A model generated the notes under the pieces. The model made no database searches, was not told the DNA's origin, and saw only the letters and a program-made list of their open reading frames with translations. A stretch of DNA of 42,492 nt from Caldifarciminota bacterium (GTDB taxonomy: Bacteria > Hydrothermota > Hydrothermia > WGAB01), in NCBI GenBank assembly GCA_015490555.1, contig WFXO01000083.1, positions 1 to 42,492 of the forward strand. Reading direction: 5' to 3'. This document shows, one piece after another, positions 1 to 42,492 of this stretch. Position 1 is the stretch's first letter. Each line of letters begins with the position of its first letter. A program made the translations under genes and the position numbers.

Positions 1-941
1 GGATCAGTCAGGGGGCCGGGGTCCTGGGAATCGGGATTCTTATTGATCGAAATGGGAATGACGTTTACACCTGTGGCCCCATTGGGCAGGGGGCCGGCCT
101 CTTCGGACTGGGCGTGCTGTGGGATCGACAAGGCCATGACCTCTACACCCTGGATTTCTTTGGGCAGGGGGCCGGAAATTTTGGCTTGGGTCTCCTCATA
201 GACAATGCCCGGAATGACCGCTATCTGGCGACCGATTGGGTCCAAGGGTTTGGGTCAGTCTGGGGCTACGGGCTTCTGGTGGACCAGTCGGGCAACGATC
301 TCTATTACGCAGGAGGCCATTACCGGCATCGTCCGCTGTTACCCGGCCATTATCGCTCTTTCGCGCAGGGGTTCGGGATGGGGTGGCGCAGCGATGCCTC
401 CGGCGGGATCGGGTTCCTCCTGGACGCCGATGGCAACGATGTCTATGCAGTAGAAGTCTACGGCCAGGGGACCAGTTACTGGTTCAGCCTGGGGATGCTG
501 GCGGACCTGGGAGGCAATGACTTCTACCAGGCCACAGAATACGCTCAGGGGGCAGGGATCCATCTCTCCCTTGGGATTCTCCACGACCGAGAAGGCGAGG
601 ACCATTACTACGCCAGCCGTGGCCCGTCCCAGGGGGAAGGCCATGACTACTCGGTCGGGATTTTGATCGATGAGGCGGGGAATGATGACTACACGGTATC
701 GGGAGGACTGGGGATCGGCTTATACAACTCCGTCGGGCTCTTCATTGACAAGGGGGGATCAGACACGTACATGATCCGAGAACGCTTAGGCCTCGGCGAC
801 GCGAATGCGAGCCGAGGCCTGTTTGGGATCGGCGTCTTTTTGGATCTGGGCGGTGCCGATGTCTACCCGAAAGGGCAACCGGCGAAGAACCGGGCCCTAT
901 GGATTCAGGGTACCTACGGGGTCGGCTACGACCGGGAGTGA
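1..941 (+). CDS. Repeat protein, probably a secreted beta-solenoid (5' end missing)
   Basis: The reading frame is open from the first bases of the window, so the ATG at 114 in the ORF track is internal and the true start lies upstream. The visible 312 or so residues are at least ten tandem copies of a unit of about 22-35 residues. The core is roughly QGxG-x(4-6)-GxLxD-x2-GNDxY, for example DRNGNDVY and DLGGNDFY. The regular Gly/Asp/Tyr spacing suggests a beta-solenoid or an RTX-like fold in which the Asp and Asn side chains could bind calcium, but it is not the canonical RTX nonapeptide. I do not recognise a named family or an enzymatic domain. No sorting domain is visible at the C-terminus. 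It ends convergently, 21 bp from the next gene on the other strand. That it is a gene is nearly certain; surface location and calcium binding are inference. Confidence 0.8.
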   Translation, partial: ISQGAGVLGIGILIDRNGNDVYTCGPIGQGAGLFGLGVLWDRQGHDLYTLDFFGQGAGNFGLGLLIDNARNDRYLATDWVQGFGSVWGYGLLVDQSGNDLYYAGGHYRHRPLLPGHYRSFAQGFGMGWRSDASGGIGFLLDADGNDVYAVEVYGQGTSYWFSLGMLADLGGNDFYQATEYAQGAGIHLSLGILHDREGEDHYYASRGPSQGEGHDYSVGILIDEAGNDDYTVSGGLGIGLYNSVGLFIDKGGSDTYMIRERLGLGDANASRGLFGIGVFLDLGGADVYPKGQPAKNRALWIQGTYGVGYDRE

Positions 942-962
942 ACCCCGAACATCCTTCATGGG

Positions 963-1847
963 TCAAGAGTCCCCACCGTTTTTCCGTTCCCGGAACTCCA
1001 CAGTCCCACCCGCAATCTCGATCCGGATCTTGGCCTGAGGCTGCGTTCCAATGCGGTAGATCCCCGGAGCAACCTTCTGGAGCCGGCCCTGGAAGCCTTC
1101 AGAAAAGATCACTTCTTCACCGAGGACTTCTTCTTCCTCCGAGGCTCGCCACCCGGGAGGAAATCTGAACCGTTCATGTTTCACCTTGACCTCCACCTCA
1201 AATTCTGCCTCCCGGGGGATCAACAAAGTCAGATCTCCACCGGCCACTTTTACACGAAGGTCATGGAGTTCTTTAACATGAGCGGTAGCGTCTCCGCCCA
1301 TAATGGTCCACTCTCCTTTCTGCTGAAGATCGAAGATCTCGACATCACCGCCCATAATTTTGAGCGCCAGGGGTTTGTCTGGCGGGAGGGTGAGTGAGAG
1401 GTCACCGCCCATATCTTTGATCACGAGTTCCTCTCCCATGCGCTTCACGACACTGTGCATTCCTGAGCCCGAGACTTGAATTTCTTGGATCGGGCGGATA
1501 TGGATATCGAGGTCGCCTCCCATCACCTTCACGAGGACCCGACGCACCCGGTCTGTGGGGATCGTCTGTTTCATAGTTGCCCACCGGGTCTTCACACTGG
1601 ACTCTACAACATCCGGAACCGCGCGGATGAGTTCTGAAACCATGGAGCCGATGCCCCGCATGAATCCGGAGAATCCGGAGGGTCCTTCGCCCCAATGTTC
1701 ATGGACCCGATGGCGGGCACGATGATGCACATGTTCGTGTTTCGGAGGTCCGGCATGTTCCAGGGACTCCAGGAGCCGCGCCGCCTCCTCGGCGCTGATT
1801 TTCCCCTCTTCCAGCATCTTCAAAATTCTCAACCTTGGATCTTCCAT
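963..1847 (-). CDS. SHOCT-like module plus DUF4097-type beta-repeat protein
   Basis: This is a 294-residue protein. Residues 1-30 form a helical SHOCT-like module (LRILKMLEEGKISAEEAARLLESLE) of the kind found at the ends of DUF2089 and YvlB-like proteins. A His-rich linker follows (about 31-55). From about residue 100 there are repeated short strands with a GGD core (VMGGDLDI, DMGGDLSL, IMGGDVEI, AGGDLTL), which resembles the DUF4097/DUF4098 beta-helix seen in LiaG- and YvlB-like envelope-stress proteins. There is no signal peptide or clear transmembrane segment, so a cytoplasmic or peripheral membrane scaffold is likely. It is the last gene of a three-gene operon headed by a DUF2089 regulator and starts 2 bp after the preceding stop. 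The function is unknown; a role in envelope-stress sensing is inferred by analogy. Confidence 0.85.
   Translation of the reverse strand: MEDPRLRILKMLEEGKISAEEAARLLESLEHAGPPKHEHVHHRARHRVHEHWGEGPSGFSGFMRGIGSMVSELIRAVPDVVESSVKTRWATMKQTIPTDRVRRVLVKVMGGDLDIHIRPIQEIQVSGSGMHSVVKRMGEELVIKDMGGDLSLTLPPDKPLALKIMGGDVEIFDLQQKGEWTIMGGDATAHVKELHDLRVKVAGGDLTLLIPREAEFEVEVKVKHERFRFPPGWRASEEEEVLGEEVIFSEGFQGRLQKVAPGIYRIGTQPQAKIRIEIAGGTVEFRERKNGGDS
1784..1831. repeat. 48-bp near-identical repeat, copy A (inside the SHOCT-DUF4097 gene)
   Basis: The segment starting cctcctcggcgctgatttt matches 2158-2205 at 47 of 48 positions; the one difference is t versus a in the middle. Both copies encode the SHOCT-like module in the same frame. 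Identity at silent positions points to a recent duplication or gene conversion rather than protein-level conservation alone. Confidence 0.9.
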
Positions 1848-1849
1848 GG

Positions 1850-2218
1850 CTACTCCACCCAGATTTTGACTTGTGTTCCATCCGTGGATTCGAGGTCTAA
1901 AATTTCCCCAGCTTCAAACCCTTCTTGTTCCAAGGTTCGCAAGAGTTCACGGAGATCGATGTCATGCCCGTTTAACTTGGTCTGGACTTTGGAGGGAACC
2001 AAGTGGATCGCCCAACGAATAAAGGCCCAGGGCATCCGAATATTGACGGTTTCTTCATCGTCCACCACGCGGATGCGGAACCAGCGGATTCCGCGCTTTT
2101 TCGAGGGAAGACTCTGGGCCGAAGACGGGGGTTCTAACGCCGAGAGGAGCCGTTCGGCCTCCTCGGCGCTGATTTTCCCCACTTCCAGCATCTTCAAAAT
2201 TCTCAGGCGTTCCTCCAT
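1850..2218 (-). CDS. Small SHOCT-like domain protein
   Basis: This is a 122-residue protein. Its first 30 residues (LRILKMLEVGKISAEEAERLL) are almost the same as the N-terminus of the downstream gene, and the two share a 48-bp DNA segment with one mismatch. The remainder (about 40-122) is a compact mixed alpha/beta region containing RWFRIRVVDD, NIRMPWAFIRWAI and a C-terminal strand TQVKIWVE. It resembles the small domain that follows SHOCT-like modules in YvlB-like proteins, but I cannot name it with certainty. There is no signal peptide. It sits between the DUF2089 regulator and the SHOCT-DUF4097 protein with gaps of 1 and 2 bp, so the three are almost certainly co-transcribed and probably interact through the shared module. 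Confidence 0.8.
   Translation of the reverse strand: MEERLRILKMLEVGKISAEEAERLLSALEPPSSAQSLPSKKRGIRWFRIRVVDDEETVNIRMPWAFIRWAIHLVPSKVQTKLNGHDIDLRELLRTLEQEGFEAGEILDLESTDGTQVKIWVE
2158..2205. repeat. 48-bp near-identical repeat, copy B (inside the small SHOCT gene)
   Basis: This is the partner of the repeat at 1784-1831. The sequences upstream and downstream of the 48 bp diverge quickly, so the conserved tract covers only the helical module (GKISAEEA and flanks). The DUF2089 gene next door encodes a similar module with clearly diverged DNA. Confidence 0.9.
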
Positions 2219-2219
2219 G

Positions 2220-2600
2220 TTACACCTCTCCTTTCAAGAGACGTTCGGCCTCTTCAATGGTAATTTCGCCACGTTCCAGTCGGTCCAGGACCTCATTCAC
2301 ATCCACGGACTCCTCTTCGGTAATAGGCCCCGGCATGGCGGGATAGCCCAGGGCGTCCAGCACCTCATCCAGCCGGGCCCGTGCCGTGGGTCGAGACACC
2401 CCAAGTTCCTGTGCTACCATCGAGAGATTCCCTCGAAACTGAAGGAACAACCGGAGGAATGCCAGTTGCTCCTCCGTCAATTGCTCAAACTCCGTCCTTG
2501 GGAATGCCCCAACAATCTTGGTCCCGCACCGACTACATTGGTATTCCAAGACCTGTAACGGCCCTTCACACACCGGACAACGATGGAGTCGCTTCATCAT
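2220..2600 (-). CDS. DUF2089-family regulator (Zn ribbon, HTH, SHOCT-like tail)
   Basis: This is a 126-residue protein with the DUF2089 layout. An N-terminal zinc ribbon has two Cys pairs (CPVC and CSRC, about residues 9-25). A helix-turn-helix follows at about 55-85 (NLSMVAQELGVSRPTARARLDEVL). A C-terminal helical SHOCT-like module ends the protein (about 100-126, LERGEITIEEAERLLKGE). Proteins of this layout are thought to be transcriptional regulators. It is the first gene of an operon in which every product carries the same terminal module, which suggests the regulator senses or oligomerises with the other two proteins. The start could be either of two consecutive ATGs. The promoter lies 6 bp upstream of the first ATG and there is no Shine-Dalgarno, so the mRNA is probably leaderless. 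Confidence 0.88.
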   Translation of the reverse strand: MMKRLHRCPVCEGPLQVLEYQCSRCGTKIVGAFPRTEFEQLTEEQLAFLRLFLQFRGNLSMVAQELGVSRPTARARLDEVLDALGYPAMPGPITEEESVDVNEVLDRLERGEITIEEAERLLKGEV

Positions 2601-2635
2601 GTCATTATGATAAGCATTTGTTTACAATTTGTCAA
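2601..2635 (-). promoter_or_regulatory. Promoter of the DUF2089 operon, predicted leaderless
   Basis: On the minus strand the sequence reads TTGACA (2630-2635), 17 nt, TATCAT (2607-2612), 6 nt (aatgac), ATG. The -35 is a perfect sigma-70 consensus with ideal spacing. The expected start of transcription falls at or within a base or two of the ATG, and no Shine-Dalgarno is present. The rhodanese and blaI genes in this window have the same geometry. Confidence 0.7.
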
Positions 2636-2663
2636 GTGTGGGTTGATACTTTGAAAGGAGCCC

Positions 2664-3710
2664 TTAGGAAAAGAGGGTATAGAGGGTTTGGTGCCACTGG
2701 TGCATCGGGCGGGTGTCCAGGACGGTATAGCGCTCAGGGCGCATCTGAGGAGCCACCTCGAGGGCCCGGGACAACATGTCTACGCTGACTCCCAAGGCCC
2801 TGGGATGGGTGGGTAGCCCAAGGGTTTCAAAGAGTGTTCGGACCCGCGAAGAAAGGGGGTGATCCTGAAAAGACAAGGCCATCAGGGTTCCGAGGGCGAC
2901 CTGTTCCCCGTGGAGTCCCGTGCCGATCCCCAGGTGATCCAGGGCATGGGAAATCAGGTGTTCCGAGCCAGAACAGGGTCGGGAAGAGCCTACGAGACCC
3001 ATCGCGATTCCTCCCAGGATCAGGCCCCGCGACAGAAGCCGCAGGGTCTCAAAGTCCTGAAGACTCGGAGACGCTGCATAAAGAAACGTCTGGGCACCGG
3101 TTTCGGCGAGGGTTGCCGCCAATTCGTCCACAGGCTCCTTGCCGTGTGCCTCGGCGAGCCGCCAATCCTGCACCGCGGAAAGGTTTGCGATGAGATCCCC
3201 GACCCCTGCCTTCAAGTACCGGATCGGTGCTCTCTGGACAATCTCCAGATCGACCAATACGCCAATCGGCATGACGGCCCCCACCGAATGGGTCTTCGCA
3301 ATCCCCTGGATTACAGCAACCGGCGATGCAATCCCATCGCTACTGAGCACCGTGGGGATCGCTACAAAAGGTAGGTTTTCCAGGTATGCGGTGTACTTGG
3401 CCACGTCTATGGGCTTCCCGCCACCAATGGCGAGGAACAATCGGGGACGGGTTTCCCGGACCTGGGAGCGAACCTTCTCGACGGCATGGATATCGCTTTT
3501 TTGAACCGTGATGTGGAACGCGGAGAGACCGCTGGCCTGGAGTCGTTGGAGGAGGTCTTGTGCCAATTCGGCAGTCAATCCCGGCCCGGAAACCAGAAGA
3601 ACAGGGCCCTGCGAAAGATGGTGTTCCTGAAGGATCGAAGGGATCTTGGCCCAGAGTCCGATATCCAACCGGATCAACGCGGGAAGGGAAACCAGTCTCG
3701 GAGACGCCAT
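2664..3710 (-). CDS. egsA: sn-glycerol-1-phosphate dehydrogenase (EgsA/AraM family)
   Basis: This 348-residue NAD(P)H-dependent dehydrogenase reduces dihydroxyacetone phosphate to sn-glycerol-1-phosphate, the backbone of archaeal-type lipids. It has GGGKP at 96-100 for the dinucleotide, IPTVLSSDGIASP at about 118-130, and the three metal ligands expected in this family: Asp172 in GVGDLIA, His251 in SGSEHLISHALD and His267 in LHGEQ. The pattern matches archaeal G1PDH and bacterial AraM better than glycerol dehydrogenase. The ORF track starts it at 4085, but that extension overlaps the GH57 gene. The ATG at 3710 lies 2 bp after the GH57 stop (TGA-GC-ATG), so translation is probably coupled. There is no good Shine-Dalgarno. 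No geranylgeranylglyceryl phosphate synthase is in the window, so whether the product enters ether lipids is open. Confidence 0.86.
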   Translation of the reverse strand: MASPRLVSLPALIRLDIGLWAKIPSILQEHHLSQGPVLLVSGPGLTAELAQDLLQRLQASGLSAFHITVQKSDIHAVEKVRSQVRETRPRLFLAIGGGKPIDVAKYTAYLENLPFVAIPTVLSSDGIASPVAVIQGIAKTHSVGAVMPIGVLVDLEIVQRAPIRYLKAGVGDLIANLSAVQDWRLAEAHGKEPVDELAATLAETGAQTFLYAASPSLQDFETLRLLSRGLILGGIAMGLVGSSRPCSGSEHLISHALDHLGIGTGLHGEQVALGTLMALSFQDHPLSSRVRTLFETLGLPTHPRALGVSVDMLSRALEVAPQMRPERYTVLDTRPMHQWHQTLYTLFS

Positions 3711-3712
3711 GC

Positions 3713-6700
3713 TCAGGGAATGCGGACGGACGGAACTAAGGTATAAGGAGGCGAAAGGAGTTGGGATTGGGAGACCGAGGCATCGGAAGGGTCTAAGAGG
3801 TCCATCACCGGGGGATCTTGAGGGGATTTTCGACCTCCCAATGTCCACTGACCGGGTTGAGGGTCTAAGGGCCGAACCTGGTCTTCCGCATATCCATCCT
3901 GGGAACAAACCAGGATGGTCAAGGCATCTCCAGACTTCAGTTGAAGCAGAGAATGTGGGACTTCCACGACCACGTGATTCCCCTCGGCCCAGGCCTTGAA
4001 GGCGCCAGCCTGGACCCGTCCGGAGGCATCCATGTACTCCAGGCCATATTCTGGCCAGCCGGCGATTTTGAGACGAGCAGACCAAGGCGTAGAAGGGTCA
4101 AAATGGAGTCCCCCCAATGCAGGAGAGCCGGCGTCCGTCCTCTGTTTGGGTGCACCGGGCTGGTGTACGTAGACCCAGATCAAGGGGTGGGAGAACCCCA
4201 AGGGGGCGTTCCAAGGGTTCGGCAAATCCTGGAAGGTCAACACCCAATAGTCTGCATCCGTGCCTCGATAGAGCGCAAATTTTGTAAGATCGAAGATCCC
4301 GGGGGTAAAGACCGGATCCGTCGGATATTGATAGGTTCCGGGACCGTGATCGTCGCCGACCGGGTCCGAGATCTCGAGGATCTTGGGGAGGTCGGACCAG
4401 GCGGGCCTTTTTTGGCCGGGGGCCATCACGCCCCCGGTTGTCGTCGGGAATGAACCTCCTACGATGGGAGAATCGAGGACCGCAGGGGGAGTCTTACCTA
4501 AAGCCGTGTAGACAGTTTTCAGGGTCTTTCGGAACATGTCATCAAAGCGTATGTCCCCGCCGGGGCTGGTCTGATCGTTGCCAAACCACCAGAACCAATC
4601 GGAGCCCTCCGCTGCCATCATGGCGAGCCGTGCCGATTCTACCTGAGGGGGCGTCAGATCATCCTGAGCCAGGAACTGGTCCAAATCGCGTCGAACCCGA
4701 CCCAGGATCTCCCATGCTCGATTTTCCTCGCGTTCACCGATCCAGGTCGAGAAGTCTGCACTAATCCAGGAGCCTGCGAACAGGTGATCGATCGTTGCAG
4801 AGGGGGGATATTGTTCCAGGTATTCCGAAACGGTGACCGTTCGGATCCAAGGAGTTTCTTGAAGTTGGCGATAAAAGGCATGGAAGAATTCCTTGGCATC
4901 GTGAGGATACCATTCCCAGGCGTTTTCACCGTCCAAAATCACGGTCACCAACGGGGGAATCGGTTGATTTGCCAGGGCCTTATGGATCGCGTACAGGGCC
5001 TGTACAAAGTCATTGGCAGCGGCCACAGGGTCCATGGATTTGTAACGGAACCCGATCCGGTCTGACAGATCCGTATCGCGGAACACCATGAACACGGTAT
5101 CCTTTTGTCCAATGACGCGGTAGGGGCGATAGCGTTGACTCATCGAGACCATGGTTTGGCCCAGGGATCGAGCCAACACCTGGACGTCCGAGGCGATCCA
5201 TCGGACCCCGGCTTCCCGGAAAAGATCCACGACAGCGTCTGCTACGGCCCCCTCGGCCGGCCACAAGCCCTTCGGAGGTCGGGCGAAACGCTTCTGATAA
5301 AACTGAACGGCCTTTTGGACATGCCAGGCTGCATCCTGGGGATAGTGGAACCGTGGAGGTAACGGGGTCAGGGGCATGGCCTCCTTCGCCAAATCGGTGT
5401 CATAGATCAACGGCAAAATCGGGTGATAAAAGGGTGTGGTAATGACCTCAATCTGGCCTTTTTCTTGGAGTTCCCGGTGGATGGGAACAACCGCCTTCAG
5501 GATCTTAAATTGGAGGTCGATCACCGCACGCTTGTCTTCTTCAGAGAAATCGCGGCCTTTCTCAATCCAGGGTTGGACGGTGACCGTGTCGCCGGTCGGT
5601 AAGACCACCGGCCCTTCCTGGAAATCCGGATCAAACCAGGCCAAATTGAACCACATTTGCAAGTCCCGCCAGTCCTGTGTTGTAAAGCGTGGGATCGAGG
5701 CCTGAACATCCACACTCCCATCGGACCTCATGATCCGCTTTAAGCGGAGTTCCCGATAGCGGGGCCAAATGTCTATCATGTTGTCCCAGTTGGCGGAGAA
5801 GAAGTGTTCCAGGAGGAAGGCCTTGTCCTCGTCCGTCAGAGAAGCAGCATCCTTGAGGGTTAATCGGACATAGCGATCGGGGCTCTTACCAGCCTCGTAC
5901 CGTTGAATGAGATCTTCCAGTTGCATAAGGAGGACCGGGGTCAGATTGATGGTCACGTGAACCTGGGGGTATTGTTGGAGGATGGCGGCCATGTCGTAGT
6001 AGTCTTTGATGGCATGGAGGCGGACCCAGGGTTCTTCATATTCACCGGTCTCAGGATCTTTGAAATACCGAGGCTGATGTTGATGCCAGACAATGGCGAG
6101 ATAAACCGGAGAACCCAGGGCGGGCAATTCGGGTCCGATGGGCTTCTCCGATGTGCCCTGTTTCGGAACTTCTTGGAGGATTTTGCCGTCTTCGGTCAGG
6201 ACAAACACCGAGTTAAAACCGCCATAGCCATCATCTACACGTGCAGGATTCAGGGGATCCTCGCGCCACTCGGTGCCATTGATGACAAACTTGTATTGGT
6301 AGACCCCTGGATTCAAGGGAACCACTGCTTCCCAATGGTCTTTCACGCGTTTCATCGGCAACGCCGTGGGGGCCCATTGATTGAATGTGCCAGCGAGGTA
6401 TACTTGTTGGGCCTCCGGTGCCATAAAACGAAACACGACCCCGTTCGGGGTTGCTTCCAGGTTCTTGAAGGCCTTGCCACCGGTCACGATCAGAACCGAA
6501 TTGAAGCCCCCATAGGGATCCGGGGTCTTGAGGGGGTTGTCAGGATCTTCAAGCCAACGAGAACCGTCTACGACAAACTTGTACTCGTATCGGCCCGGGG
6601 GGAGGGATAAGGCAACCTGCCAAACACCCGGCTTGATTTCCTTGAGGGGTTGGGCTTGAGGGTTCCACTGATTGAACGTTCCGGCCACGGTGACGGACTG

Positions 6701-6808
6701 AGCACGGATATTCAACGTAAAGACGACCTTGCCGTCTTTTTCTTCAACCTTTCCGAACAACACCACAGGGATGAAAAGCCAGATCCATCGGTTTCGACAT
6801 GCCCTCAT
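3713..6808 (-). CDS. Secreted GH57 glycoside hydrolase (amylopullulanase type) with two CBM48-like domains
   Basis: This is a 1031-residue protein. An N-terminal signal peptide (about 1-19) is followed by two tandem CBM48/AMPK-type glycogen-binding modules (about 25-110 and 118-210), each with an AGTFNQW motif. The GH57 catalytic domain begins near 235 with HQHQP and continues through WVRLHAIKDYYDMA. It has GLWPAEGA (motif 3, likely nucleophile Glu) and ILDGENAWEWY (motif 4, likely acid/base Asp), as in family-57 amylopullulanases and alpha-amylases. The C-terminal region (about 780-1000) resembles the glucodextranase C-terminal domain found on other starch-acting enzymes. It probably hydrolyses alpha-1,4 and alpha-1,6 glucans outside the cytoplasm. 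A strong Shine-Dalgarno (AAGGAGG) precedes the ATG at 6808. The G1PDH gene follows after 2 bp. Exact bond specificity cannot be read from sequence. Confidence 0.92.
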   Translation of the reverse strand: MRACRNRWIWLFIPVVLFGKVEEKDGKVVFTLNIRAQSVTVAGTFNQWNPQAQPLKEIKPGVWQVALSLPPGRYEYKFVVDGSRWLEDPDNPLKTPDPYGGFNSVLIVTGGKAFKNLEATPNGVVFRFMAPEAQQVYLAGTFNQWAPTALPMKRVKDHWEAVVPLNPGVYQYKFVINGTEWREDPLNPARVDDGYGGFNSVFVLTEDGKILQEVPKQGTSEKPIGPELPALGSPVYLAIVWHQHQPRYFKDPETGEYEEPWVRLHAIKDYYDMAAILQQYPQVHVTINLTPVLLMQLEDLIQRYEAGKSPDRYVRLTLKDAASLTDEDKAFLLEHFFSANWDNMIDIWPRYRELRLKRIMRSDGSVDVQASIPRFTTQDWRDLQMWFNLAWFDPDFQEGPVVLPTGDTVTVQPWIEKGRDFSEEDKRAVIDLQFKILKAVVPIHRELQEKGQIEVITTPFYHPILPLIYDTDLAKEAMPLTPLPPRFHYPQDAAWHVQKAVQFYQKRFARPPKGLWPAEGAVADAVVDLFREAGVRWIASDVQVLARSLGQTMVSMSQRYRPYRVIGQKDTVFMVFRDTDLSDRIGFRYKSMDPVAAANDFVQALYAIHKALANQPIPPLVTVILDGENAWEWYPHDAKEFFHAFYRQLQETPWIRTVTVSEYLEQYPPSATIDHLFAGSWISADFSTWIGEREENRAWEILGRVRRDLDQFLAQDDLTPPQVESARLAMMAAEGSDWFWWFGNDQTSPGGDIRFDDMFRKTLKTVYTALGKTPPAVLDSPIVGGSFPTTTGGVMAPGQKRPAWSDLPKILEISDPVGDDHGPGTYQYPTDPVFTPGIFDLTKFALYRGTDADYWVLTFQDLPNPWNAPLGFSHPLIWVYVHQPGAPKQRTDAGSPALGGLHFDPSTPWSARLKIAGWPEYGLEYMDASGRVQAGAFKAWAEGNHVVVEVPHSLLQLKSGDALTILVCSQDGYAEDQVRPLDPQPGQWTLGGRKSPQDPPVMDLLDPSDASVSQSQLLSPPYTLVPSVRIP

Positions 6809-6831
6809 GTTGACCTCCTTGGCTTCGGGAA

Positions 6832-6837
6832 ATTATA
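6832..6837 (-). promoter_or_regulatory. -10 box for the GH57 gene
   Basis: A perfect TATAAT on the minus strand lies 24 bp upstream of the GH57 ATG, with the AAGGAGG ribosome site between them. No convincing -35 is visible at 16-18 bp. It sits in the 109-bp divergent region shared with the propeller gene. Confidence 0.5.
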
Positions 6838-6890
6838 AACCGGTCTGCCGGATTTTCCGGTTAGGGGTCTTGGATGGCTGAAGGAATCTG

Positions 6891-6896
6891 TAAAAT
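6891..6896 (+). promoter_or_regulatory. Possible -10 box for the propeller gene
   Basis: TAAAAT lies 21 bp upstream of the ATG at 6918. The -35 is weak (a TTGGAT at 6870-6875 with only 15 nt spacing). The ribosome site AAAGGAGG at 6904-6911 is strong. Confidence 0.35.
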
Positions 6897-6917
6897 AGTG
6901 GCCAAAGGAGGCTGTGT

Positions 6918-8201
6918 ATGCGGCGAATGTTTTGGGTGTGGGTTCTGAGCACATCTCTGGGGTCCGGGCTTTGGGCCGGGGTGGGCTATTGGTCTTGGCT
7001 GGGTCCGGTCTCCGGAGAAGTCACGGCGCTTCATGTTACCACGAATGCGCTCTATGTGGCCATCGAGGGACAAGGCCTGTTCCGGTACGACCTTTCCAGC
7101 CAAACCTGGGATACGTTGGTTGCCCCCGGCTCGCCGATCCGTGCGATTTACGTACATCCAGTTAACCCCAACGATCTCTTGGTCGGGATTGACGCTACCG
7201 TGGGTGTCACGGTCTGGCGTTCCCAAGACGGAGGGCTCTCGTGGGCTCCTTCCGACTCCGGACTGACGGCCCCCGGCCTCTCGGACGTCCTCCCGGTACG
7301 TGCCATTGCCGGGACAGCCCAACGACCGGATACCGTCTTCCTGGCCACGATGGATGGGGCCTGGATGTCGCCCGACTTCGGCGCCCATTGGCTCTATGTC
7401 TTTAGCGAAGACCCTGCGTATTATTACAACGCCCGGACTCTAACCATCGCTACACCGGAAACCCTTTTTTTGGGATCCCAGAACTTTGTGTATGAGGGGC
7501 AGGTGTGGCGGTCCGTCGATGGGGGACAGACCTGGGACTTTCTCTGGGGAACCTATGATGTCGGCGGGGAGGGGCTTCTCAACGGCATTACCCAACATCC
7601 GAGGGTTCCCGCCCTTCTCTTGGTCGCCGTGGGCGGCTTCTTTGTGCCCGGCATCTATCGGAGTCTGGACGGGGGGATGACATTTACCCAGACCTTCTCA
7701 GCGTGGGCCAACGCGGTCCTCTTCCATCCACAAGACTCTTCGGTGGCCTATGCCGCGACCGATGCGAACGGGGTGTTGAAATCTCAAGATGCAGGATTGA
7801 CCTGGTCGGAAATCAATGATAGTCTTCCCCTGGGTGAGGTGGATCTCCTGGTCATGGGGTCGGACGAACGCACAATTTTTATCGGAACCCCCATAGGGGT
7901 TTACGCCTATACCGATCCCTATGTGTCCGTTGAAGAACGGTCCGGTTCCTTCCCGTCCCCGCTCCTCTCCCTTACCCCCAACCCTGTCCGTCGCTGGCTC
8001 ACCCTCCGTGCGTATGCAGGGCAAATCCAATCCGTTGCGGTCTATGCTTTAGACGGTCGGTCCTTGGGGCAGATTCAACGCCATCCAAACGCGATCTGGC
8101 GTGTGGATCTCAGTCCTTACGGCCGTGGCCCAAGGGCCCTCTTTCTGGAGATCCGGACCACACGGGGTCGGATGACGAAGCGGGTGTTTGTGATCCCGTA
8201 A
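6918..8201 (+). CDS. Secreted Asp-box beta-propeller protein with T9SS-like C-terminal domain
   Basis: This is a 427-residue protein. A signal peptide (about 1-20, ending near LWAG) is followed by a propeller region of about 310 residues containing several sialidase/BNR-type Asp-boxes: SQDGGLSW, SVDGGQTW, SLDGGMTF and SQDAGLTW. These repeats occur in YCF48/Vps10-like propellers that usually bind proteins or glycans rather than catalyse. The last 80 or so residues (from SLTPNPVRRWLTL through VAVYALDGRSLG to the end) have the shape of a type-A T9SS sorting domain or a related FlgD-like module. The protein is probably surface-attached or released. It is a single gene transcribed away from GH57 and ends 10 bp from the convergent nif3. 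No sialidase catalytic residues are apparent, so I do not call an enzyme. Confidence 0.8.
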   Translation: MRRMFWVWVLSTSLGSGLWAGVGYWSWLGPVSGEVTALHVTTNALYVAIEGQGLFRYDLSSQTWDTLVAPGSPIRAIYVHPVNPNDLLVGIDATVGVTVWRSQDGGLSWAPSDSGLTAPGLSDVLPVRAIAGTAQRPDTVFLATMDGAWMSPDFGAHWLYVFSEDPAYYYNARTLTIATPETLFLGSQNFVYEGQVWRSVDGGQTWDFLWGTYDVGGEGLLNGITQHPRVPALLLVAVGGFFVPGIYRSLDGGMTFTQTFSAWANAVLFHPQDSSVAYAATDANGVLKSQDAGLTWSEINDSLPLGEVDLLVMGSDERTIFIGTPIGVYAYTDPYVSVEERSGSFPSPLLSLTPNPVRRWLTLRAYAGQIQSVAVYALDGRSLGQIQRHPNAIWRVDLSPYGRGPRALFLEIRTTRGRMTKRVFVIP

Positions 8202-8211
8202 AGTCGCCGAC

Positions 8212-8973
8212 CTAAAGGCCGGTGGGAAGGTCTAAGAAGTGGAACTCCAGGCCAAATCGTTCTTGCAGGTGTTTCCCCAGGGCTTTCACCCCGTAGCGTT
8301 CGGTCACATAATGGCCAAAGAAGACCACGTGGACCCCCAACTCCTGGGCCAGCCAGTAGTGGGCATGACTCGTCTCACCGGTGACCAGGAGGTCGACTCC
8401 AGCCTGTTTCAGGTCTGGAAGTAAGGAGACGGCCTTCCCCGAAACGACGGCAACCTTCCGGATTTCCGAAGGACCAAACTCCCAGACCGTTAAAGGGGGC
8501 ACGCCAAAGAAGGATTCGAGTTCTTGGACCAGATCCGAAAGGGTCCGAGAGGGTGAAAACTCGGTGTATCGGCCGATTTCTAATCCCTTATAGTTTCCGA
8601 GAGAGCCGAAGTCCTGCCAGCCCAATTCCCTTAGGATCACGGCGTTATTCCCAAATTCCGGATGCAGGTCCAGCGGCAAATGACTGGCATAAAGCGCGAT
8701 GCCGTTTTGAATAAGGCCTCGGACACGCCGGAAATAGGGACCGGTGATTGCCGTGGGCTGACCAAACCAATAAAGACCATGGTGGACGATCAGGAAGTCA
8801 ATGTTCTTCGCGATGGCCTCTGCGACCGCGACCTCCGAGATATCGACCGCTCCACCGACCCTCTGGATTTCTCGTTCTTCATGCTCCACCTGGAGCCCAT
8901 TGAGGGCATCGTCCGGGATCTCCGAGGTCTTCAGTAACTCATCGAGATAGCGGACCAGTTCCTTTGTTTTCAC
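8212..8973 (-). CDS. Nif3-like dinuclear metal-centre protein
   Basis: This is a Nif3/YbgI/YqfO-family protein of about 253 residues that usually forms a hexameric ring with two metals per subunit; its physiological role is still debated. Metal-ligand motifs are visible: FLIVHHGLYW, LDLHPEFGNN and TGETSHAHY. The ORF track begins at 9012, which adds 13 residues with no family similarity. I choose the GTG at 8973 (VKTKELVRYLDELL), which has GGAGGT 7 bp upstream. This start lies inside the 3' end of ruvB (35-bp overlap), so it is the last gene of the yebC-ruvCAB operon. Family assignment is solid; function is not settled by context. Confidence 0.9.
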   Translation of the reverse strand: MKTKELVRYLDELLKTSEIPDDALNGLQVEHEEREIQRVGGAVDISEVAVAEAIAKNIDFLIVHHGLYWFGQPTAITGPYFRRVRGLIQNGIALYASHLPLDLHPEFGNNAVILRELGWQDFGSLGNYKGLEIGRYTEFSPSRTLSDLVQELESFFGVPPLTVWEFGPSEIRKVAVVSGKAVSLLPDLKQAGVDLLVTGETSHAHYWLAQELGVHVVFFGHYVTERYGVKALGKHLQERFGLEFHFLDLPTGL

Positions 8974-9976
8974 GGAAAAGACCTCCGGGTTGTTCCAAGC
9001 CCAAATGGGCATATGCCAAGGGTAAGGCCACTCGGCCCCGAGATGTCCGTTTAATAAATCCCTCCCGGATCAAGAACGGCTCATAGACCTCTTCAATGGT
9101 CTCCGGTTCTTCCCCAACAGACATCGCGAGGGTTTTCAAGCCGACCGGGCCTCCCTTGTAGAGTTCAATCAAATTCCGAAGGATCCGTTTATCCATATCA
9201 TCCAAGCCCTTTCGATCGACCTGTAATTTCTCCAGGGCGTATTCTGCCAACTCCTTGGTAATCACCCCGTCCCCTTCAATCTCCGCAAAGTCTCGAACAC
9301 GGCGAAGGAGCCGGTTGGCGACCCGGGGGGTTCCCCGAGACCGTTCAGCAATCTCCCGAAGTCCCTCCTCGGTGTATCGGATCTTCAGGATTTTGGAACT
9401 CCGGACCAGGATCTGGAAGATCTCGTCCGGGGAGTAGTAGTCCAACCGGAAGGTAATGCCAAAGCGGGCCATGAGCGGAGAGGTGATCATTCCCGCGCGG
9501 GTCGTTGCTCCAACGAGTGTAAAGGGATTGAGTTTGATCTTAATGGATTGGGCTCCCGGCCCCCGGTCGATCAGGATATCGATGCGAAAGTCTTCCATGG
9601 CGGCATAGAGATATTCCTCGACCGGACGGGGGATGCGGTGGATTTCGTCAATAAAAAGGATATCTCGGGGAGCCAAGGAGGTCAGAATCCCCGCAAGGTC
9701 TGCGGGCCGTTCCAGAACCGGGCCTGAGGTGGCTTTGATGTTGACCCCCAACTCATGAGCAAGGATGTGGGCCAGGGTTGTTTTCCCCAACCCTGGAGGG
9801 CCATGGAGCAAGACATGATCTAATGCCTCCCCCCGGTTTTTGGTGGCTTCAACAAAGACCTGGAGGTTATATTTCAGGTCCTCCTGGCCGACAAACTCGG
9901 CGAATGTCCGAGGACGCAGGGTTCGATCCAACTCGGTTTCCCCGGCCAGCGGGGCTGGATCTGTCAATCTGGGCAT
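8939..9976 (-). CDS. ruvB: Holliday junction branch migration ATPase RuvB
   Basis: This 345-residue AAA+ motor drives branch migration of Holliday junctions with RuvA. It has Walker A GPPGLGKTT, Walker B LFIDEIH, sensor 1 GATTRAG and the Arg-finger region RGTPRVANRL. The C-terminal winged-helix DNA-binding part follows (about 260-335). Length and N-terminus (RPRTFAEFVGQEDLK) are typical for the family. It follows ruvA by 27 bp and its 3' end overlaps nif3. It lies in the common bacterial order yebC-ruvC-ruvA-ruvB. No Shine-Dalgarno is obvious before the ATG. Confidence 0.98.
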   Translation of the reverse strand: MPRLTDPAPLAGETELDRTLRPRTFAEFVGQEDLKYNLQVFVEATKNRGEALDHVLLHGPPGLGKTTLAHILAHELGVNIKATSGPVLERPADLAGILTSLAPRDILFIDEIHRIPRPVEEYLYAAMEDFRIDILIDRGPGAQSIKIKLNPFTLVGATTRAGMITSPLMARFGITFRLDYYSPDEIFQILVRSSKILKIRYTEEGLREIAERSRGTPRVANRLLRRVRDFAEIEGDGVITKELAEYALEKLQVDRKGLDDMDKRILRNLIELYKGGPVGLKTLAMSVGEEPETIEEVYEPFLIREGFIKRTSRGRVALPLAYAHLGLEQPGGLFRENKGTGPLSR

Positions 9977-10003
9977 GGCATAAAGATTTTAAAGGACGTT
10001 CGG

Positions 10004-10612
10004 TTATGCTGTTTCGGTTTGGCGTTGCAACACTTCACGGATGAGATCCTCTTCGGTCGGTTCGGTCTCTCCCTCCCAACTTCTGAGTGCTTCCCGGACG
10101 GCTTCCCGTGCTTCAGTTTCACGCAAGCCAAGCCGGACCAAGGCGAGAACAGCGCGTCGCAGGGTTTCTTCCCGCCCTGTAAATCTCTTTTCGCGGATCT
10201 CGGGCAATCGAGAGCCCAATTCGAAGATCAAGCGTTCCGCCCGTTTGCGGCCGACCCCCTTCACCTGTGCGAGGAGGTTCACATCCTGGGTCTCCACGGC
10301 CTGCAAGATTTCCGAAGCGCGGAGACCCGACAACAGGCGAAACGCCAGAGACGGCCCGATATTAGGCAACTTCACCAGGGTCTCAAATAGGTTTCGATCC
10401 TCTTCGGTTGCAAAGCCGTAAAGGGCCTGTGTCTTGTCTGTCCAAATGGGGACCACAAACAGACCCTGGACAGAGTTCACCTCTCCCAACTGTTCCAAGG
10501 TCGTGGTGGGAACCAGGATCTCCAAAACGATCTCCGTGGCCCCCATCTCAAGGCCCAGTAAACACTTTTGCTGGGTCTTTCCGCGGATTTTACCTTTGAG
10601 ATAGTAGAGCAT
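10004..10612 (-). CDS. ruvA: Holliday junction DNA-binding protein RuvA
   Basis: This 202-residue protein forms the tetramer that holds the four-way junction and recruits RuvB. An N-terminal OB domain starts with MLYYLKGKI. Two helix-hairpin-helix motifs follow at about 70-130 (LVKLPNIGPSLAFRLLSGL and VKGVGRKRAERLIFEL). A C-terminal domain for RuvB contact spans about 150-200 (ALVRLGLRETEAREAV). Length is typical. The ATG lies 1 bp after the ruvC stop, so translation is probably coupled. Confidence 0.97.
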   Translation of the reverse strand: MLYYLKGKIRGKTQQKCLLGLEMGATEIVLEILVPTTTLEQLGEVNSVQGLFVVPIWTDKTQALYGFATEEDRNLFETLVKLPNIGPSLAFRLLSGLRASEILQAVETQDVNLLAQVKGVGRKRAERLIFELGSRLPEIREKRFTGREETLRRAVLALVRLGLRETEAREAVREALRSWEGETEPTEEDLIREVLQRQTETA

Positions 10613-10613
10613 G

Positions 10614-11087
10614 TTACTCTCCGATCAGCCTTTGCATTTTCAGTTCCCGTTGGACGGCAAGGGCACAAGCCATGGCATCTGTGACATCCAGGGGAACCTC
10701 CTCTTGGAAATTCAGTAATTGACGCACCACGTAGGCTACCTGGGGTTTTGAGGCGCGTCCATTGCCCGTAAGGGCCTGTTTGATCCGGGTGGGAGAAAGT
10801 TCCATGACCGGAATTTCCTTTTGATAAAGGGCTAAGAGAGCGACGCCCCGGGCACTCCCCAAGGTCAGGGCGGCGCGGACATTGCGGTGATAGATCACGG
10901 TCTCCATGACGGCCAACTCGGGAGTCCACGCCTCCAAGAGGTCTGTAAACGACTCGTAGAGACTCTTCAGTTTTGCGCCCAAATCCGGTCCCCGAGGTCG
11001 AAAGATGCGATAGGCAGCCACGGTTTGGTCTTCTATGAGGACAACGGCAAACCGATGAATGCCCGGATCAATGCCGAGGATTTTCAA
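10614..11087 (-). CDS. ruvC: Holliday junction resolvase RuvC
   Basis: This 157-residue endonuclease resolves Holliday junctions. The four catalytic acids of the RNase H-like fold are in place: Asp7 (GIDPG), Glu62 (VMETV), Asp134 and Asp137 (LDVTDAMACAL). The start codon is TTG. It overlaps the yebC stop as TTGA, there is no Shine-Dalgarno, and no other in-frame start fits the MKILGIDPG N-terminus, so initiation probably depends on coupling to yebC. The usual FFxxN motif after the Glu is VIYHRN here, a mild deviation. Confidence 0.96.
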   Translation of the reverse strand: MKILGIDPGIHRFAVVLIEDQTVAAYRIFRPRGPDLGAKLKSLYESFTDLLEAWTPELAVMETVIYHRNVRAALTLGSARGVALLALYQKEIPVMELSPTRIKQALTGNGRASKPQVAYVVRQLLNFQEEVPLDVTDAMACALAVQRELKMQRLIGE

Positions 11088-11839
11088 GATGTCGAAGCAA
11101 GCGCTTGGAGGACTTCTTCCGGAACGTCAAAGTTGGCATATACCGCCTGAACATCGTCCAGTTCTTCTAAGGCCTCAATGAGTTTCAAGACCTTTTCGGC
11201 GTCTTTTTTGTCCAGGGGAACGGTGTTTTGCGGGATCAAGGTGAGTTCTGCTTGCGCAATTTTGAACCCTTTCTGTTCAAAGGCCTGTTTGACGCTATAA
11301 AACTCCTTCGGGTCGGTCCAAACCTCATACGTATCGGCCTGGACTTTTACATCTTCGGCGCCCGCTTCGATGGCGGCTTCTAAGACTTCGTCTTCATCCA
11401 GCCCTTCTTTCTCCAGGTAGATGACGCCCTTTTCTTGGAACTGCCACATCACGCTCCCGGCACCTGCAAGGTTCCCTCCATGTTTGGACAGAACATGGCG
11501 AACCTCACTCACGGTTCGATTCTTGTTGTCTGTCAGGGCTTTAATGAGAAGGGCCACGCCGCCGGGTGCATACCCCTCATAAGTAACGCTCTCATACTTG
11601 ACGCCCTCGAGTTCGCCGGTTCCTCGTTTAATGGCCTTTTCGATATTCTCCCAGGGCATATTGTGTTCTTTTGCCCGCTCGATGGCGAGCCGAAGGCGTG
11701 GGTTAAACTCCGGGTCTCCTCCCCCCATCCGGGCAGCAACCGTGATCTCCCGGATCAACTTGTTAAAAATCTTCCCACGCTGGGCATCGACCCGGGCTTT
11801 CTTGTGTTTAATCTGTGCCCACTTCGAATGTCCAGCCAT
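11084..11839 (-). CDS. yebC: YebC/PmpR-family protein
   Basis: This 251-residue protein has the typical N-terminus MAGHSKWAQIKHKK and the conserved YEGYAPGG and KHGGNLA motifs. The family was first described as transcriptional regulators (PmpR), and some members help ribosomes through proline stretches; the sequence does not decide between these. The ORF track starts 18 residues early at 11893. The ATG at 11839 has GGAGGTG 5 bp upstream and gives the family-standard start. It heads the yebC-ruvC-ruvA-ruvB-nif3 operon behind its own promoter. Confidence 0.96.
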   Translation of the reverse strand: MAGHSKWAQIKHKKARVDAQRGKIFNKLIREITVAARMGGGDPEFNPRLRLAIERAKEHNMPWENIEKAIKRGTGELEGVKYESVTYEGYAPGGVALLIKALTDNKNRTVSEVRHVLSKHGGNLAGAGSVMWQFQEKGVIYLEKEGLDEDEVLEAAIEAGAEDVKVQADTYEVWTDPKEFYSVKQAFEQKGFKIAQAELTLIPQNTVPLDKKDAEKVLKLIEALEELDDVQAVYANFDVPEEVLQALASTS

Positions 11840-11858
11840 ATTGTCACCTCCATCGTTT

Positions 11859-11888
11859 AGTATAGCCAAGGGGGCGGGAACATTGCAA
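11859..11888 (-). promoter_or_regulatory. Promoter of yebC-ruvCAB-nif3
   Basis: On the minus strand it reads TTGCAA (11883-11888), 18 nt, TATACT (11859-11864), followed by GGAGGTG and the yebC ATG at 11839. It lies in the 60-bp gap after dnaB, so the recombination genes can be transcribed apart from dnaB. Confidence 0.6.
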
Positions 11889-11899
11889 CCCACTCCCCC

Positions 11900-13264
11900 T
11901 TAGAAGTACTCCTCGCCCGTAACAAATTCTTGGGCTTCATAGCCCGCATAGGGCTCAAAACGCATAATATCCTTCAAGAAGGCCAATTTGACGGTTCCCA
12001 CCGGCCCGTTTCTCTGCTTCCCAATGATGATCTCTGCCAGCCCCTCATACTCGGGGTTTTGATAGTACATTTCCGGTCGGAAGATAAACAGGACCACATC
12101 CGCATCCTGCTCGATGCTTCCAGACTCTCGAAGGTCCGCCAAACGAGGGCGGCGGTCTTCCCGCCGATGCTCCGGAGCCCGAGATAACTGGGAAAGTGCC
12201 ACAACCGGGATCTTCAGTTCTTTCGCAAGCGACTTGAGCGCCTGTGAGATTCCCGCGATCTCCTGGACCTTACTCTCCGCACGGAATCCCCGCACCAACT
12301 GGAGGTAGTCAACAAAGACAATCTTGACCCCCTCTTCCTTGACAATCCGGCGGGCCTTTGCCTTTAACTCCAAGATATGGATCGAGGGGGTGTCGTCAAT
12401 GAAGATCGGGGCATCCCGGAGACGGTGAACCGCCTCGGTTAAATCGGGGATCCGGTCCTGGCTTACAAACCCCGTCCGCAAGGCCTGAGAGCTGACCCCG
12501 GACTCCATGCTCAAAAGCCTCATCACCAACTGTTCTCTCGACATCTCTAAACTGAAAATCGCCGACGGAATCCCCTTCTCCACTCCCAAAAAACGCATAA
12601 TGTTCAACGCAAAACTGGTCTTCCCCATGGAAGGACGGGACGCAATGATGACGAGATCCCCCGGTTGGAATCCGGAGGTCAGGTTATCTAACTCATCAAA
12701 TCCCGTTGGGATCCCCGTGACATGTCGGCGTTGAAGAATCAGGTCGTTGATCATGGTGAACACATCTTGGACCATATCTCCGACCCGAATAAAGGCTTCC
12801 GAGACCTGTTTTTGGCGGATCTCTAAGATCTTGTGTTCTGCGTAATCCAGAAGTTCGTCCGCAGGGACACTCTCTTTGTAGGCCTTTTCAATCACATCCA
12901 TGGTTACATCGATAATGGACCGGTAAATCGACTTTTCGACCACGATCCGGATGTATTCATCCACCAACGCCGGTGAGACGACGCTCTCCACGATATTCGC
13001 CAGGTATTCCACACCGCCGATCGCCTCTAAGTCTCCCGATCGTTTCAACTCCTCTTTGACCGAGACGGAGGAGATTTCGGACCTTCGTTCAAACAGGTTT
13101 CGAATGGCGCGAAAAATCTTACGATGGCGCTCGAAGTAAAAGTCTTCCTCGCGCACGCTTTCCAGCGCCTTATACAAGGCCGTATCCTGGAGGATCATCG
13201 CCCCCAGGAGTTCCATCTCGGCCTCTTCGGAGTACGGCGGTTTTTTATCCAGTTCCTTTGCCAT
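11900..13264 (-). CDS. dnaB: Replicative DNA helicase DnaB
   Basis: This is a 454-residue hexameric helicase. The N-terminal DnaB domain (about 10-110, PYSEEAEMELLGAMI) is followed by a linker and the RecA-like ATPase with Walker A SRPSMGKTSFALN near residue 210. Walker B is IVFVDYLQL, and the conserved SQLSRAPEHR and DLRESGSIEQDADVV follow. There is no intein. Length is typical. The ATG is 2 bp from the stop of the upstream secreted-protein gene, an unexpected partner, with yebC downstream behind a separate promoter. Confidence 0.98.
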   Translation of the reverse strand: MAKELDKKPPYSEEAEMELLGAMILQDTALYKALESVREEDFYFERHRKIFRAIRNLFERRSEISSVSVKEELKRSGDLEAIGGVEYLANIVESVVSPALVDEYIRIVVEKSIYRSIIDVTMDVIEKAYKESVPADELLDYAEHKILEIRQKQVSEAFIRVGDMVQDVFTMINDLILQRRHVTGIPTGFDELDNLTSGFQPGDLVIIASRPSMGKTSFALNIMRFLGVEKGIPSAIFSLEMSREQLVMRLLSMESGVSSQALRTGFVSQDRIPDLTEAVHRLRDAPIFIDDTPSIHILELKAKARRIVKEEGVKIVFVDYLQLVRGFRAESKVQEIAGISQALKSLAKELKIPVVALSQLSRAPEHRREDRRPRLADLRESGSIEQDADVVLFIFRPEMYYQNPEYEGLAEIIIGKQRNGPVGTVKLAFLKDIMRFEPYAGYEAQEFVTGEEYF

Positions 13265-13266
13265 GG

Positions 13267-16200
13267 CTATTCAAAAGGGGTTGAGATCACCAAGGGCCGG
13301 TTGATGACCACCTGACGAAGACCCTTTACCGCCCGGAGTTGCACAATGTACATCCCCAAGGGAACCTTTTCCCCATTCTCTTTGGTGCCGTCCCAGGTTA
13401 CAACGCCTGTCCTTGCAGGGGATCCCTCGAAGAAGACCCGGACGATCCGACCTTTCAAATCAAAGATTTTCAATGAGTACGAGTAGTCCGGAGGGCCGGT
13501 GACGGTAATCGACAACCGTTCACTGGCCAGATCCGGCGCAAAGACATTCGTCGAAAGCGTCAGTTGGACTTCTGCGGTCGTATCCGGCGGCTGGAGGAGG
13601 ACCACATCCTCCGGAAATCGGGGGAGAATCTGGTAGCCAGAGGTATACGGGGGATCGGCATCGTATTGTCCCAAGACCCCATACACTTGGATCCGATCCC
13701 CGACCCTGAGGCTCTGGACATCAATGCCCGTCCCTGGATAGATATAAACCGTCACCGGAACCTGTCCATTCCAGACCTCCATCGTGTATCCGGCTCCGGC
13801 CAAGGCGGGTTCTGTAGCGACCACGCCCTCCGGAAATTCCAAGAACCTCCCCTCCATCGCTTCTTTAAGGACCTCTCCGGGACGCAACCGATAGGTGTCG
13901 GGGATCGCAAAGCCTCGGTCCAGACGGAGAAGATTCTGTGATTGACTGACCAAGATCTCTGTAAGCCCGTTGTATTCAGTGACCACACCGCGTGCAAACA
14001 CAATATCCCCCACCTGGAAAGGCAGTAAGGCACCGGAATAATAGACATTGACCCCGCCTGTTGGATCTTGCAGGAAGAGGCTGGTTCGATCTGTACTGGA
14101 GACACCCGCAGGGAAGGTCACCACCCCGGCAACGGTTACCTCCTGTCCCTCCATCGCAGAGGTATAGCCATCGGATCCGGGTTGTTGGACCTGAGCAATC
14201 GGGGTGGTGCTGTAGAGGACGGGTTGGACAACGATGGGGCGAAGTCCCTGAGGTCCTGACGTGGCGGTTTTCACGACGACCGGATACACACCGGTATCCG
14301 GGACCACTACGCCATGGAAAATCAGGGTATCCACCACAACAGAGGCACCAGAAATTCGGACGGATTCCGGATACGCCGTTACGGTCGCGCCAACCCACCC
14401 ATCGCCCAACAAAGTCAGATCCTGGAGTTCCCCACTCCACCATGTGGAGGCGGGAAACTCGATCTTGAGATATCGCAAGGTGTCGATCCCCATCTGGATT
14501 TCTAAAGAGAGATCTGTGGGAGTCCCTCGGACGGCGAATGGAGGAATCCATCGAGCGGAGCCAGAGCCATCACCCCCTGTGATCAGGTCAAAACTCCCGC
14601 GGGGAACAATTTGATGTCCTTCAAAGTAGGGCGGATCGGGATCATACTGCGAGACCACACCCGTCAGGTGGAAAGGACCGGTAGGGGTGGGCTGTCCCCC
14701 AAGATCGGTATCGTTGTCAATATAGACTGTGAACGAACCAGTCGAGTCTTGGATCGTGAGGGTCCCGCTGGTCGGGAACGTTGTCGCATTCGTGGTCACA
14801 TATCGAACCTGTACCAGGCGTCCTTCGTAGGCCTCCCCACTGTCTGCCAACTGAGCCAACGTGACGACCAACGGTGTGGGATCCTCTCCAAATTTCTGGT
14901 CCAACATTTCGGCATCGTTCAGTTCGACGAGGCCATTGTACTGGGTCACGAGTCCGGTAACTGTCACGGTATCTCCCCGGCCCGCCGTGAAATTTGGAGC
15001 ATAGAGGACGCAGCCCCCGGTGGCATCTTGGATGTAATACGCGGGGCCCAACTCTCCGGCAACCGTCAGGGCGCCGCGGATGGTAACCTGTTGGCCCAAG
15101 AGAATCGAATTCCCCTGATCGTCCAGGACATGGAGCGCAGACATCGGCAGGATCCCGGAAAGATCCGGGACCTGGTATCCAAGCGTTTCACTGACGGTCT
15201 TGGCTCCTGCATCGTCTCGTGCCACCACAAACAACTCCACCGAGGTGCCCCCAGGCTGAGGTGGAATGTGGTAGAAATACAGGTCGTTAAAGGTGGAATC
15301 GTGAGGATAGGCGTAGAACGTCCCCTCATTCAAGCGGTAGTACAGGGAATCTTCAGCAACCTGGGTGTCATCGGTAATTTTGGCTCGGACAAGAACCGGG
15401 TCGTTGGGGAAGGGGTAGGCCGGTTCCCAGACCACATAGTGGATGATGGGAGGAGGATTGGGGATCACCGTATACGAGAGCGTTTCACTGACCGTCACCT
15501 GTGAGGAGTCGTCCATGGCCCAGAGAAAAAAGTCCACGGAGTCCCCTGCAGGACGACCGGGAATCGTGAAAAAGTATTCTGTACCAATCACAGAGTCATG
15601 GGAGACGCTTTGAAATCCCGATCCGTTGACTTGGTAAAAGAGAGAGTCTCCGACAACCATGGAGTTATCCGTGATGGTGGCTTGAACGATAATGGGGCGG
15701 TCCGCCGGGGGTACTTCGGGAAAGAGGTGGATATTGGTGATCACAGGAGGGGGATCTGGCGAGAATTGGATGTCTGAACTGTCTCTTGGTTCCAGCCGAA
15801 AGGATCCGTAGCCGTAACTCAAACACCCCACAATATCGTAGGGTTGACCCAAAATCGGCACATAGGGCACCCCCAGGTCATCAATCATGAGGGGGCCGGT
15901 CCCGTCGTTCACCCACCACTCCCCGTACTGGTTCGGCAGGGATTCCGCCACCGCATATTGGACCTTGATCAGGACACCCTCGTAGGCCTCTTGGGAGACC
16001 TGGCCGGTCGGCAATACCGTGGGCCCAGGCAAGGGGTGCCCCGAAGAAAGGACTTCTACATACCCGTTGCCCGGAGTGGCATCCAACTCTGTTAAGCCGT
16101 AGTACTCGCTCACCACTGCAACGACACGAACGCTATCCCCGATGCTTACGGAAGGGGAGGAATTCCCGCCACGAAAGATATAAATCCCATGCCATGCGCC

Positions 16201-16401
16201 CCCGGGGTACTCTTCCATGAAGAAACGGTATTGCTGGAAGATCCCGGTGACGATCCCGTAGGTGACCACCGTATCCCCAACGTGCGGGGAACTCCCATCC
16301 GGATTTGTGGTGTACTGTATCTCATAAATACTCAGTTCTTGTTGGGCAAAAGCAATGGCTGGGACCCACAACAGGAAGAACCAAAGGTTGCGCCATTTCA
16401 T
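13267..16401 (-). CDS. Large secreted multidomain protein with OB-fold repeats and FlgD-like C-terminus
   Basis: This is a 1044-residue protein. A signal peptide (about 1-20, ending AFAQ) is followed by three copies of an OB-like unit (about 22-215, 415-610 and 735-935). Each unit contains a GxVTxYNGLxEL-type strand pair (VVTQYNGLVEL, VVTEYNGLTEI, VVSEYYGLTEL), like the OB domains that flank extracellular nucleases. Two Ig-like domains lie between units 1 and 2 (about 215-405), and another domain of unknown fold at about 620-730. The C-terminus (about 950-1040) is FlgD-like, with SLKIFDLKGRIVR and WDGTKENGEKVPLGMY. No nuclease catalytic domain is present, so a binding role is more likely than catalysis. 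It overlaps lnt as ATGA and is followed 2 bp later by dnaB. Confidence 0.82.
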   Translation of the reverse strand: MKWRNLWFFLLWVPAIAFAQQELSIYEIQYTTNPDGSSPHVGDTVVTYGIVTGIFQQYRFFMEEYPGGAWHGIYIFRGGNSSPSVSIGDSVRVVAVVSEYYGLTELDATPGNGYVEVLSSGHPLPGPTVLPTGQVSQEAYEGVLIKVQYAVAESLPNQYGEWWVNDGTGPLMIDDLGVPYVPILGQPYDIVGCLSYGYGSFRLEPRDSSDIQFSPDPPPVITNIHLFPEVPPADRPIIVQATITDNSMVVGDSLFYQVNGSGFQSVSHDSVIGTEYFFTIPGRPAGDSVDFFLWAMDDSSQVTVSETLSYTVIPNPPPIIHYVVWEPAYPFPNDPVLVRAKITDDTQVAEDSLYYRLNEGTFYAYPHDSTFNDLYFYHIPPQPGGTSVELFVVARDDAGAKTVSETLGYQVPDLSGILPMSALHVLDDQGNSILLGQQVTIRGALTVAGELGPAYYIQDATGGCVLYAPNFTAGRGDTVTVTGLVTQYNGLVELNDAEMLDQKFGEDPTPLVVTLAQLADSGEAYEGRLVQVRYVTTNATTFPTSGTLTIQDSTGSFTVYIDNDTDLGGQPTPTGPFHLTGVVSQYDPDPPYFEGHQIVPRGSFDLITGGDGSGSARWIPPFAVRGTPTDLSLEIQMGIDTLRYLKIEFPASTWWSGELQDLTLLGDGWVGATVTAYPESVRISGASVVVDTLIFHGVVVPDTGVYPVVVKTATSGPQGLRPIVVQPVLYSTTPIAQVQQPGSDGYTSAMEGQEVTVAGVVTFPAGVSSTDRTSLFLQDPTGGVNVYYSGALLPFQVGDIVFARGVVTEYNGLTEILVSQSQNLLRLDRGFAIPDTYRLRPGEVLKEAMEGRFLEFPEGVVATEPALAGAGYTMEVWNGQVPVTVYIYPGTGIDVQSLRVGDRIQVYGVLGQYDADPPYTSGYQILPRFPEDVVLLQPPDTTAEVQLTLSTNVFAPDLASERLSITVTGPPDYSYSLKIFDLKGRIVRVFFEGSPARTGVVTWDGTKENGEKVPLGMYIVQLRAVKGLRQVVINRPLVISTPFE

Positions 16402-17962
16402 GAACGTCTCCTTTCTTGGAATAGGCCGAGCCCTATTATCATAAGGCCGATGAGAAAGACCCCAAAGTTCCCGTATTTCACATAGAGGGTGGCCCCTTCA
16501 TAAAGCCGGACGGTCCCGATGAGGAGCCCTTGGGTCCCAAAAGGGAGCCGCTGTCGGACTTTCCCCTCCCGATCTATGATCGCAGAAGTTCCCGTTTTTG
16601 CTGCGCGGACCACTTCCCGTCCGGTCTCCAGCGCCCTCATCCGTGCGAACTCAAAATGTTCCAGCGGTCCCAGAGACTTACCAAACCAGCCGTCATTAGT
16701 GAGGTTCGCCAGGAACTGCGCGCCTTCCCGTACAAGCCCTCGTGCCAACTCGGGAAACATTGACTCGAAGCAGATCAAGACCCCGATTTTCACACCTTCC
16801 CATTCCAGGGGGCGTAAGGTATCCCCGGGGAGGTAGTCCCCCTCTCCAAAGTTGATCCGCTGAAGCCAGGAAATCCGATTTTCCCATGGAATCCACTCTC
16901 CGAAGGGCACCAAGTGGATCTTGTCATACGTTCCCAAAACCCGGTCGCCTTGAATTAAAAAGGCGGTATTCGTCGGACGTTGCTCCTGGTTCCAGGCACG
17001 TGTATCGCCCGACCCAAACAGGATCGCACGGACCCGAACCTTCTGAAAAACCTTCCGAATGTAATCTTGTTGGATTCGGGAATAGCGATAGAATCCGGGG
17101 AACGCGGACTCGGAGAGAATGAGCAGGTCGAGGGAGTCTCTCTGTGAGGCTAAGGAGTCCAGGAGGGGGTCGTATCCCTCTTTTGTGATTTTCCAGTCCT
17201 CCCAATAGGATGCGGCCGGCAGGACATTCGGCTGGAGGATCGCAACCCGTAGGGTCCCTGCTGGCTGGACACCCCGCGAACCCACATGCAATCCACCTCC
17301 CAAGAACAGAAGAACGAGAAGGGCTATGGCGCCAGATCGTGTCTTGGGGCTCGGATGGACCACCAGGACGGAAAACAGCATCACCCACAGCCCCACCCCG
17401 TACATTCCCACGACCGCGAACCACTCTTTCAGCCAAGGAATCTCCACGACCGGCAGGGCAACAGGGGCCCAGGGGAACCCGGTGGCGCCCTGTCCTCTGA
17501 GCCACTCGAGAAGAAGCCAAAGGACCGGAATCCAGAGTTCCCGTCCCCGTTGGACCAGGTGAACCGCACCCCAGCCGAGGACTCCCCAATAGGCCGCCTC
17601 GTAAAGAACCAAAAGAACCCATCCCAAAACCAAAAACTTTTCCACCCAGGGCTCAACCTGCAGGTGCAAAATCATGAAAGGTGGACCGTAAAAAAGATGA
17701 CCCCCGCGGTCCCCCAAAGGATCAGGCCCTTCCAGGGCCGATCCAGGCCATACACCACCACGAGTAAAGGAGCCCAAGCGAACCAAATCAGCGGGCTCCA
17801 GCGGAAGGGCGGGTAACTCAACAGGAGCAGGACGGTCCCCAAAAACGTCAAGCCCCACAGCCGTAAGGGAATCCGAAGAAATTCCACGGATGAGCACGGA
17901 AGAAAATGCTTCCACCTCGGTTGAAAAGGGGAACCGAGCGACCAAAGGTGGGGCCTGCGCAA
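16398..17962 (-). CDS. lnt: Apolipoprotein N-acyltransferase, frameshifted as given
   Basis: Lnt adds the third acyl chain to lipoproteins in the inner membrane. The C-terminal nitrilase-like domain is intact, with the Glu-Lys-Cys triad in LILSESAFPG, TYDKIHLVPFGE and LICFESMFPE. The membrane N-terminus is in another frame. From the TTG at 17962 the frame gives LLLLSYPPFRWSPLIWFAW through GVIFF, then meets a stop, while the C-terminal frame takes up GPPFMILHLQVEPW. Adding one T to the T6 run at 17690-17695 joins them as GVIFFYGPPF and gives about 521 residues, normal for the family. The ORF-track start at 17945 (MVARFPFSTEV) is a shadow. A base-calling or assembly error is the likeliest cause; slippage or a recent mutation is possible. 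The TTG start has only a weak ribosome site. Confidence 0.85.
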
Positions 17963-17969
17963 TGGACCC

Positions 17970-18938
17970 TTATTTAATCTCAGCAGGTTGGAGAATCAAC
18001 TGGGTCGGATCGATATCCACTACGAGGATCTGTGCCTCTTTGCAAGCCTCGACGACCTTTTGTAGCCGTGCCGGTTCAATCTCCTGATAGGTGGAAAAGC
18101 GAGGCAGGTTCACAACTGCTGAATCCGGAAGTTCAAACCTTTGCCTGTAAATCTGTACAACGGAGTCGGGATAATTCCGTATAAAGGACAGGGCCATCTC
18201 TAAGGCCTGGTAGACCCGTTGAACTTTGACCTTGTTGAGATTGAGGTTCACGATCGAAGTGACCCCTAAGGAAACCGGAAGTGGGGTCACGATCCGCTTC
18301 TCCAGAAAGCCATCCTCTAAAACACGAATCCCTTTCCGATCCATTAACAGGGAGCGATAGGGTTCCGGTGCCAGAAGCACATCGACCAAGTTCTTCTCTA
18401 AAGCCGAATCCATCTCGGAGGGCAAGAGACCGACAAACGAGATTTTATCTGGATCCACCCCCTCTTTTTTCAGGAAATCTTTGAGGAAGAAATCAAAACG
18501 GGACCCCCGGAGAAAACCCACTTTTTTCAACTCTAACTGCTTCAGTTTCCGGATGCGTTTCTTCCGCAGAGTCAACAGTGCAGTATATGGATGATCTGCT
18601 CCATAAGATGCCGAATATAACACCCGATAGGCCTCTGGCCGGGTTGCCATCTTGAAGAGTGCGTTCATCCAGTTGATGCCCACCAGGACCTGTGCCTTCC
18701 CTTTTGCCACATCTTCGATGCCTTCAATACCGTACAGGGCTTCTTTGGACTCGACTTTGACGTTGGTCGAATCAAAAAAGCCATATTTTTCCGCTACGAA
18801 CAACGGCAGCGCCCCTACGTCCAACTGATACACCACGGTGGCTTCCACCGTTTTCCGGGCCTGCATCTGAGGGTAGATCAAGATGTACACCAGGATCCCA
18901 ATGAGAATCAGGTTTAAGACTGTCAAGATTTTGTTCAT
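17970..18938 (-). CDS. NMT1/SsuA-like substrate-binding protein with N-terminal membrane anchor
   Basis: This is a 322-residue protein. A single hydrophobic helix (about 5-23, LTVLNLILIGILVYILIYP) lacks a clear cleavage site, so the protein is probably anchored outside the inner membrane. The rest has the type-2 periplasmic-binding fold of the NMT1/THI5/SsuA group, with GALPLFVAEKYGFF near the start and LLPSEMDSALEKNLVDVLLAPEPY in the middle. Relatives bind sulfonates, thiamine precursors or nitrate-like ligands for ABC importers. No permease or ATPase gene is adjacent. It starts in an ATGA overlap with ndk and is followed by lnt. The ligand is unknown, and a sensor role is possible. Confidence 0.8.
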   Translation of the reverse strand: MNKILTVLNLILIGILVYILIYPQMQARKTVEATVVYQLDVGALPLFVAEKYGFFDSTNVKVESKEALYGIEGIEDVAKGKAQVLVGINWMNALFKMATRPEAYRVLYSASYGADHPYTALLTLRKKRIRKLKQLELKKVGFLRGSRFDFFLKDFLKKEGVDPDKISFVGLLPSEMDSALEKNLVDVLLAPEPYRSLLMDRKGIRVLEDGFLEKRIVTPLPVSLGVTSIVNLNLNKVKVQRVYQALEMALSFIRNYPDSVVQIYRQRFELPDSAVVNLPRFSTYQEIEPARLQKVVEACKEAQILVVDIDPTQLILQPAEIK

Positions 18939-19345
18939 CCTTGCCTCCTTTCTTCAAAGAAAAAGGGGATTTCATAAGCGGCAGACTCGGCCGAATCGGA
19001 CGCATGAACCGCGTTCTCTTGAATATTCGATCCATACAATGCTCGAATACTTCCAGGCCGAGCCTTCGCGGGGTCGGTGGCCCCGATAAAGTCACGAAGC
19101 CGCTGGATTACATTTTCTCCTGTGAGCAATAGGCCCACCACAGGCCCTGAGGTGATGAACTCTACCAATGGCTCAAAAAACGGCTTCCCACGGTGAACTG
19201 CGTAAAACCGCTCTGCCTCTTCACGGGTGAACCGTTTCATGCGGATATCCGCAATCTCAAACTCTTGTTCGATCAAATCAATGATTTTACCGATGCGTCG
19301 GGCACGTACGGCATCAGGTTTGATCATGAGAAGGGTCTGTTCCAT
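18935..19345 (-). CDS. ndk: Nucleoside-diphosphate kinase
   Basis: This 136-residue enzyme transfers phosphate between nucleoside tri- and diphosphates through a phosphohistidine. The catalytic His114 is in NAVHASDS, preceded by the GATDPAKARPGSIR nucleotide-binding stretch. The N-terminus MEQTLLMIKPDAV is typical, as is the length. It is the first gene of a long minus-strand run, with a strong promoter and a GGAGG ribosome site upstream. Confidence 0.97.
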   Translation of the reverse strand: MEQTLLMIKPDAVRARRIGKIIDLIEQEFEIADIRMKRFTREEAERFYAVHRGKPFFEPLVEFITSGPVVGLLLTGENVIQRLRDFIGATDPAKARPGSIRALYGSNIQENAVHASDSAESAAYEIPFFFEERRQG

Positions 19346-19377
19346 GGGTCCTTTCCTCCGGAGCGTTTGAGGCCATT

Positions 19378-19406
19378 AGCATAAACTCCCTGTAAGAAGC
19401 AGTCAA
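19378..19406 (-). promoter_or_regulatory. Promoter of ndk
   Basis: On the minus strand it reads TTGACT (19401-19406), 17 nt, TATGCT (19378-19383). A 5' leader of about 25 nt ends in CGGAGGAAAGGACCC before the ATG at 19345. It probably drives ndk, the NMT1-like gene, lnt, the OB-fold protein and dnaB. Confidence 0.65.
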
Positions 19407-19413
19407 CCAAGGC

Positions 19414-19428
19414 GCCGCATGCTGCGGC
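19414..19428 (-). terminator. Hairpin after the PorV-FlgD gene
   Basis: GCCGCA-GCA-TGCGGC is a perfect 6-bp stem with a 3-nt loop, 11 bp past the PorV-FlgD stop. There is no T-run after it, so it is at best an incomplete intrinsic terminator between this operon and the ndk promoter. Confidence 0.3.
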
Positions 19429-19439
19429 CCCATTGGGGG

Positions 19440-20654
19440 TCAAAAAATGCGAGAGACCAAGACATTGACCAGGTCTCCGGTCCCCACATAGCGTTCTCCA
19501 TTTGCATCTTCTACTTCCAAACGGTATCGGTATCGCCCTCTGGGGACCAGGCGTCCTGTCGCATCTCGGCCATCCCAGGCCAGGCGAAGGGGCGGCAAGC
19601 CATCACCCGAAAATACCCGTGCAGGTTCGCCTGTAGGGGCATAAATCTGAAGTTGCCAACGGACCGGATGAGCCTTGGTACGGACGTGGAGATAGATGTA
19701 TGTCAAAACCCCTGCGGCCCCAACCCGAAGCGTAATATCCTTTGGGTCCGCGTGTGCCCAAACATGATAGCCGCTGTATTGGACCGTGATGGTAAGTCGG
19801 TGGGAGAATTGGGTCAAGAAATCGAGCCCAAGGGTTTGCGAGATAGCATAATCCAATCGTACCACTCGTTGGTTTTGAATGGACCAGATCCCAAACCCAG
19901 CCGACAGACTTTTGGGATCATACCCAAAACGGACGGCAAAGAGATCCAAGGGACGGACTTCCAGTCCAGCATGGAACTGAGTAGATCGGGGGCCCGGCTT
20001 GACCCAATCTGTCATAAACCGGACCTGAGGAAACGGCCGGAGTTCAACTCCAATTCGGGCCACACGCGGGAACTGCTCCCGAACCCGGAAGTATTTCACA
20101 ATCGGGGGAATCACGTTGAGCACGGCAGCCCCTATCTGGACCCCCGGCCGGATCCGCCATTGGGCCCCGATATCAAACCCGATCCCTGCACCGGTAAACT
20201 GTTGAAGCCGGCCATAGTAGAACTTTCCCGTGGCTCCGAGAGATAGTTGGGGCGAGACTCTCCTCGCGTAGGCCAAAAGGCCCCCTGCCTCCAAAAAAGA
20301 GAAGGGCGAGGTAGGCCGTGCATAGATGTCCCGTCCAGGGGTGGTTCTTGTGCGTAATGCCACCAGCATGAAGCCAAATCCAGAGCGGGCATCCACAGGA
20401 TAAACGGACGAAAATCCTCCATAAGAGTGAAGCCAGTGTAGAGAAGTATAACTAAACGTGATCTCTCCCCGTTGGATTTCGGAAAGGGCCGCAGGGTTGT
20501 AATACACACTTTCGGAGGATCCTGTGGCACCGGTATAAGCCCGGCCCAAGCCGAAGGTTCGAGCCCCGAAGCCGTATAAGAAGAGTTCCCCTCCAATCCC
20601 GGCATCCGGCGCAGAGGAAAGCAAGAGACTGAGAATCAGCAACCCTCCACTCAT
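19440..20654 (-). CDS. PorV/UPF0164-like outer-membrane barrel fused to a FlgD-like domain
   Basis: This is a 404-residue protein. After a short signal peptide, residues of about 25-310 look like a PorV/PorQ (FadL-type, UPF0164) barrel. The typical N-terminal motif is GARTFGLGRAYTGATG...SVYYNPAAL, followed by alternating amphipathic strands. The last 90 residues are a FlgD-like Ig module (LQIYAPTGEPARVFSGDG, LAWDGRDATGRLVPRGRYRY). In Bacteroidetes, PorV is part of the T9SS attachment complex; here the barrel itself carries the kind of domain usually found on secreted clients. It overlaps the upstream secreted-protein gene as ATGA. Barrel assignment is fairly sure; T9SS function is inference. 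Confidence 0.78.
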   Translation of the reverse strand: MSGGLLILSLLLSSAPDAGIGGELFLYGFGARTFGLGRAYTGATGSSESVYYNPAALSEIQRGEITFSYTSLHWLHSYGGFSSVYPVDARSGFGFMLVALRTRTTPGRDIYARPTSPFSFLEAGGLLAYARRVSPQLSLGATGKFYYGRLQQFTGAGIGFDIGAQWRIRPGVQIGAAVLNVIPPIVKYFRVREQFPRVARIGVELRPFPQVRFMTDWVKPGPRSTQFHAGLEVRPLDLFAVRFGYDPKSLSAGFGIWSIQNQRVVRLDYAISQTLGLDFLTQFSHRLTITVQYSGYHVWAHADPKDITLRVGAAGVLTYIYLHVRTKAHPVRWQLQIYAPTGEPARVFSGDGLPPLRLAWDGRDATGRLVPRGRYRYRLEVEDANGERYVGTGDLVNVLVSRIF

Positions 20655-22393
20655 CGGATCACTCCCACACTTCGAGAAAATTGGCGGTAGATCTCTCGAC
20701 CGCTGTAGAAACTTACAAACACATCATACATTCCGGATGCAACCGTCTGACCGCGTCCGTTCTTCCCGTCCCACGAAACAAAATTTAATTCATTGAGCCG
20801 TGCTCCTTCTTGACCGACGGGAATCTCGCGTTCCCATACCCGCTCCCCATAGGGAGTTAAAATCGTGATTTTCACTTTGGAGAGATCTCGGTCTTGTGGA
20901 ACCTCGAGGCGATACGCAATGGTCAGGATCTCTCCTTCAGAGAGGATCACGGGGTTGGGATACACCTCAAAGTCGCTACGGATGCGTTGTCCCCGAACCA
21001 CCACTCTGACGGTATCCCACAGGGAGTCCACATGGACTTGGATCCAGGCGGTGTCACCGGTTGCGAACCCTGAGGCGGTATATACCGAGAATGCGATGCC
21101 GTCCAGGTCTGTTTCGACCTCTGGGGGATTGAGGGTCCCATCGCCCGCCAAGAGTGTGTAAAAGACCGTTTTCCCGGGCATCGGATTTCCGGAAGGGGAT
21201 TGGACCCGAGCGTAAATCTTGGAGACACCTCCATTGGAAATTTTCGTGGGCTCTGCCCAGGTTTCTAACTGACCGGCTCGAGCCTCCACTCGGACCACGG
21301 TCACCCAAGGAGTCGAATAGGCCGGAAACGTGGAATCGGAAACGAAAAAGCGATAATGCCCCTGATATGGACACACGACCTGAAATTCTTGTCCCTGTTG
21401 TTGGAAGAATTGGGGGCCGTTGGATTCTGCCGACTGTCCCCCATAGGGATCAAATCCGATGATGTCCACAAGGTGTCCCTGGACAGAGGTGAGGTCTTGT
21501 ACCGGATTGAAGGCAGCATCCACAGCATACACGTGGACCGTAAAAGGACGTTCAAGAAACTGGATGGCCGGGGCACCGGCTTTCCCCGGTGTGGAATCTG
21601 CGTTTGTTGTCGTGTCTCCGGGCAAGAGGGCTTCCCCCGGGAACACCGGGAGAAACCAAGCAATGCTGTCTGGAAGAATCGTGAGGGGTGTACTCCATCC
21701 TTGCACTTGGGGGAACGATCGACTTTGGACAACCAGCCACACGGAGTCTGCCGCACTTCGAAACTGCACCCAGAAAGTGTCTTCTCCCACGACTTCGGGG
21801 CGAATGGGGATCTGAGCAAAGGGTAAACTCCCAAAAAGGGTCTGAACCGAGAACTGCAGGGAATCTGTTTGATCCAGTGGATTGGCGTAGGAGTCGGTCA
21901 GTCGCACTCGAAAGGGGACGGTATCCAGGGTGGTGTACTGTGCGGGATTCGGGGAACCTTGCTTCCCCCACGCAGTCCCGGGATCTGGGACTTCACCCGG
22001 CCAAAGGATTTGAATGCGAGCGTACGGACCGGGATACACCAAAAATGGAGGAGAGGTATCTGTGAGTGTCGGAGTGGCACAGATCAGTCGGAGGGTCCCG
22101 GCCAGGAAAACCCGGAGTTGCACCTGTGCAACCCCAGCCCAAAATGACAGGGTATCTGGTTCCACATAAACGGTGTCCGTTCGTTGAGGGCCTATGACCC
22201 ACAAGACGCCCGGTTCCTGAAAATTCGGGTCAATGTAGCCTTGGGCTGTGAGGGCATTGACTCGCAAGGTGAACGGTTGATCCACGACAAGAGAGTCAGG
22301 GAACATAAACTCAAAGGAGGTAGGTTGGGCTTCCAGGGGGGGTCCTATGAAGAGTCCGAGGAAGAGAAAAAACGCAAAAAAAGATTTTAGAAT
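20651..22393 (-). CDS. Secreted Ig-like (invasin-type) protein with FlgD-like C-terminus, non-canonical start
   Basis: The ORF track runs to 22771, but that extension crosses two tRNA genes and is not real. A clear signal peptide (LKSFFAFFLFLGLFIGPPLEA) begins right after tRNA-Gln, yet no ATG, GTG or TTG lies between the tRNA and the hydrophobic core. The only upstream candidate is ATT at 22393, whose A is the last base of the tRNA CCA; that gives about 580 residues. An indel in the nearby T7 or T6 runs would not create a start. The body is Ig-like domains, including an invasin-like one (SPSGNPMPGKTVFYTLLAGDGTL). The C-terminus is FlgD-like, with SWDGKNGRGQTVASGMYDVF. It is co-transcribed with the PorV-FlgD gene (ATGA overlap). 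Confidence 0.75.
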   Translation of the reverse strand: MLKSFFAFFLFLGLFIGPPLEAQPTSFEFMFPDSLVVDQPFTLRVNALTAQGYIDPNFQEPGVLWVIGPQRTDTVYVEPDTLSFWAGVAQVQLRVFLAGTLRLICATPTLTDTSPPFLVYPGPYARIQILWPGEVPDPGTAWGKQGSPNPAQYTTLDTVPFRVRLTDSYANPLDQTDSLQFSVQTLFGSLPFAQIPIRPEVVGEDTFWVQFRSAADSVWLVVQSRSFPQVQGWSTPLTILPDSIAWFLPVFPGEALLPGDTTTNADSTPGKAGAPAIQFLERPFTVHVYAVDAAFNPVQDLTSVQGHLVDIIGFDPYGGQSAESNGPQFFQQQGQEFQVVCPYQGHYRFFVSDSTFPAYSTPWVTVVRVEARAGQLETWAEPTKISNGGVSKIYARVQSPSGNPMPGKTVFYTLLAGDGTLNPPEVETDLDGIAFSVYTASGFATGDTAWIQVHVDSLWDTVRVVVRGQRIRSDFEVYPNPVILSEGEILTIAYRLEVPQDRDLSKVKITILTPYGERVWEREIPVGQEGARLNELNFVSWDGKNGRGQTVASGMYDVFVSFYSGREIYRQFSRSVGVIR

Positions 22394-22466
22394 GGCTGGG
22401 GGACAGGGATTCGAACCCCGACTTCCTGGTCCAGAGCCAGGCGTCCTGCCGTTAGACGATCCCCCA
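22393..22466 (-). tRNA. tRNA-Gln (CTG), CCA encoded
   Basis: This is a 74-nt cloverleaf. The acceptor TGGGGGA pairs with TCCCCCA. The anticodon stem CCTGG/CCAGG holds the loop CTCTGGA (anticodon CTG). The T-arm is CGGGG-TTCGAAT-CCCTG, the discriminator is G, and CCA is encoded. It lies 34 bp after tRNA-Glu. The CCA abuts the signal-peptide coding sequence of the next gene. Confidence 0.96.
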
Positions 22467-22500
22467 TTGTTGAACAAGATCGGATTTTCCTTTGAAGAAG

Positions 22501-22575
22501 CAGCGCCACCGGGATTTGAACCCGGGTCTCCTGGCTGAGAACCAGGTGTCCTCGGCCTGGCTAGACGATGGCGCC
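22501..22575 (-). tRNA. tRNA-Glu (CTC), CCA not encoded
   Basis: This is a 75-nt cloverleaf. The acceptor GGCGCCA pairs with TGGCGCT (terminal G-U). The anticodon stem CCTGG/CCAGG holds the loop TTCTCAG (anticodon CTC). The T-arm is CCGGG-TTCAAAT-CCCGG and the discriminator is G. The next bases are CTT, so CCA must be added after transcription, unlike in the neighbouring tRNA-Gln. Confidence 0.96.
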
Positions 22576-22589
22576 GTGTAGGGGTTGAA

Positions 22590-22618
22590 GTTATAACGCC
22601 ACATCCCATAGATGTCAA
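22590..22618 (-). promoter_or_regulatory. Promoter of the tRNA-Glu/tRNA-Gln unit
   Basis: On the minus strand it reads TTGACA (22613-22618), 17 nt, TATAAC (22590-22595), with the tRNA-Glu 5' end 15 bp downstream of the -10. This is one of the best sigma-70 matches in the window and may also drive the two secreted-protein genes behind the tRNAs. Confidence 0.75.
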
Positions 22619-22639
22619 CGGAGGGAAAGAGTAAGGCAT

Positions 22640-22662
22640 ACCCTCTCCTGGCGCCGGAGGGT
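22640..22662 (-). terminator. Possible hairpin after the TonB-dependent receptor gene
   Basis: ACCCTC and GAGGGT can pair across an 11-nt loop, starting at the last base of the receptor stop codon. The downstream sequence (ATGCCTTACTCTTT) is only mildly T-rich. Weak evidence. Confidence 0.25.
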
Positions 22663-25271
22663 CACCACTCAGCTCTGAGACCCACATAAATGGTTCGGGG
22701 CTGCCGATATCGGGCGGGATTGAGATAGTCGATTGGGCGCCGACCCGGAGGCAGAGGATCTCCGGGCTCATAGGCTCGACCGGTCAAGGGATTCACATAA
22801 TAAACATTGCGATGGTCAAACAGATTGCGGACGGAAATTTCTAACCACAGGATCCCGGGACCTAAGGGAAACCCTTTGGCGATCCGGAGGTCTGTACGAT
22901 ACCAGGGTGGACCCAACTTGCTATTCGGATCTCCGTAGATGCCCAAGGAATCTATCGGAGTATATCTTCGTCCGGAACGGAAGGAAGAGGAAAGGCTCAG
23001 TCGGAACCAGGGGGGCATCGGGATTGGGCCCAGGTGGTCTCCCTTGTCCCGAGTTCGGTAGGAAAGATACAAAAAGACTTGATAGGGCTGGTCCCAGCGG
23101 AGATACCACTCCCGGAGAGATTGAGCTCGACCGCTCCAGTATACGTCTTCGGATGTGGATGCTCGTCCCTTCGATTGACTCAACGAGAACTCCAGAGAGC
23201 CATAGAAGGGACCCGGGGGGTTCCACTTGAAGGTGACTTCCACCCCCAGGGAACGGGCATAGTCCGAGTTGAGATACATCCAGAAATCTGGATTGGGAGG
23301 AATGCCAGGGACTCGGGTCGCAGTCGGGTAATTGAAGATGTCTTTGTAGTAAGCGGCAATGGTGGCGCGAAGATCGGAGGAAAATCGGTGTTCCATGCCA
23401 AGTTCGTAAGCGACGGTGATGGTCGGGTCCAGATTCGGGTTTCCTACCAGTTCGTAGGTTGCGGTAGCCCTGCGGCCCAGTTTGGAATAAATGTATTTAA
23501 AGTCGGGGATTTGGGAAAAATGGCCGTAATTAAAATAGAACTTATCGCGATCGGTGACTGGATAACTGACCCCGAACCGGGGGGAAAAGTGGCCTTTAAA
23601 GGTCAATCCCAAGAAAGGCAATTTTCTTCCTTTCGCCAGAAACTCTTCATACTGGTTCCGGACAAACGGATGGAGGGTCGGGTCTTCCAGAACGCGTCGT
23701 ACGCCATCTTCCACATACTTGCCGGGCACCCAGTAGTCGTACCGCACACCGATGTTGGCCACCATCCCCGCAAAATACACCTGGGTCTGAATATAAAAGG
23801 CCCCTTCGGTTGTATAGACCCGGTATAAATCGTAGTTAAGGCCCAACCCACTTTCGCGGTTATACCAGGGGTATTGGATATCCAGCCACTGGGCCGTGAT
23901 ATAATCCGTTTCCATCCCCCATTTCCACTCCTGGACTGAAGAACGTTTAAAGGTGTAGTCCCATCGAAGGCCATAGGTTTCTGCATAGTGGTCGTGCCAA
24001 TACGGAGCGTCTCCAAAATCGTAAAAGCCATCCCCGGGATACGGATGGGTATCCGAAGGTTCAGGTAAGAGATCCAGGAGTTCCTCGTATTCCGTCCAAT
24101 GTTTGTCATCCACGTTGACTCGAAGACCAGTAAAGAACCGCCAAATCCGGAGGTCTAAGAAGGCGCGTGAACCGATGATTTTTTTAAGGGAAAGGACAGC
24201 CTGTTCCCCAGAGCGGGTAAAGGTGGGATACCCTTCGAGATGATGGATATAGCGATAGGGGAAGCCATATGCAAAGGGATACTCATGGCGAGAATAAAAG
24301 TATCCCTGGTTCACCTCGAAAGACCGACCCAGAGTAAGGGAAAGATTGGTGGTGGGCCATTTCTTTGTGATCTTCAAGAGTGCGGACCCCGTATTCATGG
24401 CATGGTCAAAACGGCGATGAAGGAGGGAGGAATACAGGGCGTCTGCGTGAGGCAAATACGTATCCGTGAAATTGCCACTAATCGTCATGAAGTAGGTGGT
24501 CTTCCCAGGGCCTGGACCGCTCAAGGAAAGGCCCATGCGTTGGGAATTAAAGGATCGAATCATCGGCATTTGATCTGTGAAGTATTCCACCTGACCTTGA
24601 AACTTTGAACTCCCCTCCCGTACCTGGAGGTTGATTACCCCACTCATGGCCTGTCCATACTCGGCGTTATACCCGCCAATCAAGGCCTCTGCTTCCCGCA
24701 CAGCCGTTGCGGGGACGTAAATCCCCCATGCACTTCCAGAAAGAGGATCGCGAATGGGAACTCCTTCCAAAACCAAGAGGATCTCGTTGGATCGTCCACC
24801 CCGCACATGGATTTCGGTATTTTCGAAGGTGGTGACCCCGGCCTTGGTGGCCAAGACCTCGGAAATATTCTCTGTCCCCAAACTCGCAATTTCTTCCTGA
24901 CTTACGCTCCGGATGGACCCGGAAATTTCGGGGTTCATCTCTGGTTTTTTCGCAACCACCAAAACTTCCTTCTCAATACGAACGACAGACTCTTCCAAGT
25001 AAAAGTCCTGGGTAATGACGGCATCTTCAGAAGGAACGCGAATTTTGACTTTCTGTTCTTTATACCCGAGCATGGAGGCGACGAGGGTGTAGGTCCCGAT
25101 AGGGACACGGGAAATGACGTATTGGCCGTCGGCGTCGGTACTTGTGCCCCGTTGCGTTCCTTCCAGATAAACGTTGGCTCCAACGAGTGGGACACCGGTT
25201 CGGGCATCGAAGACACGCCCGGAAATGACCGCAGAGACCATAAAGGCTGTCACAAGGATGGTCTGGAGCAT
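22662..25271 (-). CDS. TonB-dependent receptor with carboxypeptidase-regulatory-like N-domain
   Basis: This outer-membrane receptor has about 869 residues. A signal peptide (about 1-18) is followed by a CarboxypepD_reg-like beta-sandwich (about 18-105, GRVFDARTGVPLVGANVYL). The plug domain spans about 130-235 (EVLATKAGVTTFE, IHVRGGRSNEILLVLEGVPIRDP). A long barrel follows and ends in a C-terminal Trp (YVGLRAEW), as expected for barrel assembly. The layout matches Oar-like and SusC-like receptors, but no SusD partner is near. The substrate is unknown. The ORF track uses a TTG at 25280; I prefer the ATG at 25271. A TATAAT lies 9 bp upstream of it and no Shine-Dalgarno is seen, so the leader may be only a few bases long. 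Confidence 0.93.
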   Translation of the reverse strand: MLQTILVTAFMVSAVISGRVFDARTGVPLVGANVYLEGTQRGTSTDADGQYVISRVPIGTYTLVASMLGYKEQKVKIRVPSEDAVITQDFYLEESVVRIEKEVLVVAKKPEMNPEISGSIRSVSQEEIASLGTENISEVLATKAGVTTFENTEIHVRGGRSNEILLVLEGVPIRDPLSGSAWGIYVPATAVREAEALIGGYNAEYGQAMSGVINLQVREGSSKFQGQVEYFTDQMPMIRSFNSQRMGLSLSGPGPGKTTYFMTISGNFTDTYLPHADALYSSLLHRRFDHAMNTGSALLKITKKWPTTNLSLTLGRSFEVNQGYFYSRHEYPFAYGFPYRYIHHLEGYPTFTRSGEQAVLSLKKIIGSRAFLDLRIWRFFTGLRVNVDDKHWTEYEELLDLLPEPSDTHPYPGDGFYDFGDAPYWHDHYAETYGLRWDYTFKRSSVQEWKWGMETDYITAQWLDIQYPWYNRESGLGLNYDLYRVYTTEGAFYIQTQVYFAGMVANIGVRYDYWVPGKYVEDGVRRVLEDPTLHPFVRNQYEEFLAKGRKLPFLGLTFKGHFSPRFGVSYPVTDRDKFYFNYGHFSQIPDFKYIYSKLGRRATATYELVGNPNLDPTITVAYELGMEHRFSSDLRATIAAYYKDIFNYPTATRVPGIPPNPDFWMYLNSDYARSLGVEVTFKWNPPGPFYGSLEFSLSQSKGRASTSEDVYWSGRAQSLREWYLRWDQPYQVFLYLSYRTRDKGDHLGPIPMPPWFRLSLSSSFRSGRRYTPIDSLGIYGDPNSKLGPPWYRTDLRIAKGFPLGPGILWLEISVRNLFDHRNVYYVNPLTGRAYEPGDPLPPGRRPIDYLNPARYRQPRTIYVGLRAEW

Positions 25272-25280
25272 AGGACCCAA

Positions 25281-25286
25281 ATTATA
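25281..25286 (-). promoter_or_regulatory. -10 box very close to the TonB-dependent receptor start
   Basis: A perfect TATAAT on the minus strand lies 9 bp before the ATG at 25271. No convincing -35 is visible at 16-18 bp (acatcg region). If used, transcription would start 1-3 bases before the ATG. Confidence 0.4.
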
Positions 25287-25309
25287 CAGGGGACCCCGTG
25301 TCCTCGATG

Positions 25310-26038
25310 TTACGGACTCTTTTCTTCATCCCGCGGTTTTTCCAGGTCTGGCGGAGGTTCACTGGGGGGTGGAAACTTCCGTTGAAGCCACTGATCAATC
25401 CACGGTTTCGCCCCCAGCCCCACAGCAATTCCAAAGGCCAGCCCAAACCCAAGAGCCAAACCGCCGAGAAGAATCAGAAGAGAAACCACCAGGAGGGGCG
25501 TGGCGATATGGAGTTCTTCCAATGCCATCCCAATTCCTAAAACGATCAGAAAGATCTGGAGGGCACCCGCAATGACACCATACCAGGGGACTTCCCGTTT
25601 GCCCAATTCGTGGCGAAGAACATTAGACACAAACTGGGCCAAGACCAAGGCGATGAAGAGGACAAAAAGTGCTAAGAGGAAATTGGGGGTATAGGAGATG
25701 AGGTTTCGTAGGTCTTGAGCCAGGGTCTCCAGTTTCATGGTGCTTGCGGCCATGGTGAGGAAGATCAGGAATACAAAGAGGTATGCAAGGACTCCCAGAA
25801 GGGACGCGAAAGAATAGCGGATGTCTCCACGTCCAAAGAGTCTTCCCAGTCCCATCAACTCGGAGATTTTCTCGAGGCGGAACGTGAGGGAGACCTGTTT
25901 GACGATTCCCCGGGCGGCCTTTGCAACGAGATGCCCTACGATCAGAAGAATCACACCGGCCACCCAGTAAGGAAAATACCCAACGATGGTCTTGGCCATC
26001 TCTACGAACGGCTGGAGAATCACCTCTTTCCAATTCAT
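25310..26038 (-). CDS. TM-helix repeat membrane protein (mechanosensitive channel-like)
   Basis: This 242-residue integral membrane protein has about four hydrophobic segments (about 20-45, 80-105, 120-145 and 165-200). Two copies of the conserved TM-helix motif of the CmpX/PF05552 group are visible (PYWVAGVILLIVGHLVAKAARGIV and TPNFLLALFVLFIALVLAQFVSNVL). The C-terminus is a short Pro/Glu-rich tail. The MscS beta domain is absent, so gating by membrane tension is not assured. It starts 1 bp after the APC-USP stop with a good Shine-Dalgarno (GGAGGAG), so the two are coupled. Pairing with a transporter that carries stress domains suggests a role in osmotic or solute homeostasis. Confidence 0.78.
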   Translation of the reverse strand: MNWKEVILQPFVEMAKTIVGYFPYWVAGVILLIVGHLVAKAARGIVKQVSLTFRLEKISELMGLGRLFGRGDIRYSFASLLGVLAYLFVFLIFLTMAASTMKLETLAQDLRNLISYTPNFLLALFVLFIALVLAQFVSNVLRHELGKREVPWYGVIAGALQIFLIVLGIGMALEELHIATPLLVVSLLILLGGLALGFGLAFGIAVGLGAKPWIDQWLQRKFPPPSEPPPDLEKPRDEEKSP

Positions 26039-26039
26039 G

Positions 26040-28313
26040 TCAGGACTCCTCCGTTATGTGTTCTTCCTTCCGGGAGAAGGTCGATGTGGCAGCTTTCCAG
26101 AGGACAGCAAGCCGCCGTTTCTTGATTCGAGGTTCCGAAACCATGAACAGGGTATTTTCAGTTCGGTCTGCAATGTTCTCAGGGACAGACCCCAGGAGAA
26201 ACCGCTCCCAGGGGCCACCGCGTCCCATCCCCATCCAGATCCAATCCGTGGGATGGACTGCCTGAAGGATGGCTTCCTCCGTAAACGGGGAGCGGATTTC
26301 CTCAATTGTGGTGTCGATTCCCGGTCCCAAAATCTTTTCAATGGACTGCACGAAAACCAGTTGAAGTTTTGGAGAAGATCGAGGATCGGTCACGACCAAA
26401 CAATGGACGGGTGCCTTGTAATGTTGAGCCACAGGACGCAAGAGTTCGGCAGCACGTCGGGTCGATGGATTGGGTGCTAAGGGGAAGAGGAATCTTGAAG
26501 GTTCATCGGGACCTGGTCGGACGATCATCACCGGGCAGGGGGCATCCTGCAGGACGGCATCGAACAAGGTGTTGAACATTCGATCCCAAAGGTTCCGCCG
26601 TTTCGCGCGCCCCATAAGGATCAACTGCGCATTCTCTTCCCGGGCAGTGGAAAGGATGCCATAAGAGAGACGATGGGTGATGGTGACCATTGGGTGGAAC
26701 GCAACACCTTCTCGATGTGCGATCTCCTGAGCCATCAACAGGAGTTTTTCGCCCCGCTCGACCAATTCAGGGCTTGGATAAAGGGGATGGGTGGGGGGAA
26801 CTTCCGAAACAAAGAGTCCAATGATCTCCCCTTGATGTTCTCGTGCAAAAATTGACGCCAGGTGGATCAGAAACGGGACATGGGCCGGATTGGCCACGGG
26901 CACCAAGACCCGGTATCGGGTTTCCGTATAAATTCGTCCTCCTGGCACATGGGATAGAACTCTGGTTTTTGCATAGCCTTGATATACTGCCACCCCTGCA
27001 GCAATCCAAATTGCGGTGGAAAACCAGGCTTTAGGGGAAAGCCGAAGCAAATAGAGGGCAATCAGAATTTGCAGGATGACTGCAAGGTAAGGAATGAACG
27101 GCACTGCGGGCACTTTAAATCCGCGATCAAGATCGGGTCGTTTTTCTCGCAATTTCACCAGAGCAAAGTTGACCTGGACAAAGAGCAAAAGGAACATGAT
27201 ATCGGCTGCAGAGGCTACATCCTCAATGGGGAGGGCTAAGGCCATCCAAAGAATGATCAGCACGGAGAAGAAGATAGCCCAATGGGGGCTCTTGGTTTTG
27301 GGGTGAACTCGGCTTAAAAAGTTGGGAAGGGCTCGATCCCGGCCCATGGCGAAAGAGACCCGAGACGAGGAGTAAATGGTTGCGTTTAAGGCTGAAAGCG
27401 TGGACAAAAGCCCCCCAATCAAAACCATTACGCCACCCCCCTTAAAGATGTGGCGTGCGGCATCTACAATCGCCAATTCCTTGAGTTTTCCAAGAAACTG
27501 GTATGGGGGGATCGATCCAGATTCTACGACTCCCAGGGACACAAAGGCCACCAAGATGTAAATCGGGATCACAATGGCAAGGGACAAAAAGATGGCAATC
27601 GGGATTCTGCGTTTAGGATTTTCGACCTCTTCACCGGACTGTGCGATGACTTCATAGCCTTCAAAGGCAATGTAGGTTAACCCCATGGCCAGGAACACCC
27701 CGCCCCAGCCTTTCGGAAGAAAGGGCTGGTAGGCCACTTGCCAATTGGGTTTGTGAAAGACGACCCACAGGCCGAGCACAATAAAAACCATGAGGATGGC
27801 GACTTTCCCCACGCTGACGAGGGCCCCGGCCTTTCCGGTTTCCGAGGCTCCTTTGAAGTTAATGTAGCCGAAGGCCAGGATGACAAAGACGGCCAGGGCT
27901 TTGACCGCCAGGTCCTCGGGAATGGGCAACTGGATATGGAGGTACTTTAAGGTTTCCAGAAAATAGGCACCGAATCCTAAGGAGTAGAGAGAACAAGCAA
28001 CGGCATGAGCAAACCAAGACATCCATCCTGAAAGAAACCCATTCGGGCCGGGAAGTGCCTCTTTCACCCACAGGTAGCCTCCTCCTGCTTCTGGGTACGC
28101 GGACCCGAGTTCTGCGTAGGCCATCGCGGTCAGGAAAGCGATGAGGCCGTTCAAGGAGAACGCCAGGATCAAGCCCGGACCTGCCACGCCGGCGGCAATT
28201 CCAGTGAGCACAAAGATTCCCGCCCCAATCATGGCCCCGACCCCAATCATGGTCACCTGGAAAAGGGTCATCTCCCGGGCTAATCGAACCTCAATCTTCT
28301 TCCGTTGCGCCAT
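26040..28313 (-). CDS. APC-family amino acid permease with two C-terminal USP domains
   Basis: This is a 757-residue protein. Residues of about 10-430 are an APC permease with 12 or so membrane helices, opening with the family motif GVGAMIGAGIFVLTG; VGSGAGP-like sites are not obvious. After a short linker come two universal-stress-protein-like domains (about 450-600 and 610-735). The first has a recognisable ILMGRAKRRN...LFDAVLQDAPCPVMIVRPG end. The second has WIWMGMGRGGPWERFLLGSVPENI. USP domains often bind ATP or AMP derivatives and could regulate transport. The substrate is probably an amino acid or related cation. It follows the DUF72 gene by 19 bp, with GGAG before the ATG. Confidence 0.92.
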   Translation of the reverse strand: MAQRKKIEVRLAREMTLFQVTMIGVGAMIGAGIFVLTGIAAGVAGPGLILAFSLNGLIAFLTAMAYAELGSAYPEAGGGYLWVKEALPGPNGFLSGWMSWFAHAVACSLYSLGFGAYFLETLKYLHIQLPIPEDLAVKALAVFVILAFGYINFKGASETGKAGALVSVGKVAILMVFIVLGLWVVFHKPNWQVAYQPFLPKGWGGVFLAMGLTYIAFEGYEVIAQSGEEVENPKRRIPIAIFLSLAIVIPIYILVAFVSLGVVESGSIPPYQFLGKLKELAIVDAARHIFKGGGVMVLIGGLLSTLSALNATIYSSSRVSFAMGRDRALPNFLSRVHPKTKSPHWAIFFSVLIILWMALALPIEDVASAADIMFLLLFVQVNFALVKLREKRPDLDRGFKVPAVPFIPYLAVILQILIALYLLRLSPKAWFSTAIWIAAGVAVYQGYAKTRVLSHVPGGRIYTETRYRVLVPVANPAHVPFLIHLASIFAREHQGEIIGLFVSEVPPTHPLYPSPELVERGEKLLLMAQEIAHREGVAFHPMVTITHRLSYGILSTAREENAQLILMGRAKRRNLWDRMFNTLFDAVLQDAPCPVMIVRPGPDEPSRFLFPLAPNPSTRRAAELLRPVAQHYKAPVHCLVVTDPRSSPKLQLVFVQSIEKILGPGIDTTIEEIRSPFTEEAILQAVHPTDWIWMGMGRGGPWERFLLGSVPENIADRTENTLFMVSEPRIKKRRLAVLWKAATSTFSRKEEHITEES

Positions 28314-28332
28314 GCTCCGCTCCTTTCCCCTG

Positions 28333-29073
28333 TTAGGCTTCCAACCTTTGAGTCACCAGTTGTTTCAGTTCTTTGGCATTTTTAAAGGCGTATCCGCCGA
28401 CATCGTTATTGAAATACACAAAGATCTCCCGGCCATACCGGGTTTGGCCCACCACAAACTCTGCCCAATCTTCCAAAATTTCGAGGGGATAATCTCCTCC
28501 GTAGCGTCGGTGATACCCATGGAATCGAATATACACGATTTCCGATGTGACAACCCGTGGACATGGGATTTCGGGGTGGTCAAAAATGCAGAAGCCGATG
28601 TGGTCATCTTCCAGGACGTGGTACACACGATCCACAAACCAACTGGGGTTTCGGAACTCGAGCACATACTTTAGGTCTTTCGGAAGCAACTTTATAAAAG
28701 CTCGGAGAAGGGAGAGATTGGGAGGCATTTGTGGGGGGAGTTGGATGAGGATGGGCCCCAGATAAGATCCCAGGAGTCGTGTCCGAGTCAAAAAGGACTC
28801 CACAAAAGCATCCACTTCCTGCAGACGCTTGAGGTGGGTGATCACCCGCCACATTTTGACAGCGAAGAGGAATCCCTCCGGGGCCTTTTCTGCCCAAGAT
28901 TTGAAGACATGTTCTTTCGGGAGTCTGTAAAACGTCGAGTTGATCTCGACGGTATCAAACGTTTTGGCATATTCGAAGAACCATTCTCGTTTGGGCATCC
29001 CCAAGGGGTACACTACTCCCGCCCAATGGTTATACATCCAGCCTGAAGTCCCGATCCGGATGGGAAATTTCAT
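28333..29073 (-). CDS. DUF72 (YecE-like) protein
   Basis: This 246-residue TIM-barrel-like protein has the DUF72 hallmarks: IGTSGWMYNHWAGVVYP near the N-terminus, FDTVEINSTFYRLP, and YVLEFRNPSW and VYIRFHG further on. It ends with the FNNDVGGYAFKNA region. The family's biochemical role is not established. It starts 3 bp past the rlmD stop and is followed by the APC-USP gene. Confidence 0.93.
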   Translation of the reverse strand: MKFPIRIGTSGWMYNHWAGVVYPLGMPKREWFFEYAKTFDTVEINSTFYRLPKEHVFKSWAEKAPEGFLFAVKMWRVITHLKRLQEVDAFVESFLTRTRLLGSYLGPILIQLPPQMPPNLSLLRAFIKLLPKDLKYVLEFRNPSWFVDRVYHVLEDDHIGFCIFDHPEIPCPRVVTSEIVYIRFHGYHRRYGGDYPLEILEDWAEFVVGQTRYGREIFVYFNNDVGGYAFKNAKELKQLVTQRLEA

Positions 29074-29076
29074 TCT

Positions 29077-30411
29077 TCACGTACCCCGTTTCTTGAAATA
29101 CGCGAGGGTTTCCACATGGAACGTTTGGGGGAAGAAGTCATAGGGACGGAGGAAGACTAAGTCATAGCCCAGGTCAAGGATTTCACGCGTATTTTTCGCC
29201 AAGGAGACGGGGTTGCAAGAGACATACAGGATGATTTTGGGTTGGCGTAAAGCGATCCCGTTGAGTACTCCTTCCCCAATCCCCTTTCGGGGTGGGTCCA
29301 AGAGTAAGACGTCCATATTTTCAATCCCTGGGAGCAGATCTTCAGCCTTCCCGACTTGGAACTCGACATTGAAAGCGTCGTTTCGTTCGAGATTATCCTG
29401 GGCATCCACCACGGCGGGGCCCAACATTTCGATCCCGATCACCTTCCGGGCCAAGTCCGAAAGACCAATCGCAAAGACTCCCACCCCCGTATGGGCATCC
29501 ACCAGGGTATCATAGGCTTCGCCCTCCAGTAATGCTCTGACATCCTCTAAAAGTTTGGTCAACTGTGGAACATTGACCTGGAAGAAAGAGGTAGCGGAGA
29601 CACGAAACACCCACGAGTGGATCCGCTCGATGTAAAAGGGGTTGCCCAACACCCTCCGGGTCTCGAAGCCAAAGATCCGATTGGTGCGCTCCGGATTGCG
29701 GTTCTCTGCAACACCGATGATGTGTTCAGGATCTAAACGTTCGACTTTTTGGGCCAATTCCTTAGAGATGCCCCACTCTTTAGTGACAAACACCACGAGG
29801 GTTTCGCCTGTTTGTTCACTGCCACGCAAAACTACATGTCGAAGTTTCCCATAATGGGCGTTTTCGTTGTAAATCGAAAGGGGTTCTCGATCCAACAGTT
29901 CTTTGATGGGGGAAATGAGGCGATCCAGGGATTCGATGGCGACAGGACAACTCTGGGCATCCACAACATAATGGGTTCCAGGCTCATAGAAGCCCATCAA
30001 AAGGCGCCCTTTGATTTTTTTCACCGGCATTTGCAACTTGGAGCGATAACGCCATTGTTTCGGTGAAGGGACAATGTCTTCCAAGGGGATCTCCCGGATC
30101 TTCGCGACGCGTTCAAAGGCATCTCGCACGACATCGGTCTTGAGGGTGAGTTGATAAGAGTAGGCGGCCATCTGCCACTGACACCCGCCACATCGATCGA
30201 AGATCGGACAATCGGGGTCGATCCGATGCGGCGAGGGCTCGATGATCTCCAGCGCACGCGCCCGACCATAATCTTTTTTCTTTTCCGTAAAACGGATGCG
30301 AACGCGCTCTCCGGGTAAGACCCCGGGGACGAAAACGACGTAGCCGTTCAGGTGACCCAAGCCTTCGCCGCCTGGAACGATCTTCTCGATGGTTAGAATG
30401 GGTGCGGCCAT
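29077..30411 (-). CDS. rlmD: 23S rRNA (uracil-C5)-methyltransferase, RlmD/RumA type
   Basis: This 444-residue enzyme uses SAM to methylate a uracil of 23S rRNA. An N-terminal TRAM domain (about 1-60) precedes the iron-sulfur cluster cysteines (CPIFDRCGGC plus the Cys in AQSCPVA). The Rossmann methyltransferase domain has VDAHTGVGVFAIGL, LLDPPRKG and the catalytic YVSCNP. The start abuts the ALDH stop directly. The family also includes RlmC, RlmCD and tRNA m5U54 enzymes (TrmA-like), so the exact uracil is uncertain. Confidence 0.9.
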   Translation of the reverse strand: MAAPILTIEKIVPGGEGLGHLNGYVVFVPGVLPGERVRIRFTEKKKDYGRARALEIIEPSPHRIDPDCPIFDRCGGCQWQMAAYSYQLTLKTDVVRDAFERVAKIREIPLEDIVPSPKQWRYRSKLQMPVKKIKGRLLMGFYEPGTHYVVDAQSCPVAIESLDRLISPIKELLDREPLSIYNENAHYGKLRHVVLRGSEQTGETLVVFVTKEWGISKELAQKVERLDPEHIIGVAENRNPERTNRIFGFETRRVLGNPFYIERIHSWVFRVSATSFFQVNVPQLTKLLEDVRALLEGEAYDTLVDAHTGVGVFAIGLSDLARKVIGIEMLGPAVVDAQDNLERNDAFNVEFQVGKAEDLLPGIENMDVLLLDPPRKGIGEGVLNGIALRQPKIILYVSCNPVSLAKNTREILDLGYDLVFLRPYDFFPQTFHVETLAYFKKRGT

Positions 30412-31845
30412 CTACATTCCCTTGATCACGAGGAGCCTTGGCTCCGTGTACTCGAGGTATGCGTACGCAATTCCCTCTCGCCCTAACCCAGATGCCTTGA
30501 TTCCCCCATAGGGCATGGGATCTACACGAAAGGTGGGGGACTCATTGATCATCACGCCCCCCACTTGAAGGGTCTCAAAGGCCTGAAGGGCAAGGGAAAG
30601 ATTTTGTGTAAACACACCGGCCTGGAGGCCATATTTGGTTCGGTTGACTCCTTCCAGGGCCTCTTCAAAGGTTTGATACGGTTTTAAGCAAACCAATGGA
30701 GCAAAGGCCTCCTCATCCCAGATTTTTGCGGATTCTGGAACATTTTCAAAGATCACCGGGTACAGGGTGCGTCCTTCCCGTTTGGGAGGGTCTGGCCATG
30801 GCTTTGCGCCGGCCTCCAGCGCTTCTTGAATCCATGCCCATGCCCGATCTGCCTCCCGATCACTGACCTGGCATGAAAGATCCGTCTCCGGGTCTTGGGG
30901 ATCCCCTACCTTCAGTTGTGCAACGAAACTCTTTAACTTCTCTCGGAAGGGTTCGTATATGGACGTATGCACAAAGACTCGCTGCACTGAAATGCAGATC
31001 TGGCCACTGTACAGGAATCCACCCTTGGCGATTTTCCGAGCGGCCTGGTCTAAATCCGCGTCTTCGTGCACGATCACACCCGCATTGCCTCCAAGTTCCA
31101 GGAGAACTTTCTTACGACCTGCAATCGACTTGAGGTACCAGCCCACTTTTGCGGACCCCGTAAAGGTGAGAAGGGCGATCCGTTCATCCCGGACCATGGT
31201 CTCGGCGAGTTCATTCGTAGTGGGAACGACGCTCAAAGCCTCCGGAGGCCAACCGGCTTCGATAAACAGTTGCCCTAACCGTATGGCCGTGAGGGGGGCC
31301 TGCGGAGGGGGTTTGAGGATAATCGGGGTTCCCGCAACCACACCAGGGAGAATCTTATGAAGGGCCAAGTTTAAGGGGAAGTTGAAGGGTGTGATCGCCA
31401 GGACCGGACCAACAGGAAACCGCCGAACAACTCCCCATTTTCCCGTTGCTTGCGGATGGAAATCCAGCGGGAGACTTTCGCCCCGGATCTGGTACAAAAA
31501 TGCCACCGCGCTCTTGATGTTCACAATTCCTCGTTTGACCTCTCCCAAGGCCAGAGAATAAGGCTTTGCCACCTCTTTCACGATCAACTGGGTAAACGAT
31601 TCCTTCTGCTCCTCTAAGAGTTGTGCGGCCCGCTCGAGAATCTCGATTTTCTTGTACAGCGGGAGTTCTGCCACCCGATCCCGAAAGGCCCGATCGGCAA
31701 GGTCTAATGCCCGGGAGACTTCGTCGGCACCAGCGAGGTGAACCACCCCCACCACATCTCCGTGGTATGGATCCCGGACTTCCTCTGTATGGCCCGTTCG
31801 AACCTCTTCCCCTCCAATCCAAGGACCTGATTCAAGCACTGACAT
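30412..31845 (-). CDS. Aldehyde dehydrogenase (GapN/lactaldehyde dehydrogenase-like)
   Basis: This 477-residue NAD(P)-dependent aldehyde dehydrogenase has ITPFNFPLN, the turn TFTGSAKVG, the general-base Glu in LELGGNAGV (near 252) and the nucleophile Cys in YSGQICISVQR (near 286). The GGNAGVIV and GQICISVQR signatures resemble archaeal lactaldehyde and non-phosphorylating glyceraldehyde-3-phosphate dehydrogenases more than betaine-aldehyde types. The ORF-track start at 32112 overruns the MauE/DoxX gene. The ATG at 31845 has GGAGGG upstream and overlaps the mauE stop by 14 bp. The natural substrate is not fixed by sequence. Confidence 0.92.
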   Translation of the reverse strand: MSVLESGPWIGGEEVRTGHTEEVRDPYHGDVVGVVHLAGADEVSRALDLADRAFRDRVAELPLYKKIEILERAAQLLEEQKESFTQLIVKEVAKPYSLALGEVKRGIVNIKSAVAFLYQIRGESLPLDFHPQATGKWGVVRRFPVGPVLAITPFNFPLNLALHKILPGVVAGTPIILKPPPQAPLTAIRLGQLFIEAGWPPEALSVVPTTNELAETMVRDERIALLTFTGSAKVGWYLKSIAGRKKVLLELGGNAGVIVHEDADLDQAARKIAKGGFLYSGQICISVQRVFVHTSIYEPFREKLKSFVAQLKVGDPQDPETDLSCQVSDREADRAWAWIQEALEAGAKPWPDPPKREGRTLYPVIFENVPESAKIWDEEAFAPLVCLKPYQTFEEALEGVNRTKYGLQAGVFTQNLSLALQAFETLQVGGVMINESPTFRVDPMPYGGIKASGLGREGIAYAYLEYTEPRLLVIKGM

Positions 31846-32269
31846 GATCAACCCTCCATTGTTGCCAAAGCAACCCCAGGCTGAAAAGCCATGCCAAAGC
31901 GACGAGTTGGATGTGTAAAAGGTTAATCTGCGAACTCCCGGAAGTGCCAAAGCATCCACACTCAATATCCAATCCGTGGAGGTATGCCCACAGTAGGGCC
32001 ACCAGGAATCCTGTAAAGAGGATTCCCATCCACACCAACCCTCCGCGATAAAAGATTCTTGTGAGAACAGAAAACCCAACCACGACCTCCACCCACGGAA
32101 GAAGCCACCCAACCCAGGGGATGATCAATTCCGGGAGAAGCCGATAATTGGCGATTGCATGTGAGAAACCGCGGGGGTCCGGGATCTTAGAAACCCCAGC
32201 ATAAATCAATACTCCGCTGAGGCTCCAGCGGACGACTCGGGTCAACCATTGCCATCCACGACCCTTCAC
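31832..32269 (-). CDS. MauE/DoxX-family membrane protein
   Basis: This 145-residue protein has four predicted membrane helices (SGVLIYAGVSKI, WLLPWVEVVVGFSVL, LFTGFLVALLWAY, IQLVALAWLFSLGLL). It has the MauE-type cysteine motif ECGCFG before the last helix. MauE/DoxX relatives act in redox or disulfide-linked membrane chemistry. The ORF track starts at 32410, inside the rhodanese gene. The GTG at 32269 overlaps the rhodanese stop as GTGA and has AGGAAGG upstream. The adjacent rhodanese suggests joint handling of sulfur or thiols at the membrane. Confidence 0.85.
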   Translation of the reverse strand: MKGRGWQWLTRVVRWSLSGVLIYAGVSKIPDPRGFSHAIANYRLLPELIIPWVGWLLPWVEVVVGFSVLTRIFYRGGLVWMGILFTGFLVALLWAYLHGLDIECGCFGTSGSSQINLLHIQLVALAWLFSLGLLWQQWRVDHVSA

Positions 32270-32778
32270 GGACCTTCCTCCCTCACCACAGGATACCCTG
32301 CGTTTTCCCATTCTTTCCATCCGCCAAAGAAGACCAGGACGTGGCGGTACCCCATTTGCTTCAGATTCCGCATGAGGTGGAGACTCGCCTCGCATTCGGC
32401 ACCACCACAATAGACTATCACCGGGGTATCCACAGGAATCTGTACAAGGACCTCCAGGTTCTGATCCACGGCGTTATATGGAAGATTCAAGGCCCCGGGG
32501 ATGTGACCCGATCGGTAGGCCTCCGGAGGCCGAGCATCCACAAAGATGGCCCAGCCGGAATCAAAGATCACTTTCGCTTCTGGTAATTGCAAGAGTACCG
32601 TGTCTGGAAGATCCACGTTGAGAAGGGCCTGATATGTCACGGAGTTTGAGAAAGAAAACGTTGGGTATGTAGGTTTCACCGTTGTTGCAAGAGGTGGATG
32701 GGCCACCTGTCGATATCCGAAAGCCAGGAAAAAGGCAACAAGAAAAAGGACAAAGGCTTCCCACGCATAGCGAAACAT
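32266..32778 (-). CDS. Membrane-anchored rhodanese-like protein
   Basis: This 170-residue protein has an N-terminal membrane anchor (about 7-22) and a single rhodanese domain (about 65-165). The active-site loop is CGGAECEA with nucleophile Cys124. It has FVDARPPEAYRSGHIPGALNLPY and the closing FGGWKEWENAGYPV. It probably faces the periplasm and handles sulfane sulfur or thiol groups. It is the first gene of a run with MauE/DoxX, ALDH, rlmD, DUF72 and the APC permease. Its promoter is 6 bp before the ATG, with no Shine-Dalgarno. Confidence 0.9.
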   Translation of the reverse strand: MFRYAWEAFVLFLVAFFLAFGYRQVAHPPLATTVKPTYPTFSFSNSVTYQALLNVDLPDTVLLQLPEAKVIFDSGWAIFVDARPPEAYRSGHIPGALNLPYNAVDQNLEVLVQIPVDTPVIVYCGGAECEASLHLMRNLKQMGYRHVLVFFGGWKEWENAGYPVVREEGP

Positions 32779-32784
32779 GGGAAA

Positions 32785-32813
32785 ATTCTACATGGTTCCC
32801 CATCCCCAAGCAA
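32785..32813 (-). promoter_or_regulatory. Promoter of the rhodanese operon, predicted leaderless
   Basis: On the minus strand it reads TTGCTT (32808-32813), 17 nt, TAGAAT (32785-32790), 6 nt (tttccc), ATG at 32778. The spacing puts transcription start at the ATG, and the intervening bases contain no ribosome site. The blaI promoter has the same -35 hexamer and the same spacings. Confidence 0.65.
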
Positions 32814-32864
32814 GATAAGAAAGGTTGTTTTTTAGTGATCGTCTCTTAAAAGAGGGAAAGGGCC

Positions 32865-33224
32865 TCAGTATTCCGGTTCTTCGTCGTAATAATCCTGGTA
32901 ATCGTCGTCAGATCCAAATTCCAAATCTAAGAGTTGATTCTCAAATTCACCGAGGGCTTCCCCATACGCTCGGAAGGCGTTTTCCAAATCTTCCATAGTG
33001 ATTTCGCCTTCCCGTGCACGTTCGACCGTTTCCTCGATCTCGTCACGAAGTTCCAAGATCTTTTCTTTGAGGTCGTCATAGAGGCCCTGGTCGGCCGCAT
33101 CGGCGAGGGCCTGGACCTCTTCGATCCGTTCGATAAACTCGCGGATGGCTTCTTCCCAGCCATCCGTGAAGTCCGTAACGCTGTTCCACACAGCGAGGAT
33201 TTCCTCATCCGTGAGTTCTCTCAT
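32865..33224 (-). CDS. Small acidic helical protein of unknown family
   Basis: This 119-residue protein is strongly acidic and predicted to be almost wholly helical or coiled-coil, with heptad-like runs (LKEKILELRDEIEETVERA). The C-terminus is disordered and rich in Asp, Tyr and Glu (DDDYQDYYDEEPEY). There is no signal peptide, Cys or catalytic motif, and I do not recognise a family. The ORF track extends to 33590, but that is antisense to alanine dehydrogenase. The ATG at 33224 has GGGGAGGAG upstream and the promoter is 44 bp away. It is a single gene, divergent from ald. Confidence 0.82.
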   Translation of the reverse strand: MRELTDEEILAVWNSVTDFTDGWEEAIREFIERIEEVQALADAADQGLYDDLKEKILELRDEIEETVERAREGEITMEDLENAFRAYGEALGEFENQLLDLEFGSDDDYQDYYDEEPEY

Positions 33225-33267
33225 AGCATCTCCTCCCCTTTTTAGAAATGTTTTGGGTGGCGGTCTA

Positions 33268-33320
33268 ATATAACACAACTTTATCCTCTGTTGCAAGGGG
33301 TGGGGAACGTAGCGTATCCT
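33268..33320. promoter_or_regulatory. Divergent promoters sharing one palindromic -35 box
   Basis: TTGCAA at 33291-33296 is its own reverse complement and can serve both strands. To the left on the minus strand, 17 nt separate it from TTATAT (33268-33273), for the small acidic gene. To the right on the plus strand, 18 nt separate it from TATCCT (33315-33320), for alanine dehydrogenase. If both are real, the two polymerases compete for one element. Confidence 0.45.
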
Positions 33321-33341
33321 ATTGCGGAAGGAGCGTGGCTT

Positions 33342-34478
33342 ATGAGATTTGGCATTCCTAAAGAAGTTCAAAGCAAAGCAAGAGAAGAGCGGCGTGTCGG
33401 CCTTTCCCCGGCTGGAGTTGCCGAACTCGTGCGCGCCGGGGGTGAGGTCTTCGTCGAGACCGGAGCCGGTGAAGGGGCAGGATTCTCCGATGAGGAGTAC
33501 CGGGCGGTCGGCGCGCAAATCGTCTATACTCCAGAAGAGGCCTACCGACGCGCAGATGTGGTCGTGAAAATCCAAGTCCCCAAAGAACACGAACTCTCCT
33601 TTGTCCGACCGAACTCAACCATCATGGGATTCCTCCACCTCGCAGTGGCATCCCAGGAGATCCTGGATACCTTCATCCAGAAGGAGGTGACCGCAATTGG
33701 CTATGAAGTCATCCAACGGCCCGACGGGACGCTTCCTGTCCTGAAGCCGATGAGCATGATCGCCGGACGGATGGCGGTCCAAATCGCCGGACGACTCCTG
33801 GAGGTCCACCAAAAGGGAGGACGCGGAATTCTTTTGGGGAGTATCCCTGGGTTGCCACCCGCAGAGGTGATCATTGTGGGCGCTGGGAATTTAGGGTTAC
33901 ACGCGGCGGATTCCTTCATCGGTGTAGGGGCACGCGTCATCTTGGTGGACCGGGATCCCGAAAAACTCGAACGAGCCACCCATCTCTTTAACGGTAAAAT
34001 CACCACCATGCTCTATAGCGATCATGCCCTGAAAAAATTGGTGAAGTTCGCCGACGTCGTGGTCCTGGCAGTTCTCGTGCCCGGCGAACGGGCTCCCATC
34101 CTCATTACAAGAGACATGGTCAAAACAATGAAACCCGGTTCGGTCATTCTTGATTTTTCCATTGATCAAGGCGGGGCAGCCGAGACTTCACGCCTCACAC
34201 CCACCGAGGATCAAATTTACAAAGTTGACGGTGTGATCCACTTCGCCGTTCCCAACGTCCCCTCCTGGGTCGCACGAACCAGCACCCATGCTTTAACCAA
34301 CGCACTTCTGCCCTACCTACTGGAACTCGTAGGGCAAGATCTCCCCACAGCCCTTCTCAAGTATGAGGATCTTCGACGCGGTGTGTACATCTACAAAGGT
34401 CAAATCGTGAAGGAAAGCCTTCTGAAGCCCGGGGAATTCGGTGTGGATTTGCTCAGCCTCTTGAAAAAGGAGGCGTGA
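33342..34478 (+). CDS. ald: Alanine dehydrogenase
   Basis: This 378-residue NAD-dependent enzyme converts L-alanine to pyruvate and ammonia and back. Pyruvate-site residues are in place: Arg of EERRVGL, Lys of KIQVPKEHE and His of MGFLHLAV. The Rossmann motif is VGAGNLGLHAA, and DQGGAAETS and NVPSWVARTSTHALTNA follow. It lacks the transhydrogenase membrane parts, so it is Ald rather than PntA. The ORF track starts at 33291; the ATG at 33342 with GGAAGGAG 8 bp upstream gives the family-standard MRFGIPKE. It is followed 2 bp later by the CoA-transferase, which suggests amino-acid fermentation or assimilation. Confidence 0.94.
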   Translation: MRFGIPKEVQSKAREERRVGLSPAGVAELVRAGGEVFVETGAGEGAGFSDEEYRAVGAQIVYTPEEAYRRADVVVKIQVPKEHELSFVRPNSTIMGFLHLAVASQEILDTFIQKEVTAIGYEVIQRPDGTLPVLKPMSMIAGRMAVQIAGRLLEVHQKGGRGILLGSIPGLPPAEVIIVGAGNLGLHAADSFIGVGARVILVDRDPEKLERATHLFNGKITTMLYSDHALKKLVKFADVVVLAVLVPGERAPILITRDMVKTMKPGSVILDFSIDQGGAAETSRLTPTEDQIYKVDGVIHFAVPNVPSWVARTSTHALTNALLPYLLELVGQDLPTALLKYEDLRRGVYIYKGQIVKESLLKPGEFGVDLLSLLKKEA

Positions 34479-34480
34479 CA

Positions 34481-35797
34481 ATGAGTTGGCTTTCGGAATA
34501 TAAACGGAAACTCTGCACACCGGAGGAAGCGGTTTCTGTCATCCAATCTGGGGATCGCGTTTACATCTCTGGTAACGCAGCCACACCTTTCCCGTTATTG
34601 GAGGCCTTGGCGCAACGTAAGGACGAATTGGAAAACGTCGAACTGGTTCACGTCTTGCTTCTGGGGGATGACCCCCTTTCAAAGCCGGAGATGGAGGGCC
34701 ACTTCCGCCACAACTCCCTCTTTGTTGGGCCCGCGGACCGGAAGGCTGTGAACGAGGGGCGAGCCGATTACGTTCCCATTCACCTTCACGAAATCCCCAA
34801 AGTGCTCCGGGAGAAATTGCCGCTGGATGCAGCAATCCTTCACCTCTCCCCACCGGACGAACATGGATTCATGAGTTTTGGGGTCGAAGTGATGGCCTCG
34901 AAAGTTACCGTAGAGACCGCCAAGGTCATCATCGCATTGGTGAATGACAAAATGCCCCGGACCCATGGAGACTCCTTTGTCCATGTCTCACGGGTCGATA
35001 AAATCGTCGAGGTCTCCATGGACCTGCCGGAGTTGCCCCGTGGGACCTTTGGAGAATTGGAACGCAAAATCGCTCAGCACATTACGGATTTAATTGAAGA
35101 CGGCGCCACGCTCCAATTGGGGATCGGGGCGATCCCCGACGCCGTTTTGGCCGGCTTGGAGGGGAAAAGGGATCTCGGAATCCACACGGAAATGGTCTCC
35201 GATGGCGTGATGGAGGCCATTGAGAAGGGCATTATTACGGGGGCCCGAAAGACCTTGCACCCTGGGAAGGTGGTCACGACCTTCATCTTGGGGACACGAA
35301 AACTCTACGAGTTCGCCGATGACAACCCCATCTTTGAACTCCACCCGGTGGATTACACCAACAACCCCTTCATCATTGCTCAGAATGAGAAGATGGTCTC
35401 CATTAACTCCGCCTTGGAAGTCGATCTCACAGGCCAAGTCTGTGCAGACTCCATCGGATCTTACATCTACAGTGGGTTTGGAGGACAAGTGGATTTTGTT
35501 CGAGGAGCGGCCGAATCTAAAGGTGGGAAACCCATTATCGCTTTACCCTCTACGGCCAAGAAAGGGTCCGTCAGCCGCATTGTTCCATATCTTAAACAGG
35601 GGGCTGGGGTTGTCACCTCCCGAGCCGATGTCCATTATGTGGTCACCGAGTATGGAGTGGCCGATCTTCATGGCCGGAACTTAAAGGAACGTGCCAAAGC
35701 CCTGATCGAGATCGCCCATCCTAAATTCCGGGAAGAATTGGAAAAAGCGGCATATGAGCGGAAACTCCTTCCCAAAATCTTCTCCTTCGGTTCCTGA
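34481..35797 (+). CDS. Acetyl-CoA hydrolase/CoA-transferase family (4-hydroxybutyrate CoA-transferase-like)
   Basis: This is a 438-residue class-I-like CoA-transferase with two similar alpha/beta halves. The likely catalytic Glu is in LGIHTEMVSDG. SGFGGQVDF and VVTEYGVADL are typical of the AbfT/Cat1 group. It moves CoA between short-chain acids such as acetate, butyrate, 4-hydroxybutyrate or succinate; the exact pair cannot be told. A GTG at 34475 is in frame, but the ATG at 34481 fits the AAGGAGG at 34467-34473 better. It directly follows alanine dehydrogenase, so it may dispose of pyruvate-derived acyl-CoA. Confidence 0.9.
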   Translation: MSWLSEYKRKLCTPEEAVSVIQSGDRVYISGNAATPFPLLEALAQRKDELENVELVHVLLLGDDPLSKPEMEGHFRHNSLFVGPADRKAVNEGRADYVPIHLHEIPKVLREKLPLDAAILHLSPPDEHGFMSFGVEVMASKVTVETAKVIIALVNDKMPRTHGDSFVHVSRVDKIVEVSMDLPELPRGTFGELERKIAQHITDLIEDGATLQLGIGAIPDAVLAGLEGKRDLGIHTEMVSDGVMEAIEKGIITGARKTLHPGKVVTTFILGTRKLYEFADDNPIFELHPVDYTNNPFIIAQNEKMVSINSALEVDLTGQVCADSIGSYIYSGFGGQVDFVRGAAESKGGKPIIALPSTAKKGSVSRIVPYLKQGAGVVTSRADVHYVVTEYGVADLHGRNLKERAKALIEIAHPKFREELEKAAYERKLLPKIFSFGS

Positions 35798-37418
35798 TCT
35801 CGCACGCTCCCTGAAGGCGCTCACCGTCGTCCTGGTGCTTCTGTACGGATGTCAGAAGAACTCCAGTGCTCCTTCCCCTCCCGAGTCTCGTTGGACCATA
35901 GACGCGTTTACGGTGTTGGGGCCGGATACGGTGTTTCTCTCGCAACCGGTGGTCGTCACCTATACTACGTTAAAAATTCTACCGGGGACGATCCTGAAAT
36001 TTGATTCTTCCGCCTATCTCCTGGTGGCAGATTCCGGTCGGCTTGAGGCCATCGGAACGGCTCAAGAACCGATCCTTTTCACCGGCTCTCCTTCCTGGAG
36101 GGGCATGATTCTCACCGCCCAAGAACAGGGCTCAGAACTTCGACATGTAATAATCGAAAATGCGACAGGGACTGCCAATCTTTTGCTCTTCTCAGATCGA
36201 AAAACGCGTCTCACGCATGTCACCTTCCGGTCTGCTCGCCACTTCGGGCTGGCCCTCGGGGCACAAGCCGCTCCCTTATGGGCCGACAGCTGCACTTTTT
36301 TAGCCAATCAGGAAGTCCCCCTTTACACAAATACCATTGGCGGCCTTTTTCGATTTGGCAGCCACCTTGTCTTCGAACAGAATGGAGATCCCCGCATTTT
36401 GGTAGAAGGGACCTCCACGACAACCGTGTCTGGAACCCTTTCGATCTCGGGATATCCCATTGTTTTCCCCGAAGGGTGGACAGTACAGACAGAAGTCGTC
36501 ATCCGTCCAGGTGTTCAGATTTGGCTCAAAAAGACTCTCAAGGTCATCGGGGGGAAATTCGAGGCTTCCGGGGTGCTCTTTCAGGGTGAAAACGGTTCTG
36601 CATGGCCCGGCATTGTCACGATCGGAGGAGCCCTCCGGCTTGATTCGGTCCGAATCGTTCGAGGTGGGGAGGGGGGTGACGGGGCACTCTCGCTCCTTGG
36701 TGGGACCTCCATCGTGATCAAGCGATCCATCGTGGACTCGTCTTTGAGCAACGGGGTGTATATCGCCACAAAGGTCGATACCTTCTCCGATAACAGGATC
36801 CGAACGGCAGCGGGATACCCCATTCTTGTTTCGGAGCCCCAGTATTTCCCTCCGATTGTTAACACTGTCTACGAAAACAACCAACTGCCCTATATCCGTG
36901 TCTCCGGCCTGTACCTGCAACACTCTGCCACATGGGGGAATCCCGGTCTTCCCGTCCTCTTGAATGGTTTGATTCTCAGAGGCGATCCTCCTCCTCTTCT
37001 CACGCTCCTTCCGGGGCTTACACTGACATTTTTAAGTTCTGGAAAACTCGAAGTCGGTGTTGGACCTTCCGGGCTTGTTGCCGAGGGGGTAACGTTCACC
37101 GCCCTTTCGGATTCCTTAGGATGGACGGGGATTGTGATTGGACCCGAGATCACAACTGCCCAGATCCAAAACTGCATCGTGGAGTTTGGAGGGTATGCGA
37201 AGGCAACCGTAGATTCCGGGAACATCACCATCCACGGGACCACGCTCCCGGTGATCACGGGGTCCATCATTCGGTATAGCCAAGCCTATGGTATCTATTT
37301 GGTGGGAGCGGCCAACGATCCGGCCTATCGTGCATGGCTCCTTTCACAGAATGAGTTCACGGGGAATCCCAAAGGAGACATCGGGCCCCCTGGGAAACGA
37401 TGGACACAAGGTCGATGA
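35754..37418 (+). CDS. Lipoprotein with parallel beta-helix repeats
   Basis: This is a 554-residue protein. Its signal sequence ends in a lipobox-like VLLYGC (Cys about residue 33), so it is probably lipid-anchored. The rest is a right-handed beta-helix, with short strands ending in turns such as ILPGTILKFDSSAYLLV and GNITIHGTTLPVITGSIIRY. No catalytic Asp cluster of a pectate-lyase type is obvious. The start lies 44 bp inside the CoA-transferase gene. No other start fits the signal peptide, so the overlap seems genuine. The end overlaps recX. The ligand is unknown; a surface polysaccharide is possible. Confidence 0.8.
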   Translation: MSGNSFPKSSPSVPDLARSLKALTVVLVLLYGCQKNSSAPSPPESRWTIDAFTVLGPDTVFLSQPVVVTYTTLKILPGTILKFDSSAYLLVADSGRLEAIGTAQEPILFTGSPSWRGMILTAQEQGSELRHVIIENATGTANLLLFSDRKTRLTHVTFRSARHFGLALGAQAAPLWADSCTFLANQEVPLYTNTIGGLFRFGSHLVFEQNGDPRILVEGTSTTTVSGTLSISGYPIVFPEGWTVQTEVVIRPGVQIWLKKTLKVIGGKFEASGVLFQGENGSAWPGIVTIGGALRLDSVRIVRGGEGGDGALSLLGGTSIVIKRSIVDSSLSNGVYIATKVDTFSDNRIRTAAGYPILVSEPQYFPPIVNTVYENNQLPYIRVSGLYLQHSATWGNPGLPVLLNGLILRGDPPPLLTLLPGLTLTFLSSGKLEVGVGPSGLVAEGVTFTALSDSLGWTGIVIGPEITTAQIQNCIVEFGGYAKATVDSGNITIHGTTLPVITGSIIRYSQAYGIYLVGAANDPAYRAWLLSQNEFTGNPKGDIGPPGKRWTQGR

Positions 37419-37873
37419 CACGGAAGCGGACAGCACGAGAGGTAGCGCTCCATCTCCTTCGAGTCCGTCCCAGAACCCGGAAAGAACTCCGACAAAGGCT
37501 CCAGGGAAAAGGGTTCCCAGAAGAAAAGATCGAAGAGGTCATCCAAGAGTTACAAAACACAGGGCTTTTGGACGAACAAGAGTTTGCAGAGGCCTTTGTG
37601 TTGGGCAAGGTCCGAAAACTGTATAGCCGTTCCTGGATTTTTAAAGCCCTCATGAAGGCAGGGGTCACCGAAGCAATGGCGACGCGGGTTCTGGAAGAAC
37701 TTTATTCTGACGAGGACGTGTATCGTGGTCTGTTGCAGCATGCTCAGGAGGTTGCAAGCCGTGTCCGGGATCCGGAAAAGGCGAAACGGCGGATTTACAA
37801 CTTTATTCTTCGTCGGGGACATTCTGCCTCCCTCGCCTATCAGATTTTGCGAGAGATCTATGGGAAGGTCTGA
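37415..37873 (+). CDS. recX: RecX, regulator of RecA
   Basis: This small, helical RecX protein has about 152 residues and three tandem three-helix repeats (AREVALHLLRVRPRTRKELRQRL, IQELQNTGLLDEQEFAEAFV, RRIYNFILRRGHSASLAYQIL). RecX caps RecA filaments and limits its activity. The ORF track uses the ATG at 37400; the ATG at 37415 overlaps the lipoprotein stop as ATGA and is equally plausible. recA is not in the window, so recX is separated from its usual neighbour. Confidence 0.9.
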   Translation: MTRKRTAREVALHLLRVRPRTRKELRQRLQGKGFPEEKIEEVIQELQNTGLLDEQEFAEAFVLGKVRKLYSRSWIFKALMKAGVTEAMATRVLEELYSDEDVYRGLLQHAQEVASRVRDPEKAKRRIYNFILRRGHSASLAYQILREIYGKV

Positions 37874-37877
37874 CCAT

Positions 37878-37935
37878 TTGCTTTCAGGACAAAAACCCTG
37901 TAGTATATTACTATGAAACGTAGTAATCAGATTAC
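37878..37935 (+). promoter_or_regulatory. blaI promoter with overlapping dyad operators, predicted leaderless
   Basis: It reads TTGCTT (37878-37883), 17 nt, TAGTAT (37901-37906), 6 nt, ATG at 37913. TAGTA-TAT-TACTA (37901-37913) covers the -10 and the predicted start site. GTAATC-A-GATTAC (37923-37935), a perfect dyad, lies in codons 4-8. The two sites begin with GTAGTA 20 bp apart (37900 and 37920), close to two helical turns. BlaI-family repressors bind dyads near their own promoter, so autoregulation is likely. There is no Shine-Dalgarno. Confidence 0.65.
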
Positions 37936-38380
37936 AACCAAACGGATCCGGGTGGGGTCCCAAGGACTGGCAAAATTTCTTGGAGAACTGGAAGCCCAGG
38001 TGATGGAGGAGGTCTGGGCTCGGAATGGGGCGACGGTTCGCGAGATCTGGAACGAACTTTCCAAACGTGCCAAACTCCAAAATCGCCATGAACCTGCCTA
38101 TACCACCATCCTCACCGTCATGCAGAACTTGGAGAAAAAGGGATACCTGCAAGCCGAACGGCGGGGGCGTCAGAATTTCTACACCCCTTGTTGTGGCAAA
38201 GAGGAATTTCTCAGAGAAAACATCCAGCGAGCAATTACTGACCTCCTCAAGGATTTCCCGGAATACGTGATCGCAACCCTCCTTCCCCAGGAATCCGAAA
38301 AACTCTCTCCGGAGGAATTAGAGAAGTTCCGCAAGATCCTCGAGCAACGAGTTCGTGCGGAATCTGATCGCCATGCCTGA
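37913..38380 (+). CDS. BlaI/MecI-family transcriptional repressor
   Basis: This 155-residue protein has a winged helix (about 20-95): LEAQVMEEVWARNGATVREIWNEL, YTTILTVMQNLEKKGYL and ERRGRQNFYTP are characteristic of the family. A C-terminal helical dimer region ends the protein (about 105-150). BlaI is inactivated by proteolysis that its partner M56 sensor triggers, and here the M56 gene follows with an 8-bp overlap. The cleavage site (usually Asn-Phe) may be the NF in RQNFYTP, though this is not certain. Which genes it controls besides itself is not visible. Confidence 0.92.
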   Translation: MKRSNQITTKRIRVGSQGLAKFLGELEAQVMEEVWARNGATVREIWNELSKRAKLQNRHEPAYTTILTVMQNLEKKGYLQAERRGRQNFYTPCCGKEEFLRENIQRAITDLLKDFPEYVIATLLPQESEKLSPEELEKFRKILEQRVRAESDRHA

Positions 38381-39341
38381 ATGGATTGTTCTGATCTCCA
38401 TTGGAGTTGGTGGGGCCCTCTTTCTCTTTCTCCCTACACTGGCCCGTAGGTGGACCTTTTCGTCGACAGAATATCTGTTGGTCACGACCGGAGCAGGGTT
38501 CCTCCTCGTAGGGTATCCACTCTTGGTGGCCGGGACTCATATCCAAACGTGGGTCCACCATTTCCAATCTTGCGGGGGCGGGGTCTTTCCCTGTAATGTG
38601 TCTGGTGCGATTGCACAAATTCAGTTCCTGTTCCCCATCCTTTGGACCGGTGCTTTATCTGCGATCGCACTTCGGACACTGAGTACCTGGATCCAAAGGC
38701 ATCGGAACCTTCAAGACTTGCTCCAGGCCTTGGACCAAAAGCTCGTTGGGAACGCAAGAGCCCGAATCTTACCCTGGCCAGAGCCGTTTCTTGGCCTCAT
38801 CGGGGTCTGGCGGCCTCAATTGGTGATCAGTGAAGGGGCCTTACAGATTTTGAGTCGGGAAGAACTTCAGGCGGCTATTCTCCACGAAGAGGCACACCGC
38901 CAACTCCGCCACAACGTGAAAGATCTGGCACTCAGGATCATGATCGCAGGACTCCCTTACAGGCTCCGCCAAAAACTCTATGAGGGCTATGTATACCTTC
39001 GAGAGGTTGAGGCGGACCAACAGGTCCCCACTCCTACGGCTCTTGCTTCGGCACTTTTAAAGGCCTCTACAGTGACTTCCCCTCTGGAGTACAGTCTTGC
39101 TCTGCATTCTCATTCGTCCATCCTCCGTTCGCGCTTGGAATATCTCCTGGGGGTGACCTCCCCACCTTCCCCATGGTCTTTGCGGTCCATTGTAGGTCGG
39201 TTCGCACTCTTGTTTGTGTTCCTCACGGTCCCTCTGTTTGGGCTCTACCATCTCCATGAAGATTCACTCATGGTTTCTTCCCCGGCCCCTGAGGTCTGCC
39301 CTGCTGTGGTCACGACTTGCTGCCCCTCCTCGACGTCTTGA
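38373..39341 (+). CDS. M56-family metallopeptidase (BlaR1/MecR1-like, no penicillin sensor domain)
   Basis: This is a 322-residue membrane protein. Four or so hydrophobic segments surround a zinc-metalloprotease domain with HEEAH at 171-175 and the third ligand Glu in the REVEADQ motif. It has no C-terminal beta-lactam-binding domain. Instead, a membrane segment is followed by a short Cys-rich tail (EVCPAVVTTCCPSS). The tail could sense redox state or metals, or be lipid-linked. The ORF track starts at 38355 (GTG); the ATG at 38373 fits MPEWIVLIS and overlaps the blaI stop. The signal it senses is unknown. Confidence 0.88.
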   Translation: MPEWIVLISIGVGGALFLFLPTLARRWTFSSTEYLLVTTGAGFLLVGYPLLVAGTHIQTWVHHFQSCGGGVFPCNVSGAIAQIQFLFPILWTGALSAIALRTLSTWIQRHRNLQDLLQALDQKLVGNARARILPWPEPFLGLIGVWRPQLVISEGALQILSREELQAAILHEEAHRQLRHNVKDLALRIMIAGLPYRLRQKLYEGYVYLREVEADQQVPTPTALASALLKASTVTSPLEYSLALHSHSSILRSRLEYLLGVTSPPSPWSLRSIVGRFALLFVFLTVPLFGLYHLHEDSLMVSSPAPEVCPAVVTTCCPSSTS

Positions 39342-39443
39342 TCGGCGTCTTTATCAACCTCTGTATCTTGGATCCTTTCCCTTCCCCGGGATTTCCCTGT
39401 ATCATTCAATCTATAAAACCCATCGAGAAAGGAGGTTTCAACC

Positions 39444-39764
39444 ATGGATAAACCCACTGGACCCACCCCGTTTAAGGTGGAAATTAAGGAGGAGGAAGGT
39501 TTAGGGATTTACTCGAATCTGGTCATGATCACCCATTCTCCCTCGGAGTTTATCCTGGACTTTGCTCGGCATCTTCCAGGGCTTCCTTCTGCCAAGGTCA
39601 TGGCCAGGATTGTCATGACCCCTCAACATGCGAAGTTGCTGCTCAAGGCGCTGGAACAGAACATTAAAAAGTATGAGGAACGGTTCGGGGAGATCAAACT
39701 CTTCGGCATGGAAGAAAAGAAAATTGGCTTTGCCGGTCCGGAGGGAGGGATTCCTGCAACATGA
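39444..39764 (+). CDS. DUF3467 protein
   Basis: This 106-residue protein has the DUF3467 signature: YSNLVMITHSPSEFILDFA, then MTPQHAKLLLKALEQNIKKYEE and a short tail. Most family members are small, cytoplasmic and of unknown role. It has a strong AAAGGAGG ribosome site and leads a unit of four. A TATAAA at 39412-39417 could be its -10, but the -35 is unclear. The next gene starts in an ATGA overlap. Confidence 0.9.
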   Translation: MDKPTGPTPFKVEIKEEEGLGIYSNLVMITHSPSEFILDFARHLPGLPSAKVMARIVMTPQHAKLLLKALEQNIKKYEERFGEIKLFGMEEKKIGFAGPEGGIPAT

Positions 39765-41155
39765 AACGTTGGCTTGTCATCAGCGTCTTGGGGTGTCTCC
39801 TTTGGGTTCAACCGGGTTGGACAACTACGGTCCAGTTCCCTAAAATTGCCTGGCATGGGATCTATATCCAGGGGGCAAAGGTCGGGTATTCCTACTGGGA
39901 AGCGCGAAAAACTGACGATGGCTACCGAATCCTGGACCGGACAACCATTGATCTCAATATGCTGGGCGTACCCAAACGACTCATCACCGTCACGGATGTA
40001 TCCTTGGACACCCAATTGAAACTCCGCTCCTTTGATTTCCAGATGCAAACCAATGACCAGAAACTTCGGTACTCCGGCCAGATGGCCCGCAATCAACTCG
40101 TTCTGAAGGGTGCCGATGTCCCCAAGAAATCCTTTCATGTCGAGGGCACGGTGGTGCTAACCCCCATGATTCCCTTGTTGGTTGAATTTGGTCAACTTCC
40201 TTCGACATTTCAAGTTTTTGATCCCTCTACCTATACCCTGGCCGATGCCAAAGCGATCCTCCTTGGGAAGGCCACGACCGAGATCGGCGGAACGTCCTAT
40301 CCTGCTGTCAAAGTTCAATTGGAATACATGGGCGCGAAATCCACGGTCTACATCGCGAACGGGGTGTTGATCAAAGAAGAGTCTCCGATGCAAATGGAGA
40401 CGGTTTTAGAGCCGGAATCGAAGGCCACTCAACTTCAAGGCAAACGGGTGGATATCCTCTCGATGTTTGCGGTCAAGCCGAAGGGGCTCAAAGGCTCTCC
40501 TCAACAGTATCGAGTCTTGACCCTGAAACTGGAAGGGCTTCCGGATCCCAGTGAAGTGCCGTTAGATCTGGATTTCGCGAGCCAGAAACTGATCAAAAGG
40601 GAAGGCTCCACGGCCATTTTAGAGATTCGGGCTCCGAAAATTCCCACCTCGATCACGTCGGATGGGACACCCCCTGGAGAAGAGTATCTGCAACCCACCC
40701 CCTCGATGCAGGTGGATGACCCAAGGATTCAATCGCTTGCCAAGGAACTGACCCAAGGGATTCAAGATCCTGTAGCCAAAGCCCAGCGGCTCCTGGAATA
40801 TGTATATACAAGCCTTGCGAAACGACCCACTGTCACCTTGCCCACTGCTTCGGAGGTTTTGGATTTGGGCTACGGGGACTGCAACGAACACGCGGTGCTC
40901 TATGGGGCACTCGCACGTGCTGCGGGAATCCCGACGGTGATCACCGTGGGCCTGATCTACCAAGGTGGGGCCTATTACTACCACGCCTGGAACGCTTCCT
41001 ATCTCAACGGCCGGTGGGTCTTTGTAGACCCGGTGATGGGAGAATTCCCCGCCTCGATCGGCCACATTCTCCTCAAAATTGGAGAAATTGAAGAACAAAC
41101 CCGACTCTTGCCAGTGGTCGGGAATTTGTCCATCGAGGTCCTGCAGGCACAGTGA
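39761..41155 (+). CDS. Secreted transglutaminase-like protein
   Basis: This is a 464-residue protein. A signal peptide (about 1-21) is followed by a beta-rich N-region of about 230 residues, then a transglutaminase/protease-like core (about 320-450). The Cys-His-Asp triad is visible in GYGDCNEHAVLYGALARAAG, YYYHAWNA and WVFVDPVMGEF. Such proteins act as peptidases, amidases or crosslinkers outside the cytoplasm; the reaction is not clear from sequence. It overlaps DUF3467 (ATGA) and the next gene (GTGA), so the unit is tightly coupled. Confidence 0.9.
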   Translation: MKRWLVISVLGCLLWVQPGWTTTVQFPKIAWHGIYIQGAKVGYSYWEARKTDDGYRILDRTTIDLNMLGVPKRLITVTDVSLDTQLKLRSFDFQMQTNDQKLRYSGQMARNQLVLKGADVPKKSFHVEGTVVLTPMIPLLVEFGQLPSTFQVFDPSTYTLADAKAILLGKATTEIGGTSYPAVKVQLEYMGAKSTVYIANGVLIKEESPMQMETVLEPESKATQLQGKRVDILSMFAVKPKGLKGSPQQYRVLTLKLEGLPDPSEVPLDLDFASQKLIKREGSTAILEIRAPKIPTSITSDGTPPGEEYLQPTPSMQVDDPRIQSLAKELTQGIQDPVAKAQRLLEYVYTSLAKRPTVTLPTASEVLDLGYGDCNEHAVLYGALARAAGIPTVITVGLIYQGGAYYYHAWNASYLNGRWVFVDPVMGEFPASIGHILLKIGEIEEQTRLLPVVGNLSIEVLQAQ

Positions 41156-42120
41156 ATCTCCTGGTCCGTGCACCGAACTGGCTCGGTGACGTGGCCATGA
41201 GTTTGCCGTTTTTTGAGGCGATTCGGCCACTCCACCCCCATATCGTCGCTCGACGCCCCCTCCATGAACTCCTGGAAGGCTATGGCACGGTCCATCCCTT
41301 TTCTACAAAACGGGAACTCTGGTCCCTGAGCCAGAAACTCCGCTCTTTGGAATTTGACGCCGGGATTGTTCTTCCCCCCTCCTTTTCGTCGGCGCTGTTC
41401 ATGAGACTCAGTGCTCCCAGACAAGTCATCGGATATCCGGGGGATGGCCGTAAGTTTTTACTCCACGTAGCGCTTCCCAAAACGCCGAAAGGTCAGAAAC
41501 ACTTCATCGAGGAAATTCTGGATCTCCTGCGTCCCCTGAACCTCTCGCCGGCCACCCTGCCGGTTGTCCAATTCCCTTGGCAAACTTCCGAAGTGCAGGA
41601 ATACACAGCGCACTTGCGAGCCCTCCATCTTGTTCCAAAAAACTTTGTCGTCGTAGCGCCGTTTGCGGCGTATGGCCCCGCAAAGGAGTGGCCGTTACCC
41701 CGCTACCTCGAATGGGCGGAACGGATCCAGAGACACACCCACCTGACATCTGTGTTCGTTGGGAGTGCGAACGAGCGGACTCGGCTCCCAGAATCCCTGC
41801 CAGGGGTAAATCTCACCGGCCAGACATCGCTTCGATTCCTGGCGTTCCTCCTTGCCCATGCCCGACTGGTGATCGGAAACGACTCTGGGATTCCCCATCT
41901 CGCGGATATCCTCCAGACCCCAACGCTCATGATTTTCGGCCCCACAGAGCCCAGGTGGACCCGCCCTCTCCACGGTCGAATGGTGACGCCCTCGGTGGCT
42001 TGTGCGCCCTGTGGATACCGAACATGCCCATACGGACACCACCGATGCATGACGGAGACGACCGTCGACCAGGTGCTTCACGTTGCCCTCTCTATGCTCG
42101 AAGAAAACCAGGGATCATGA
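41152..42120 (+). CDS. GT9 glycosyltransferase, lipopolysaccharide heptosyltransferase-like (WaaF type)
   Basis: This is a 322-residue GT9 protein. It has the N-terminal NWLGDVAMSLPFFEAI acceptor region and the nucleotide-sugar motif VIGNDSGIPHLAD, then IFGPTEPRWTRP. A Cys-rich stretch (CAPCGYRTCPYGHHRCM) is common in WaaF-like heptosyltransferases. It probably builds the inner core of lipopolysaccharide, consistent with a diderm cell. The start is a GTG overlapping the transglutaminase stop. Whether the sugar is heptose is inferred from the family. Confidence 0.92.
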   Translation: MNLLVRAPNWLGDVAMSLPFFEAIRPLHPHIVARRPLHELLEGYGTVHPFSTKRELWSLSQKLRSLEFDAGIVLPPSFSSALFMRLSAPRQVIGYPGDGRKFLLHVALPKTPKGQKHFIEEILDLLRPLNLSPATLPVVQFPWQTSEVQEYTAHLRALHLVPKNFVVVAPFAAYGPAKEWPLPRYLEWAERIQRHTHLTSVFVGSANERTRLPESLPGVNLTGQTSLRFLAFLLAHARLVIGNDSGIPHLADILQTPTLMIFGPTEPRWTRPLHGRMVTPSVACAPCGYRTCPYGHHRCMTETTVDQVLHVALSMLEENQGS

Positions 42121-42492
42121 CGCTACAGGAACTTCTTCGATTCCGAGATGCCATTCGTTCCACCTCTCGTCGAACAGAAAAAATCCAAATCTTCGGAGAA
42201 CTTTTCCGTTTGCTGCGGGACGATGAAGTGGAAATCGCACTGGCTTTATTCACAGGAACTCTGCCATTTGGGAAATTAGGGATTGGACCGGCCACCCTCC
42301 GTCAGGCCCTTGCTCTTTCCCACTCCAAGGGAACACACTCTGTGTCCTTACAAGACCTATGGCAATCGCTCCACCCTCTTTCTCAAATTGAAGGTCCTGG
42401 CAGTCAAGAAAGAAGAATCCAACATCTCACGGAAATCTTCCGGAGGCTTGCCCTCGAAGAGGCCCAATGGCTTGCTGAAGTCTTGTTAGGGG
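42117..42492 (+). CDS. ATP-dependent DNA ligase, N-terminal part (3' end beyond window)
   Basis: An open frame of 125 codons runs to the end of the window; the ORF track lists only shadows here. The residues match the N-terminal domain of ATP-dependent DNA ligases (DNA_ligase_A_N): helical, with LFRLLRDDEVEIALALFTG, the LPFGKLGIGPATL turn and EEAQWLAEVLLG at the window end. The nucleotidyltransferase domain with the catalytic Lys should follow outside the window. The ATG overlaps the GT9 stop as ATGA, so it belongs to the same unit. NAD-dependent ligase is normally the essential one in bacteria, so this is probably an extra enzyme for repair. Confidence 0.82.
   Translation, partial: MTLQELLRFRDAIRSTSRRTEKIQIFGELFRLLRDDEVEIALALFTGTLPFGKLGIGPATLRQALALSHSKGTHSVSLQDLWQSLHPLSQIEGPGSQERRIQHLTEIFRRLALEEAQWLAEVLLG

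Follow-up and report, generated by a model that had tools for sequence, protein, structure and literature searches.

The known mixed-membrane case among FCB bacteria is Ca. Cloacimonetes. In Cloacimonetes MAGs, genes for GGGP synthase (GGGPS), DGGGP synthase (DGGGPS) and geranylgeranyl reductase (GGR) were found, and neither egsA nor araM (Villanueva et al. 2020, PMC7852524). PG-archaeol was produced in E. coli by the Cloacimonetes GGGPS and DGGGPS; furthermore, CarS is also missing from Cloacimonetes, and CdsA is held to substitute for it (PMC7852524). Genomes combining an sn-glycerol-1-phosphate dehydrogenase (G1PDH) with GGGPS and DGGGPS were reported from Firmicutes, Actinobacteria and Fibrobacteres; Fibrobacteres and Cloacimonetes are the only FCB phyla named there with a G1PDH, and WOR-3 appears in Table 1 (Coleman et al. 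2019, PMC6431249). In B. subtilis, the bacterial G1PDH AraM supplies the prenylglyceryl phosphate synthase PcrB, in a pathway that does without the DGGGPS step.

Here, we describe a G1PDH-like gene located on a DNA stretch of 42,492 nucleotides (contig WFXO01000083.1, referred to as the window) from a bacterium of candidate phylum WOR-3, which we take to be related to the FCB group. The gene itself is an additional member of a known enzyme family. New in comparison with the known mixed-membrane case are the G1PDH together with an ether-lipid gene set in WOR-3, and the apparent loss of G3P synthesis in one WOR-3 family. The WOR-3 papers found in the open-licence literature do not discuss ether lipids, and earlier reports elsewhere are possible; the text of the paper on the cultured WOR-3 isolate strain sy37 mentions neither lipids nor fatty acids.

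Identification of the G1PDH-like gene

The gene and its diagnostic residues, the latter located by codon mapping and alignment, are the following.

2664..3710, minus strand, G1PDH-like gene encoding 348 amino acids (ATG at 3710, stop codon TAA at 2664)
3321..3341, minus strand, SDGIASP motif, residues 124-130, a G1PDH signature
3195..3197, minus strand, codon of metal ligand D172
2958..2960, minus strand, codon of metal ligand H251, within SSRPCSGSEHLISH
2910..2912, minus strand, codon of metal ligand H267, within LHGEQV

A longer open reading frame starting from TTG at 4085 was discarded; it overruns the upstream gene, and the homologues fit the 348-amino-acid form. Residues D102, K105, D125, D172, H251, H255 and H267 were invariant in 134 of 134 aligned homologues, and the motifs SDGIASP and SSRPCSGSEH are both intact. 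The ligands Asp172, His251 and His267 and the SDGIASP motif named in a preliminary description of this DNA could thus be assigned to their codons. Glycerol dehydrogenases use the same D/H/H metal ligands as G1PDH; therefore, this set alone cannot distinguish between the two enzymes. Motifs, scores and fold ranking do separate the window protein from glycerol dehydrogenase.

Pfam matches of the protein were Fe-ADH_2 and Fe-ADH. The best NCBIfam model was PRK00843 (NAD(P)-dependent G1PDH) with 292 bits as compared to 90 bits for GldA and 24 bits for AroB; the curated cut-off of PRK00843 is 413 bits, and the protein hence lies below the archaeal EgsA equivalog level. The nearest PDB chains by sequence were 5FB3 (a G1PDH), 3CE9 and the M. 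jannaschii G1PDH. On deposition, the Clostridium protein 3CE9 was named a glycerol dehydrogenase, a function that is, to our knowledge, putative. An AlphaFold2 model was built from the window protein and nine relatives (mean pLDDT 93). In a Foldseek search, this predicted model came closest to 3CE9 (TM 0.89), followed by the archaeal G1PDHs and then by GldA enzymes and B. subtilis AraM. Judged by its sequence and predicted fold, the protein is G1PDH-like, with G1PDH ahead of glycerol dehydrogenase as had been claimed, the fold ranking agreeing with the bit scores. It would catalyze the conversion of DHAP and NAD(P)H to sn-glycerol-1-phosphate (G1P).

The archaeal G1PDHs (EgsA; M. jannaschii 4RFL/4RGQ, 5FB3) share with the window protein the fold (TM about 0.8), the D/H/H site and motifs of the SDGIASP and SRPxSGSEH types; however, identity in the fold alignment is 28-33%, and the window protein lies outside the archaeal clan in the tree. 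B. subtilis AraM (9H4X) showed about 21% identity and a fold rank of 20.

Phylogeny of the G1PDH

A tree of 58 sequences was calculated with LG+C20+PMSF and without outgroup. The archaeal G1PDHs formed a single clan (support 99/95); the window protein fell outside that clan, as did all the WOR-3 and other bacterial sequences, with weak inner branches among them. Forcing the window protein onto the archaeal side was not rejected (p-AU 0.096). The window protein and L006, from the same family, stood apart although gene order marks them as orthologues, and uniting them was not rejected either (p-AU 0.18); therefore, the placement of this single gene is weak. Apparently, the window G1PDH belongs with the bacteria in this tree, although the support is not decisive; a recent transfer from archaea, while compatible with the topology test, is not favoured. 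The tree agrees with the deep bacterial G1PDH clan described by Coleman et al. (2019, PMC6431249).

The term "archaeal-type" used in the preliminary description fits the chemistry. As a statement about ancestry it found no support, given the score below the PRK00843 cut-off and an archaeal clan that omits the window protein, the p-AU value for the archaeal placement being that given above. The best named match, L074 from a Desulfurococcales MAG, was considered as a mis-binned WOR-3 contig; it clusters with another Desulfurococcales sequence (99/91) and was therefore regarded as archaeal.

Gene neighbourhood

The genes flanking the G1PDH gene were assigned by domain search and, for the GH57 gene, also by comparison with the relative G055.

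3713..6808, minus strand, gene of a GH57 amylase-type enzyme carrying CBM48 modules, immediately upstream of the G1PDH gene
963-2600, minus strand, three genes encoding DUF2089, SHOCT-like and DUF4097 (toastrack) proteins

The GH57 protein contains two CBM48/AMPK-type modules and a glucodextranase C-module. Coupling to the gene of this starch-degrading enzyme, already remarked upon, is indeed tight: 2 bp separate the GH57 stop codon from the G1PDH ATG in the window and 1 bp in G055, which belongs to another genus of the same family (f1) and has conserved the gene order (64% identity). The pair was present in both genomes of family f1 examined, i.e. the window genome and G055. A search across the WOR-3 phylum detected it in family f1 only, with different neighbours in other families; therefore, the pairing tells little about function, and the idea of amylase and lipid synthesis being functionally linked was dropped. 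The DUF2089, SHOCT-like and DUF4097 genes begin 63 bp downstream of the G1PDH gene and were not found beside G1PDH in G055. Additionally, a 275-amino-acid open reading frame (window 114-941) has repeated D-x-x-GND-Y motifs and falls into no Pfam family.

Ether-lipid genes of the source genome

The source genome comprises 2.16 Mb on 109 contigs and is 94% complete. A search for the GGGP and DGGGP synthases detected both by profile and PDB match, plus a GGR-family reductase.

Contig C17, L001 1456-2169, GGGPS
Contig C50, L004 1423-2334, minus strand, DGGGPS (UbiA family)

GGGPS reached 184 bits at a GGGP equivalog cut-off of 162, with the GGGPS 4JEJ as best PDB match. The gene of the GGR-family reductase (TIGR02032, 218 bits at a cut-off of 159; best PDB match 3OZ2) precedes and overlaps the GGGPS gene in one operon, whereas in Cloacimonetes GGGPS adjoins DGGGPS. 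The best model for DGGGPS was PRK12882 with 196 bits, under its cut-off of 296, and the only close PDB match was 6M31, deposited as DGGGP synthase. Three UbiA proteins are encoded, one DGGGPS-like and two MenA-type by score. A MenA-type UbiA protein (L003 979-2325) has about 150 additional residues at its N-terminus, which resemble a flavin-binding (PNPOx-like) domain. CdsA was found in the source genome and CarS was not; going by the Cloacimonetes case, which does without CarS, the pathway would not require it. The GpsA and PlsY genes adjoin on contig C98; thus, the bacterial G3P route is also encoded. An FGGY kinase gene, possibly that of a glycerol kinase, is located on contig C70. We rejected the possibility of a contaminating archaeal contig, as the GH57-G1PDH pair is kept in the second family genome and the GGGPS contig bears a bacterial rho.

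We propose an archaeal-style ether-lipid route as the most likely destination of G1P from the window G1PDH, and we hold this with good though not full confidence; the gene set, the operon structure, the catalytic residues and the co-occurrence described below point to it, whereas enzyme activity, substrate flow and membrane lipids are predicted from them. G1PDH would convert DHAP to G1P with NAD(P)H, GGGPS would attach the first geranylgeranyl chain to G1P and DGGGPS the second one. The chains would then be saturated by geranylgeranyl reductase, and CdsA, without CarS, would activate the product for head groups. As the GpsA/PlsY route would operate in parallel, a mixed, heterochiral membrane is predicted, and to judge from its genes the source bacterium may build one. 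Since GpsA is present, glycerolipids could be made without the ether-lipid pathway. The location of the G1PDH gene, away from the other ether-lipid genes and beside the amylase gene, speaks against a lipid role, and so does the absence of CarS.

Other ether-lipid genes are thus not absent from this WOR-3 genome; GGGPS, DGGGPS and GGR are encoded alongside G1PDH, in line with the ether-lipid role in an FCB-related bacterium suggested earlier. Ca. Cloacimonetes has in common with it GGGPS, DGGGPS, GGR, the CdsA-type replacement for CarS and a parallel bacterial lipid route, but the Cloacimonetes MAGs lack egsA and araM whereas G1PDH is present in the WOR-3 genome. The bacteria with all three genes listed by Coleman et al. 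likewise combine a G1PDH with GGGPS and DGGGPS in one genome.

Distribution in the WOR-3 phylum

A sample of 147 WOR-3 species genomes was surveyed. G1PDH was detected in 70 genomes (69 were counted once one weak match had been dropped), GGGPS in 89, GpsA in 131 and a DGGGPS homologue in 88, the latter count being based on homology to one query and possibly including other UbiA enzymes, especially in family f8. GGGPS was present in 59 of the 69 G1PDH genomes (Fisher p 4e-9, relatedness ignored), and homologues of G1PDH, GGGPS and DGGGPS occurred jointly in 55 of the 147 species genomes. At family level, which provides the safer count, 18 families had both G1PDH and GGGPS, two G1PDH only, six GGGPS only and 11 neither (Fisher p 0.001, relatedness again ignored); GGGPS hence accompanies G1PDH in 18 of 20 G1PDH-bearing families. 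The link is not obligatory because families with only one of the two enzymes exist. The GGR-GGGPS gene pair recurs in families f1, f2, f4, f10, f11, f12, f14 and f28. The near-complete genomes of f11 (G050-G054) encode GGGPS and a DGGGPS homologue without G1PDH, with the GGR-GGGPS pair in G054.

Possible other uses of G1P

A nucleotidyltransferase gene was located directly upstream of G1PDH in families f3, f4, f10, f18 and f19 (L174, L175, L182-L184, L186, L188). The NCBIfam model that fits it best is that of inositol-1-phosphate cytidylyltransferase. Families f18 and f19 are the two G1PDH-only families; both have this gene and both lack GGGPS. Arenibacter (L075) has a similar gene pair, and the G1PDH homologue there is part of a polysaccharide cluster that also encodes a TarF-like glycerophosphotransferase. 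The gene order suggests that nucleotidyltransferase-paired G1PDHs may make CDP-glycerol from G1P. That the window enzyme, too, provides G1P for CDP-glycerol and a teichoic-acid-like surface polymer instead of lipids is unlikely: a search at E 1e-8 detected no such cytidylyltransferase in the window genome or in G055, and polymer genes are not adjacent to the window G1PDH. Therefore, the lipid role is the better account in the window genome. A similar cytidylyltransferase-like/G1PDH pair was also observed in Kerfeldbacteria (L087).

Still less probable is a main flow of G1P into acyl lipids via PlsY, which would yield heterochiral ester phospholipids and leave a minor role to the ether enzymes. 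The PlsY and PlsC enzymes of E. coli and B. subtilis can use either enantiomer of glycerol phosphate (PMC13400652), and PlsY is encoded in the source genome; however, GpsA is present there, adjoining PlsY, and GGGPS, DGGGPS and GGR have all been kept. We consider it highly improbable that the genes represent a system like AraM/PcrB, producing a minor heptaprenylglyceryl lipid. Bacillus does pair a G1PDH with a PcrB-family enzyme, but the WOR-3 prenyltransferase scores above the GGGPS equivalog cut-off, DGGGPS and GGR are present, and B. subtilis AraM is a more remote fold match than the archaeal G1PDHs. Finally, the window protein can hardly be a polyol dehydrogenase such as glycerol dehydrogenase. 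Although superfamily and metal ligands are shared and its closest solved structure, 3CE9, was deposited under the latter name, G1PDH outranks GldA in scores and fold ranks and the SDGIASP and SSRPCSGSEH motifs are retained.

G3P sources in family f12

Besides the ether-lipid route favoured for the window genome, the survey revealed a family, f12 (G001-G005; L155-L169), with five genomes from three genera that are 91-99% complete. G1PDH, GGGPS, PlsY and CdsA were present in all five and a DGGGPS homologue in four; G1PDH was intact in the alignment, and PlsX was found in at least G003. Next to the GGR-GGGPS pair, on its downstream side, stands an isoprenoid gene, encoding a GHMP kinase of the IspE type (L165-L169). 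A search for GpsA, FGGY kinase (glycerol kinase) and the C-terminal domain of GlpD detected none of them in the five genomes; seven other genomes tested lacked the GlpD domain as well, and this absence by itself does not set f12 apart. GpsA was missing from 5/5 genomes in f12 as compared to 11/142 elsewhere (Fisher p 8e-6). The distance between plsY and gpsA is at most 1.6 kb in 84 other WOR-3 genomes, which represent 21 families; f12 has kept the der-plsY segment, and gpsA is missing from it.

We tentatively suggest, while considering it somewhat doubtful, that f12 lost every recognisable G3P source and builds all its glycerolipids, PlsY-derived acyl lipids included, on G1P. Such acyl lipids are chemically feasible because the PlsY and PlsC of E. 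coli and B. subtilis accept both enantiomers. Import of G3P or an unrecognised G3P source in f12 is possible as well.

Significance

WOR-3 fills a gap in the FCB mixed-membrane case, as the Cloacimonetes genomes studied lacked the G1P-making enzyme. Family f12 goes further, for no glycerol-phosphate source other than G1PDH could be recognised in it. If all its glycerolipids are indeed built on G1P, f12 would represent bacteria that are across the lipid divide in backbone chirality, and G1P lipids, if confirmed there, would be a natural exception to the general use of G3P by bacteria. Whether mixed or reversed membranes are stable, a question central to LUCA, could then be tested in living organisms.
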